Assembly (NCBI GenBank): GCA_026002935.1
Contig: BPGH01000001.1
Span: 90,814-154,813 of the forward strand
DNA: 64,000 nt
Direction: 5' to 3'
Source of the DNA: Acidimicrobiia bacterium
Lineage (GTDB): Bacteria > Actinomycetota > Acidimicrobiia > IMCC26256 > PALSA-610
Shown here in pieces: positions 1 to 64,000 of the stretch (positions within the stretch are counted from its first letter, which is position 1; each line of letters starts with the position of its first letter). Position numbers and translations under genes: made by a program. The notes under the pieces are model-generated. The model searched no databases, was not told the origin of the DNA, and saw only the letters and a program-made list of their open reading frames with translations.

Positions 1-2
1 CA

Positions 3-1142
3 CGCCCCGAGGTGCAGGAGTTCGCCCGCGGCGTCGAGTCGTCCGTCGTCCACTACGGCGACATCACGATGACGTTCCTCAACAACTGGTTCCGCAACGA
101 CGTCCGCGGCACCTCGTTGACGTACGTGTCGGCCGTCGCGGTCGAGGAGAAGTCGGTGATCGACTACAACAAGGGCGATCCCGACGGCGTGCTCGCGCCG
201 GGCGAGGAACCACGCGAACCGCGCGTCCCGCTCGTGGCGGTCTACCCGAAGGAGGGCACGCTCTACAGCGACAACCCGTTCATCGTCCTCGACGCGCCGT
301 GGGTCGACGACACCGAACGGGAGGGCGCCCGCGCCTTCGCGGAGTTCGTGCAGCGGCCCGCCGCGCAGCAGCGGGTCCTCGAGTTCGGGTTCCGGCCCGC
401 CAACCCCGAGGTCGCCATCGGCGAACCGATCAGCGCACGCTGGGGCGTCGATCCCGGCCAGCCGGAGACGCTGCTCGAGGTGCCCGAGCCGGAGGTGCTC
501 ACCGCGCTCCTCGACCGGTGGGCGCAGGACCGCAAGCGCGCCCGGGTGATGCTGCTGCTCGACGTGTCCGGTTCGATGGGGGACCCCGCCGACCCCGACG
601 GCGACCCGGTCCCCACGAAGCTCGACCTCGCCAAGGAGGCGGTCGTCGATGCGCTCGACGAGTTCGCACCCGACGACCGGGTCGGTCTGCGCGTCTTCAC
701 GACGGAGCTGACCGGCGGCGAGCGGCCCGAATGGCTCGACCTGGTGCCCGTCGGTGACCTCGCGGGCAACCGGGAGCGGATCGTGCGGGCCGTCAACGAC
801 CTCGTGCCGCGCAACGGCACCCCGCTGTACACCGCGACCGGCGACGCGTTCGACGACATGGTCGAGGGCTTCGACGAGCAGCGGATCAACGCGATCGTGC
901 TGCTGACCGACGGCCGCAACGAGGACGTGAACGAGGACCTCGAAGGCCTCGTCTCCCGCCTGCGCTCCCGCTCGGAGGGTGAGTCGTCCACACCGGTACG
1001 GGTGTTCGCGATCGCGTACGGCGGCGACGCCGACCTCGAGACGCTGCGGCGGATCGCGGAGGCCACCAACGCCCAGGTGTACGACGCGTCCGACGCGACG
1101 ACGATCTCGAAGGTGTTCACCGCCGTCGTGAGCAACTTCTGA
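3..1142 (+). CDS. Substrate-binding (PBP-like) plus VWA domain protein, 5' truncated by window edge
   Basis: Frame open to the window edge (track start at 12 is arbitrary); MIDAS motif DVSGSMG, VWA core ending YDASDATTISKVFTAVVSNF. Confidence 0.8.
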   Translation, partial: RPEVQEFARGVESSVVHYGDITMTFLNNWFRNDVRGTSLTYVSAVAVEEKSVIDYNKGDPDGVLAPGEEPREPRVPLVAVYPKEGTLYSDNPFIVLDAPWVDDTEREGARAFAEFVQRPAAQQRVLEFGFRPANPEVAIGEPISARWGVDPGQPETLLEVPEPEVLTALLDRWAQDRKRARVMLLLDVSGSMGDPADPDGDPVPTKLDLAKEAVVDALDEFAPDDRVGLRVFTTELTGGERPEWLDLVPVGDLAGNRERIVRAVNDLVPRNGTPLYTATGDAFDDMVEGFDEQRINAIVLLTDGRNEDVNEDLEGLVSRLRSRSEGESSTPVRVFAIAYGGDADLETLRRIAEATNAQVYDASDATTISKVFTAVVSNF

Positions 1143-1146
1143 GCCG

Positions 1147-1902
1147 ATGGCGCTCGAGCGGCTCCCCCCGCACCTGCGGTCGCGGCGCACGGCCGAGGCG
1201 ATCACGGCGCCGGCGGCGGTCCTCGCGGCCGGGGTGGGCACGTCGGTCGCGATCCTCGCGGGCGCGCCGCTGGCCGGGATCGTGCTCGCCGGCGCGCTCG
1301 CCTGGGGCGCCGTCGTGGCCCTGCGGCTGCCGCGGCGGCCGCGACCGCTGCGCGGCATCGACCCGAAGACGCTGTCGGACCCGTGGCGTCGCTACGTGCA
1401 CGAGGCGCTCGGCGCCCGCCGCCGGTTCGACGAGGTCGTGCGCGCCGCGCGCAGTGGGCCGGTGCGGGACCGGCTCGCCGAGATCGGTACGCGGGTCGAC
1501 GCCGCGGTGCAGGAGTGCTGGCGGGTCGCGCGCCACGGCGACGCGCTCGACGACGGCATCCGCTCACTCGACCTCGCCGCGGTCGCCCGCCGTCTCGAGA
1601 CCGTGCGGGGCACCCGTCCCGATTCGCCGGGCGCAGCCGAGTCGTGGGACCGGACCGTCGAGGCACTGGAGGCGCAGCTGGCGTCCGGCCGGCGGCTCGT
1701 CGCCGTCGCCGACGACGCCCGCCGGCGGCTCGAGGTGCTCGACGCGCGGCTCGACGAGGCCGTCGCGCGGGCCGTCGAGCTCTCGCTGCGGGCCGGCGAC
1801 GCGTCGGAGCTGCACGGCCTCGGTGCCGACGTCGACCAGCTCGTCGGCGACATGGAGGCGCTGCGCCAGGGGCTGGAGGAGGTCCGCAGCGCCCAGGCGT
1901 GA
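1147..1902 (+). CDS. Hypothetical protein with N-terminal hydrophobic segment and helical C-terminal region
   Basis: ORF starts 4 nt after the VWA gene; hydrophobic TAPAAVLAAGVGTSVAILAGAPLAGIVLAGALAWGAVVAL then Arg/Glu/Ala-rich helices. Confidence 0.7.
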   Translation: MALERLPPHLRSRRTAEAITAPAAVLAAGVGTSVAILAGAPLAGIVLAGALAWGAVVALRLPRRPRPLRGIDPKTLSDPWRRYVHEALGARRRFDEVVRAARSGPVRDRLAEIGTRVDAAVQECWRVARHGDALDDGIRSLDLAAVARRLETVRGTRPDSPGAAESWDRTVEALEAQLASGRRLVAVADDARRRLEVLDARLDEAVARAVELSLRAGDASELHGLGADVDQLVGDMEALRQGLEEVRSAQA

Positions 1903-1937
1903 CCCGGCCCGCCGGGGAACCCGTGCGCCCCACCACG

Positions 1938-1943
1938 TAGGCT
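1938..1943 (+). promoter_or_regulatory. Putative -10 box TAGGCT of pspA, 7 nt before ATG (leaderless)
   Basis: TANNNT hexamer with 7-nt spacing to the start codon. Confidence 0.4.
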
Positions 1944-1950
1944 GCGCGCC

Positions 1951-2763
1951 ATGCTGAAGCTCCTGCGCCGCTGGTGGAAGTACATGACCGCCCGCCTCAC
2001 GGGGAGGTTCGAGGAGGCCGCGGACCCGAAGGTCCAGCTCGAGCAGGCGATCATGGAGGCGCAGGAGCAGCACCGCCGGCTCACCGAGCAGGCCGCCAAC
2101 GTGATCGCGCACCAGAAGCAGACGCAGATGCGCCTGGAGCGCGCGCAGGAGGAGCTCGAGAAGGTCACGGCGAACGCGCGACAGGCGCTCCTGCTCACGG
2201 ACGAGGCCGCCCAGAAGGGCGACACCACGAAGGCGCTCGAGTACCAGCAGGCGGCCGAGGCGTTCGCGAACCGGCTCATCGCGCTCGAACGCGAGGTCGA
2301 GGACCTCAAGGCCCTGCTGCTCGAGGCGACCCGCAACGCCGACAACGCGAAGTCGGCGGTGCAGAAGAACTCCTCTGCGCTCCAGAAGAAGCTGAGCGAG
2401 CGCCAGCGCCTGCTCTCGCAGCTCGACCAGGCGAAGATGCAGGAGCAGATGAACAAGGCGATGGCGCAGCTCTCCGAGACGATCGGGGAGGACGTCCCGA
2501 CGTTCGAGGAGATCCGCGAGAAGATCGAGGCGCGCACCGCGCGCGCGCAGGGCGCCGCGGAGCTGCAGGGCGCGTCGGTCGAGTCGCGGATGCTCGAGGT
2601 CGAGCAGGCGCAGATCAACGCCGAGGCCCAGGCCCGGCTGTCGGAGCTGCGCACGCAGCTCGGGCTCCCCGCCCCTGGCGCCACGGCCGTCGCGCCCACC
2701 GATGACGCCGCGCCGGCGCCGCCGCGTCCCGCCGAGCAGCCGGCGCCGGGCGACCAGGCCTAG
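1951..2763 (+). CDS. pspA: PspA/IM30 family protein (ESCRT-III-like)
   Basis: MLKLLRRWWKYMTARLTGRFEEAADPKVQLEQAIMEAQEQHRRLTEQAANVIAHQKQ, long coiled coil. Confidence 0.85.
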   Translation: MLKLLRRWWKYMTARLTGRFEEAADPKVQLEQAIMEAQEQHRRLTEQAANVIAHQKQTQMRLERAQEELEKVTANARQALLLTDEAAQKGDTTKALEYQQAAEAFANRLIALEREVEDLKALLLEATRNADNAKSAVQKNSSALQKKLSERQRLLSQLDQAKMQEQMNKAMAQLSETIGEDVPTFEEIREKIEARTARAQGAAELQGASVESRMLEVEQAQINAEAQARLSELRTQLGLPAPGATAVAPTDDAAPAPPRPAEQPAPGDQA

Positions 2764-3695
2764 ACGGCCGCCGCGTCGGCGCCCGCGCGGTACAGGTCGG
2801 GCTCCAGGAACACGATCCGCGCCGCGGGCACCGCGGCGCGGATGCTCGCCTCGACGCGGTCGACCTCCTCGGCGAGCTGCTCGACCGTGAGGTCGCGGTC
2901 GAACTCGAGCTTGGCGGCGACGACGATCTCGTCGGGGCCGATGTGCTCGGTGCGCAGGTGGATCACCCTCGTGACGCGGGCGTGACCGCCGATCGCGGCG
3001 CGGATCCGCGCCACGTCCTCCGGGGAGGCCGCCTCGCCGAGCAGCAGGCTCGCCATCTCGAACGCGAGGAAGACCGCGATCACGACGAGCAGGACGCCGA
3101 TGCCGAGGCTGCCCGCCGCGTCCCAGCGGGGTTCGCCGGTGATCTCGGCCATGGTCACGCCGACCAGCGCGATGACGAGGCCGAACTGGGCGCCGAAGTC
3201 CTCCAGCAGCACCACCGGCAGCTCCGGCGACTTCGACCGCCGGATCCACGCCAGCCAGGGCTGCCCCTTGCGGACCTTGTTCGCCTCCACGATCGCGGTA
3301 CGGAACGACCAGGCCTCGACGACGATCGCGAACACCAGCAGGCCGATCGCGAGCCGGACGTTCTGCAGCTCGTGCGGGTGCCGCAGCTTCTCGACGCCCT
3401 CGTAGATCGCGAAGAGGCCGCCCAGGCTGAACAGGACGAGGGCGACGATGAACGCCCAGAAGTAGCGGCGGTTGCCGTACCCGAACGGGTGCTCCTCGTC
3501 GGCCGGCCGCCTCGCCGCGCGGCCTCCGTACAGCAGGAGGCCCTGGTTGCCGGCGTCGGCGACGGAGTGGATCGACTCCGCGAGCAGCGACGCCGCGCCG
3601 GTGATCAGGAACACCACGAACTTGCTCACCGCGATCAGCGAGTTCGCGATCAGCGCCGCGACGACCGCCTTCGTCCCACCCTCGTGTCCGGCCAC
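2760..3695 (-). CDS. Cation diffusion facilitator family transporter
   Basis: LLAESIHSVADAGNQGLLLYG, EEHPFGYGNRRYFWAFIVAL motifs; GTG start. Confidence 0.85.
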   Translation of the reverse strand: MAGHEGGTKAVVAALIANSLIAVSKFVVFLITGAASLLAESIHSVADAGNQGLLLYGGRAARRPADEEHPFGYGNRRYFWAFIVALVLFSLGGLFAIYEGVEKLRHPHELQNVRLAIGLLVFAIVVEAWSFRTAIVEANKVRKGQPWLAWIRRSKSPELPVVLLEDFGAQFGLVIALVGVTMAEITGEPRWDAAGSLGIGVLLVVIAVFLAFEMASLLLGEAASPEDVARIRAAIGGHARVTRVIHLRTEHIGPDEIVVAAKLEFDRDLTVEQLAEEVDRVEASIRAAVPAARIVFLEPDLYRAGADAAAV

Positions 3696-3705
3696 GGGCG
3701 CGACG

Positions 3706-5094
3706 CTAGGGCATCCCGCCGCGCGTCATCGCGATCACGTCGAGGGCCCGGTCGAGCTCCTCGTCGCTCATCAGCCCCCGCTCGCGCACGATCTCGCGGA
3801 TCGGCCGGCCGGTGCGGGCCGACTCCTTCACGACCTCGGCGGCGGCGTCGTAACCGAGGTACGGGTTGAGCGCGGTGCCGACCGACGGCGACGCCTCCGC
3901 GTACCGGCGGCAGCGCTCGACGTCCGCCTCGACGCCGTCGACGCACCTGCGCGCGAACACGGTGCAGGCGCTCGTCAGCAGCCGGACCGACTCGAGCAGG
4001 TTGCGCGCGATCACGGGAACGTAGGTGTTCAGCTCGAAGCTCCCCTGCGACCCTGCGAACGCGACCGCGGCGTCGTTGCCGTAGACCTGCACCGCGACCT
4101 GCGTCACGACCTCGGGGATGACCGGGTTGACCTTGCCGGGCATGATCGAGGAGCCGGGCTGGAGATCGGGCAGCCGGATCTCGGCCAGGCCCGCGCGGGG
4201 ACCGCTCGCCATCCAGCGCAGGTCGTTCGCGATCTTCGTCAGGGACGCGGCGAGCACCCGGAGCTGCCCGCTGCACTCGACGAGCGCGTCGCGTGCGCCC
4301 TGCGCCGCGAAGTGGTCACGCGCCTCGACGAGGGGCAGCCCGGTCCGCTCCGCGAGCCGGGCGACGACCTGGCGGGCGAACCGCCGCGGGGCGTTGACGC
4401 CCGTGCCCACCGCGGTGCCGCCGAGCGGCAGGACGCAGACGCGCGGCAGCGTGTCGCGCAGCCGCGCGATCCCTTCCTCGACCTGGGTCGCGTACCCCCC
4501 GAACTCCTGGCCGAGCGTGACCGGCGTCGCGTCCATCAGGTGCGTGCGTCCGGCCTTCACGACCTGCGCGAAGGCGCGCTGCTTGCGCCGCAGCGACCGG
4601 GCGAGCACCTCGGCCGCCGGGACGAGGTCCTCGACGACCGCCTGGGCGACCGCGAGGTGCACGGCCGAGGGGAACACGTCGTTCGAGGACTGCGACGCGT
4701 TCACCTGGTCGTTCGGGTGCACCCGTTCACCGAGCCGCTCGGCGGCGAGGTTCGCGATCACCTCGTTCGCGTTCATGTTCGACGACGTACCCGAGCCGGT
4801 CTGGAACACGTCGACCGGGAATTGGTCGCCGTGGGCGCCCGACGCCACCTCCTCGGCCGCCGCCGCGATCGCCTCGCCGACGCGCCGGTCGACTGCCGTG
4901 ACCTCGCGCAGCCGGGCGTTGACCCGCGCGGCCTCGGCCTTGATCAACGCGAGCGCCCGCACGAGCCGCGGCTCGAGCCGGACCCCCGAGATCGGGAAGT
5001 TCTCGAGGGCCCGCTGGGTCTGCGCACCCCAGCGCGCGCCGGCGGGAACCCGAACCTCCCCCATCGTGTCGCGCTCGACGCGCACCTCGGGCAT
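3706..5094 (-). CDS. fumC: Fumarate hydratase class II
   Basis: [15 protein letters not shown] signature, [15 protein letters not shown]. Confidence 0.95.
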
Positions 5095-5155
5095 GGCATC
5101 CTCCTCGGTCGTCGGACGGCGCCGCCGGGCTTCGGGCGGCGCGCGCCGGGGCGTC

Positions 5156-5161
5156 TACCGT
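5156..5161 (+). promoter_or_regulatory. Putative -10 box TACCGT of class I fumarase gene, 7 nt before ATG
   Basis: TANNNT spaced 7 nt from ATG. Confidence 0.4.
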
Positions 5162-5168
5162 TGCCCCC

Positions 5169-6809
<1,641 letters not shown>

Positions 6810-6818
6810 CCGGGCCGG

Positions 6819-7304
6819 TCAGAGGGCGACGCCCTCGCGGGCGAGGAGCGCGCGCTTGAGCGCCACCGCGTCGCGGCCGCCGCCGTAGCCACCGATCCGG
6901 CCCCCCGACGCGACGACACGGTGGCAGGGGATCGCGAGGGGAAGCGGGTTGGAGGCCATGACGTTGCCCACCGCGCGTGCCGCGCCCGGCCGGCCGGCCA
7001 TCGCCGCCAGCTCCCCGTACGACACGGTCTCGCCCCAGCCGACCTCGCGCGCCAGCGTGTCGAGCACCCGGCGGCGGAAGCCCCCGACACCGTCGAGGTC
7101 GAGCGGAAGGTCGAGCTCGTGGACGCGGCCGACGAGCCAGTCGTCGAGCCGGGCCGAGACCCACGGGTCGGGATCGTCCGGCCGCCCCACCGGCGGCGCC
7201 GGGTCACCCGGCAGGCGGATCGCCCGCACCCCGCGGGGCGAGGTCACGACGGTGACCGGGCCGTAGCCGGTCGCCTGCACCCACCACCGTGCCGTGCCGC
7301 CCAC
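6819..7304 (-). CDS. ogt: Methylated-DNA--[protein]-cysteine S-methyltransferase
   Basis: NPLPLAIPCHRVVASGGRIGGYGGG active-site motif. Confidence 0.93.
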   Translation of the reverse strand: MGGTARWWVQATGYGPVTVVTSPRGVRAIRLPGDPAPPVGRPDDPDPWVSARLDDWLVGRVHELDLPLDLDGVGGFRRRVLDTLAREVGWGETVSYGELAAMAGRPGAARAVGNVMASNPLPLAIPCHRVVASGGRIGGYGGGRDAVALKRALLAREGVAL

Positions 7305-7399
7305 GCGCCGACCTCCCGGGCCCCGGTACCGCCACCCACGCTACGCCGCCCGGGGCGGCTGCGACGGCGCCGCCGGCCAGCGGGCCGCGGACCCGGCGG

Positions 7400-8386
7400 T
7401 CACCCGAGCAGGCCGAGCTCCTCGACGGCCGCGCGCTCCTCGGCCAGCTCGGCGACCGACGCGTCGATCCGCTCGCGCGAGAACGGGTCGAGGTCGAGGC
7501 CCTGGACGATCGACCAGGCGCCGCCCGCCGTGGTGACCGGGAACGACGAGATCAGGCCCTCGGGGACGCCGTAGGAGCCGTCGGAGCACACCGCCATCGA
7601 CACCCAGTCGTCGGGGGGTGACCCGTGCACCCAGTCGCGCACGTGGTCGATCGCGGCGTTCGCCGCCGACGCGGCCGAGGACGCGCCGCGCGCCTCGATG
7701 ATCGCCGCGCCGCGCTGCTGGACGGTCGGGATGTACGTCCGCTCGATCCACTCCTGGTCGACCAGCTCCGCCGCGGGCCTGCCGTCGACCCGCGCGTGGA
7801 ACACGTCCGGGTACTGGGTCGCCGAGTGGTTGCCCCAGATCGTCATGTGGGTGACCGACGTGACCGGCACGCCGCACTTCGCGGCGAGCTGCGCCTTGGC
7901 CCGGTTGTGGTCGAGGCGGGTCATCGCGCTGAACCGGTCGCGCGGGATCGACGGTGCGTTGTTCATCGCGATCAGGCAGTTGGTGTTGGCCGGGTTGCCG
8001 ACGACGAGGACCCGCACGCCGTCGGCGGCGCCGGCGGCGAGCGCCTTGCCCTGCGCGGTGAAGATCGCGCCGTTCGCCTCCAGCAGGTCCTTGCGCTCCA
8101 TGCCCTTCGTGCGCGGCCGCGACCCGACGAGCAGCGCGTAGTCGACCCCTTCGAAGGCGCGGTGCGCGTCGTCCGTCTGCACGACGCCGGCGAGCAGCGG
8201 GAAGGCGCAGTCGTCGAGCTCCATGACGACACCCCGCAGCGCGTCGAGCGCCGGGGTGATCTCGAGCAGGTGCAGGACGACGGGCTGGTCCCGGCCCAGA
8301 AGGTCGCCGTTGGCGATCCGGAACAGCAGGCTGTAGCCGATCTGACCGGCGGCGCCGGTCACCGCGACACGAACAGGTGGCTTCAC
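7400..8386 (-). CDS. mdh: Malate dehydrogenase
   Basis: [46 protein letters not shown]. Confidence 0.95.
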
Positions 8387-8397
8387 GGCGCCAGACG

Positions 8398-9177
8398 CTA
8401 GCCCTCGGCGGCCGCGCCCTCCGAAGCGACACCGAGCAGGATCGCGCGCGCCTCGGTGAGCTCCGCGATGCGGGCGGCGGCCCGCGCCGCCACGCCGCCC
8501 GAGTCGGGGTGGGCGTCCCGCAGCAGGCGGCGGAACCGCCGGTTCACGTCGTCACGGACGATGCGCGCGCCGGCCCGCAACCCGAGCACCTCCATGGCCC
8601 AGCGCTGGTCGCCGGGCACGCCGACCCAGAGGTCCTCGGCGGGCGGGCGGCCGGGGCGGCGGGTACCGGGCGCCGCGAGCGGCGGCGCGACGGCCTCGCC
8701 GGCGTCGAGCACGCGCACGACGACGTCGGGCGCGAGCCCGCGCCAGCGGCCGGCGAGGACCTCACGGATCGTGCGGAGCGCGACCCCGCGGCCCGACGGC
8801 GGCAGCGACGCCGCGGCCAGGACGGCGCCGAGCACCTGGGGCACGGCGGCGCCGTGGGCGTCGAGCTCGACGACGACGGTCAGCCCCCCGAGCAGCACGC
8901 GGTGGCGCGAGCGGTCGAGGCCGTGGGTGTCGTGCTGGAGCCGGTGCCGCAACGCGATGCGCGGGATCGCGAGCCCGTGGCGGGCGTCGTGCACGATCCG
9001 CGCCAGCGGCTCGTGCTGCTCCTCGTCGAGCTCGCCGAGCCGCGACGCCACGACGGCGCCGAGCAGCGCGGCGCCGGGCGCCGGCCCCGCGGTCGGCAGG
9101 TACGCGCGGTCGAGCGCCACCCGTCTGGTCGGCATGTGCCGGCGCGTGTGGCGGACGATCAGCTCGGCGAGCAGCAC
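8398..9177 (-). CDS. Hypothetical protein with C-terminal J-domain-like segment
   Basis: [40 protein letters not shown] contains HPD. Confidence 0.6.
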
Positions 9178-9277
9178 CCGCTCGACCCTCCCGGGATGGA
9201 CGGCCCTGCCGTTCGTGTACGGCGCCGCCCATCGTCGCGGACGCCCGCCCGCCGGGCGAACCGGGCGGGTGGCCGCT

Positions 9278-9484
9278 TCAGCGGGCCGACGCGATCACCG
9301 CGAGCGTGACGACCCACGCGACGAGCAGCACCGCCGCGAGCGCGAGCATCGCCGAGCGGGTCAGCACCCGGGCGCCGGTCGCGGCGGGGCGGTGGAGCCC
9401 GCACGAGGGACAGCGCGCGGCGTCGGGCGCGACGGCGGTTCCGCACACGGCGCAGCGCGGCTCGGGCAGGGCCGGTGCGGTCAC
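9278..9484 (-). CDS. Small zinc-ribbon membrane protein (68 aa)
   Basis: [33 protein letters not shown]...TM helix; GTG at 9484 overlaps folD end. Confidence 0.7.
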
Positions 9485-10347
9485 GAGCCGGCCCCGGCCC
9501 GGCGCTCGGCCGCCTCGACCGCGTTGCGCAGCAGCATCGCCCGCGTCGTCGGGCCGACGCCGCCGAGCCGCGGCGTGATCCAACCCGCGACCTCGGCGCA
9601 GGCCTCGTCCACGTCGGGGACGAGGCGCCGGCCCTCCATCGTGAGCCCCGCGCTCACGAGCGCGGCGCCGGGCCGCACCATGTCGGGCGTGATGATCGAC
9701 GGGATCCCCGCGGCCGCGACGAGGATGTCGGCCTGGCGCGTGAACTCGGGCAGGAAGTTCGTTCGGGTGTGGCAGACGGTGACGGTCGCGTTCGCGTGCG
9801 GCTCCTTCAGCGACAGGAGGTTCGCGAGCGGCCGCCCGATCGTGAGGCCGCGCCCGACGATCACGACGTGGCGGCCCTCGATCGGCACGTCGTGGTGGGC
9901 GAGCAGCGCCTGGATGCCGAGCGGGGTGCACGGGCGGGGGGCGCGCACGCCCATCACGAGCTTGCCGAGGTTGACGGGATGGAGCCCGTCGGCGTCCTTC
10001 GCGGGGTCGACGGCGAGCAGCGCCTGCTCCTCGTCGAGGTGGCCGGGCAGCGGCATCTGCACGATGAAGCAGTCGACCTCGGGGTCGGCGTTGTAGTCGG
10101 CGATCAGGTCGAGCAGCTCGCGCTGCGTCACGTCCGCACCCAGCTCGGTGTGGCGCGACCGGATGCCGACCTCCGCGCAGTCCTCGCGCTTCAGCCGGAC
10201 GTACGCGTGGCTGTTGGGGTCGTCGCCCACGAGGATGGTGCCGAGCCCGGGGGTCACCCCCCTCGCCCGGAGGCCCTCGATGCGGGCGCGCAGCTCCACC
10301 TTCACCGCCGCGGCCAGCGCGTTGCCGTCGAGCAGGGTCGCGGCCAT
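9481..10347 (-). CDS. folD: Methylenetetrahydrofolate dehydrogenase/cyclohydrolase
   Basis: [16 protein letters not shown]...[39 protein letters not shown]. Confidence 0.95.
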
Positions 10348-11865
10348 CAGTGGAGGAAGTGCCGCTCGCCGGTGAACACCATCGCGAGCCCCAGCTCGTC
10401 GGCCCGCTCGATCACCGCGTCGTCGCGCATCGCGCCCCCGGGTTGGATCACGGCCGCGACGCCCGCCGCGGCCGCGGCCTCGACGCCGTCGGGGAACGGG
10501 TAGAAGGCGTCGCTGGCGCAGGCGCCGCCGCGCGCCCGCCCGGCCGCCTTCTTCGCCGCGATCTCGCCCGCCTCGACCCGGTTCTGCTGGCCCGCGCCGA
10601 TCCCGACCGCCTGGCCGTCCTTCGCGAGCACGATCGCGTTCGACTTCACGTGGCCGCACACCCGCCAGGCGAACTCGAGGTCCGCCCACTGCCCGGGGGT
10701 GGGGGCTGGCCTTGGTGACGACGCGCCAGTCGTCGCGGGCGGAGACGAACGCGTGCGGTTCCTGCACGAGGAACCCCCCGGAGATCTGCCGGAGGTCGAG
10801 TGCCTCGCGGTCCGGCGGTGCGGCCTCCAGCAGGCGCGTGTTCTTGCGCTTGGCGCGCAGCACGTCGAGTGTGCCGTCGGCGTAGCCGTGCGCGATCACG
10901 ACGTCGGCCTGCGGACCGTCGGCCATGCGGGCCACCGTGTCGGCGTCGACGGCGCGGTTCAGCGCGACGATCCCGCCGAACGCCGAGCGCTCGTCGCACT
11001 CGAGCGCGCGCCGGTACGCGGTCGCGAGGTCGTCGGCGACGGCGACCCCGCACGGGTTGGCGTGCTTGACGATGACGCACGCCGGCCGCTCGCCGAGGTC
11101 GTGGGCGAGCCGCCAGGCCGCCTCGGTGTCGTAGAAGTTGAGGTACGACAGCGCGAGGCCGCCGTGCTGGCGCAGCGAGTCCCACCAGCTCCGGGTACCC
11201 CGCCGGCGGTAGCGGGCCGCGCGCTGGTGCGGGTTCTCCCCGTACCGCAACGCCTCGTCGGTGCGTTCGAGCGCGAGGATCAGGTGACGCGGGAGGAGGT
11301 CGTCGTCCTGGAGCCACTGCGTGATCGCGGCGTCGTAGGCCGCCGTGTGCGCGAACGCCTCGATCGCGAGGGTGCGCCGGGTCCGCGCCGACAGCGTGCC
11401 TCCCTGTTCCCGCAGTTCGGCGAGGAGCGGCTCGTACTGCGCGGGGCTGGTGACGACGGCGACCCACTCGTGGTTCTTCGCGGCCGCCCGCACCATCGCC
11501 GGACCGCCGATGTCGATCGTCTCGATCCCCGGGCGCTCCAGGAACGGGTAGAGGTTCGACACGACGAGGTCGAACGGTGCGATCCCGAACGCCTCGAGGT
11601 CGTCGAGGTGCGACTGTTGCGAGCGGTCCGCGAGGAGGCCGCCGTGGATCTTCGGGTGCAGCGTCTTGACCCGCCCGCCGAGGATCTCGGGAGCGCCCGT
11701 GACGTCCTCGACGCGGGTCACCGGCACCCCGGCCGCCTCGATCGCGGCCGCGGTGCTCGACGACGACACGAGCTCGACGCCCAGCGCGTGCAACCCGCGC
11801 GCGAGCTCGGCGAGCCCGGTCTTGTCGTGGACCGACACCAGCGCGCGCCTGACGGTGGTCCTCAT
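10347..11865 (-). CDS. purH: Bifunctional AICAR transformylase/IMP cyclohydrolase, interrupted by a single-base frameshift near 10695-10705
   Basis: [38 protein letters not shown]...[12 protein letters not shown] in one frame, then [28 protein letters not shown]...ERHFLH in another. Confidence 0.9.
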
Positions 11866-12413
11866 CGACCGATCAGCCTCTCGATCACGTCCGGGTAGAG
11901 CCGCCGCTCCACCTCCTTGATGCGTTCGTGGAGGGTCGCCTCGGTGTCGCCCTCCAGCACCGGCACCGCCTCCTGGGCGAGGATCGGCCCGGCGTCGACC
12001 TCGGCGGTGACCATGTGCACCGTGCAGCCGGTGACCTTCACGCCGTGTTCCAGGGCGTCGCGCACCGCGTGCCACCCCTTGAAGGCCGGGAGCAGCGCGG
12101 GGTGCGTGTTGACCGCTCGCCCGCCGTACGCGTCGACGAAGGGCTTGGCGAGGATGGTCCCGAACCCCGCGATCGCGACCAGTTCGACGTCGTGGCGGCG
12201 GAGCGCGTCGATCACGTCGTGCGTGTAGGCGACCCGGTCGAAGGTGGGACCGAAGTCGGTCCGTTCGACCATCTCGACCGGTATGCCCGCTTCGCGGGCG
12301 ACCTCGACGGCCCCGCAGGGCCGGTCGACGACCACGGCCACGACGGGGAGGCCCCGCTCGACGAGCGCCCGCAGGATCGTGCCGCTTCCCGAGGCGAGGA
12401 CCCCGACCCGCAT
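11862..12413 (-). CDS. purN: Phosphoribosylglycinamide formyltransferase
   Basis: MRVGVLASGSGTILRALVERG, NTHPALLPAFKGWHAVRDALEHGVKVTGCTVH. Confidence 0.94.
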   Translation of the reverse strand: MRVGVLASGSGTILRALVERGLPVVAVVVDRPCGAVEVAREAGIPVEMVERTDFGPTFDRVAYTHDVIDALRRHDVELVAIAGFGTILAKPFVDAYGGRAVNTHPALLPAFKGWHAVRDALEHGVKVTGCTVHMVTAEVDAGPILAQEAVPVLEGDTEATLHERIKEVERRLYPDVIERLIGR

Positions 12414-12555
12414 GCCCCGCACCGTAGCGGAGACCACCGGGCGCGGCCCGGGGCCGGTGGTCCCGCCCCGGGACCCGAAACCCGGGCGGGGATCCGCCGA
12501 TGGAGGACGCAGAAGTGTTTGACTGCTCGCATTCTGTCGTCCCGCTGGAGGGGCC

Positions 12556-12951
12556 GTGGACAACAAGCAGCCGAGCCCGGGCGAATGGGCGATGATGGGC
12601 GGTGCCGTCGTCGCCCTCCTGGGCTCCTTCCTGGACATCTCGGGTGACGTCTCGGCGTGGGGCCGGGGTGCCTTCCCGATCGTCACGCTCATCCCGCTGT
12701 ACTGCGTCGTCGCCGGGGTGCTCGTCGCGGTGCAACGCTTCGGCAACGTCTCGCTCCCCGATCGCCTCGCGGGGTTCGGGGCCGGCCAGCTCAGCCTCGC
12801 GCTCGGCTTCTTCGCCACGCTGATGAGCCTGTGCTGGCTGATCGCCGCCGACGACACGGGTGCGGGCCTGTTCCTCCTCCTCGTCGGCTCCGCGGCCGTG
12901 CTCGTCGGTGCCGTCCTCGTCGCTCGCCAGCAGGCGCCCACGGTCGGCTGA
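12556..12951 (+). CDS. Small integral membrane protein
   Basis: GTG start preceded by GGAGGGG; four hydrophobic segments. Confidence 0.65.
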   Translation: MDNKQPSPGEWAMMGGAVVALLGSFLDISGDVSAWGRGAFPIVTLIPLYCVVAGVLVAVQRFGNVSLPDRLAGFGAGQLSLALGFFATLMSLCWLIAADDTGAGLFLLLVGSAAVLVGAVLVARQQAPTVG

Positions 12952-12964
12952 AGGAGCCCGCACG

Positions 12965-13429
12965 ATGAACAACCTGAAGCTCTCCCCCGGCAACATCGTG
13001 ATCCTCGTCGCCGGCGCGGTGATCCTCGTCGCCTCGTTCCTCCCGTTCTACGACGTGCCGACGATCGGGGACATCGACGTCGACTTCGAGACGGGCGAGG
13101 TCGAGGTCAGCGGCGGGGGCGACTCGGTCAACGCCTGGAACCCCGACTGGGGGTTCCCCGTCACGACGTTGCCGGCGGTGCTCGGTGCGGCGATGGCGGT
13201 GGTGGTCGGCCTGACGGCGTTCGCGAACGTCCGCCTCCCCGAGCGGGTCATGGGATTCTCCTGGAACCAGATCCACCTGCTGGCCGGGGCCCAGACCGCG
13301 ATCATGATGCTCGCGTTCCTGATCGCCGACTCGCCCGACAAGGGGATCGGCTTCTGGCTCATGCTCCTCGCGTCGATCGGCCTCGTCGTCGGCGCGGTGC
13401 TGCGCGAGCGCGAGCCGGCGGCGGCCTGA
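12965..13429 (+). CDS. Small integral membrane protein, paralogue of preceding ORF
   Basis: ATG at 12965; aligns with 12556..12951 (FPVTTLP...ANVRLPERVMGFSWNQ / FPIVTLI...GNVSLPDRLAGFGAGQ). Confidence 0.65.
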   Translation: MNNLKLSPGNIVILVAGAVILVASFLPFYDVPTIGDIDVDFETGEVEVSGGGDSVNAWNPDWGFPVTTLPAVLGAAMAVVVGLTAFANVRLPERVMGFSWNQIHLLAGAQTAIMMLAFLIADSPDKGIGFWLMLLASIGLVVGAVLREREPAAA

Positions 13430-13495
13430 CACCGTCGCGACGGGCGGGGCCGGCCACCGGCCGGCCCCGGTGACGGCACCAGGTGGGGAGGTACG

Positions 13496-14911
13496 GTGCA
13501 CGAACCGGGTACGACCCCGGCCGCGAACGGCGGTGAGCCACTGGTCGAGGCCGGGCCGCGGCCGCGGCCGTCACTGGCCGACGCGCTGGCCGCCGGTGGC
13601 GCGATCGTCGTGGCGATCGGCGCGCTGCTGGTCGCGATCGACCTGATCGACGGCTCCGGCGAACCCGACTGGGAGCTGGGCGCGCTCGTCTTCGCGCTCC
13701 TCGGCGCCGCCGGGTACCTCCTCGCGTGGTTCGGCCCCACGTCGACGCGACCGGCGGCGGTGACCGCGGTCGCCGTGTCGGTCCCGTTCGTCTACGGGTT
13801 CCTCATCCTGCCGGACGCGGGCTCGTTCGCCGACGTGCGGCCGTTCGTGCTCCTCACCATCGGCACCTGGGTCGTCGCATACGTCGTGCCCAGGACGCGG
13901 GCACGGCCCGTGTTCGTCGCGGCCTCGGCGATCCTGGCGTGGCTGTGGATGGTCGGCGAGGTGAGCGACCTCGACGCCTACGGGGCGGCGCCGGTGCCGT
14001 CGCCCCCGTACACGACGCCGGGCGAGTTCTACGACGCCGCCCGCGGGGGCGGGTCCGTACCGATCGTGCCGGCCGGCGACGCCGCGGTCGGGCTCGACGA
14101 CCTCGACCCCACCGACCCCCTCTACTCGCTCGCGCAGGACTGCGCGGACGGTGACGGCGCCGCGTGCGACGCGCTGTGGTGGGAGTCGGAGTCCGGGAGC
14201 GACTTCGAGGAGTTCGCCGAGACCTGTGGCGGTCGCGAGCCCACGGGCCGCGCCGGCGGGTGCGAGGAGCTCCTCGGCGGCGACGACTTCGGCACCGACG
14301 ACTTCGGCACCGACGACTTCGGCACCGACGACCTCGGCACCGACGACTTCGACGTCGAGGTCCTCGGCGACGAGGTCCCCGAGGACCGGGTGCTCGAGGT
14401 CGGGATCGTGTCGCTCCTGTTCGGCGGGGCGTATCTCGCGACCGTGCTCGTGCTCGACGCGCGCGGACGGCCGCGCCTCGCGACCGCGTTCGTCGTCCCC
14501 GCGGCCGCGGCACTGGTCACCGCCGTCTCGGCCCTGGGCGACGCGAGCGGCAGCGCGATCGTCGGAGGGCTGCTCGCGATGGCCGCCGGGCTCGCCGTCG
14601 GCGCCGTCGGCTGGCGCGGCGACCGGCGGTTCACGACGTGGCTCGGCGGGATCGGCGCGTCGCTGGGCGCCCTGATCATCGCGGGTGACGTGTCCGGGGC
14701 CGACGACGAGACGGGGGCGGACGACACCCTCGTCCCGGGGCTCGTGGTCGCCGCGTTCGGCGCCGCGGTCGTCGCGCTCGGCCACCTCGTGCGCGAGCGG
14801 CTCGAGCGCGGCCGCGTCCCGCCGGCGGCGCCGTCGGCGGGCGACGGTTCACCGGCCCCGGCCGACCCGCCCGGCTGGTCGCCGCCGGCGGACCCGCCCG
14901 CGGCACCCTGA
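13496..14911 (+). CDS. Multi-pass membrane protein with Asp-rich FGTDD repeat region
   Basis: 471-aa ORF, many hydrophobic helices, GTG start. Confidence 0.65.
   Translation: MHEPGTTPAANGGEPLVEAGPRPRPSLADALAAGGAIVVAIGALLVAIDLIDGSGEPDWELGALVFALLGAAGYLLAWFGPTSTRPAAVTAVAVSVPFVYGFLILPDAGSFADVRPFVLLTIGTWVVAYVVPRTRARPVFVAASAILAWLWMVGEVSDLDAYGAAPVPSPPYTTPGEFYDAARGGGSVPIVPAGDAAVGLDDLDPTDPLYSLAQDCADGDGAACDALWWESESGSDFEEFAETCGGREPTGRAGGCEELLGGDDFGTDDFGTDDFGTDDLGTDDFDVEVLGDEVPEDRVLEVGIVSLLFGGAYLATVLVLDARGRPRLATAFVVPAAAALVTAVSALGDASGSAIVGGLLAMAAGLAVGAVGWRGDRRFTTWLGGIGASLGALIIAGDVSGADDETGADDTLVPGLVVAAFGAAVVALGHLVRERLERGRVPPAAPSAGDGSPAPADPPGWSPPADPPAAP
14282..14350 (+). repeat. Tandem 15-bp repeat (GACGACTTCGGCACC), about 4.6 copies, coding for DDFGT
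   Basis: Units at 14282, 14297, 14312, 14327 (one C/T change) and a partial at 14342. Confidence 0.95.
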
Positions 14912-14949
14912 CCGGCCACCCCGGCCGGCGCGCCGGGGCCCCGCCCGGG

Positions 14950-15834
14950 CTACAGCGACCGCACGACCTCGGCCATCAGCGCGCCGATCTCGGTGGGGTT
15001 GGCCGCGACACGACACCCCGCGCCCTCCAGCGCCTCGATCTTCGCGGCGGCCGTGCCCTTCGAGCCGGAGATGATCGCGCCGGCGTGGCCCATCTTCTTC
15101 CCGGGCGGCGCGGTCACGCCGGCGATGTACGCGACGACCGGCTTGGTCATCTCGGCGGCGATGTAGGCGGCCGCCTCCTCCTCGGCGGATCCGCCGATCT
15201 CGCCGATCATGATCACGGCCTTCGTCTCGGGGTCGGCCTCGAAGCGCGACAGGCAGTCGATGAACGTGGTGCCCGGCACGGGGTCACCACCGATGCCGAC
15301 GCAGGTCGTCTGGCCGATCCCCTGCTGGGTGAGCTCGTGCAGCGCCTGGTACGTGAGGGTGCCGGAGCGCGAGACGATCCCGACCGGCCCGCCCGCGAGC
15401 GCGATCTCACCGGGGGTGATGCCGATGTTGCACTTTCCCGGCGAGATGATCCCCGGGCAGTTCGGGCCGAGGAGCTGGGTCCCGGGGAAGCGGCGCTTCA
15501 GGTCGTTGTAGAAGTACGCCTCGTCGTGGGCGGGGACGCCCTCGGTGATGACGACGATGAACTCGATGCCGGCCTCGGCGGCCTCGAGCACCGCGTCCTT
15601 CACTCCGGGGGCCGGGATGAAGATGCACGACGCGTTCGCGCCCGTCGCGTCGCGCGCGTCGGCGACGGTCGCGAAGATCGGCACGCCGTCGACGTCGGTG
15701 CCGGCCTTCTTCGGGTTGGTGCCCGCGACCACCTGCGTGCCGTACGCGCGGTTGCGCATCCCGTGGAAGCGGCCCTGGCTGCCGGTGAGGCCCTGGTAGA
15801 CGACCTTGGTGTGCTCGTCGACGAAGATGCTCAT
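14950..15834 (-). CDS. sucD: Succinate--CoA ligase alpha subunit
   Basis: [53 protein letters not shown]. Confidence 0.95.
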
Positions 15835-15853
15835 CGCTGTGGGCTCCCCCGGA

Positions 15854-16996
15854 TCAGTTGGACGCGAGCTCGACGGCCTTGCGCGCGGCGTCGAGCATCG
15901 TGGGTTGCGAGATGAGGCGGTCCGATTCGTGCGGGGCGAGGATCGCCCGGCCCTCCGCCGCGTTCGTGCCGTCGAGGCGGATCACGATCGGGGCCTTCAC
16001 CGCCACCCGGCCGAGCGCCTCGACGATGCCGTTCGCGACCTCGTCGCAGCGGGTGATCCCGCCGAAGATGTTGACCAGGATCGCCTTCACCTTCTCATCG
16101 GTGTTGATGACCTCGATCGCGTTCGACAGCACCTTCGCGTCGGCGCCGCCGCCGACGTCGAGGAAGTTCGCGGCGGACCCGCCCACCTGGTTGACGACGT
16201 CGAGCGTGCTCATCACCAGGCCGGCACCGTTGCCGATGATGCCGACCGAGCCGTCGAGCCCGATGTAGTTGAGACCCTTCTCCTTCGCGAGCCGCTCCCG
16301 CTCGTCGAGCACCTGGGTCGCGCGGTACTCCTCCCACTCGGGGTGCCGGTAGTCCGCGTTGTCGTCGAGGGTCACCTTCGCGTCGAGCGCGTGCACCCGG
16401 CCGTCGGGAGTCAGGATGAGGGGGTTGATCTCGACGAGGTCGCAGTCGCTGTCGACGTACGCCTCGTACAGCTTCAGCAGCACGTCGACGGCCCCGTCGG
16501 TCGCGCGCGGGTTCAGCCCCGCGGCCTCGACCCAGGCCCGGCACGCGGCCTCGGTGAGCCCCTCGACCGGGTCGACGTGGATCCGGGCGATCGCGTCCGG
16601 GTTCTCGTCGGCGACCTGTTCGATGTCGACGCCGCCCTGCGCGCTGAGCATGCCGAGGTGCTTCTTCGCGCCGCGGTCGAGGGTGAACGACGCGTAGTAC
16701 TCCTCGGCGATGTCGGACGCGTGCTCGATCCAGAGCCGCTCGACGACGTGGCCCTTGATGTCCATGCCGAGGATGTTGCCGGCGTGCGTGCGGACCTCGT
16801 CGGCGTCGGCGGCGAGCTTGATCCCGCCGGCCTTGCCGCGCCCGCCGACCTGCACCTGGGCCTTGACCACGACCGGGTAGCCGACCCGGCCGGCGGCGGC
16901 GACCGCGTCGTCGACCGTGTCGACGGGCTCGCCGGCCGACACCGGGATGCCGTAGCGCGCGAACAGCTGCTTGCCCTGGTACTCGAACAGATCCAC
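15854..16996 (-). CDS. sucC: Succinate--CoA ligase beta subunit
   Basis: [51 protein letters not shown]. Confidence 0.95.
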
Positions 16997-17026
16997 TCGT
17001 CGCTCCTCGGGGGTGATCGGACGGGG

Positions 17027-17032
17027 ACGCTA
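17027..17032 (-). promoter_or_regulatory. Putative -10 box TAGCGT for sucCD, overlapping upstream TAG stop
   Basis: Minus strand TAGCGT; SD-like GAGGAG before sucC GTG. Confidence 0.4.
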
Positions 17033-17446
17033 CGTCGCCGGCTCGGCCTCGCGCGCATCGAGCGCCGCCTCGAGCCAGCCCGTGATCGTCGGCAGCGGCG
17101 CACCCGGCGTGAAGACCTCGGCGACGCCGTGGCCACGCAGCGCGGGGACGTCGTCGTCGGGGATGATGCCGCCGACGAACACCAGCACGTCGCCGAGCCC
17201 CCGGCGGCGCAGCTCGTCGACCACCCGCGGGACGAGCGTCAGGTGCGCGCCGCTCAGCAGGGACAGCCCGACGGCGTCGGCGTCCTCCTGGAGCGCCGCC
17301 TCCGCGACCGACTCGGGCGTCTGGAAGAGGCCCGTGTACACGACCTCGAAGCCGGCGTCTCGCAGCGCCCGGGCGATCACCTTCGCACCGCGGTCGTGCC
17401 CGTCGAGTCCCGGCTTCGCGATCACGACGCGATAGCGTCGCTGCAT
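17030..17446 (-). CDS. Stand-alone cobalamin-binding domain protein (methylmalonyl-CoA mutase small-subunit type)
   Basis: [39 protein letters not shown] (DxHxxG). Confidence 0.88.
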
Positions 17447-17560
17447 CGGTCCCTCCCGCCGCGAGCCCGCGGCCCGGCGGCGGCGAAACGATACCGAAGC
17501 GGGCCGTGACCGGTCCCGTCGCCGGCTCCCGGCGGGCGGGTCGTCGGCGAAGGAGCGTCC

Positions 17561-17998
17561 GTGCGCAGCCCCCGCGAGCGCAACACCGACCTGAAGCTCC
17601 TGGCGGCGCTCACCGCGGTCGTGGTCGGGCTCGGCCTGTTCGTCGCCGCGGCGCTGCTCGTCGCGACGGGCGACGACGACGCCGTGGAGTGCGGCTCGAT
17701 CGGCCTCGGGTCCGCGGAGGCGGTGCGCCAGGAGCTCGAGGGCGGTCCCGTCTACCGCACCGGCGGCGGGCGCTGCGGCTTCTGGCTCGGGCTCGAGGAG
17801 GGCGACGTGGTCGCCTACCGCGCCGAACAGCCGGACGGGTGCACGCTGCGCGTCGAGGCGAGGCGGTTCACCTGCGGCGGCACGGTGCGCGACCCGGCCG
17901 ACCTCGCGCAGTACCCGGTGCGGATCGTGACGCGCGACGACGTGGACGCGCTCGTCGTCGACCTCGAACCGGTCCCCGACGGCGACACGGCCCCCTGA
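17561..17998 (+). CDS. Hypothetical membrane-anchored protein
   Basis: 145-aa ORF with AAGGAG SD and N-terminal TM. Confidence 0.55.
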
Positions 17999-18011
17999 GG
18001 CGCGCGGCGGC

Positions 18012-20333
18012 TCAGACGCGCTGCAGCGGCGCCCACGCGAGCAGCAGCGTCTTCTCTCCGTGGTCGGCGAACCGCACGCGCGCCTCCGCCTTGTCGCCCT
18101 GGCCGGTGATGTCGATGACGACCCCCTCGCCGAACTTCTCGTGGCGGACGTCGTCGCCGACGCGCAACCCGAGCTGCTCGGCGCCGCGGGCGCCCGCCGG
18201 CCCGGCCGCCGGCGCGAGGTCGGGGTCCCGGCGGCGCAACGCGGCGGCGACCACGTTCTCGCGGTGCGCGCCCAGCCCGCGGCCGCGGCGCTCGTGCTCG
18301 CCCACGGTCACCACGAGGTGCGCGGGGATCTCGTCGAGGAAGCGGCTCGGCGGACGGTAGTCGGTGGTGCCGAACATCATGCGGCTCCACGCGTGGCACA
18401 GGTACAGGCGCTCCTCGGCGCGCGTGATGCCGACGTAGCAGAGCCGGCGTTCCTCCTCGAGCTCCTCGGGGTCGCCGAGGCTGCGGACGTGCGGGAACAC
18501 ACCGTCCTCGAGGCCGATGAGGAACACGACCGGGAACTCGAGGCCCTTCGCGGAGTGCAGGGTCATGAGCGTGACCGAGCTCGCGTCGGGGTCGGTCTCG
18601 TCGAGGTCGGTCACGAGCGAGATGGCCTCGAGGAACGCCTGGACCCGGGCGAGGCCCTGCGGCGGCTCGGCGTCGTCACCGACCCCGACGCCGCCGATCC
18701 GCACGAGCCCGCCGGGGTCGCCGCGCTCGACCTGGTCGTCGAACTCCCGGGCCGAGCCGATCAGCTCCTGGAGGTTCTCGACCCGCCCCTGGGCCTCGAC
18801 CGAGCGTTCCGCCTCGAGCTCCGCCAGGTAGCCGCTGCGCGTGAGCGCCGTCTCCAACGCGGCGCCGACGCCGCCCGCCGCGGCGTGCTCGACCTCCTCG
18901 ACGAGGTCGAGCAGCTCCTTGCAGCCGCCGAGCGCCCGGCCCGTGACCCCGGCCGCCGCGGCGTCGCGGATCGCCTCCCGGAACGTGACGCCGGCGCCGT
19001 TCGCGTACGACTCGATCTTCGCGATCGACGTGTCGCCGACGCCGCGCCGCGGGGTGTTGACGATGCGCTTCCACGACACCTCGTCGTCGGGGTTGACGAG
19101 CGCACGCAGGTACGCGAGCGCGTCCTTGACCTCCCGGCGGTCGTAGAACTTGACCCCGCCGAACACGCGGTACGGGACCCCCGCCCGGACGAGCGCCTCC
19201 TCCAGGACGCGACTCTGCACGTTGGTGCGGTAGAAGACCGCGATGTCACCGTGGCGGTGGCCCTCGTCGACCAGCCGGTGCACCTCGCGCACGACGAACT
19301 GCGCCTCGTCGTGCTCGTCGTCCCCCTGGAACCGCACGATCGGCTCGCCCTGGGCCTTGTCGGTCCACAGGTGCTTCTTGCGGGAGGAGGGGTTGTTCGA
19401 GATCACCGCGTTGGCGGCGTCGAGGATGCGCTGCGTGGACCGGTAGTTCTGGTCGAGCACGACCACGGTCGCCTCGGGGAAGGCGTCCTCGAACTTCAGG
19501 AGGTTGCGGTAGTCGGCGCCGCGGAACCGGTAGACCGACTGGGAGTCGTCGCCGACCACCGTGACGCTGCGGTGTTCGGCGGTGAGCAGCCGGATCAGCT
19601 CGAACTGCGCGGCGTTGGTGTCCTGGAACTCGTCGACGAGCACGTGCCGGAACCGCTGCCGGTACCGGTCGAGCGCGTCGGGGTGCTCGCGGAAGAGGCG
19701 CACGGCGAGCACCAGCAGGTCGTCGAAGTCGACCGCGGACGCCTCCTGCAGGCGGCGCTGGTACTCGGTGTAGACGTCCGCGATCCGGCGCTCCGCGGGC
19801 CCGACGGCCATCTCGCGGTACTGCTGCGGGAGCACCAGCTCGTTCTTCAGTGCGCTGATCTGCGCGTGGAGCTGGCGCGGCGGGAACCGCTTCGGATCGA
19901 GGTCCAGGTCCCGACGCACCCAGTCGGTGAGCCGCTGCGCGTCGGACTGGTCGTAGATCGTGAAGCTCGACCGGTACCCGAGCAGCGCCGACTCACGGCG
20001 CAGGATCCGCGAGCACGCCGCGTGGAAGGTCGACACCCACATGCGCCGTGCCACGGGGCCGACGAGCTGCGCGACGCGCTCTTGCATCTCGCCCGCCGCC
20101 TTGTTGGTGAACGTGATGGCGAGCACCTCGAACGGCGACACCCCGCGTTCGGCGACCAGGTGGGCGAGCCGGTGGGTGAGCACCCGCGTCTTGCCCGAGC
20201 CGGCGCCGGCGACGACCAGGATCGGGCCCGGCGGGAGCGTGACGGCCTCGTACTGGGCCGGGTTGAGGCCCGACAGGTCGAGCCTGCGCCGACGCGGCGG
20301 GACCGGCTCGGGGTGCTCGGCGACGTCGGCCAT
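18012..20333 (-). CDS. pcrA: UvrD/PcrA-type ATP-dependent DNA helicase
   Basis: [78 protein letters not shown]. Confidence 0.94.
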
Positions 20334-20392
20334 GGTCGCCCCAGCGTACCGATCCCCGGAGGGCGAACTACACGGTTGTGAGCGCCCGGGGT

Positions 20393-20830
20393 TCACACCT
20401 CGAGCAGGAGCGTCACCGGGCCGTCGTTGACCAGGGCCACCTGCATGTGGGCCCGGAAGCGCCCGGTCGCGACGGGGACGCCGAGGGCCGCCAGCCCGGC
20501 CGTGAACCGCTCCACGAGCGGCTCCGCGTGCTCGGGACGCGCGGCCGCCGACCACGCCGGGCGGCGCCCCCGCCTCGTGTCGCCGTAGAGCGTGAACTGG
20601 CTGACGACGAGCGCGGCCCCCCCGGTGTCGAGGAGCGACCGGTTCATCACCCCGGCCTCGTCGTCGAACACCCGGAGGTTCGCGACCTTCTCCGCCAGCT
20701 TGCGGGCGTGCGCCTCCCCGTCGTCGTGCGTCACGCCCACCAGCACACACAGCCCCGGGCCGATGTCGCCGACCGTCTCGTCGCCCACGGTCACGCTCGC
20801 CCGCGTGACCCGCTGCACCAGTGCCCGCAC
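20393..20830 (-). CDS. dtd: D-aminoacyl-tRNA deacylase
   Basis: [52 protein letters not shown]. Confidence 0.94.
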
Positions 20831-20850
20831 GGTGGCGACGGTACGCGAGC

Positions 20851-21444
20851 ATGGCCGGCGTGATCGACCCGGAGTGCAAGCGCGCCCTCGGCCAGATGAC
20901 GAAGGGCGTCCAGGTCGTCGCCGCGACCCACGACGGCGTCACCCGCGCGTACACGTCGCACTGGGTGACGCAGGTCGCGTTCGAGGAGCCGATCGTGATG
21001 GCGTCGATGTCGCCGCGACACGACACCCATCCGCTCGTCGCGGCGGCCGGATGGTTCTCGGTGTCGATCCTGGCGGGCGACCAGGTCGAGCAGGGCCAGT
21101 ACTTCTCGTATCCCGGCCGGCGCTTCCGGCACGTCGCGAGCGAGTACCTCACCGCGGTCGACGGCGTCCCCGTGGTCGACGGCTGCATCGCGTGGCTGCG
21201 GTGCGAGACGTTCGAGCGCAAGCCGATGTTCGACCACGAGCTGTTCTTCGCGCGCGTCACGCACTGGGGATACGGGCGCCTGGGCGCGGACCCGCTCGTC
21301 TACTCGGCCCGGCACGGGTGGCGGGTCGCGTCCGAGCGCGCCCGCGAGCGTGGCGTGTCGGTGCGCGACCGGCTCCTCGGGCGGCTCGCGGCCGTGAGCG
21401 ACGGCGACGACGACGCCGACGACGACGGGGCCGGCGACGCGTGA
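20851..21444 (+). CDS. Flavin reductase family protein with acidic C-terminal tail
   Basis: [44 protein letters not shown]. Confidence 0.8.
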
Positions 21445-21510
21445 GCGGGTCCGGCCCCACCGGACCGGTCGCGCGAGCGGCCCCGTGCGGCCCGGCTCAC
21501 CGGCGGACGG

Positions 21511-22539
21511 TCAGGACGCCGCCTTCTCCAGGTCGGGGCTCCAGCGGCCCGAGCGGGCGAGGCCGTTCATCCGGGCCCGGTGCAGGTAGGCGGCCTGGGC
21601 GGCCGGTGCGTTCGCGTCGTCGCCCTTCCAGGCCTTCAGCGCCGCGGCCTGCAGCGCCCGCCCGTAGGAGAACGACAGCTCCCACGGGTGCGGCCCCGTC
21701 TTGTTCATCGCGTCGAGATTGGCCGTCGCCTCCTCGTCGCCCTGGCCGCCGGAGAGGAAGACGATGCCCGGCACCGCCGCCGGGACGACCGCCCGGAAGC
21801 ACGACAGCGTCGCCTCCGCCACCTCCTGCGGCGGGGCCGGGTAGCTCGGGTGCTTCTTGCCGGGCAGCACCATGTTGGGCTTGAGCAGCATCCCGTCGAG
21901 CTCGACGCGCTGGGCGTACAGGGCGTCGAACACCGCGTGGAGCGTGTCGGACGTGACCTCGTGGCACCGCTCGATCGAGTGGTCGCCGTCCATCAGCACC
22001 TCGGGCTCGACGATCGGCACGATCCCCTCGTCTTGGCAGAGCGCGGCGTAGCGGGCCAGCGCGTGCGCGTTGACGTCGAGGCAGTAGCGCGTCGGGATCT
22101 CGTCGCCCGCGATGTCGATCACCGCCCGCCACTTCGCGAACTTGGCGCCGAGCTCGCGGTACTCGACGAGGCGCTGGCGCAGCCCGTCGAGGCCCTCGGT
22201 GACGAGCTCGCGCGGCGACCGGGCGAGCGGCGTCGTGCCCTTGTCGACCTTGATGCCCGGGATCGAGCCCGCGTCGGCGAGGATCTTCGCGAGCGGCCGC
22301 CCGTCGGAAGCCTGCTGGCGGATCGTCTCGTCGAACAGGATGACGCCGCTGATGTGCTCGGCGGCGCCCGCCGTCGTGAAGAGCATCTCGCGGTACGCGC
22401 GCCGGCGGTCCTCGGTCGACTCCACGCCGATCGAGTCGAACCGCTTCTTGATCGTGCCGCTGCTCTCGTCCGCGGCGAGGATGCCCTTGCCGGGCGCGAC
22501 GAGCGCCCGGGCGATCTCGTTGAGCGCCGATTGCTGCAT
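21511..22539 (-). CDS. Class I fructose-bisphosphate aldolase
   Basis: GKGILAADESSGTIKKRFDSIGVESTEDRRRAYREMLF, GIVPIVEPEVLMDGDH, LLKPNMV. Confidence 0.93.
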   Translation of the reverse strand: MQQSALNEIARALVAPGKGILAADESSGTIKKRFDSIGVESTEDRRRAYREMLFTTAGAAEHISGVILFDETIRQQASDGRPLAKILADAGSIPGIKVDKGTTPLARSPRELVTEGLDGLRQRLVEYRELGAKFAKWRAVIDIAGDEIPTRYCLDVNAHALARYAALCQDEGIVPIVEPEVLMDGDHSIERCHEVTSDTLHAVFDALYAQRVELDGMLLKPNMVLPGKKHPSYPAPPQEVAEATLSCFRAVVPAAVPGIVFLSGGQGDEEATANLDAMNKTGPHPWELSFSYGRALQAAALKAWKGDDANAPAAQAAYLHRARMNGLARSGRWSPDLEKAAS

Positions 22540-22793
22540 CAGGGTGACTCCTCCGTCACGCGCGAATGCGGTGACCCGACGTTATCCCGTGCCCCGCGGA
22601 CCGACCACGATCGCGCCACGCCCCGCCGCGGGCGCACCGGTCGCGCCCGTCCCGCCCGGCCGGTCGTGGCCGGCCGTTCCGCCCCGAAGTGCGCCGTACG
22701 CGTGCACCGCGCAGCGCCCCCCGGTCCCGTGGGCCGCGGCCGGGGGACCGAAGGCGAGGCGCGCGGTGCCGCCCGGCCGGACCGGCCGGCCGG

Positions 22794-24329
22794 TCACTCC
22801 CACTCGATGGTGCCCGGGGGCTTGGACGTGATGTCGTACGCGACCCGGTTCACCCCCGGGACCTCGTTGATGATCCGCGACGAGATGCGCTCCAGCAGGT
22901 CGTAGGGCAGTCGCGCCCAGTCCGCGGTCATCGCGTCGTCACTCGTCACGGCGCGCAGCACGATCGGGTAGGCGTAGGTGCGGTCGTCGCCCATCACCCC
23001 GACGGTGCGCACCGCGGGCAGCACCGCGAAGCTCTGCCAGATGTCGCGGTACAGCCCGGCGCGCTTGATCTCCTCGGTGACGATCGCGTCCGCGTGCTGG
23101 AGGATCTCGATGCGCTCGCGCGTGATCGTGCCGACGATTCGCACCGCGAGGCCCGGCCCGGGGAACGGCTGGCGCCACACGATGTCCTCCGGCAGGCCGA
23201 GTTCCTCGCCGATCGCCCGGACCTCGTCCTTGAACAGGTTGCGCAGCGGCTCGACGAGCTCGAACTGCATGTCGTCGGGGAGACCCCCGACGTTGTGGTG
23301 CGACTTGATGTTCGCGTTGTCGCCACCGCCCGACTCGACGATGTCGGGATAGAGCGTGCCCTGCACGAGGAACCGGGCGTCGCCGAGGTCGCGCGCGGCC
23401 TCCTCGAACACCCGGATGAACAGCTCGCCGATCGTCTTCCGTTTGCGTTCGGGGTCGATCACGTCGTCGAGCGCGGCCAGGAACCGGTCGGCCGCCTTCA
23501 CGTGCACCAGGTCGATCTCGAACTGCTCGCGGAACGTCTGCTCGACCTGTTCGGCCTCCCCTCGCCGCAGCAACCCGGTGTCGACGAAGACGCACGTGAG
23601 CTGGTCGCCGACGGCCTTGTGGACCAGTGCGGCGGCGACGGCGCTGTCGACCCCGCCGGACAGGCCGCAGATGACCCGCTCGCGCCCGACCTGCGCGCGG
23701 ATCTCGGCGACGGCGTGCTCGATGATCGACACGTTCGTCCACGTCGGCGGGCAGCCCGCCGCGTCGTACAGGAACGCCTTGAGCACCTCCTGGCCCCGTT
23801 CGGTGTGCCGCACCTCGGGGTGGAACTGCACCGCGTAGATGCCCCGGTCGCGGTCCTCGAACGCGGCGACGGGCACCGCGTCGGTGCGGGCGGTCACCGT
23901 GAACCCGGCCGGGGCACGGGTGATCGAGTCGCCGTGGCTCATCCACACGACCTGCTCGACCGGCTGCTCGGCGAACAGCAGCGACGAGCCCTCGACGTGC
24001 AGGTCGGTGCGCCCGTACTCGCCCTGCCCCGTGCGCGCGACCTCGCCGCCCAGGTCGCGCGCGATGAGCTGCGCGCCGTAGCAGATCCCGAGCAGCGGCA
24101 CCCCGGCCTCGTAGATCGCCGGGTCGATCGACGGCGCGCCGTCGACGTGCACCGACGCGGGACCGCCGGAGAGGATGATCGCGTCCGGCCCGCGGGCGAG
24201 CATGTCCGCGACGGGGGTGGAGCGCGGCACGATCTCGCTGTAGACGTGGGCCTCGCGCACCCGCCGGGCGATGAGCTGCGCGTACTGCGCGCCGAAGTCG
24301 ACGACGAGGACCAGCGCCTCGTGGGTCAC
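22794..24329 (-). CDS. guaA: GMP synthase (glutamine-hydrolysing)
   Basis: [47 protein letters not shown], ends KPPGTIEWE. Confidence 0.96.
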
Positions 24330-24357
24330 GGCGCCACCGCCGCCGCCCCCGACACGG

Positions 24358-25521
24358 TCACGCCATGCCGATGCCCTGCGCGCGCTGCAGGGACTTGCCC
24401 TCGGTCTTGAGCGCGGGCGCCACCATCACCTCGGCCTTCTGGAATTCCTTCACCGTCTCGTATCCGGTGGTGGCCATCGACGTGCGCAGCGCGCCGAACA
24501 GGTTGAGCGTGCCGTCGTTCTCGTGGGCGGGGCCCACGAGGATCTCGCGCAGCGACGCCTTGCGGCCCGCGTTGACGCGCGCGCCGCGCGGCAGGGTCGG
24601 GTGGAAGGTGGCCATGCCCCAGTGGAATCCCCGGCCCGGTGCCTCGTACGCGGACGCGAGCGGCGAGCCGATCATCACGGCGTCGGCACCGCACGCGATC
24701 GCCTTCGCGATGTCGCCACCGGTGCGCATCCCGCCGTCGGCGATCACGTGCACGTACACCCCGGTCTCGTCCAGGTGGCGGATCCGCGCGCCCGCGGCGT
24801 CGGCGATCGCGGTCGCCTGCGGGACGCCGATGCCGAGCACGCCCCGGCTGGTGCACGCGTGGCCCGGTCCGACCCCGACGAGGATGCCGACCGCACCGGT
24901 GCGCATCAGGTGCAGCGCCGTGGAGTAGGACGCGCAACCGCCGACGATCACCGGCAGGTCGAACTCGCGGATGAACTTCTTCAGGTTGAGCGGCTGGCGC
25001 TTCGGGTCCTTCGAGACGTGCTCGGCCGACACGACCGTCCCCTGCACGACGAGCACGTCGAGCTCGGCGTCGAGCACGTGCTTCGCGTACTGCTCGACCC
25101 GCTGCGGGGTGAGCGACGCGCACGCCGTGACGCCTCCGGCCTTGATCTCCCGGATGCGCCGGCCGATCAGCTCGGGCTTGATCGGCTCGCTGTAGAGCTC
25201 CTGCATCCGCCGGGTCGCCTTCTCGGCGGGCAGCGACGCGATCTCCTCGAACACGGGCTCCGGGTCCTCGTAGCGGGTCCACAGGCCCTCGAGGTTGAGG
25301 CAGGCGAGGCCGCCGAGGCGGCCGATCTCGATCGCGGTCGCGGGCGACACGACGCCGTCCATCGCCGCCGCCATCATCGGCAGTTCGAACCGGAACGCGT
25401 CGACCTCCCAGGAGATGTCGACGTCCTCCGGGTCGCGGGTGCGCCGGCTGGGCACGATCGCGATGTCGTCGAAGCCGTACGCCCGGCGGCCCGACTTGCC
25501 GATGCCGATCTCGACTTCCAC
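24358..25521 (-). CDS. guaB3: GuaB3 family IMP dehydrogenase-like protein
   Basis: [52 protein letters not shown]. Confidence 0.9.
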
Positions 25522-25621
25522 TGCCCCTCCGAGGTCCGCCTGCGCCCGCCGCCCGCAGGAAGCCGAGGATATCGCCCTGTTCGCGCCGGGGCGGGCTCCC
25601 CGAGGGGCCCCGGGGCGCGCC

Positions 25622-26296
25622 TCAGCGGCCGGCGACCAGGTGCGAGAGGAACCCGGTCAGGATGCGCGCCGTCGCCCCCCACACCGTCTCGTCGGTGAGC
25701 TCGTAGAAGTGGACGTCGAGCTCGGCGCGCGCCGTGTCCCAGCGCTCCTCCCGGTACACGCCGTCGGCCATCAGGTCCGACAGCGGGATCTCGAGCACGC
25801 GTGCGACCTCCCGCGGATCGGGCCGCAGCCGCGGCCGACCGGGCAGGAACCCGACGAACGGCGTGATGGTGAAGCGGGACGCGTAGGTCGAGATGCCCTC
25901 CAGCCGGGCGACCACCTCGACCTCGGAGGGGTCGAGCCCGATCTCCTCCTCCGCCTCCCGCAACGCCGTGTCCCGCAGGTCGGTGTCGAGCACCGGGTCG
26001 TACTTGCCCCCGGGGAACGCGATCTCGCCCTGGTGCGACGGCATCGTGTCGGGCCGCTTCGTGAGCACCAGGTGGGCCTCGCCGGCGTGCTCGTAGCACG
26101 GGACGAGCACCGCGGCCGCGACGCTGCCCGACACCGCGGGGACGGGACCCACGACGGGCGGCACCAGCGCGAGGCGGTGCCGCACCTGCTCGAGCGTCAG
26201 CCTGCGGCCCTCGGGTGCGAGGTGGGCCCAGGGTGCCGGCCGCCCGGGACGGTGCGACGGCGGTCTCGGGATCCGCTGCTGGCCGCCCGGTGGCAT
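25622..26296 (-). CDS. NUDIX hydrolase (CoA pyrophosphatase type)
   Basis: FPGGKYDPVLDTDLRDTALREAEEEIGLDPSEVEVVARL. Confidence 0.9.
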   Translation of the reverse strand: MPPGGQQRIPRPPSHRPGRPAPWAHLAPEGRRLTLEQVRHRLALVPPVVGPVPAVSGSVAAAVLVPCYEHAGEAHLVLTKRPDTMPSHQGEIAFPGGKYDPVLDTDLRDTALREAEEEIGLDPSEVEVVARLEGISTYASRFTITPFVGFLPGRPRLRPDPREVARVLEIPLSDLMADGVYREERWDTARAELDVHFYELTDETVWGATARILTGFLSHLVAGR

Positions 26297-26354
26297 GCGC
26301 CCACCGTACCGGTGCTGGAAGACTGCGCGGTCGTCCGCGGAGCGAGGGGGCGTG

Positions 26355-27971
26355 GTGGACTGGAACCTGGCGACGATCTGGGAGTCGGTCTGCGACTCGC
26401 TGCCCGAGCGGGTCGCGCTCGTACAGGGCGACCGCCGCCGGACGTGGTGCGAGTTCGACGACCGGGCGGCGCGGCTCGCGCAGGCGCTCGCCGACGCCGG
26501 GCTGGGCCACGACTCGAAGGTCGCGTCGTACCTCTACAACGGCAACGAGTACCTCGAGGGGCTGTACGCGACGTTCAAGTTGCGCGGCGTGCCGGTCAAC
26601 GTGAACTACCGGTACCTCGAGGACGAGCTGGTGTACCTGCTCGACAACTCGGACGCCGAGGCGGTGCTGTTCCACGCGTCGCTCGGTGAGCGTGTCGCGA
26701 ACGTGCGCGGCCGCGCCCCGAAGGTGAAGGTGTGGATCGAGGTCGACGACGGCGGGCCCCACCAGGACTTCGCGCTGCGGTTCGAGGACGCGATCGCCGC
26801 GAGCGACCCGATGCCGCGGCAGGAGCGGTCGGGCGACGACCTCTACTTCCTCTACACCGGCGGCACCACCGGGATGCCGAAGGGCGTGATGTGGCGGTGC
26901 GAGGACCTGTGGGGGTCGCTCGCCGAGGCGACGTTCGCGCTCGCGGGCCAGCCGGTCCCCACGACGGCGGGCGCCGTCGGCCCGGCCGCGAAGGCGATCG
27001 TCGACGGTGGGCGCGACGGGGCGCACCTCCCCGCCTCGCCGCTGATGCACGGCACCGGTGCGTTCACGACGTTCCAGTCGCTGTTCACCGGCGCGCGCAT
27101 CGTGACGCTCGTCGGGCGGCACTTCGACCCGCACGAGCTGTGGCAGACGGTGCAGCGCGAGCGCGTCACCCAGATGGCGATCGTCGGCGACGCCTTCGCG
27201 AAGCCGATGCTGCAGGCGCTGGAGGAGGCCGAGGCCCGCGGCGAACCGTACGACCTGTCGTCGCTGCAGCTCGTGATCAGCAGCGGCGTGATGTGGTCGG
27301 CCGAGGTGAAGCAGGGGCTGATGGCGCGAGGAAGCTTCCTCTGCTACGACTCGCTCGGTTCGAGCGAGGGGGTCGGGTTCGCCAACTCGATCTCGGCGCC
27401 CGGCATGGAGCAGGCGACGGCGCGGTTCACGATCGGGCCCGCGGCCCGGGTGTTCAAGGACGACGGCACCGAGGTCGTGCCCGGCTCCGGTGAGGTCGGG
27501 CTGCTCGCCGTCGGCGGCCACATCCCGCTCGGCTACTACAAGGACGAGACGAAGAGCGCGGCCACGTTCCGCGTGATCGGCGGCCGGCGCTGGTCGATCC
27601 CGGGCGACTTCGCGCGCGTGGAGGCCGACGGCACGATCACGCTCCTCGGCCGCGGGTCGGTCGTGATCAACTCGGGTGGCGAGAAGATCTACCCCGAGGA
27701 GGTCGAGGAGGCCGTCAAGCGCCACCCGGCGGTCGCCGACTGTCTCGTGGTCGGGGTGCCCGACGACCGGTTCGGCGAGGCGGTCACGGCGGTGGTCGCC
27801 CTCGAGCCCGGCGCCGGCGCGACCGCCGAGGAGATCGGGGCGTCGCTCGACGGGCTGAGCCGCTACAAGCACCCGCGCCACTACGTGTTCGTGCCGGTGG
27901 TGCAGCGCGCGCCGAACGGCAAGGCCGACTACCGGTGGGCGAGGCAGGCCGCCACGGCGGCCGTGTCCTGA
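26355..27971 (+). CDS. AMP-dependent acyl-CoA synthetase/ligase
   Basis: DDLYFLYTGGTTGMPKGVMWR, INSGGEKIYPEEVEEAVKRHPAVADCLVVGVPDDRFGE. Confidence 0.92.
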   Translation: MDWNLATIWESVCDSLPERVALVQGDRRRTWCEFDDRAARLAQALADAGLGHDSKVASYLYNGNEYLEGLYATFKLRGVPVNVNYRYLEDELVYLLDNSDAEAVLFHASLGERVANVRGRAPKVKVWIEVDDGGPHQDFALRFEDAIAASDPMPRQERSGDDLYFLYTGGTTGMPKGVMWRCEDLWGSLAEATFALAGQPVPTTAGAVGPAAKAIVDGGRDGAHLPASPLMHGTGAFTTFQSLFTGARIVTLVGRHFDPHELWQTVQRERVTQMAIVGDAFAKPMLQALEEAEARGEPYDLSSLQLVISSGVMWSAEVKQGLMARGSFLCYDSLGSSEGVGFANSISAPGMEQATARFTIGPAARVFKDDGTEVVPGSGEVGLLAVGGHIPLGYYKDETKSAATFRVIGGRRWSIPGDFARVEADGTITLLGRGSVVINSGGEKIYPEEVEEAVKRHPAVADCLVVGVPDDRFGEAVTAVVALEPGAGATAEEIGASLDGLSRYKHPRHYVFVPVVQRAPNGKADYRWARQAATAAVS

Positions 27972-28029
27972 CGGGCCCGGGCGGGACGGGTGTGACCGAC
28001 GGTGGCCCGACGGGCGCCCGGACGCGTGC

Positions 28030-28051
28030 GGGGCGGCCCGCAGGCCGCCCC
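28030..28051. terminator. Perfect 9-bp inverted repeat between convergent genes; possible U-less bidirectional terminator
   Basis: GGGGCGGCC-CGCA-GGCCGCCCC; no T tract on either side. Confidence 0.5.
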
Positions 28052-28078
28052 GTCAGCATCACGACCGGCGCCCGGCCG

Positions 28079-28390
28079 TCACTTCTTCTTGCCGCCCGCC
28101 GACTCCACCTTCGCGAGCACGTCCCGCGCGTTGAGGATCAGCAGGTCCTCGCCGTCGACGGTGATCTCGGTGCCGCCGTACTTCGAGTACACGACGGTGT
28201 CGCCGACCGCGATGTCGAGCGGGATGAGCTCCCCGCTGTTCTCGGCGCGGCGGCCCGGCCCGACGGCGAGCACCTCACCCTGCTGCGGCTTCTCCTTGGC
28301 GGTGTCGGGGATGACCAGACCGCTGACGGTCGTCTCCTCGGCCTCGGCCGGCCGGACGACGATCCGGTCCTCCAACGGCTGCAACTTCAT
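28079..28390 (-). CDS. groES: Co-chaperonin GroES
   Basis: [46 protein letters not shown]. Confidence 0.97.
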
Positions 28391-28452
28391 CGGTGCGCCT
28401 CCTCGACGGTGCGTCGGACTGCTCGGTAGCGAGGGCCTGCGGCGTGGAGTGG

Positions 28453-28479
28453 ATTAGCACTCCCTCGCGTTGAGTGCTA
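28453..28479 (-). promoter_or_regulatory. CIRCE operator (HrcA binding site)
   Basis: TTAGCACTC-N9-GAGTGCTAA, perfect consensus. Confidence 0.97.
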
Positions 28480-28508
28480 ACGGTACCAAGCGCCGCCGCC
28501 GCCCGGCA
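28479..28508 (-). promoter_or_regulatory. Putative groES promoter TTGCCG-N18-TACCGT, directly upstream of CIRCE
   Basis: Minus-strand -35 at 28503-28508 and -10 at 28479-28484. Confidence 0.6.
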
Positions 28509-28557
28509 AGCCTCCCGCCCGGCCCCCCGGCCGCCGGCCGGGCCGGGCCCCGGCCGC

Positions 28558-29550
28558 TCAGGCGAGGGGCAGCGAGGGGTCCACGCCGGCGTCGAGCGGC
28601 GTGGGGCCGTCCCGGCGCAGGCGCCACCACGCGGCGGCCGCGACCATGGCCGCGTTGTCGGTGCACAGCCCGAGGGCGGGCACGACCGCCCGCAGCCCGC
28701 GCCGGGCGGCCTCGTCGAGCACCCGCGCCCGCAGCGCCGAGTTCGCCGCCACGCCGCCGCCGATGACGACCGTGCCGAAGCCCTCGCGCTCGGCGACCCG
28801 GACGAGCTTCGTGACCAGGACGTCCACGACCGCGGCCTGGAACGACGCCGCGACGTCGGCGACGTCGGCGTCGGGGTTCGCCCGCACGTGACGGACGACC
28901 GCGGTCTTGAGCCCCGAGAACGAGAAGTCGTCGCCGTCGTCGAGCATCGGGCGGGTGAACGGGACCGCCTCCGGGTCGCCGCGCGCCGCGAGCCGGTCGA
29001 TCGCGGGTCCGCCCGGGTACCCGAGCCCGAGGAACCGGGCGACCTTGTCGAACGCCTCGCCGGCCGCGTCGTCGACGGTGCGGCCGACCACCGAGAACCG
29101 GCCGTGGTCGTGCATCGCGACCAGCAGCGTGTGGCCGCCCGAGACGACGAGCGTGAGCAGCGGCGGCTCGAGGGCCGGGTCCTCCAACAGCGCGGCGTAG
29201 AGGTGCGCCTCGTGGTGGTTGACCGCGACGTACGGCCGGTCCGTCGCGAGCGCCAGGGCCTTCGCGGCGCTGACCCCCACGATCAGTGCGCCCGCGAGCC
29301 CCGGGCCGTGCACCGCGGCGACCGCGTCGACCGACCGCAGGTCGGTGCCGGCCTCCACGAGCGCCTGCTCGACGACGTCGTCGATCAGCTCGACGTGGGC
29401 GCGGCTCGCGATCTCGGGCACGACGCCGCCGTAGCGCGCGTGGAGATCGGCCTGGCTCGCGACCACCGACGAGCGCGTCACCCGGCCGTCGTCGACCACC
29501 GCGGCCGCGGTCTCGTCGCACGAGGTCTCGATGCCGAGGACCCGCGTCAC
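28558..29550 (-). CDS. tsaD: tRNA t6A biosynthesis protein TsaD
   Basis: VLGIETSCDETAAAVVDDG, VAVNHHEAHLYAALL, VSGGHTLLV. Confidence 0.96.
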   Translation of the reverse strand: MTRVLGIETSCDETAAAVVDDGRVTRSSVVASQADLHARYGGVVPEIASRAHVELIDDVVEQALVEAGTDLRSVDAVAAVHGPGLAGALIVGVSAAKALALATDRPYVAVNHHEAHLYAALLEDPALEPPLLTLVVSGGHTLLVAMHDHGRFSVVGRTVDDAAGEAFDKVARFLGLGYPGGPAIDRLAARGDPEAVPFTRPMLDDGDDFSFSGLKTAVVRHVRANPDADVADVAASFQAAVVDVLVTKLVRVAEREGFGTVVIGGGVAANSALRARVLDEAARRGLRAVVPALGLCTDNAAMVAAAAWWRLRRDGPTPLDAGVDPSLPLA

Positions 29551-30128
29551 CAGGCCCTCGGGCGCTCGTAGTGCGTGGTGCCGGGCACCCGGCGGTCGAG
29601 GGCGTCGAGGAGGCGCGCGTACTCGGGCGCCCGGACGTCGTGCGCCCACATCACGAGGGCGTCCTCGCCGGTGTCGGCGTAGTACCCCTTGCGGACACCC
29701 TCCGCCCGGAAGCCGAAACGCCGGTACATCTCCTGCGCCGGCTTGTTCGACAGCCGCACCTCGAGGGTCAGCGCCGTCGCGCCCCGGGCGATCGCCTCGC
29801 GCGCGACGGCGAGCAGCAGCCGCGTCCCGATGCCGTGACGCTGCCACCGGGGATCGACCGCGATCGTCGTGACGTGGCCGTCGGTCGTCGACATCATGAT
29901 GCCCGCGTAGCCGACGAGCTCCCGCCCGACCTTCGCGACCAGGTACGCGCGGGTCGACCGGAGCGCGAGCTCGCTGACGAACAGCGAGTACGACCACGGG
30001 CGCGGGTACACCTGCGCCTCGATGCGCAGCACCGACCGCAGGTGCCGGCGGCGCATCGGCACGACGTGCACCTCGAGCGACCCGAGCGAGTGGCGGGTGG
30101 CGACCATCAGGCGCTCCGGCGTTCCCAC
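29547..30128 (-). CDS. rimI: Ribosomal protein S18-alanine N-acetyltransferase
   Basis: GNAT fold VDPRWQRHGIGTRLLLAVAREAIARGATALTLEVRLSNKPAQEMYRRFGF; start may be internal Met. Confidence 0.88.
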   Translation of the reverse strand: MGTPERLMVATRHSLGSLEVHVVPMRRRHLRSVLRIEAQVYPRPWSYSLFVSELALRSTRAYLVAKVGRELVGYAGIMMSTTDGHVTTIAVDPRWQRHGIGTRLLLAVAREAIARGATALTLEVRLSNKPAQEMYRRFGFRAEGVRKGYYADTGEDALVMWAHDVRAPEYARLLDALDRRVPGTTHYERPRAW

Positions 30129-30814
30129 GCGATCTCGGCGTCGCTCTTGCGCAGGTAGATCGGGAGGACCTCACCCGGCGACGTGAACTCCTCCCGCTCG
30201 TAGCGCGCCAGGGCGAGCTCGGCGAGCGCCGACAACGACGGTGCGGCGTGGGCCGGGCCGGCGATCTCGACGCGGTCGACCTCCTTCAGCGACTCGGCGG
30301 CGGCGAGCGCGGCGTCACCGCACAGCAGCTTCTCCTCCCCGCGGGCGTCGAGCTCGCCGACGAGGTCGTCGATCGAGCCGAGCAGGTAGTCGGACTCGCG
30401 CTGCACCCCGCCGGGCACCGGGCGGTAGAACGCGAAGTAGCACTCGTTGCGGCGGGCGTCGATCGCGGGCACGACCAGCGCGCGCGAATGGCGCAGCGGG
30501 TAGGCGAGCAGGTCGAGGCTCGGCACGGGGATCACGGGGACGCGCAGCGCGTGCGCGAGCGCCTTGGCGGTGGTCACCCCGACGCGCAGGCCGGTGAACA
30601 TGCCCGGGCCGGTGCCGACTGCGACGGCCGACAGGTGCGCGAGCCGCACACCGGCGCACTCGGTGACGTGGCGGATCGCCGGCGCGAGCTGCTCGGCGTG
30701 GCGGGGCGGCGTCGACGGTGGGCCGCCCAGCTCCAACCGGGCGAGCAACCCGTGCTCGGAGGCGAGCACGACGCCGACGCGCCTGGTCGCGGTGTCGATG
30801 CCGAGCAGGAGCAT
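30107..30814 (-). CDS. tsaB: tRNA t6A biosynthesis protein TsaB
   Basis: [47 protein letters not shown]. Confidence 0.92.
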
Positions 30815-31302
30815 CAGTTCTCCCCGCCCCGGCCCCCGAACGGCGCGAGGGCGTCCTCGATCGCCGCGCGCCGGCGTCGCCAGCGCGTGCCGCGGGTCTC
30901 GACGGTCACGAGCCGCTCGTCGTCGCCGCCGGCCGCCTCGAGCCGGACGACCGCGTGCTCCGGGGGCAGGGCGCGCGCCACCGCCTCGCCCCACTCGACC
31001 AGGGTGACCCGTTCGTCGTAGTGCTCGTCGAGCCCCAGGTCGTGCAGCTCCTGCAGGCGGTCCAGCCGGTACACGTCGACGTGGGCGACCGGGACGCGCC
31101 CGCGGTACTCCTGCACGATCGTGAACGTAGGGCTCGTGACGGGCTCGCGCACGCCGAGCCCGCGGGCCACGCCCTGCGCGAAGGTCGTCTTGCCGGCCCC
31201 CAGGTCGCCCACGAGCAGCACGACGTCACCGGCCTCGAGCAGCGCGCCGAGCGCGGCCGCGACCGCTCGCGTCTCGTCGGCCGAACGCGTGCGGACCATC
31301 AT
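30814..31302 (-). CDS. tsaE: tRNA t6A biosynthesis ATPase TsaE
   Basis: [40 protein letters not shown]. Confidence 0.93.
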
Positions 31303-31922
31303 GCGGGGGCGCCACGCGCGAGCAGCCGCTTGACCCGCACGAAGTCGGCGCGGACCTCGGCGAGCCGCTGTCCGCCGCCGCGCAGCACGGCGGCCGGGTG
31401 CAGCGTCGGGACGAGCACCGCCTCCGTCCCCGCCCGCCCGAACGCGAACTCCCGCCCGCGCAGCTTCGTGATCCCGTCGCTCGTGCCGAGGAGCAGCTTC
31501 GTCGCGAAGTTGCCGAGCGTGACGAGGACGCGCGGGCGCACGAGCTCGAGCTGGCGGTCGAGCCAGGGCGCGCACGCCTCGATCTCGTCGGGCAACGGGT
31601 CACGGTTCCCCGGCGGCCGGCACTTCACGACGTTGGCGATGTACACGTCGTCGCGGGTGAGGCCGATCCCCTCGATCAGCTGCGTGAGCAGCTTGCCCGC
31701 CCGCCCCACGAACGGCACCCCCTGGAGGTCCTCCTGCTCACCGGGGCCCTCGCCGACGAACATGAGCTCGGCGTCGGGCGCGCCGGTGCCGAACACCACC
31801 TGCGTGCGGCCCCGTGCGAGCCCGCAGAGCTCGCACGCGGCGGCCGCGCGCCCGACGTCGGCCAGCGCGTCGCCCGCCTGGTGTGCCGGGTGGGGACCCC
31901 CGAACAGCGACTCGGCCGACAC
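31299..31922 (-). CDS. Uracil-DNA glycosylase, family 4 (Fe-S)
   Basis: [50 protein letters not shown]. Confidence 0.92.
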
Positions 31923-31930
31923 CGGCGATG

Positions 31931-32818
31931 CTATCCGCCGCCGACGGCGGCGCGGACGGCCGTGGCGACCGCCTCCGCCGCCGCCTCGCGCAGGCGGTCG
32001 AGGTGCACGCCGGTCTCGCCGGTGGCGAGCGCGACCGCGGCGTCGCCGTCGAAGCGCGTGTGGGCGGGGCGCAGGCTGCGGGACAGCCCGTCGTGCGCCG
32101 ACTGCGCGACGAGGTGGCAACCGAGCTTGTCGAGCCGCCCGTCGGTGACGACGACCGCGAGCGTGGTGTGTTCGCGCGCCGCGCCCTCCTCGAACGGCCG
32201 GTCGTCGGGGAACGCCGGGCTCCCCGGGGGTGCGGCCGACCCGGCCAGCACCCGCCCGTCGGCGCCGACCACGTCGCCGACGGCGTTCACCACCACGATC
32301 GCCGCGACGTGCGCGCCGTCGACCGGCAGCGCCGCGGCGCCGAGGCCGCCGGGCACGGCGTGCGCCCGGCCCCGCCACTTGCCGACCGTGGCGCCCCGGC
32401 CCGCGCCCACCCGGCCGGTCGCCACCTCGCCGTCCTCCAGCGCCGCGAGCGCCGCCGCCCGGCCCTCGGCCGCGCCCGGCGCCGCGCCGCCCGAGGCGGC
32501 CAGGTCGAACACCGCGAGCGCCGGGACGATCGGCACGGGCCCGCCCGCGGTCGGGAACCCGCGGCCCTGCTGCGCGAGCAGGCGCATCACGCCGTCGGCG
32601 GCCGCGAGGCCGAACGCCGAGCCGCCGGTCAGCACGACGGCGTCGACGCTCGCGACCGTGCGCGTCGGGTCGAGCACGTCGGTCTCGCGCGAGGCCGGCG
32701 CGCCGCCGCGCACCTCCGCGGACCCGACCGTGCCCTCGGGCACGAGGACCACCGTGACCCCCGTCCCCGCGCCCGTCCAGTGGCCGATGCGCACGCCGCC
32801 CACGGGCAGCACGCTCAC
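31931..32818 (-). CDS. P1 family peptidase
   Basis: [42 protein letters not shown]. Confidence 0.9.
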
Positions 32819-33807
32819 GGTGCCGCGCCCACCTCGCGGGCGAAGTCGGTGACGAGCCGGTTGAACAGCTCGGTGCGCTCCAGCATCAGCATGTGCCCGC
32901 CGCCCTCGACGAGCTCGAGCCGGGCGTTCGGGATGAGGCGTGCGAGCTGGCGGGCGTGCGCCGGCGGGGTCAACGTGTCCGCGGTCCCGCCGATGACGAG
33001 GGTCGGGAGCTCGATGTTCGGCAGGTCGTGCGTGAGGTCCAGTCCGACGAGCACCCGCGGTGCGTCACGCCGGGTGTCGGGAGGGCACGACAGCATCATC
33101 TGGCGGACGAGCTCGACGTGGCTCGGGTGGGGGTCGCGACCGAAGCCGAGGCGCGCGAGCAGCAACCCGACGTTGGGTTGCGACCAGATCGGCGTCGTGT
33201 CGGGGACGCGGTCGAACAGCTTCTCCAGGCGCGCCTTCATCTGCGTCGAACGCGAGCCGAACGGCGTCTTGCACAGCGTCGAGAGCAGCACGAGCCCGCG
33301 CACCCGCTCCTTGGCGACCTGCGGGTGACGGATCACGAACGACTGGACCGCGACACCGCCCATCGAGTGGCCGACGAGCACCACGTCGTGCAGGTCGAGC
33401 GCGACGAGGACGGTCTCGACGTCGTCGGCGAGCGCGTCGAGCGAGTGACCGGCCTCGCCGAGCACCGACTGGCCGTGGCCGCGGTGGTCGTAGGCGACGG
33501 CACGGAAGCCCTCCTTCGGCAGCAGCTCCAGCTGGTGGAACCAGGTGCGGACCGAGAGGGTGACCCCGTGCGACATGACGATCGGCGGGCCGTCGCCGTT
33601 CTCGACGACGTAGATGGTGCCGCGGTCGTGGGTGTCGAGCCGGTGGTCCACGTAGATCGGCGCCTCCAGCGCCCGGGCCGCGTCGGCGTCCGGCCGGCGC
33701 CGCAGGCGCGCCGCCGCGACGCGCGGCGTCGCCCAGGCGGCGGCGCCGATCCCGGCGACGAGCCCGGCGACGCCGATCGCCCGGTTGCGCAACGAGCTGC
33801 CGCTCAC
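32815..33807 (-). CDS. Alpha/beta hydrolase
   Basis: VVLVGHSMGGVAVQSFVIRHP nucleophile elbow; GTG start at 33807. Confidence 0.88.
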   Translation of the reverse strand: MSGSSLRNRAIGVAGLVAGIGAAAWATPRVAAARLRRRPDADAARALEAPIYVDHRLDTHDRGTIYVVENGDGPPIVMSHGVTLSVRTWFHQLELLPKEGFRAVAYDHRGHGQSVLGEAGHSLDALADDVETVLVALDLHDVVLVGHSMGGVAVQSFVIRHPQVAKERVRGLVLLSTLCKTPFGSRSTQMKARLEKLFDRVPDTTPIWSQPNVGLLLARLGFGRDPHPSHVELVRQMMLSCPPDTRRDAPRVLVGLDLTHDLPNIELPTLVIGGTADTLTPPAHARQLARLIPNARLELVEGGGHMLMLERTELFNRLVTDFAREVGAAP

Positions 33808-34928
33808 CCCCGATACCTCCTCGGCACCCGCGGCCCGATGCCGCACACGATCTCGTACGGGATCGTCCCGACGCGCTCGGCCCACTCCGCGGCCGTGACG
33901 CGCGCCCCACCCTGCTCCCCGATCAGCACGACCTCGTCGCCCACCTGGACGGGCAGGTCGCCCACGTCGACCATGAGCTGGTCCATCGTCACGGTGCCCG
34001 CGATCGGGCACCGGCGGCCGTGCACGAGCACCTCGCCGCCCCGCTCGCCGAGCGCGCGCGGCACGCCGTCCGCGTAGCCGATCGGGACGGTCGCGAGGCG
34101 CGTGTCGCGCGGCGCGACGTACCGCAGCCCGTACGACACGCCCGCGCCCGCAGGGATGTGCTTGACGAACGACACGCGCGCCTTGACGGCCAGCACCGGG
34201 CGGAGCGCGACGACGCCGGCGAGGGCGGGTGCGGGCGCCACGCCGTACACGCCGATCCCGACGCGCACCGCGTCGTACCGGCCGTCACCCAGCGCGAGCG
34301 CGCCCGCCGTGTTGCACGTGTGCACCGTGCCCGGGTCGATGCCGGCACCGCGCAGCGTGGCGAGCACGCGGGCGAAGCGGGCGAGCTGCTCGGCGGTGTC
34401 GGCCCGGCCGGGTTCGTCGGCGACCGCGAAGTGGGTCAGCGTGCCCGCGAGCGCGAGCTCGGGGTGCGAGCAGATCTGGCGCGCGAGGTCGGGCGCGTCC
34501 TCGGGCCGGCAGCCGACCCGGTGCATCCCGGTGTCGACCTTGAGGTGCACCGCGACGGGCGCGTCGGCGCCGACCGCCGACGCCGCCTTCGCCAGCGCCT
34601 CGACGCCGGAGGGCGTGTAGACGACCGGGGTGAGCCGCCGGTGCACGACCGTCTCCGCCGCCTCCGCGACCGGTTCCGACAGCACGAGCACCGGCGCGTC
34701 GATCCCGGCCTCCCGCAACGCGACGCCCTCCTCCACGAGCGCGACCGCGAGCGCCGACGCACCGGCGTTCAGCGCCGCCCACGACACGGGCACCGCACCG
34801 TGGCCGTAGCCGTCGGCCTTCACGACGACGATCACCCGGGCCGGCGCGACGTGCGCCGCGAGCGCGCGGACGTTGTCGCGCACCGCGCCGAGGTCGACCT
34901 CGGCCCAGACGGGCCGGTAGTTGCTCAC
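33804..34928 (-). CDS. alr: Alanine racemase
   Basis: VVVKADGYGHGAVPVSWAAL, LKVDTGMHRVGC, TMDQLMVDVGDLPVQVGDEVVLIG. Confidence 0.95.
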   Translation of the reverse strand: MSNYRPVWAEVDLGAVRDNVRALAAHVAPARVIVVVKADGYGHGAVPVSWAALNAGASALAVALVEEGVALREAGIDAPVLVLSEPVAEAAETVVHRRLTPVVYTPSGVEALAKAASAVGADAPVAVHLKVDTGMHRVGCRPEDAPDLARQICSHPELALAGTLTHFAVADEPGRADTAEQLARFARVLATLRGAGIDPGTVHTCNTAGALALGDGRYDAVRVGIGVYGVAPAPALAGVVALRPVLAVKARVSFVKHIPAGAGVSYGLRYVAPRDTRLATVPIGYADGVPRALGERGGEVLVHGRRCPIAGTVTMDQLMVDVGDLPVQVGDEVVLIGEQGGARVTAAEWAERVGTIPYEIVCGIGPRVPRRYRG

Positions 34929-35395
34929 GTCGTGCGGGCGATGAACCGGACGATGTCGCCGCGCGCCACGATCCCCACGACGCGCCCGTCGTCGTCGACG
35001 ACCGGGACGTGCGACGCCTCCGCGTCGTGCATCGCGGTCGCGACGTCCTCGAGCGTGGCGTCGGGCCCGACCGTCACGGGCTCCCGGTGCATCACGTCGG
35101 CGACGGTGGCGCCCGCGACCTTGTGGAGGTCCTCCTCCACGTGCTTCATCTCGCCCGGCAGCGGGATGGTGGCACCGAAGAAGCTGAGGAAGGTCGGGAC
35201 GTGCACCCGGGCCTCCGAGACGATGAGGTCCTCGTCGCGCAGGATGCCGACGAGCCGGCCGCGCTCGTCGACGACCGGCATCGCGCCGAAGCGCCGGGCG
35301 GCGAGCTCGTCCGCGGCCTCCGCGACCGTCTGGTCGGGCCGCAGGGTCGCGACGTCGGTGCTCATGACGTCGCGCACGAGGGTCGTGCCCGCCAT
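34925..35395 (-). CDS. CBS-domain pair protein
   Basis: VRDVMSTDVATLRPDQTVAEAADELAARRFGAMPVVDERGRLVGILRDEDLI and second CBS. Confidence 0.9.
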   Translation of the reverse strand: MAGTTLVRDVMSTDVATLRPDQTVAEAADELAARRFGAMPVVDERGRLVGILRDEDLIVSEARVHVPTFLSFFGATIPLPGEMKHVEEDLHKVAGATVADVMHREPVTVGPDATLEDVATAMHDAEASHVPVVDDDGRVVGIVARGDIVRFIARTT

Positions 35396-36856
35396 TCAGT
35401 CCTCCCCGGGTCCGGCGCCGCGGCGCAGCGTGTCCAGCGTACGGGGCAGCGCGTCGATCAGGTCCATCGCGACGAGCGCCGCGCCCGTACCCGCCTCGGC
35501 CGCGGCCCGGCCCTGCAGGTCGGCCGCGGTCGCGGCGGCGGTGAACGGGTCGGCGCCGTTGGCGAGCAGCCCGCCGACGATGCCAGCGAGCACGTCGCCG
35601 GTACCGGCCGTGGCGAGCGCCGGCCCGTCGGTGCGGTTGACGACCGCGCGGCCGTCGGGCGCCGCGACGACCGTCCCGGGGCCCTTCAGGCAGACGACGC
35701 CGCCGGTCACGCGCGCGAGGTGCCGGGCGGCCTCGACGCGGTCGGGGCCGACGGCCCGGCCCGCGAGGCGCTCGTACTCGCCGGCGTGCGGGGTCAGCAC
35801 CGCCGGTGGGAGGCCCGCGGCGACGCGCACGCGCAGGGCGGCCGGGTCGACGGCGAGGGCGTTGAGCGCGTCGGCGTCGACGACCACCGGCACCGGCGCC
35901 TCGGCCACCACGCGCCGTGCCGCCGCGTGCGCGCGCTCGTCGCGGCCGAGCCCCGGGCCGATGCAGACGGCGTGGAACCGGTGCAGGTCCTTCAGCACGA
36001 CGCGGCCCGCGTCCTCGTCGAAGCCGCCCTCCGGCGTGGCCGGCAGCGCGCGCACGACGACCTCGGGGCCCGCGGCGAGGCGCGCCGCCTCGGCGCCGGG
36101 CAGCGCGGCGACGACCATGCCCGCGCCGCAGCGCGCCGCGGCGCGCGCCACCATCGACGGCGCGCCCGTCATGCCGAGCGACCCGCCCACGACCAGGAGC
36201 GCGTGCGACCACTTGTGGTCGGTCGCACCGCGCCGGGGCAGCCACAGGTCGCCCGCGTCGAGGACGGCGAGCCCCGCCCCCGCGCCGCCCGGGCCGCTGA
36301 CGTCGATCCCGATGTCGACGACGCGCACCGTCCCCGCGTGGGAACGCCCCGGCTCGAACAGCAGGCCGGGCTTCAGGGCGGCGAAGCAGACGGTCTCGTC
36401 CGCCACGACGGCCCGCCCCCGCACCTCGCCGGTCGCGCCGTCGACCCCCGAGGGGATGTCGACGGACAGGGTGGGAAGCCCGGCGACGGCCGCCGCGGCG
36501 CGCGCCGGGTCCCCGTCGAGCGCGCCCCGGAAGCCGGTGCCGAACATCGCGTCGACGGCGAGGTCGGCGCGGGCGGCCGCCCGTTCGACCCCGTCGACCG
36601 AGTCGAGGACGCGGAACACGTCGACCCCGCACCCCGCGGCCCGCAGCCGCCGGGCCGCGACGAGGCCGTCGGCGCCGTTGTTGCCGCGGCCGCACAGCAC
36701 GACGACCCGCCGGCCGTAGGTGCCGCCGAGCATCCGGACGGCGGCGCGCGCGGCCGCGCCGCCCGCCCGTTCGACGAGCACCTCGAACGGCGTGCCGGCG
36801 GCGATCGCGCGCGCGTCGGCGTCGGCCATCTCCGCCGGGGTCAGGACGGGCTCCAC
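35396..36856 (-). CDS. nnr: Bifunctional NAD(P)H-hydrate epimerase/dehydratase
   Basis: VVLCGRGNNGADGLVAARRL, VLTPHAGEYERLAG, GTGDVLAGIVGGLLANGADPF. Confidence 0.93.
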   Translation of the reverse strand: MEPVLTPAEMADADARAIAAGTPFEVLVERAGGAAARAAVRMLGGTYGRRVVVLCGRGNNGADGLVAARRLRAAGCGVDVFRVLDSVDGVERAAARADLAVDAMFGTGFRGALDGDPARAAAAVAGLPTLSVDIPSGVDGATGEVRGRAVVADETVCFAALKPGLLFEPGRSHAGTVRVVDIGIDVSGPGGAGAGLAVLDAGDLWLPRRGATDHKWSHALLVVGGSLGMTGAPSMVARAAARCGAGMVVAALPGAEAARLAAGPEVVVRALPATPEGGFDEDAGRVVLKDLHRFHAVCIGPGLGRDERAHAAARRVVAEAPVPVVVDADALNALAVDPAALRVRVAAGLPPAVLTPHAGEYERLAGRAVGPDRVEAARHLARVTGGVVCLKGPGTVVAAPDGRAVVNRTDGPALATAGTGDVLAGIVGGLLANGADPFTAAATAADLQGRAAAEAGTGAALVAMDLIDALPRTLDTLRRGAGPGED

Positions 36857-36866
36857 CGCCGGGACC

Positions 36867-39800
36867 TCAGCCGCGCCAGCGGTCGGCCAGCCGGACGACC
36901 GGCTCCGTCAGCAGCTCGACGAGGTCGATGGTGCCGAGCACCTCGTCGCGCATCACCGGCTCGACCTCGGTGACCTGGTCGGCGATCGCCTCGTAGCGGT
37001 CGCGGTACCCCTCCAGCACGCGCCGGGCGGCGTCCGCGGGCAGGCGCTCGTGGAACCGGACGTGCAACAGCGTGAGGCCCGTCGTCTGGTTCGCCTTCAC
37101 CTCCGGCACGAAGATCATGGTGCGGCCGTCGGCCCGCCCGCGCACGACGGTGACCTCACGCTCGCTGGCGGCACGGTGCTTGCTGCCGCGCAGCCGCGGG
37201 TCCTGCTCCGTGCGGGACGGGATGTCGCGGGCGATGCCACCGCGGTCGACGACGTGGATCGTGGCACCGTCGCGCGCCGGGTCGCCCTCGATCCGGTAGC
37301 GGGTCCACCCGACGACGGCGTCGACCGCCGGGTCGAGGGCCACGAGCGTGCGCAGCGCCCGGTAGGTGAGGTTGTCGCGCGGCGCCCCGGTCGCCAGCAG
37401 CTCCCGCACGAGGCGCACCTGCAGCAGGGTCTCGTCGGAGCGCGAGATCCCGACGGTGACCGTCTTCGCCTGGTGCTTGATCGCGTCGACCGGCCGGGTC
37501 AGCTCCTCGATGCCCTTCGTGAGCGCGCCGAGCAGGTCCTCCACCAGCGTGCTCGGCGTGCCCACCTTGCCGAACTCGAGCTGGTAGGCGTCGAGGGGGA
37601 GCACCCCCACCGCGTACCGCAGCAGCGACGCGATGCGCACCGCGGTCGCCGCCTCCATCGAGCCGTCGTAGGAGGAGGTGTGCAACAGGTCGAAGAACCT
37701 CGCCGAGACGGGCTCGATCTCGCTGGCGAGCGCCGCCAGGAGGTCGTCGCCCTCGCGGGCGCTGCTGACGACCGCCTCGATGGCGGCGCGCGCCTCGCGC
37801 AGCGGCCGGGCGGTCGCGTCGATCGCGAGGGCGGCCTCGTAGCCGAACAGGTGCCCGGCCAGGGCGCAGAGCACGAACGCGACGTCGGGGTGCACGCGCG
37901 GGACGGGGATCGTCTCGAGCGCCGCCCCGAAGCGCGTCTCGCCCTCGTCCGTGATGGCGATGGGCGCCGCCTTGTGCGCCCGGAAGATCGCGAGCTCCTT
38001 CGCGACGTCGTCGGCGTTCGACCCGCGCAGCCCGGCGGCGCAGACGATGATCATCGGCTCCGCCGACAGGTCGATGTGCTTCTTGTCCTCGGTGACGTCG
38101 CAACCGATCGACTTGTAGCAGAGCTCCGAGAGCTTGATCCTGATCTCCTCCGCGGCGACCCGGTTGACACCGTTGCCGACGACCGTCCACGACCGCCGGG
38201 CGAGCGCGTGCCGCTGCGCCGCAGCGGCCACCGCGTCGCGGCGCGCCAGCACCGCCTCCATGGCCGCGGGCAGTGCGCGCAGCTCGCCGAGCAGCTCGTG
38301 ACGGTAGGCCGCGCGCTCCTCGTCGGCGCCGAGCTCCGCCGCGAGCGCGAACGCGAGCAGGAAGCCCGCCGCGATCTGCGCGTAGAACGCCTTCGTCGAC
38401 GCGACGCTCATCTCGACGTCCCGCCCGTCCGACGTGTAGAGCACACCGTCGCTCTTGTCGACGAGGTCGCTCTGGCGGCGGTTGACGATCGCGACGACCC
38501 GCCCGCCCCGCGCCCGGACGACGTCGACGGTGCGGTTGGTGTCGGCCGTCGTGCCCGACTGCGAGATCGCGACGACCAGCGTGTCGCCCATGTCGCGCTC
38601 GAGGCGGAACCCCGAGAGTTCCGTCGCGAGCATCGCCTCGACCGAGACCTCGCGGGGCAGGGCGCGCCGCAGCGCGTGCGCGACGCCGTGGCCGGCGACC
38701 GCCGCGGTGCCCTGCCCGACGACGACGACCCGCCGCAGCCGCCCCGACCGCAGCCACTCGAGCACGGCAGGTGGGAACGTGTCGGCGCCGAGGCGGACGC
38801 CGAGCCGTCCACCGCGCTCGACGATCCGCCCGCGCAGCGTCTTGCGGAACGACGCCGGCGACTCGAAGATCTCCTTCAGCAGGTAGTGCGGCGCGTCGCC
38901 CCGGTCGACGTCGCGGGTCGTGATCTCGGGGGACGCCCACTCGTCGTCGCCGACCGGCAGCGGGGTCCCGTCGTACGAGCGGCGCTCGACGCCGCCCGGG
39001 GCGACGGCGACCACCTGCCCCTGGGTCGCCGGGTCGCCGGGCGACCGCATCGTCTCGCCGTCGAGGCGCAGGGAGCGGTCGCACTCCTCGACGACGCCGT
39101 ACGGTTCGCTGGCGATCACGTACGCGTCCGGCGCCACCCCCACGTACAGCGCCTGTCCGGAGCCGCGCTGCGCGAGCAGCAGCCGCCGCGGGTCGGCCGC
39201 GACGTGGGCCACGATCGCGACCGAGCCCTCGAACGACGCGACCGACGAGCGGAACGCCTCGAACGGGTCGGCGCCCGCGGCGATCCGGCGGGAGACCAGG
39301 GCGGGGATCACCTTCGCGTCGGTCGTGATGTCGGGCGGGAACCGCAGCCCCTCCAGCGCCCGGATGTCGGCGTGGTTGTCGACGTCGCCGTTGAGGGCCG
39401 CGACGACGAACGGCCCGTCGGGCCGGCCGACCTCCTCGTGGTTCAGCGGGTGGGCGTTCGCCTCCGAGATGATCCCGACGCTGGCCCAGCGCGTGTGGGC
39501 GAGCACGACCGCCTCCGCCCGCTCGCCCCGCAACGCGAGCCGCAGCAGCTCGTCGCCCGCGATCTGCTCCCGCAGGCGCGCCGTGTTGTCGCCGAGCTCG
39601 CCGATCTCGGCGGCGGTCTTGTAGACGAACGAGAGGTGGCCGAGCGGGCGGCGCACCGACCCCGACCCGTACAGGGGGTCGCGCGACCGCTGCTCGACGA
39701 GCCGGGCGATCGCGGGGTCGTCGAGGTCGAGGTCGTGGCCGACGACCAGCACGTGAAGGCCCGCGGAGTCGCGCCCGCGCACCTCGAGCCGGTCGAGGGC

Positions 39801-40277
39801 GCAGAGCGCGAGGTGGATCGAGTGGTACGCCTCGACCCCGCCGCGGGTGGCGGGCGCCCCGCCGGCGAGGGCCGCGATCCCCCGCGCGGTGCGCACCCGG
39901 TCGCGCCCGACCGCCCACACCGCGTCCTTGGCCGCGACGATCGCGGCGTTGAGCTCCTCGATGCCCTCCCCGTCCCCGAACGCGGCGTCGAGGCGCACCT
40001 CCAGCTCCCCGAGCGCCCGGGCGATCGCCTCGGCCCGGTGCTCGAAGCCGGCGCACGCGACCGGGTCGGCCAGCAGCGCGGCGGCGCCCGCCGCGCCGCG
40101 CAGGGCGCGGTCGACCTCCGCCAGCCCGGCGGCGACCCCGGCGACGGCCGCCGCGTCGGGGACGCCGTCGCCCCCCCGCAGCCGGGCCAGCCCGCGGTCG
40201 AGGGCGTCGAGCAGCGGGGCGAGCTCCGGCGGCACCGCGTCGCTGGGGCGTCGCAGCACGGCGACGATTCCGCACAT
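36867..40277 (-). CDS. Oversized glutamine-fructose-6-phosphate aminotransferase-like protein (GATase II plus two SIS domains, with N-terminal insertion and C-terminal extension)
   Basis: MCGIV start, RLEVRGRDSAGLH, HTRWASVGIISEANAHPLNHE, VAISQSGTTADTNRTVD, VASTKAFYAQIAAGFLLAFAL; 1136 aa. Confidence 0.9.
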   Translation of the reverse strand: MCGIVAVLRRPSDAVPPELAPLLDALDRGLARLRGGDGVPDAAAVAGVAAGLAEVDRALRGAAGAAALLADPVACAGFEHRAEAIARALGELEVRLDAAFGDGEGIEELNAAIVAAKDAVWAVGRDRVRTARGIAALAGGAPATRGGVEAYHSIHLALCALDRLEVRGRDSAGLHVLVVGHDLDLDDPAIARLVEQRSRDPLYGSGSVRRPLGHLSFVYKTAAEIGELGDNTARLREQIAGDELLRLALRGERAEAVVLAHTRWASVGIISEANAHPLNHEEVGRPDGPFVVAALNGDVDNHADIRALEGLRFPPDITTDAKVIPALVSRRIAAGADPFEAFRSSVASFEGSVAIVAHVAADPRRLLLAQRGSGQALYVGVAPDAYVIASEPYGVVEECDRSLRLDGETMRSPGDPATQGQVVAVAPGGVERRSYDGTPLPVGDDEWASPEITTRDVDRGDAPHYLLKEIFESPASFRKTLRGRIVERGGRLGVRLGADTFPPAVLEWLRSGRLRRVVVVGQGTAAVAGHGVAHALRRALPREVSVEAMLATELSGFRLERDMGDTLVVAISQSGTTADTNRTVDVVRARGGRVVAIVNRRQSDLVDKSDGVLYTSDGRDVEMSVASTKAFYAQIAAGFLLAFALAAELGADEERAAYRHELLGELRALPAAMEAVLARRDAVAAAAQRHALARRSWTVVGNGVNRVAAEEIRIKLSELCYKSIGCDVTEDKKHIDLSAEPMIIVCAAGLRGSNADDVAKELAIFRAHKAAPIAITDEGETRFGAALETIPVPRVHPDVAFVLCALAGHLFGYEAALAIDATARPLREARAAIEAVVSSAREGDDLLAALASEIEPVSARFFDLLHTSSYDGSMEAATAVRIASLLRYAVGVLPLDAYQLEFGKVGTPSTLVEDLLGALTKGIEELTRPVDAIKHQAKTVTVGISRSDETLLQVRLVRELLATGAPRDNLTYRALRTLVALDPAVDAVVGWTRYRIEGDPARDGATIHVVDRGGIARDIPSRTEQDPRLRGSKHRAASEREVTVVRGRADGRTMIFVPEVKANQTTGLTLLHVRFHERLPADAARRVLEGYRDRYEAIADQVTEVEPVMRDEVLGTIDLVELLTEPVVRLADRWRG

Positions 40278-40303
40278 GTGGCACTGCTCCCGTGAGGGCG
40301 CCG

Positions 40304-40328
40304 GGGTCCCGCGCGGGCGCCGGGACCC
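40304..40328 (-). promoter_or_regulatory. Hairpin in glmS-like gene leader
   Basis: GGGTCCCG / CGGGACCC inverted repeat between glmM stop and glmS start. Confidence 0.55.
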
Positions 40329-40335
40329 GGCAAGT

Positions 40336-41676
40336 CTACGGGCGGGCGGCCGGGGACCCCTCCGGGCCGAACTGGCGCACGACGGCGGCCTCCAGCCGGG
40401 CCGCGGCGGCCTCCGCCACGTCCGGGTCGTGGGCCTCGACCATGACCCGCACGAGGGGCTCGGTGCCCGAGGCCCGCACGAGCACCCGCCCCTCGTCGCC
40501 GAGCTCCGCCTCGACGGCCCCGACCTCGGCCCACAGCCCCGGGGCGGCTCCGAGGTCGGGGCGGCGGTCGACGCGGACGTTGACCAGCACCTGCGGGAAC
40601 CGCTCCATCGCGGACGCCACCGCCGACGCCGGGCGGCCCGCCCGCCGCACGAGGTCCGCGAACAGCAGGCCCGTGAGCAGGCCGTCGCCGGTCGTCGCGA
40701 GGTCCGCGAACACGACGTGCCCGCTCTGCTCCCCGCCGAGCACGAGGTCGTGCTCGGCGAGGGAGGCGAGGACGTTGCGGTCCCCGACCGGCGTCTCGAC
40801 GACCCCGATGCCCGCCGCGGCGAGCGCCCGCCGCAGCCCGAGGTTCGACATCACGGTCACCGCGACCGCCCGGTTGCGCAGTGCGCCGCGGGCGTCGAGA
40901 TCGAGCGCAAAGGCCGTCATCATCTGGTCGCCGTCGACGATCGCGCCCCGCTCGTCCACCGCGATGACGCGGTCGGCGTCGCCGTCGAGCGCCAGCCCGA
41001 GGTCCGCGTGCCGTTCCCGCACCGTGCGCACGAGGTCGTCGGGGTGCGTCGAGCCGCACCCCTCGTTGATGTTGCGGCCGTCGGGCTCGGCGTGGATGAC
41101 GGTGACGTCGGCGCCGGCCCGCGCGAACACCGGCGCACCGACGGCCGACGCGGCGCCGTTCGCGCAGTCGAGCACGACGCGCATCCCGCCGAGGTCGCGC
41201 CCGCCGAGCACGCCGACCACGTGCGCGACGTACTCCTCGGAGCGGTCGACCGTCTCCCAGCGGGGCTCGGCGTCGACGGCGGCGCCGGCGAGCACGGTCT
41301 CGACCTCCCGCTCGACGGCCGCCTCGGCCTCGTCGCGCAGCTTCGTGCCGCCGGGCCCGAGCAGCTTGATCCCGTTGTCGGTCCAGCGGTTGTGGCTGGC
41401 CGAGATCACGGCCGCAGGGGCGCCCTCGCGCTGGGCGACGTACGCGACCCCCGGCGTCGGCAGCACGCCGAGCGCCGTGGCCTGCGCGCCCTCGGCCGCG
41501 AGGCCCCGGCAGAGCGCGGCCTCGATGCGCGGGCCCGATGCCCGGGTGTCGCGGCCGACGAGGAACCGGCCCGGCCCCAGGACCCGGGCGGCGGCCCGCC
41601 CGAGGGCGACGACGAAGTCGTCGGTGAGATCGGCGTCCGCGTCGCCGCGCACGCCGTCGGTGCCGAACCGGAGCAA
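40336..41676 (-). CDS. glmM: Phosphoglucosamine mutase
   Basis: MLRFGTDGVRGDADADLTDDFVVALGRAAARVL, VISASHNRWTDNGIKLLGPGG. Confidence 0.95.
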   Translation of the reverse strand: MLRFGTDGVRGDADADLTDDFVVALGRAAARVLGPGRFLVGRDTRASGPRIEAALCRGLAAEGAQATALGVLPTPGVAYVAQREGAPAAVISASHNRWTDNGIKLLGPGGTKLRDEAEAAVEREVETVLAGAAVDAEPRWETVDRSEEYVAHVVGVLGGRDLGGMRVVLDCANGAASAVGAPVFARAGADVTVIHAEPDGRNINEGCGSTHPDDLVRTVRERHADLGLALDGDADRVIAVDERGAIVDGDQMMTAFALDLDARGALRNRAVAVTVMSNLGLRRALAAAGIGVVETPVGDRNVLASLAEHDLVLGGEQSGHVVFADLATTGDGLLTGLLFADLVRRAGRPASAVASAMERFPQVLVNVRVDRRPDLGAAPGLWAEVGAVEAELGDEGRVLVRASGTEPLVRVMVEAHDPDVAEAAAARLEAAVVRQFGPEGSPAARP

Positions 41677-41690
41677 CGCGGCCCCGCCGG

Positions 41691-42083
41691 TCAGCGCTTC
41701 GAGTACTGCGGCGCCTTGCGGGCCTTCTTCAGGCCGTACTTGCGCCGCTCCTTCTCACGCGCGTCGCGGGTGAGGAGCCCGGCCTTCTTCAGCACGGGCC
41801 GCGTGTCGGGGTCGAGGGCGACGAGCGCCCGGGCGATGCCGAGCCGCAGCGCCCCCGCCTGCCCGCTGACCCCGCCGCCGTCGAGGGTGGCCTCGACGTC
41901 GTAGACCTCCTCGGTCTGGGTGAGGCGCAGCGGCTCCTTGGCGACCACCTGGTGGGTGAGCGTCGGGAAGTACTGGGCGAAGGGCCGGCCGTTCACGACG
42001 ATCTGCCCGCTCCCGGGACGCAACCGCACGCGGGCGATCGACTCCTTGCGGCGTCCGGTCGTCTGGATCAGCGGCTTCGGCAC
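41691..42083 (-). CDS. rpsI: 30S ribosomal protein S9
   Basis: [19 protein letters not shown]...[12 protein letters not shown]. Confidence 0.97.
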
Positions 42084-42128
42084 GTTCGCGTTCCTTCGTG
42101 GGGACGGCGGCGGGGCCCGGGCGACGGG

Positions 42129-42587
42129 TCAGGCGGTCGTGCGGGCGCGGGCCCGGTCGGGCAGCGGCCGGGCGACGGGCTTCTGCGCCTGGTGCGGGTG
42201 GGTGGGGCCGGCGTGGACGCGCAGCTTCTTCAGCATCGCGCGCCCGAGCGGGCCCTTCGGGAGCATCCGGCGCACCGCGAGCTTCACGACCTGCTCGGGG
42301 TCGCGGGCGAGCAGCTCCTCGAGGGACCGGGTGCGGATCCCGCCCGGGTAGCCGGTGTGGCGGTGGTAGCGCTTGCCCTTGGCCTTGCGGGGGTCGATCG
42401 CCAGCTTCGCGGCGTTGACCACGATGACGTGGTCGCCGGTGTCGACGTGGGGCGCCCAGATCGGCTTGTGCTTGCCGCGCAGCAGCGTCGCCACCTCCGT
42501 CGCGAGCCGCCCGAGGATCGCACCCTCGGCGTCGACGACGTGCCACTCGCGGGTGATGTCGGCTGCTCGGGGCGTGAACGTACGCAC
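42129..42587 (-). CDS. rplM: 50S ribosomal protein L13
   Basis: REWHVVDAEGAILGRLATEVATLLRGKHKPIWAPHVDTGDHVIVVNA; GTG start at 42587. Confidence 0.96.
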   Translation of the reverse strand: MRTFTPRAADITREWHVVDAEGAILGRLATEVATLLRGKHKPIWAPHVDTGDHVIVVNAAKLAIDPRKAKGKRYHRHTGYPGGIRTRSLEELLARDPEQVVKLAVRRMLPKGPLGRAMLKKLRVHAGPTHPHQAQKPVARPLPDRARARTTA

Positions 42588-42743
42588 GGATCGTTCCTTC
42601 GGGCGGCCGCCGCCGGCACCCTGGGGCGCCCGGGCGACGGGTCGGGTACGGCCCGGGGGCGCGACGGCGACACCCGGACGAACGGTGAACGATACCGCCC
42701 GGCGCGGGCCCACCACAACCCGGCCGGTGGCTACATTGCACGC

Positions 42744-44279
42744 GTGACCGGCACCGCCGCCCGCCCCACCGCCGCCGCCGGCCGAGGCCACGAGGTCGCG
42801 GACGAGCACCGGGAGGCCGTCGAGGCCGCCCTGGCCGTGCTCCTCGACGGCGAGCTCGAACCCGTCGTCGACATGGTGCTCACGCGCCGTGACGGCGCCT
42901 ACGAGGCGCTCGCCCACGACGGCCGGGTGCGGTTCCGGCCCGACGGCGCCGGCGGCTGGGTCCGGGAGGTCGAGGGCGCCGACCCGCTCGCCGACCAGTC
43001 GACCGGCAAGTTCTCGCCGCTGGACGCGGAGCTCGCGGCGAAGCACCCCCACCGGCGCGACAACGCGTACCCGTTCGCGCACGAGCAGGTCGCCCAGCTC
43101 TTCGACTCCCCCGCCGCGCCCGACCTGTGCGTGATCCACTCGGCGGCGCACAACTGGGAGGACCAGGGCGGGCACCGGGGCGAACACGGGTCCCTCGACG
43201 TCGTGCAGGCCCGGGCGCCGTTCGTGATCGCCGGGAAGGGCGTGCGCTCGGGCGGCCTGGTGCCGCGCGCGGCCCGGCTCGTCGACGTCGCGCCCACCGT
43301 CGCAGCGCTCCTGGGCTGCGCCCCCCTGGACGACGACGAGGGGCGCTACCTCCGCGCGCAGGACGGCGCCGTGATCGAGGACGTGCTCGACCCGACCGAA
43401 CGCCCGCGCCTGGTCGTCGGGTTCCTCCTCGACGGGACCAACGCGAACGTGCTCTACGACATGGCCGCCCGCGGTGAGGCCCCCAACGTCGCCCGGCTCG
43501 TCGAGACGGGCACCGCGTTCGGGCACGGCGCGATGGCGTCGCTGCCCACCGTGACCCTCGCGAACCACACGACCATCCTCACCGGCGCGCACCCCGGTCA
43601 CCACGGCATCCTGCACAACGCGTGGTTCGACCGCGCGACCGGCCGGCAGATCGTCACGAACTCCTCGGCGACGTGGCCGACCGCGATGCGCCACCTCCGC
43701 CCCGGCGTCGAGACGCTGCACGACGCCGTCCACCGCACCTGGCCCGACGCGTTCACCGCGTCGTGCAACGAGCCGTGCGACACGGGCGCCGACTACTCGA
43801 CGTTCGACTTCTTCCGGCGCGGCGAGGTGCCGCCGATCCCCGACAGCCCCGAGGGCCTGCCGCACACGACCGAGCGGTTCGTGCGCCCGTCGAAGGACTA
43901 CTCGTGGTCGTCGGTCGTCGACCACATGGGGGTCGAGCAGGCGGTGGGCATCCTGTCGGGCCACTACCGCGACGCGTCCTACCCGCTGCCGCGCTTCCTG
44001 TGGTGCAACTTCACCCTCACCGATGCCGCCATGCACGAGGGCGGGCCGCACTCGGAGATCGCGGCCGCCGCGGTGCGAGACTGCGACGGGCGCATCGGCG
44101 AGGTCCTGGCCGCCGTCGAGCGTGCCGGCGTCCTCGACGACGCGGCGTTCTTCCTGGTCGCGGACCACGGCATGGAGGAGACCGACCCGGAGTGCCGGGG
44201 CGACTGGGGGGTCGCGCTCGCGCAGGCCGGCGTCACGGTCCGCGACGAGGGCTACGGGTTCCTCTACTTCGGGGTCTGA
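42744..44279 (+). CDS. Alkaline phosphatase/type I phosphodiesterase family protein
   Basis: LDGTNANVLYDMAARGEAPNVARLVETG, LPTVTLANHTTILTGAHPGHHGILHN, LVADHGMEETDP. Confidence 0.85.
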   Translation: MTGTAARPTAAAGRGHEVADEHREAVEAALAVLLDGELEPVVDMVLTRRDGAYEALAHDGRVRFRPDGAGGWVREVEGADPLADQSTGKFSPLDAELAAKHPHRRDNAYPFAHEQVAQLFDSPAAPDLCVIHSAAHNWEDQGGHRGEHGSLDVVQARAPFVIAGKGVRSGGLVPRAARLVDVAPTVAALLGCAPLDDDEGRYLRAQDGAVIEDVLDPTERPRLVVGFLLDGTNANVLYDMAARGEAPNVARLVETGTAFGHGAMASLPTVTLANHTTILTGAHPGHHGILHNAWFDRATGRQIVTNSSATWPTAMRHLRPGVETLHDAVHRTWPDAFTASCNEPCDTGADYSTFDFFRRGEVPPIPDSPEGLPHTTERFVRPSKDYSWSSVVDHMGVEQAVGILSGHYRDASYPLPRFLWCNFTLTDAAMHEGGPHSEIAAAAVRDCDGRIGEVLAAVERAGVLDDAAFFLVADHGMEETDPECRGDWGVALAQAGVTVRDEGYGFLYFGV

Positions 44280-44389
44280 CCCCCGTACGATCGCTCAGGC
44301 CGGGCCCCGGCCGGCCGAATGAGACGACGACCGCCGCCCGGCCGGTGAGGTGGCCGCGCGGCGCCCGGCCGAAACAGGAGCAGCACCCC

Positions 44390-45214
44390 ATGCGCAGATT
44401 CCTCGCCCTCTCCCTCGCCGCGGCGCTCGGCGCCCTCGGACTCGCGGCCTGCGGTGGCGACGACGGGAACGACGAGAGCGGGTCCCCGGCGAGCGAGGAC
44501 ACCGCCCGGGACTCGTCCGACGACACGACCGACGACACGGGCGACGACACGAGCGGCGACGACGCCGAGGGCTCGGGCGGCGCCGACGAGCTGCGGGAGC
44601 TGCTCGAGCGGCAGTCGGAGGCGCGGATCAAGGTCACCTACGTGACCACCGAGGCCGACGGCACCGAGACCGAGATGACCATCGCCCAGGACGGCGAGGG
44701 TCGGCAGTCGATGGTCACCGACGGGACGCTGTTCATCTCCGGCCCCGACGGCACGATCTCCTGCGACGGCACCGGCTCCGACGCCACCTGCACCGAGATG
44801 CCCGAGGGCCTCGGCGAGCTCGGCATGCTCGGCTTCTCGCTGTTCACCTCCCTCGGCCAGGGGATGCTCGAGGGCGTGGAGGACGTCGACGGTGTCGAGA
44901 CCACGAGCGACGAGATCGCCGGGCGCGACGCGCTCTGCGTCGACTGGGACGCGTCGTCGTTCTCCGGCATGCTCGGCGAGCTCGCCGAGGGCGACCTGCC
45001 CGACGACGCGCAGGTGCGCATCTGTGTCGACGAGGAGACCGGCTTCCTGCTCGAGTTCGGGGGGCAGGGTGACGGCGAGACGTTCTCGATCCGCGCCGTC
45101 GAGGTGAGCGAGCCGGAGGACTCCGACTTCGAGCCGCCGTCGACGCCCGAGACGATGCCCGACCTCGGCGACATCGACATCGACGAGCTGCTCGAGCAGG
45201 GCGCGGGCGGCTGA
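44390..45214 (+). CDS. Secreted lipoprotein
   Basis: Signal peptide with lipobox LAAC followed by acidic Thr/Ser/Asp linker; AGGAG SD. Confidence 0.8.
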   Translation: MRRFLALSLAAALGALGLAACGGDDGNDESGSPASEDTARDSSDDTTDDTGDDTSGDDAEGSGGADELRELLERQSEARIKVTYVTTEADGTETEMTIAQDGEGRQSMVTDGTLFISGPDGTISCDGTGSDATCTEMPEGLGELGMLGFSLFTSLGQGMLEGVEDVDGVETTSDEIAGRDALCVDWDASSFSGMLGELAEGDLPDDAQVRICVDEETGFLLEFGGQGDGETFSIRAVEVSEPEDSDFEPPSTPETMPDLGDIDIDELLEQGAGG

Positions 45215-45239
45215 GCCGGCCGGCCCCGCCCGGCGGGCG

Positions 45240-46061
45240 CTAGTACCCGACCTCCCACAGGCACAGACCGCGCGGCGGGGCCACCGGCCCCGCCGCGTCG
45301 CGTCGGCGGGCCCGCAGGATCGCGAGCATCTCGCCGGCGGTGCGCCGCCCGAGGCCCGCCTCGACGAGCGTGCCGACGATCGAGCGCACCATCTGCCAGC
45401 AGAACGCCGTCGCGCGGATCTCGTAGCGCAGCACGCCGTCACCCTCGTCGACCCACGTCGAGTCGAGGACCCGGCGGACGGTCGTCGTGCCCTCCGCGGC
45501 TCGCCGGCAGAACGAGGCGAAGTCGTGCTCACCGACGAACGGGTCCGCCGCGAGGCGCAGGACGCGCAGGTCGAGCGGCTCGGGCACCCACCACGCGTAG
45601 CGGTCGCGGAACGGGTCCGGGACCGGGCGGTTCACGATCGTGTAGCGGTAGCGGCGCCAGCGCGCGTCACGCCGGGCGTCGAAGGCCCCCGCGACGACCT
45701 CGCACGACCGGACGACGACCTCGGGGCCGAGCATCGACGTGACCGACGACCCGAGCCGCCCGGGGTCGAGCGCCGCGCCGGCCGGGACGGGGAACGAGAC
45801 GACCTGGCCCCACGCGTGGACGCCGGCGTCCGTGCGGCCCGCGCAGGTCAGCTCGACCGGCGCGCGCACGACCTTCGACACCGCCTCCGTCAGCACCCCG
45901 CCGACCGTCCGCACCCCGGGCTGGCCCGGCTGGGGGGCGAAGCCCGAGAAGTCGGTCCCGTCGTACGCGACGACCATGCGGACGGTCGCGGCCGCCCCGT
46001 CGGCCGGCGCCGCGGCCGCCGGCTCCGCCGAGGGTGACGCGTCGGCGTCGAAGAGCGTCAC
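45240..46061 (-). CDS. truA: tRNA pseudouridine(38-40) synthase
   Basis: VAYDGTDFSGFAPQPGQPGVRTVGGVLTEAV, CAGRTDAGVHAWGQVVSF. Confidence 0.95.
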   Translation of the reverse strand: MTLFDADASPSAEPAAAAPADGAAATVRMVVAYDGTDFSGFAPQPGQPGVRTVGGVLTEAVSKVVRAPVELTCAGRTDAGVHAWGQVVSFPVPAGAALDPGRLGSSVTSMLGPEVVVRSCEVVAGAFDARRDARWRRYRYTIVNRPVPDPFRDRYAWWVPEPLDLRVLRLAADPFVGEHDFASFCRRAAEGTTTVRRVLDSTWVDEGDGVLRYEIRATAFCWQMVRSIVGTLVEAGLGRRTAGEMLAILRARRRDAAGPVAPPRGLCLWEVGY

Positions 46062-46123
46062 GCCTGGTCGCTCCCCGTTCGTGTCCCGGCGTGGCCCGGC
46101 GGGCCACGACCCTGCGGACGAGG

Positions 46124-46480
46124 TCAGACGAGCTCGATGCGGGCCATCGGCGCGTTGTCGCCGGGGCGCGGACCGAGCTTCAGGATGCGGGTGTAGCCGC
46201 CGTTGCGGTCCGCGTAGCGGGGGCCGATCTCCGTGAAGAGCCGGTACGCGGCGTCCTGGTGGTGGATGGCGGCGACGACCTGGCGCCGGTCGTGCAAGGT
46301 GTTGCGCTTGGCCTTCGTGATCAGCTTCTCCACGTAGGGCCGCAGCGCCTTCGCCTTCGCCTCGGTGGTCGTGATCGAGCCGACCTCCGAGATGAACAGG
46401 CTCGCCGCGAGGTTCGCCATGAGCTGCTTCTGGTGGGCGGGCCCGCTCCCGAAGCGCGGCCCCTTCTTCGGCGCCGGCAC
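46124..46480 (-). CDS. rplQ: 50S ribosomal protein L17
   Basis: [29 protein letters not shown]. Confidence 0.97.
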
Positions 46481-46486
46481 GACGCG

Positions 46487-47422
46487 CTACTCCTTCACCC
46501 GCAGCGACAGGCCGCGCTCGTCGAGCTTCTGGATCACCTCTTCGAGCGACTTCGCCCCGAAGTTGGTGATCGCGAGGAGGTCGTCCTCGGTCTTCTGCAC
46601 GAGCTGGCCGATCGTGTCGACGCGCGCCCGCTTGAGGCAGTTGCGGGGCCGCTCCGACAGGTCGAGCTCCTCGATCGGCAGGTCGAGGTCGGGCGACGTC
46701 GAGCTCGGCGAGGCGACCTCGCCGAGCTCGAGCCCGCGCGGCTGGTCGGACAGCTCGGCGATCAGGTCGATGAGCTTGCGGAGCGTGTCACCTGCGGAGG
46801 CCAGTGCCTCGCGGGGAGTGATCGAGCCGTCCGTCTCGATCTCGAGCGTGAGCATGTCGTAGTTCGTCGCCTGCTCGACCCGGGTCGGCTCGACGGAGAA
46901 CGACACCCGCCGCACCGGCGAGAAGATCGCGTCGACCGGGATCACGCCGATCGTGGTGGTGCGCTTGTTCCGCTCCGCCGAGAGGTAGCCCCGGCCCTGC
47001 TCGACGGTCAGGTCGAGGGCGAGCCGCCCCGACGCGTTGACGGTGGCGATGTACAGGTCGGGGTTGAGGATCTCGACGTCGGCGGTCGTCTGGATGTCGC
47101 CCGCGCGCACCTCACCGGGACCGCGCTTGTCGAGCCGGAGCGTGACCGGCTCCTCGGCGGTGCACCGCAGCACCAGGTCCTTCAGGTTCAGCAGGACGTC
47201 GGTCACGTCCTCCTTCACGCCTCTCACGACGTCGAACTCGTGGAGCGCGTCGTCGAAGCGCACCTGGGTAACCGCCGCGCCCGGGATCGACGACAGGAGG
47301 GTACGCCGGAGGCTGTTGCCGAGCGTGTGGCCGAAGCCGGGCTCGAGCGGCGAGATCGTGAAGCGCTGGACGTTGCCCTCGGGCTCGCTCGCCTCGATCT
47401 CGGGTCGCTGGATGATGAGCAT
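46487..47422 (-). CDS. rpoA: RNA polymerase alpha subunit
   Basis: MLIIQRPEIEASEPEGNVQRFTISPLEPGFGHTLGNSLRRTLLSSIPGAAVT. Confidence 0.97.
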   Translation of the reverse strand: MLIIQRPEIEASEPEGNVQRFTISPLEPGFGHTLGNSLRRTLLSSIPGAAVTQVRFDDALHEFDVVRGVKEDVTDVLLNLKDLVLRCTAEEPVTLRLDKRGPGEVRAGDIQTTADVEILNPDLYIATVNASGRLALDLTVEQGRGYLSAERNKRTTTIGVIPVDAIFSPVRRVSFSVEPTRVEQATNYDMLTLEIETDGSITPREALASAGDTLRKLIDLIAELSDQPRGLELGEVASPSSTSPDLDLPIEELDLSERPRNCLKRARVDTIGQLVQKTEDDLLAITNFGAKSLEEVIQKLDERGLSLRVKE

Positions 47423-47432
47423 GGGAGCCTCG

Positions 47433-48059
47433 CTACTTGGAGTAGAGCTCGACGATGAGCTGCTCGCGCACCGGGACGTCGATCTGCTCGCGGATCGGCA
47501 GGTCGCGCACCGTCGCACGCAGCTCCGGCTTGTCGACGTCGAGCCACTGGGGAACGGCGCGGTCGAGCGTGTCGACGTTGTGACGGATCACGATCATCTT
47601 GCGGCCCTTGTCGCGGATCGACACGACGTCGTCCTTGCGCAGCGTGTACGACGGGATCGTCACGCGGCGGCCGTTGACGGCGACGTGCCCGTGCCGGACG
47701 AACTGGCGGGCCTGGTTGCGGCTCGACGCGAACCCGGCGCGGTACACGACGTTGTCGAGCCGCAGCTCGAGCAGCCGCATCAGGTTCTCACCGGTGATGC
47801 CCGGCTGGCGCACCGCCTTCGCGTACAGCGTGCGGAACTGCTTCTCGAGCAACCCGTAGATGCGCCGGGCCTTCTGCTTCTCCCGGAGCTGCAGCAGGTA
47901 CTCGCTCTCGCGGATCCGGCCCCGCCCGTGCATGCCCGGCGGGTAGGGGCGGCGCTCGATCGGGCAGCGCATCGTGTCGCACTTGCTGCCCTTGAGGAAC
48001 AGCTTCATCCGCTCGCGCCGGCACAGTCGGCAGACCGGGCCGATCAGTTCGCGCGCCAT
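47433..48059 (-). CDS. rpsD: 30S ribosomal protein S4
   Basis: MARELIGPVCRLCRRERMKLFLKGSKC. Confidence 0.97.
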   Translation of the reverse strand: MARELIGPVCRLCRRERMKLFLKGSKCDTMRCPIERRPYPPGMHGRGRIRESEYLLQLREKQKARRIYGLLEKQFRTLYAKAVRQPGITGENLMRLLELRLDNVVYRAGFASSRNQARQFVRHGHVAVNGRRVTIPSYTLRKDDVVSIRDKGRKMIVIRHNVDTLDRAVPQWLDVDKPELRATVRDLPIREQIDVPVREQLIVELYSK

Positions 48060-48060
48060 C

Positions 48061-48459
48061 TCAGACCCTCCGCCGCTTCGGCGGGCGGCACCCGTTGTGC
48101 GGGATGGGCGTGACGTCCTTGATGCCCACGACCTCGATGCCGGCGTTCTGGATCGAGCGGATCGCGGTCTCGCGGCCCGAACCGGGCCCCTTCACGAGCA
48201 CGTCGACCTTGCGGACGCCGTGCTCCATCGCCCGCCGGGCCGCGGCCTCGGCCGCGAGCTGGGCCGCGAACGGGGTGCTCTTGCGCGACCCCTTGAAGCC
48301 GACGTTGCCCGACGACGCCCACGACAGGGTCGCGCCCTGCTGGTCGGTGAAGGTGATGATCGTGTTGTTGAACGACGACTTGATGTGAGCGACCCCGTAC
48401 GCGACGTTCTTGCGCTCCTTGCGCTTCGGTCGCCGGCCACCCGCTGAAGGCTTCGCCAC
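48061..48459 (-). CDS. rpsK: 30S ribosomal protein S11
   Basis: [52 protein letters not shown] start at 48459. Confidence 0.97.
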
Positions 48460-48481
48460 TGCGTTCCTGACTCCTGGTCGC

Positions 48482-48862
48482 TCAGTGCTTGCGGGCGCGC
48501 TTCTTGCCCGCCACGGTCTTCTTCGGGCCCTTGCGGGTGCGCGCGTTGGTGCGCGTGCGCTGCCCGCGGACCGGCAGGCCCCGCCGGTGACGGAGGCCCT
48601 CGTAGTTGCCGATCTCCATCTTGCGCTTGATGTTCTGGCTGACCTCGCGCCGCAGGTCACCCTCGACCTTCAGGTTCTGGTCGATGTACGCCCGCAGCCG
48701 GGCGACCTCCTCCTCGGTGAGGTCGCGGACCCGGGTGTCGCGGGACATGCCGATCTCGTCGCACACCTGCTGCGCGGTGGTGCGGCCGATGCCGTAGATG
48801 TAGGTGAGCGAGATCTCGAGACGCTTCTCGCGGGGGATGTCGACGCCGGCGATGCGGGCCAT
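48482..48862 (-). CDS. rpsM: 30S ribosomal protein S13
   Basis: [32 protein letters not shown]. Confidence 0.97.
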
Positions 48863-48878
48863 CAGGACGCGTCCTCCC

Positions 48879-48992
48879 TCAACCTTGCCGCTGCTTGTGG
48901 CGCGGGTCGCTGCAGATCACGCGCACGGAGCCGTGCCGGCGGATCACCTTGCACTTGTCGCACATCTTCTTGACCGACGGCCGGACCTTCAT
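48879..48992 (-). CDS. rpmJ: 50S ribosomal protein L36 (zinc-type)
   Basis: [37 protein letters not shown], below track length cutoff, translated by hand. Confidence 0.95.
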
Positions 48993-49044
48993 CGGGCGTC
49001 CTTCATCCTGCGTGGTCCTTCGACCAACCGTGCGTGGCCTGCCG

Positions 49045-49269
49045 CTACTTGTAGCGGTAGGTGATGCGGCCGCGGCTCAGGTCGTAGGGCGTGAGCTCGA
49101 CCTGGACCCGGTCGCCCGGGGCGATCCGGATGTAGTGCATCCGCATCTTCCCGGAGATGTGGGCCAACACCCGGTGCCCGTTCTCCAGCTCGACACGGAA
49201 CATGGCGTTGGGCAGCGGCTCGATCACCGTCCCCTCGACCAGGATCGTGTCGTCCTTGGGCTTGGCCAG
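49045..49269 (-). CDS. infA: Translation initiation factor IF-1, apparent CTG start
   Basis: (L/M)[73 protein letters not shown]; in-frame TGA two codons before CTG; GAGGTG 10 nt upstream. Confidence 0.88.
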
Positions 49270-49335
49270 AAAGCGTCACCACCTCGGCGGGCCGGCGCGC
49301 CGGAGCGCGCAGAACGGGCGTAGGGCCGACTTGAC

Positions 49336-49365
49336 AGCGTACCCGATCGGCGGTCCCGCCCTCAA
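49336..49365 (-). promoter_or_regulatory. Putative promoter TTGAGG-N18-TACGCT upstream of infA
   Basis: -35 at 49360-49365, -10 at 49336-49341 on minus strand. Confidence 0.5.
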
Positions 49366-49446
49366 CCCGCCCCCGGCCCGCGCCGGGCGCCCGCCGCGCC
49401 GGCGGCCGGCCCGGTGCGCCCCACCACCGCCGCCCGGCGGCGGGCG

Positions 49447-50196
49447 TCAGGCAGGGAGCGTCAGGATCTCGGGCCCGTCGGCGGTCACCGCGACCGTGTG
49501 CTCGAAGTGCGCGGCCCGGGAGCCGTCGGCCGTGACGACCGTCCAGCCGTCGTCGAGCACCCGGGTGCGCGCGTCGCCGGCGCTCACCATCGGTTCGATC
49601 GCGAGCACGAGGCCCTCGCGCAGGCGAAGTCCGCGCCCGGCCGGCCCGTGGTTGGGGACGTCGGGGGCCTCGTGCATCGCCGTGCCGATGCCGTGCCCGA
49701 CGTACTCGCGCACCACCGAGAACCCGGCCCGCCGCACCACCGCCTCGCACGCGGCGCCGACGTCCCCGAGCCGGTTGCCCGCCCGCACCTGCCCGATGGC
49801 GGCGGCCAGCGCCTCGCGCGTGACGTCGATCAGCTGCTGCGAACGGTCGTCGACCCGGCCGACGGGCACCGTGACCGCGGCGTCCGCGTGCCAGCCGTCG
49901 ACGATCGCCCCGCAGTCGATCGACACGATGTCGCCCTCCTCGAGGACCCGCGGGCCGGGGATCCCGTGCACCACGACCTCGTTGGGCGAGATGCACGCGA
50001 CCCCGGGGAAGCCGTGGTACCCGAGGAAGTTGGAGCGGGCGCCCCGGCGCTCCAGCACCGCCCGGGCCACCCGGTCGAGGTCGGCGGTCGTGGCACCCGG
50101 CCGCGCGGCCCGCACGCACTCCTCGTGCATCTCGGCGACGACGCGCCCCGCGCGCCGCATGTGCGCGATCTGCTCCGGGGACTTGCGCAGGACCAC
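49447..50196 (-). CDS. map: Methionine aminopeptidase type I
   Basis: KSPEQIAHMRRAGRVVAEMHEECVRAARPGATT, YVGHGIGTAMHEAPDVPNHG. Confidence 0.95.
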   Translation of the reverse strand: MVLRKSPEQIAHMRRAGRVVAEMHEECVRAARPGATTADLDRVARAVLERRGARSNFLGYHGFPGVACISPNEVVVHGIPGPRVLEEGDIVSIDCGAIVDGWHADAAVTVPVGRVDDRSQQLIDVTREALAAAIGQVRAGNRLGDVGAACEAVVRRAGFSVVREYVGHGIGTAMHEAPDVPNHGPAGRGLRLREGLVLAIEPMVSAGDARTRVLDDGWTVVTADGSRAAHFEHTVAVTADGPEILTLPA

Positions 50197-50209
50197 GGCC
50201 GCGGCGGGG

Positions 50210-50878
50210 TCAGGGGCAGCCGATGCGGGCGTCGATCGCCTTGACGATCCGCTCGAACACCTCTTCGCCCTCGCCGACGCCGTCGACGACCACGAGCACA
50301 CCCCGCTCGCGGTAGTAGTCGATGATCGGCACCGTCTCGGTCTCGTAGAGCTCCAGCCGCCGGTCGATCGCCTCCTCGGTGTCGTCGTCACGCTGCACGA
50401 CGCGCCCGCCGCAGGTGTCGCAGGTCCAGTCGTGGGCGGGCGGCATGTTCACGTGGTAGACGCGCTGGCACTGCTCGCACACCCGCCGGCCGGCGAGCCG
50501 GTCGAGCACGATCTCGCGGGGCACGTCGATGTTGACCGCGACGTCGAGCGGCGAGTCGGTGATCACCCGGTCCAGCTCCCGTGCCTGGTACAGCGTCCGC
50601 GGGAACCCGTCGAGCACGAAGCCGTCCCCCAGGGGACCGCCCGGGGCGAGGCACTCCTCGACCACGCCGACCACGATGTCGTCCGGGACCAGCTCACCCG
50701 CGTCCATGTAGCGCTTGGCCTCGAGCCCGAAGGCGGTGCCCGCGGCGGCGCGCTCCCGGAAGAGCTCGCCGGTCGACAGGTGCGCGATCCCGTAGTGCTC
50801 GGCGAGGCGGGCGGCCTGCGTCCCCTTGCCGGCGCCCTGCTTGCCGAGGAGCACGACGCGTGGCTTCGTCCTCGTCAT
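50210..50878 (-). CDS. adk: Adenylate kinase with Cys4 LID
   Basis: VVLLGKQGAGKGTQAARLAEHYGIAHLSTGELFR, CEQCQRVYHV...CDTCGG. Confidence 0.96.
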   Translation of the reverse strand: MTRTKPRVVLLGKQGAGKGTQAARLAEHYGIAHLSTGELFRERAAAGTAFGLEAKRYMDAGELVPDDIVVGVVEECLAPGGPLGDGFVLDGFPRTLYQARELDRVITDSPLDVAVNIDVPREIVLDRLAGRRVCEQCQRVYHVNMPPAHDWTCDTCGGRVVQRDDDTEEAIDRRLELYETETVPIIDYYRERGVLVVVDGVGEGEEVFERIVKAIDARIGCP

Positions 50879-50880
50879 GC

Positions 50881-52203
50881 TCAGCGCAGGAACCCTTCGT
50901 AGTTCCGCATCATGAGCTGGCTGTCGATCTGCTTCATCGTCTCGAGCATGACGCCGACGGTGATGAGGATCGTCGTCCCGCCGAAGATGAACGTCTGGAT
51001 GCTCCAGATCTTCAGCACCAGGAACGGCGCGAGCGCGATCACCATGAGGAACAGCGCGCCGGGCAGCGTGATGCGGTTCAGCACCTTCGCGAGGTACCGC
51101 TCGGTCGGAGGACCCGGCCGGATGCCGGGGATGAACCCGCCCTGCTTGCGGATCACGTCGGCCTGCTGCTGCGGGTTGAACGCGATCGCGGTGTAGAAGT
51201 ACGCGAAGAACAGGATCAGCAGCGAGTACGCGATCACGTAGGTCCAGGTGATCGACGTGTTCCCGAAGTTCTCGCTGATGAACTCCTTGGCGCCGTCCCA
51301 CGGGAGCACGGTCGCGACGAGCGCGGGGAAGCCGAGCAGCGAGCTCGCGAAGATCACCGGGATCACGCCGGACTGGTTGACCTTCAGCGGGATGTACGTG
51401 CTCTGGCCGCCGTACATGCGCCGGCCCACGACGCGCTTCGCGAACTGGACGGGGATCCGGCGCTGGCCCGACTCCACCGTGACGATCCCGGCGATCATCG
51501 CGACCGCCACGACGATGATCAGGTAGAAGGGAAGGCCGCCGGTCTCCTCGTAGAGGTTGGCCCCCTGGAACGGCAGTCGTGACACCACGGACGCGAAGAT
51601 CAGGATCGACATCCCGTTGCCGATGCCGCGCTGGGTGATCAGCTCGCCGAGCCACATCACCAGCGCGGTGCCCGCCGTCCACGTGATGACGATCATCACC
51701 GCCTTCCACGGCGTGAAGTCGGGGATGAGGACGAGCCCCTCGGGCAGGGAGATGCCGAGCGGGCTGAACCCGCTGTCACCGCGCCGCAGCGCGAAAACGA
51801 ACGCCGTCGACTGCACCAACGCGAGCGCGACGGTCAGGTAGCGGGTCCACTGCGTGATCTTCTTCTGCCCGGTCTGGCCCTCCTTCTGCCACTCCTCGAG
51901 CTTCGGGATCACGACCCCGAGGAGCTGCATGATGATCGACGCCGTGATGTACGGCATGATCCCGAGGAAGAAGACCGCGACGTTCGTCAGGGCGCCGCCG
52001 GCGAAGAGGTCGAGGAACGGCAGCACCCCGCCGCCCGCCTGGTCGCGCGCCTCGCGCAGGTCCTTGATCGCCCGGAAGTCGACGTACGGCACCGGGATGT
52101 GCGAGCCGAGCCGGAAGACGCCGACGATGAAGATCGTGAAGAGGATCTTGTTCCGGAGGTCGGGGACCCGGAACATGTTGACCAGGCGGGAGAGCCCTTG
52201 CAT
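50881..52203 (-). CDS. secY: Protein translocase subunit SecY
   Basis: RLVNMFRVPDLRNKILFTIFIVGVFRLGSHIPVP. Confidence 0.97.
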   Translation of the reverse strand: MQGLSRLVNMFRVPDLRNKILFTIFIVGVFRLGSHIPVPYVDFRAIKDLREARDQAGGGVLPFLDLFAGGALTNVAVFFLGIMPYITASIIMQLLGVVIPKLEEWQKEGQTGQKKITQWTRYLTVALALVQSTAFVFALRRGDSGFSPLGISLPEGLVLIPDFTPWKAVMIVITWTAGTALVMWLGELITQRGIGNGMSILIFASVVSRLPFQGANLYEETGGLPFYLIIVVAVAMIAGIVTVESGQRRIPVQFAKRVVGRRMYGGQSTYIPLKVNQSGVIPVIFASSLLGFPALVATVLPWDGAKEFISENFGNTSITWTYVIAYSLLILFFAYFYTAIAFNPQQQADVIRKQGGFIPGIRPGPPTERYLAKVLNRITLPGALFLMVIALAPFLVLKIWSIQTFIFGGTTILITVGVMLETMKQIDSQLMMRNYEGFLR

Positions 52204-52246
52204 GGGGTCCGGCGACCTCCGTGAAGACCGGGGACCGGCAGTGTAG

Positions 52247-52738
52247 CTACCGGTTGGTCAGGGCGTTCCCACGCGCCGGCGGCCGTCCGGTCGGCCACGG
52301 GAGCGGCAGGCGCTCGGCGGTCCCGCCCGCGGCCTCGATCGCCCGGGCGGCGGCCTCGGAGAACCCGTGGGCCCGCACCGTCAGCGGCTTCGAGAGCTCG
52401 CCGCGCGCGAGCACCTTCACCAGCCCCCGCTTCGCGACCAGGCCCCGCGCGCGCAGCGTCTCGGGGGTGACCTCCGCGTTCGCGTCGAATGCGTCGAGCG
52501 TGCTCAGGTTGACCACGTGGTACTCGACGCGGAACGGGTTCTTGAACCCCTTGGCCTTCGGCGTGCGCCGGTGCAGGGGCGTCTGGCCGCCCTCGAAACC
52601 CGTCGGCACGGTGTCGCGCGCGCCCTGTCCCTTCGTGCCCCGCCCGGCCGTCTTGCCGCCCTTGCCCGCGATGCCGCGCCCGACGCGCCGCTTGGGCCGC
52701 CGGGAACCGGGCGCCGGCTTCAGGTCGTGGACCTTCAC
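52247..52738 (-). CDS. rplO: 50S ribosomal protein L15
   Basis: VHDLKPAPGSRRPKRRVGRGIAGKGGKTAGRGTKGQGAR. Confidence 0.97.
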   Translation of the reverse strand: MKVHDLKPAPGSRRPKRRVGRGIAGKGGKTAGRGTKGQGARDTVPTGFEGGQTPLHRRTPKAKGFKNPFRVEYHVVNLSTLDAFDANAEVTPETLRARGLVAKRGLVKVLARGELSKPLTVRAHGFSEAAARAIEAAGGTAERLPLPWPTGRPPARGNALTNR

Positions 52739-52920
52739 TGGATCTCCTCCACGCTCACGAGGTGCGGCACGCGCGCGAGCATGCCGCGGATCTCCGGCCG
52801 GTCGGGCAGCACGTTGGTGGAGCCGATGCGGCCGAGCCCGAGCGCGCGCACGGTACCGCGGTGCTTGGGCTTGGCCCCGATGGTCGACCGGACGAGGGTG
52901 ACCTTCAACTGCGACGCCAT
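52735..52920 (-). CDS. rpmD: 50S ribosomal protein L30
   Basis: MASQLKVTLVRSTIGAKPKHRGTVRALGLGRIGS. Confidence 0.96.
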   Translation of the reverse strand: MASQLKVTLVRSTIGAKPKHRGTVRALGLGRIGSTNVLPDRPEIRGMLARVPHLVSVEEIQ

Positions 52921-52921
52921 C

Positions 52922-53473
52922 TCACGCGACCTCGGTGATCTCGTGCCTGCCGGCGCGCTCGCGCTCACGGTAGGCGTCGAGCATGCCCTTCGTGGTCACC
53001 TCTTCGGGCGACTTGCCGCGCAGGGCCGCGATCTCCTCCGGGCGCTGCAGCGCGCGCAGGCCCGCCATCGTCGCGCGGGCGACGTTGATCGCGTTCGAGG
53101 AACCGAGCGACTTCGCGAGCACGTCGTGGATCCCGGCCGCCTCGAGGATCGCACGCGCGGCGCCGCCGGCGATCACCCCGGTACCGGGCGACGCGGGCTT
53201 CAGGAGCACCCGGGCCGCGTCGTGCTCGCCGAGCACCTGGTGGGTGATCGTGGATCCCGCGAGCGGCACGGCGAAGAGGTCCTTCTTCGCCTCCTCCATG
53301 CCCTTTTGGATCGCGGCCGGCACCTCCTTCGCCTTGCCGTACCCGAGCCCGACGTTGCCGCTGCCGTCGCCGACGACCACCAGGGCCGTGAAGGAGAACC
53401 GGCGGCCGCCCTTCACCACCTTCGCGACCCGGTTGATGGCGATGACGCGCTCGTCGTACTGACCCTCGGCCAT
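52922..53473 (-). CDS. rpsE: 30S ribosomal protein S5
   Basis: [51 protein letters not shown]. Confidence 0.97.
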
Positions 53474-53490
53474 GCGTGTCCCCTACGTCC

Positions 53491-53847
53491 TCAGAGCTCG
53501 AGCCCGGCTTCCCGGGCGCCGTCGGCGACCGCCGCCACGCGGCCGTGGTACCTGAACCCGCCCCGGTCGAAGACCGCGGTCGTCACCCCCGCCTCCTTCA
53601 GCCGCTCCCCGACGAGCCGGCCCACCTGCTTCGCCGCGTCCACCGTCGAGGTGGGCCCGCCCCGGAGCGAGGCCTCCGTCGTCGACGCGCTGGCGACGGT
53701 GCGCGCGGCGACGTCGTCAATCGCCTGCACGTAGATGTGCTTGTTGGAGCGGAAGACGGCGAGGCGGGGACGCTCGGCGGTCCCGGTGATCTTCTTGCGG
53801 ACGCGCCGGTGCCGCCGGCGCCGCTGCTCGTGCTTGGTGAGGGCCAT
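53491..53847 (-). CDS. rplR: 50S ribosomal protein L18
   Basis: [29 protein letters not shown]. Confidence 0.97.
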
Positions 53848-53862
53848 CGTCTCCCTACCCCA

Positions 53863-54402
53863 CTACTTCGCCGACTTGCCGGCCTTGCGCAGCACGCGCT
53901 CACCGGCGTAGCGGATGCCCTTGCCCTTGTAGGGCTCGGGCTTGCGGATCTTGCGGATGTCGGCCGCCACCTGACCGACGAGCTGCTTGTCGCTCCCGCG
54001 CACCACGATGCGGGTCGGCTGCGGCACCTCGAAGGTGATGCCCTCGGGCGCGTCGAACCGCACGGGATGCGAGAAGCCGAGCGCGAGCTCGATCGCGTTC
54101 GGGCCCTGGGCCTGGGCGCGGTAGCCGACGCCGACGATCTCGAGTTCCTTCGCGAACCCCTCCGACACCCCGACGACCATGTTGGCGATCAGGGACCGCT
54201 GCAGGCCGTGCAGCGAGCGGTTGGCACGCGAGTCGTCGGCGCGCTTCACGAGGAGCGTGTCGCCGTCGCGCTCGACCGTGATGTCGCCCACGATCTCGTG
54301 CTCGAGCGTGCCCTTGGGCCCCTTCACCGTGACGCGCGCACCGTCGACCGTGACGTCGACGCCGCTCGGCACCGTGATGGGTTGCTTCCCGATGCGAGAC
54401 AT
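53863..54402 (-). CDS. rplF: 50S ribosomal protein L6
   Basis: [31 protein letters not shown]. Confidence 0.97.
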
Positions 54403-54415
54403 CCCCGAGCTCCCG

Positions 54416-54820
54416 TTACCACACCTGGCAGAGCACCTCGCCGCCGACGTTGCGCTCGCGCGCCTCTCGGTCGGTGAGGAGCCCCACGTTCGTCGACAGG
54501 ATCGCGATGCCCATGCCCCCGAGCACACGCGGCACGGCCTCGGCCTTGCGGTACACGCGCAGGCCCGGGCGGGACACCCGCTTGATGCCCGAGATCGACC
54601 GGCGCCGGTCGCTCGTGTACTTCATCCGGATCTTCAGGCGCCGGCCCGGGCGCCCCGGGTCCTCCTCGACGGAGAAGCCGGCGATGTACCCCTCGCGCTC
54701 GAGGATGCGCGCAACGGCCTCCTTGAGCTTCGACGACGGCATGACGACGTCGTCGTGGAACGCGGTGTTGGCGTTGCGGATCCGCGTGAGCATGTCGGCG
54801 AGAGGGTCGGTCATCGTCAC
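54416..54820 (-). CDS. rpsH: 30S ribosomal protein S8
   Basis: [37 protein letters not shown]. Confidence 0.97.
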
Positions 54821-54836
54821 TGAACTGCCACCTCGC

Positions 54837-55022
54837 TCACCAGGACGACTTCGTCAGGCCGGGGATCTCCCCGGCGTGGGCCATGGTCCGCAGGCACACC
54901 CGGCACAGGCCGAAGTCGCGGTACACCGCACGCGGCCGGCCGCAGCGGCGGCAGCGCGTGTACGCGCGCACCTTGAACTTCGGCTTGCGCTGCTGCTTGT
55001 TGATCAGGGCCTTCTTCGCCAT
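54837..55022 (-). CDS. rpsN: 30S ribosomal protein S14 type Z
   Basis: [43 protein letters not shown]. Confidence 0.97.
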
Positions 55023-55028
55023 TCGGTG

Positions 55029-55601
55029 TCACCCCTGGCCGTCGCGGCGGAACGGGAAGCCGAGCGCGCGCAGCAGCGCACGCCCGTGGTCGTCGTTGGA
55101 CGCGGTCGTAACGATCGTGATGTTCATGCCGCGAACCGTGTCGATCTTGTCGTAGTCGATCTCCGGGAACACGAGCTGCTCCGTGAGCCCGAACGTGTAG
55201 TTGCCGCGCCCGTCGAACTGGTCCGTCGGCATGCCGCGGAAGTCGCGGATCCGCGGGATCGCGAGGCTCACGAGGCGGTCGTAGAACTCCCACATCCGGT
55301 CGCCGCGCAACGTGACCTTCGCGCCGATCTCGTTGCCCTCGCGCAGCTTGAAGCTGGCGATCGACTTCTTGGCCTTCGTCACGAGCGGCTTCTGGCCGGT
55401 GATTACGGTGAGGTCGGCCACGGCGCCGTCGAGGAGCGAGCGCTGCTGGGTGGCGCGCCCCACGCCCATGTTCACCACGATCTTCTCGAGCCGCGGCACC
55501 TGCATGATGTTCGCCAGCCCGAGCTCCTGCTTCAGCGCGGGCAGGACCTCGGTGTCGAACCTCACCCTCAGGCGCGGCCGCTCGCCGGTCGCCGCGGCCA
55601 T
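55029..55601 (-). CDS. rplE: 50S ribosomal protein L5
   Basis: [48 protein letters not shown]. Confidence 0.97.
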
Positions 55602-55906
55602 CAGACGTCCGCCCCGCACTTGCGGCAGACCCGCAGCTTGCCGCCCTCGGTCACCCGGTAGCCGATGCGCGTCGGCTTGCCGCACGAACGGCACACGAGC
55701 GCCACGTTGGACACGTGGATCGGCATCTCCTTGTCGATGATGCCGCCCTGCATCGTGGCACGCGTCGGCTTCTGGTGCTTCTTCGACACGTTGACGCCGT
55801 CGACGATCACCATGTTGCGCTCGGTGATGACGCGCGAGATGGTGCCGCGCTCGCCGACGTCCTTGCCCGCGAGGACCTGCACCTCGTCACCCTTGCGGAG
55901 CTTCAT
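55601..55906 (-). CDS. rplX: 50S ribosomal protein L24
   Basis: [26 protein letters not shown]. Confidence 0.96.
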
Positions 55907-56275
55907 TCACAACACCTCCGGTGCGAGCGACACGATCCGCATGAACTTGCGGTCGCGCAGCTCACGGCCGACCGGACCGAAGATGCGGGTGCCCCGGGGC
56001 TGCATCTGGTCGTTGATCAGCACCGCCGCGTTCTCGTCGAAGCGGATGTAGCTGCCGTCGGGACGGCGGCGCTCCTTCTTGGTCCGGACGACCACGCACT
56101 TCACGACATCGCCCTTCTTGACCGACGCGCCCGGGACGGCGTCCTTGACGGTCGCGACGAACACGTCGCCGATGCCCGCGTAGCGCCGGCGCGTGCCGCC
56201 GAGCACCTTGATGCACAGGACCTCGCGCGCACCCGAGTTGTCGGCGACCCTGAGTCGGCTCTCCTGCTGGATCAT
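55907..56275 (-). CDS. rplN: 50S ribosomal protein L14
   Basis: [27 protein letters not shown]. Confidence 0.97.
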
Positions 56276-56294
56276 TGCTCCGGTCCCGCCTCCG

Positions 56295-56585
56295 TCAGCG
56301 CGCCCGCTCGAGGACCTCGACCACCCGCCACCGCTTCTGCTTGGAGAGCGGTCGGGTCTCGGCGACCCGGACACGGTCGCCGACGCGCACGTCGTTGGCC
56401 TCGTCGTGCGCGTAGAGCTTCTTCGTGCGTTGCACGGTCTTGTGGTACCGGGGGTGCCGCACGCGGTCGACGACGGCGACCACGACCGTCTTGTCCATCT
56501 TCGTCGACACCGCGATGCCCTCCCGCACCTTGCGGGCGTTGCGGCGGTCCCCGGCGGTCTCGTTCCCCTCGGCCATTCCCGTCAC
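56295..56585 (-). CDS. rpsQ: 30S ribosomal protein S17
   Basis: [40 protein letters not shown]. Confidence 0.95.
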
Positions 56586-56800
56586 CTCTGCTCCAGCGCC
56601 TCGGCCGCCGCGATCTCGCGCTCACGGATCAACGTGCTGATCCGCGCGATCTCCCTCCGCAGCTCGCCGAGGCGCGCCGTGTTGTCGAGCTGCCCGGTCG
56701 CGAGCTGGAACCGGAGCTTGAAGAGCGAATCCTTCGCCTCGGCGAGCCGCTGGGCCAGCGCGTCGTCGGAGAGCTCGCGCAGCTCACGCGTGCGCGTCAT
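56582..56800 (-). CDS. rpmC: 50S ribosomal protein L29
   Basis: [45 protein letters not shown]. Confidence 0.96.
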
Positions 56801-56802
56801 CG

Positions 56803-57219
56803 CTACGCCTCCTCCTGCCGAACGACGAAGCGTGCCTTCATCGGCAGCTTGTGGATCGCGAGTCGCATCGCCTCGCGGGCGACGGGCTCGGCCACACCCG
56901 ACAGCTCGAACAGCACCCGCCCGGGCTTGACGACGGCGACCCACTTCTCGGGGTTGCCCTTGCCCGACCCCATGCGCGTCTCCGCGGGCTTCTGCGTGAT
57001 CGGCTTGTCGGGGAAGACGTTGATCCACACCTTCCCACCGCGCTTGATGTGGCGGGTCATCGCGATCCGGGCGGCCTCGATCTGCCGGTTGGTCAGCCAG
57101 CCCGGCTCGAGCGCCTGGATGCCGTAGTCGCCGAACGCCAGCTTCGTGCCGCCCTTGGCGGTGCCGGTGAGGCGCCCTCGCTGCACCTTGCGGTGCCGGA
57201 CCTTGCGCGGCATCAACAT
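56803..57219 (-). CDS. rplP: 50S ribosomal protein L16
   Basis: [37 protein letters not shown]. Confidence 0.97.
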
Positions 57220-57237
57220 CGTGACAACCCTCCGGCC

Positions 57238-58158
57238 TCAGTCGTCGTCGCCGCGGAAGTGCGGGGTCTCGTGCTGCTGGCGGAGGCGGCGCTCGATGTC
57301 CTCCTCCTCCGCGAGGAGCCGCTCGAGCTCCGGATCGGCCTCGTGGACGACCTCGCGGTCGACGACCTCCTCGGCCGCCTCGGCGTCGACCGGCGTCGCC
57401 TCCGGCTGCGGCGCCTTGCGGCGCCCGCCGCCGGCACTGACGACGCGGCGGCCCGGCGCCTGCCCGGCCGTCTCGCCGACCGCCATCGCGGCCTCCTTCG
57501 CGATCTTGTCCTCGGCGGCGCTCTTGTAGGGCAGGATCTCGCCCTTGTAGATCCACACCTTCACGCCGATGCGACCGAACGTCGTGCGCGCCTCGGCGAG
57601 GCCGTAGTCGACGTCGGCACGCAGCGTGTGCAGCGGGACCCGCCCCTCGCGGTACCACTCCTTGCGGCTCATCTCGGCGCCGCCGAGCCGGCCCGCGCAC
57701 TGGACGCGCACGCCCTGCGCGCCCGCCTTCATGGCGGTCTGCACCGCCCGCTTCATGGCCCGGCGGAACGAGACCCGGCCGGCGAGCTGGTCGGCGACCC
57801 CCTGGGCGAGCAGCGTCGCGTCGATCTCCGGCTGCTTGATCTCCTGGATGTTGAACTGGATCTTCGGGTTGCCGGTGATCTTGCGCAGCCCCTCGCGCAG
57901 CCGCTCGGCCTCCGCGCCGCGCCGCCCGATGACGATGCCGGGCCGCGCCGTGTACACGTCGATGCGCAGGCGGTCACGGGTCCGCTCGATCTCGATCCGG
58001 CTGACCGCCGCGCGCTCGAGCTGCCGCCGCAGGTAGTCGCGGATCCTCCAGTCCTCGATGAGGTGGTCCGTGTACTCCTTCTTGTCGGCGATCCAGCGCG
58101 ACTTCCAGTCGGTCGTGACGCCGAGCCGGAACCCGTACGGGTTGACCTTCTGACCCAT
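57238..58158 (-). CDS. rpsC: 30S ribosomal protein S3 with extended acidic tail
   Basis: [36 protein letters not shown]; 306 aa. Confidence 0.96.
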
Positions 58159-58827
58159 CTACTCGGACTCCTCGCGCTCGCTCGGCTCCGGCGACGGGCC
58201 GGGCGCGGCCGCGTCGCCCTCGGGCGGCTCGGGCGCGGCCGCCGCCTCCTGCGGGTGCTCGTCCGCGGCCCCGGCCGCCGCATCCGCCGGCGCCGCCGCG
58301 GCGTCCCCCTCGGGCCCGTGGTCGCGGTCGTGATCGTGATCGTGGTCGTGACCCTCGTCGCGGCGCGCGGCCTGGCGCGAGCGGCGCACCCGCTCGGCGC
58401 GCCGGCGCTGCGCGGTCGCGGCGCCCCGCCCGCGCGACTCCTCGCGGCGGCGGCGCTCCTCGAGCTCGTCCTCCTCGTACCGGGCGACGACGATCGTGAT
58501 GTGCGAGGTGCGGCGGCGGATCCGGAAGTAGCGCCCGCGGGCGCGCGGCTGGCCCCACTTGCGGGTCGGGCCCTCGTCCGCGTACGCCACCGCGACGTAC
58601 AGCTCCTCGGCGGGCAACGACAGGTTGTGCTCGGCGTTGGCGATCGCCGAGTCGAGCACCTTGCGCACGTCGGCCGCCGCGCCCTTGGGTGACAGCTGCA
58701 GCAGCCGTTCGGCGTCCTCGACCGGCAGGCCGCGCACGAGGTCGAGGACCTGGCGGACCTTGTACGGCGACACCGGCTGGTACCGGGCGGTCGCGCGCGC
58801 GTGGGGGGTGGTGAGGGTGACGGCCAT
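58159..58827 (-). CDS. rplV: 50S ribosomal protein L22 with about 100-aa C-terminal extension including His/Asp-rich run
   Basis: ARYQPVSPYKVRQVLDLVRGLPVEDAERLLQLSPKGAAADVRKVLDSAIANAEHN; tail GHDHDHDHDRDHG. Confidence 0.95.
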   Translation of the reverse strand: MAVTLTTPHARATARYQPVSPYKVRQVLDLVRGLPVEDAERLLQLSPKGAAADVRKVLDSAIANAEHNLSLPAEELYVAVAYADEGPTRKWGQPRARGRYFRIRRRTSHITIVVARYEEDELEERRRREESRGRGAATAQRRRAERVRRSRQAARRDEGHDHDHDHDRDHGPEGDAAAAPADAAAGAADEHPQEAAAAPEPPEGDAAAPGPSPEPSEREESE

Positions 58828-59105
58828 CAGCGCCTGCTCGACTTCTCCTGCCCGGCGTGGTACCGGAACGTGCGGGTGGGTGCGAACTCGCCGAGCTTGT
58901 GCCCGACCATCGCCTCGGTGACGTAGACGGGGACGTGCTTGCGGCCGTCGTGCACCGCGATCGTGTGGCCGACCATCTCCGGCGTGATCGTCGAACGGCG
59001 CGACCACGTCTTCACGACCCGCTTCTCGTTCGCCTCGTTGAGGCGCTCGATCTTGACCCGGAGGTGCTCGTCGACGAACGGCCCCTTCTTGACGCTGCGC
59101 GGCAT
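58827..59105 (-). CDS. rpsS: 30S ribosomal protein S19
   Basis: [62 protein letters not shown]. Confidence 0.97.
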
Positions 59106-59109
59106 CTCG

Positions 59110-59946
59110 CTACCTCCGTGCGCCGCGCGTGCGCCGGCGGCGGACGATCAGCTTGTCGGACGGCTTGCCCCGCCGGCGGGTGCGGCCCTCGGGCTTGCCC
59201 CACGGCGACACCGGGTGCCGGCCGCCGGAGCTCTTGCCCTCGCCACCGCCGAGCGGGTGGTCGACCGGGTTCATCGCGACGCCGCGGGTGTGCGGACGCT
59301 TGCCCTTCCAGCGGTTGCGGCCCGCCTTGCCGATCGACACGAGCCCCGCCTCGCTGTTGCCGACCGCACCGACCGTCGCACGGCAGTCGATCGGCACGCG
59401 GCGCATCTCCGTCGAAGGCAGCCGCAGGGTCGCGTACGCGCCCTCCTTGGCGATGAGCTGGATCGCCGCGCCGGCACCGCGGCCCATCTTGCCGCCGGCA
59501 CCCGGCTTGAGCTCGACGTTGTGCACGGTCGTGCCCACCGGGATGTAGCGCAGCGGCAGAGCGTTGCCGACCCGGATCTCGGAGCCCTGCCCGCTCTGCA
59601 GGACGTCGCCGACCGCCAGGCCCGCCGGGGCGATGATGTAGCGCTTCTCGCCGTCGAGGTAGTGCAGCAGGGCGATGCGGGCGTTGCGGTTCGGGTCGTA
59701 CTCGATGGCCGCGACCTTCGCGGGCACGCCGTCCTTGTTGCGGCGGAAGTCGATCACGCGGTAGCGCTGCTTGTGGCCGCCGCCGCGGTGGCGCGACGTC
59801 ATGCGGCCGTAGGCGTTGCGGCCGCCCGTCTTCGGCTTCGGCTTGGTGAGCGACTTCTCCGGCCGCTTCTTCGTGACCTCCGAGAAGTCGGAGACCGACT
59901 GGAAGCGGCGGCCGGGGCTGGTCGGCTTGCGTTTGCGGATCGGCAC
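59110..59946 (-). CDS. rplB: 50S ribosomal protein L2
   Basis: [50 protein letters not shown]. Confidence 0.97.
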
Positions 59947-59947
59947 C

Positions 59948-60244
59948 TCAGCTCCCGAAGATGTCGATGCGGTCCTCGCCGGGCGCGAGCGTGACGATCG
60001 CCCGCTTCTGGTCGGGGCGGGAGCCCCACGTGCCCGTGCGGCGGTTGCGCTTGCGCTTGCCCTTGCGGTTGATGGTCGCGACCTTCGCGACCTTGCGGCC
60101 GAAGAGCTCCTGCACCGCGTTGCGGATCTCGATCTTGTTGGCGTCGTTCGCGACCACGAAGGTGTAGACGTTCGCGTCGTAGGCCGAGTACGACTTCTCC
60201 GACACGACCGGCCGGATGATCACGTCGCGCGGGTCCTTACTCAT
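59948..60244 (-). CDS. rplW: 50S ribosomal protein L23
   Basis: [49 protein letters not shown]. Confidence 0.96.
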
Positions 60245-60914
60245 CGCCGCCGTCACCGCCTTCTTCCCCGCCGCCCAGGCGCGCGACCGTCGTCTCGAGC
60301 GAGGCGCGCGAGAACACGACCCAGTCGTTGACGAGGACGTCGTACGCGTTGAGCTCCTCGGGGAGGATGATCTGGACGCGCTCGCCCAGGTTGCGCAGCG
60401 ACTTCCAGACCGCCTCCTCCTCACGGAACAGCACGACGAGCACGCGCGGCGGTCGGGAGCCCGCTCCGTCGAGGCCGAGCGCGCGCAGCAGCTCCTTGCC
60501 GGCCTTCGTGCGCGGCTCGGCGATGCCCCACTCGTCGACGACGAGGATCCTGCCCTCGGATGCGCGGTCGGACAGTGCGCCGCGCAGCGCGAGGCGGATC
60601 ATCTTCTTCGGCGTGCGCTGCGCGTAGTCACGCGGCCTGGGTCCGTGGGCGATGCCGCCGCCACGCCACTGCGGGGCGCGGATCGAGCCCTGCCGGGCGC
60701 GGCCGGTGCCCTTCTGGCGCCAGGGCTTGGCACCGCCCCCCGAGACCTCCGAACGGCCCTTCGTCGAGTGGGTCCCGGCCCGGCGGGCGGCGAGCTGCGC
60801 GGTCACGACCTGGTGCATCAGCGGCACGTTCGGCTCGATGGCGAACACGTCGTCGGGGGCGTCGACCGTGCCCGCGTCCGCGCCGGCCGCGGTCTTGACG
60901 GGGAGCGTGGTCAT
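60237..60914 (-). CDS. rplD: 50S ribosomal protein L4
   Basis: [45 protein letters not shown]. Confidence 0.97.
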
Positions 60915-61555
60915 GCGACACCCGCCTTCACGGCGCTGCGCACGAACACGAGCCCACCGTTCACCCCGGGGACCGAGCCCTTGACGAGCAGCAGGTTGCG
61001 CTCCGCGTCGCCCTCGACGACCTCCAGGTTGAGCGTGGTGACACGCGTCCCGCCGTGCTGGCCGGCCATCCGCAGGCCCTTGAACACGCGTGCGGGGGTG
61101 GCGCACGCGCCGATCGCGCCGGGCGCCCGGTGCTTCTTGTGGTTGCCGTGGGCGGCGCCCTGGCCGGCGAAGTTGTGGCGCTTCATGACGCCCGCGAAGC
61201 CCTTGCCCTTCGAGATGCCGGTCACGTCGACCCGCTCGCCCGGGGCGAAGACGTCGGCGTGCAGCACCTGGCCGAGCTGGAACCCGCTCACGTCGTCGAC
61301 CCGCAGCTCGGCGAGGTACCGGGCGGGCGGCGCGTCGGCCGCCTTCAGGTGGCCGAGCTCGGGCTTGGTGAGGCGCGACGGCTTCGTGTCGCCGAACGCG
61401 AGCTGGACGGCGGCGTAGCCGTCGCGCTCGGGGGTCTTGATCTGGACCACGCGGCACGGCCCGGCCTCGATCACCGTGACCGGGACGACCCGGTTCTCGG
61501 CGTCGAAGACCTGGGTCATGCCGAGCTTGCGGCCCAGGATCCCTTTGTTCGCCAT
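60911..61555 (-). CDS. rplC: 50S ribosomal protein L3
   Basis: [55 protein letters not shown]. Confidence 0.97.
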
Positions 61556-61704
61556 CGTTCCCTCGCTGTGTGACGGGGCGTCACGCGAACGCTCCGCTCG
61601 GGCTCGCACCCGGCGGAGCGTCGTTCGGTTGTGCCGCGCGGTTCCCGGCGGGCGGGCCTGCGCGGGCCTCGGTTCCGGAGCGGTCCTGTCGCCCCCGGGC
61701 GTCG

Positions 61705-61732
61705 ACGGCCGGTGCCGGACCGGCACGGCCGG
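61705..61732 (-). promoter_or_regulatory. GC-rich hairpin in rpsJ-rplC spacer
   Basis: GTGCCGG-T-CCGGCAC core flanked by further complementary CGGCC/GGCCG with one bulge. Confidence 0.5.
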
Positions 61733-61818
61733 AGCCCGAGGAGCCAGGAGATGTTAGCCCGCCCGCCACCCTCCCGCCACCCGGAACCGGGCGGCGGCCC
61801 GGGAGCGGGGCCGGGCGG

Positions 61819-62145
61819 TCAGGCCTGCTGGATCTTGATCTCGATGTCGACGCCGGCCGGCAGGTCGAGCCGCTGGAGCGACTCGACCGTCTTGCCGGTC
61901 GGCTCGACGATGTCGATCAGCCGCTTGTGGACCCGCATCTCGAAGTGCTCCCGGCTGTCCTTGTCGACGTGGGGCGAGCGGATCACGGTGTAGCGGCGGA
62001 TCTCCGTGGGCAGCGGCACCGGGCCGCGCACCTTGGCCTGCGTGCGGACGACCGTCTCGACGATCTTCTTCGTCGACTGGTCGATGACCTCGTGGTCGTA
62101 CGCCTTGAGTCGGATGCGGATCTTCTGCCCGGTGTTCGCGGCCAT
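61819..62145 (-). CDS. rpsJ: 30S ribosomal protein S10
   Basis: [41 protein letters not shown]. Confidence 0.97.
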
Positions 62146-62150
62146 CGTCC

Positions 62151-63338
62151 CTACTTGATGATCTTGATGACGCGGCCGGAGCCGACGGTACGGCCACCCT
62201 CACGGATCGCGAACCGCAACCCTTCGTCCATCGCGATCGGCTTCTGCAACTCCACCGTCATCTCCGTGTTGTCACCCGGCATCACCATCTCCGTCCCCTC
62301 CGGCAACGTGATCGTCCCCGTCACATCCGTCGTCCGGAAATAGAACTGCGGGTGATAATTCGAGAAGAACGGCGTGTGCCGACCGCCCTCCTCCTTCGTC
62401 AACACGTACACCTGCGCCGTGAACTGCGTGTGCGGCGTGATACTCCCCGGCTTCGCCAACACCTGCCCCCGCTCCACATCCTCCTTCTTCGTCCCCCGCA
62501 ACAACGCCCCGATGTTGTCCCCCGCACGACCCTCGTCCAACAGCTTCCGGAACATCTCCACCCCGGTCACCGTCGTCTTGGTCGTCTCCCGCAACCCCAC
62601 GATCTCCACCTCGTCACCGACCCGGACGATCCCCCGCTCCACCCGGCCGGTCACCACCGTCCCCCGACCCGTGATCGAGAACACGTCCTCGATCGGCATC
62701 AAGAACGGCTTGTCCACATCCCGCGTCGGCTCCGGCAAGAACGAATCGACCGCATCCATCAACTCCACGATCGAGTTCGCCCACCGCTCGTCCCCCTCCA
62801 ACGCCTTCAACGCCGACACCCGCACCACCGGCGTCTCGTCCCCGGGGAACTCGTACTCGTTCAACAACTCCCGCACCTCGAGCTCCACCAACTCGAGGAT
62901 CTCCTCATCGTCGACCATGTCCGCCTTGTTCAACGCCACCACGATCGACGGCACCCCCACCTGACGCGCCAACAACACATGCTCACGCGTCTGCGGCATC
63001 GGACCATCCGTCGCCGCCACCACCAGAATCGCCCCATCCATCTGCGCCGCACCCGTGATCATGTTCTTGATGTAATCCGCATGACCCGGGCAATCCACAT
63101 GCGCATAATGACGATTCGCCGTCTCATACTCCACATGCGCGATCGAGATCGTGATCCCCCGCTGCTTCTCCTCCGGCGCCTTGTCAATCTGATCGAACGC
63201 CGTATACGCCACCGACGGATCCCGATCGTGCAACACCTTCGTGATCGCCGCCGTCAACGTCGTCTTCCCATGATCAATATGACCAATCGTCCCGATGTTC
63301 AAATGCGGCTTCGTCCGCTCGAACTTCTCCTTGGCCAT
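62151..63338 (-). CDS. tuf: Elongation factor Tu
   Basis: [36 protein letters not shown], full length 395 aa. Confidence 0.98.
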
Positions 63339-63383
63339 GGGACTCCCTCTACTCCTTCGACGCGTCGGACGACGGTGGGGTGA

Positions 63384-64000
63384 TCACTCGCCCCGGACGC
63401 GGGCGATGATCTCTTGCGCGATGGACTCCGGCACCTGCTGGTAGGAGTCGAACTGCATCGTGTAGGTCGCGCGACCCTGGGTGCGGGACCGGAGGTCGCC
63501 AACATACCCGAACATCTGGGCCAACGGCACCTTCGCCCGGATCACCTGCGCACCCGAGCGCTGCTCCATGCCCTCGACCTGGCCGCGGCGCGAGTTGAGG
63601 TCGCCGATGACGTCGCCCATGTACTCCTCGGGGGTCACGACCTCGACGGCCATGACCGGCTCGAGCAGCACCGGCTTGGCGCGCTTGGCGGCCTCCTTCA
63701 ACGCCATCGACCCCGCGATCTTGAACGCCATCTCGGACGAGTCGACCTCGTGGTACGGACCCGAACGTGAGCCGGGCGCGCAGGTCGACCAGCGGGTAGC
63801 CGGCGAGGACACCGCCCTGCATCGCCTCCTGGATGCCGGCGTCGACCGCGGGGATGTACTCGCGGGGGATCACACCCCCGGTGATCTCGTCGACGAACTC
63901 GTACCCGCCGCCGGGGCCGGTCGGCTCGAGCGAGATGACGACGTGGCCGTACTGGCCCCGGCCACCCGTCTGGCGCACGTAGCGCTGCTCGACCTTCTCG
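63384..64000 (-). CDS. fusA: Elongation factor G, C-terminal part, truncated by window edge and carrying an apparent +1 frameshift at about 63756
   Basis: [41 protein letters not shown] in one frame, [58 protein letters not shown] in another. Confidence 0.9.

Follow-up and report, generated by a model that had tools for sequence, protein, structure and literature searches.

A deeply diverged, double-length GlmS with an internal C-terminal tail as the probable glucosamine-6-phosphate synthase of an Acidimicrobiia bacterium

The window analysed was a stretch of 64,000 nucleotides of contig BPGH01000001.1 (positions 90,814 to 154,813; assembly GCA_026002935.1), in which the genes were found in the order rpsI-glmM-long glmS-nnrD-CBS protein-alr-hydrolase-S58 peptidase. 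The long glmS gene (36867..40277, minus strand) is an intact open reading frame of 1136 amino acids that opens with MCGIV, and full-length homologues 53-71% identical to its product were found across Acidimicrobiia. It lies directly downstream of glmM, as had been noted from the sequence, with a gap of 58 bp between the two genes. The upstream neighbour glmM (40336..41676, minus strand) encodes a phosphoglucosamine mutase with PGM_PMM domains I-IV, rpsI (41691..42083, minus strand; Ribosomal_S9) was used as the slot marker, and the downstream neighbour is a bifunctional gene of the nnrD/nnrE type (35396..36856, minus strand; Carb_kinase and YjeF_N) that occupies a conserved slot. Neither a glmS ribozyme nor any other RNA was detected with Rfam near long glmS. 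An open frame of 1191 amino acids (36720..40295, plus strand) runs antisense across the entire gene; such a frame is expected at a G+C content of 75-77% and was therefore not taken as evidence of a gene.

In the long GlmS, Pfam recognized GATase_6 at residues 255-391 and a single SIS domain at residues 515-642, the NCBIfam glmS models aligned to residues 253-818, and a sequence search of the PDB returned E. coli GlmS over residues 258-816; the frame and both model collections agree with the sequence-only reading, which had described a 1136-aa GlmS-like enzyme with a GATase II domain and two SIS domains. The score against TIGR01135 was 213 bits, below the curated equivalog cut-off of 418 bits, which counts against the identification as GlmS; other long forms scored 214-235 bits. 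The comparison of an AlphaFold model with E. coli GlmS proposed in that reading was also carried out: the AlphaFold2 model, run on an alignment of 58 rows (pLDDT 88, pTM 0.82), gave GFAT-1 and E. coli GlmS as the top PDB matches by Foldseek (E 1e-28 to 1e-27, TMt 0.71-0.81), with a TMt of 0.81 to 2J6H.

Residue numbering and spacing were referred to the chromosomal GlmS of E. coli K-12. (On E. coli plasmid pMTY11352_4 (L161) there is a glmU-pstS interval without an annotated glmS, in which, unlike the chromosomal gene, no intact long open reading frame was found.) Relative to this reference, the spacing between Cys1 and Arg26 is enlarged by 140 residues and that between Arg26 and Arg73 by 49 residues (R167-R263, 96 versus 47), and about 318 residues lie beyond SIS2, so that the insertion of about 140 residues after MCGIVAVL and the roughly 300 extra C-terminal residues claimed previously were both borne out. 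Among 58 aligned long homologues, the N-terminal insertion ranges from 140 to 164 aa and the stretch that starts at residue 930 from 201 to 221 aa; since the length and all insertions are kept in these homologues, the architecture is fixed and is not the product of a frameshift or fusion artefact.

The roles of the catalytic-site residues are established by work on GlmS and GFAT. The glutaminase half begins with the strand MCGIVAVLR (residues 1-9; 40251..40277, minus strand), in which M1, C2, G3 and I4 are invariant in the 58 homologues and the nucleophile Cys2 aligns with Cys1 of E. coli. It is followed by the N-terminal insertion (residues 10-144; 39846..40250, minus strand; net 140 extra residues), a predicted helical bundle with helices at residues 19-138 and a pLDDT mostly above 90 in the AlphaFold2 model, for which no match was found in Pfam or NCBIfam. 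The remainder of the GATase II domain (residues 145-440; 38958..39845, minus strand) is interrupted by a second insertion (residues 178-255, about 49 net extra; 39513..39746, minus strand). The residues corresponding to C1, R26, R73, W74, H86, N98, G99 and D123 are shared without exception by the 15 long forms compared, and those taken as diagnostic of the glutaminase (the Cys nucleophile, R26, R73, W74, N98, G99 and D123) are also invariant in the 58 homologues.

SIS1 (residues 515-642; 38352..38735, minus strand; Pfam SIS, E 6.5e-20) carries the phosphate loop SQSGTT with invariant S572, Q573, S574 and G575, and SIS2 (residues 690-820; 37818..38210, minus strand), to which the match to the glmS model extends as far as residue 818, superposes on E. 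coli GlmS in the model named above. The residues equivalent to S347, Q348, S349, T352, V399, S401, K485, E488, K503, H504, A602, K603 and V605 are identical in 15/15 long forms, including those diagnostic of the two-SIS half (S347-Q348-S349, T352, K485, E488 and H504), and the key catalytic residues are invariant in the 58 aligned homologues. The NGDVDN loop and the letters TEDKKHIDLSAEP in the ELKHGP region are as previously read; this altered region retains K503 and H504 of E. coli as K733 and H734, placed 16 residues from E718 (E488 of E. coli) with the same, ungapped and invariant spacing (38076..38126, minus strand). Differences from E. coli were H77 to V, I or M, C300 to Q, S303 to A, R599 to K or R, E608 to G and, directly after the catalytic His, GP to ID; R331 is variable, and T302 is T or S.

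SIS2 is followed by a linker (residues 821-929; 37491..37817, minus strand) that is all helix in the models and absent from canonical GlmS. In descriptions of GlmS, the C-terminal tail ends the chain and closes off both active sites; it had been reported as not present in this protein. Canonical actinobacterial GlmS terminates in VDKPRNLAKTVTVE; the long form carries VDAIKHQAKTVTVG in mid-chain (residues 930-943; 37449..37490, minus strand), with 8/14 ungapped identities to the canonical tail, a value equalled by 6 of 20,000 shuffles of the extension. A937, K938, T939, V940, T941 and V942 are invariant in 58/58 long homologues, AKTVTV was found in every long form read that far, and the match together with this invariance indicates that K938 corresponds to E. 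coli K603. Judged from these alignments, the canonical C-tail is retained inside the long GlmS at residues 930-943, contrary to the previous claim. Both A602-K603 and VTV are thus present, though internally; 193 residues follow the tail, and E608 is replaced by G943. The tail of GlmS carries residues of both sites, and in E. coli Glu608 forms a salt bridge with Arg331 (PMC8041777); the replacement of Glu608 by Gly and the loss of Arg331 are what one would expect of a tail that has ceased to be terminal. Residues 931-945 have a pLDDT below 50 in the AlphaFold2 model, too low to place the tail or its docking, and this was counted against the GlmS reading.

The extra C-terminal domain (residues 944-1136; 36870..37448, minus strand) has an alpha/beta composition, and in the models its approximately 190 residues are ordered as a helix, two strands, helices, three strands and helices. 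Folded alone, the C-terminal piece reached a pLDDT of 90, and its order of strands and helices fits domains of the PAS/GAF type. Foldseek returned GAF, PAS/LOV and other sensor domains for it (best E 0.013, listed matches 0.01-0.1, TM mostly below 0.5), with no match at E <= 0.001; with the PAS and GAF models of Pfam, 30 long-form members gave zero matches, even when E was relaxed to 10. The extension had no sequence match in the PDB, Pfam, NCBIfam, plasmids or viral contigs, and the search against viral folds turned up no significant match. The domain is strongly conserved in the alignment of 58 homologues, with many invariant residues; its resemblance to PAS/GAF domains, a weak one drawn from models, is treated here as a lead only.

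Most of the class Acidimicrobiia carries full-length homologues of the long GlmS, which have a patchy distribution in the other classes of actinobacteria. Of 100 genomes (that of the window and 99 relatives), 65 contained the long form only, defined by the lack of any further GlmS-like match apart from split pieces, 34 the canonical form only, one neither and none both. In a sample of 246 genomes of the class (completeness filter 90%, the host genome also being listed), 129 passed the glmS equivalog cut-off, and none of these is a long carrier identified among the 100. The slot rpsI-glmM-X-nnrD-alr holds either long or canonical glmS among relatives, a canonical GlmS of 608-620 aa occupying it in G084, G017, G030, G068 and G081. 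In the host genome, which is 85% complete so that a second glmS could be missing, neither the second canonical glmS that the sequence-only reading had proposed to look for nor a nagB above the cut-off was found, and glmU and glmM are present; this absence is no proof alone, but the class-wide pattern supports it. The other SIS protein of this genome (G000:C1:1379797-1380033, L002), adjoining a phosphomannomutase, is a bifunctional phosphoglucose/phosphomannose isomerase.

In a sample of the phylum, the C-terminal region was present at full length in 35/397 genomes, 7 of them outside the class; a 36th match covered a short stretch (E 2e-4), and in one small class the distribution was patchy (4/19). 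Among long carriers outside the class, a canonical gene that passes the cut-off occurs only in G319, an actinobacterial assembly of 6.5 Mb with both canonical and long glmS (contigs C155 and C313; L147 and L137), which was counted against the GlmS reading and reflects either real co-existence or contamination (estimated at about 5%). Plasmids and viral contigs yielded no long form, and the best 80 matches of the contig scan apparently all belong to this lineage, a few under odd record names. Two long glmS genes from outside Acidimicrobiia (L135 in G430 and L138 in G372) lie away from glmM and alr, in both cases near an SMC-like ATPase and in one adjoining an M24 peptidase; they were possibly acquired by horizontal transfer.

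Identities and a tree were calculated on 602 core columns, with Bacteria and one haloarchaeon as the canonical set. Long forms were 65% identical to one another, canonical forms 53% on average (lowest 39%), and long to canonical forms only about 29%, which was counted against the GlmS reading. The long forms are set apart from canonical GlmS by a single branch with a length of 2.8 substitutions per site and a bootstrap value of 100, and the two kinds of core are more distant from each other than E. coli GlmS is from archaeal GlmS. Because the whole core is deeply diverged, a recent fusion onto the local glmS does not explain the gene; it may have changed fast in place, or an old relative may have displaced the former gene within the slot.

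By its catalytic, structural and contextual features, the long GlmS is probably the working glucosamine-6-phosphate synthase of the cell, in a deeply diverged, double-length variant. The catalytic residues, the synteny, the way long and canonical GlmS exclude each other and the failure to find a further glmS or any nagB in the 85% complete genome lead to this reading and uphold the same proposal made earlier; a large actinobacterial group likely makes its first cell-wall amino sugar with this form. The very high G+C content and the antisense frame might point to a decayed gene or to an artefact of annotation, frameshift or assembly, but this is refuted to the point of being negligible: homologues of full and equal length occur by the dozen in independent assemblies, among them complete chromosomes (for example Aquihabitans sp. 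G128), and one homologue (L141) is situated in DNA of 35% G+C. An aminotransferase of the GlmS kind that uses a different sugar phosphate or serves a different pathway would accommodate the very long branch from all sampled canonical GlmS, as well as the change of GP to ID after the catalytic His and the replacements of C300 by Q and S303 by A, which are real. We nevertheless consider it improbable and do not favour the different sugar substrate raised previously, since SQSGTT and the equivalents of K485, E488, H504 and K603 are invariant, the gene holds the same slot after glmM and almost never co-occurs with canonical GlmS, and a further source of glucosamine-6-phosphate was not found in a genome that has GlmM and GlmU.

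If the long GlmS is the working synthase, Cys2 would hydrolyse glutamine, the ammonia would travel through a channel gated by Trp264, and the SIS site, with E718, H734 and, from the internal tail, K938, would convert fructose-6-phosphate by isomerisation and amination; in GlmS the channel is formed by Trp74 and the C-tail (PMC7948480). More speculatively, the linker and the C-terminal domain, which flank the mobile tail directly, might control its closure and thereby confer allosteric regulation, and the N-terminal helical insertion might pack on the glutaminase domain or at an oligomer interface. The extra domains may best be accounted for by altered regulation or ammonia channelling, and we tentatively suggest a self-contained allosteric synthase, in which a domain that senses a ligand and is tied to the tail would gate both the active site and the channel for ammonia. 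It is quite conceivable, though short of an even chance, that the extra regions of a glucosamine-6-phosphate synthase serve stability or oligomerisation only, with no ligand sensing: the N-terminal insertion and the linker are all-helical, the PAS/GAF-type matches are weak and Pfam identifies no known regulatory domain, but the strong conservation of the C-terminal domain and its direct attachment to the mobile tail speak against so passive a role. Were the allosteric synthase real, feedback control would reside inside one chain, whereas elsewhere it is exerted via GFAT loops or separate regulators.

The reaction of GlmS is the first in the synthesis of cell-wall amino sugars and almost universal, and the enzyme is a drug target. 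The open literature searched contained no account of such a long GlmS from Acidimicrobiia; the form lies outside the family model and is undescribed as far as this literature shows. A whole bacterial lineage has the tail in mid-chain and about 500 extra residues while falling under the standard annotation cut-off, and genome pipelines may call most Acidimicrobiia glmS-negative. The long GlmS is a natural experiment on the tail, ammonia channelling and feedback control.

With canonical bacterial GlmS (TIGR01135; E. coli 2J6H and 1JXA) the long GlmS shares the order GATase II-SIS-SIS, both catalytic sets, the K603 tail motif and the position downstream of glmM. Unlike the canonical enzyme, which has about 609 residues and lacks both insertions in its glutaminase half, it has a helical linker of 110 residues, an internal tail and then about 190 further residues, and the terminal Glu608-Arg331 salt bridge is lost. 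Eukaryotic GFAT-1 and GFAT-2 (6R4E and 6SVP) are alike in core fold (TMt 0.71-0.75) and likewise have an inserted loop; GFAT is regulated, its insertion being a regulatory loop, but it has no extra C-terminal domain, and its chain ends in the C-tail (residues 670-681; PMC8041777). GlcN-6-P deaminases of the NagB-II type and SIS-only enzymes have SIS domains in common with the long GlmS but no GATase domain, whereas the glutaminase site of the long GlmS is intact.
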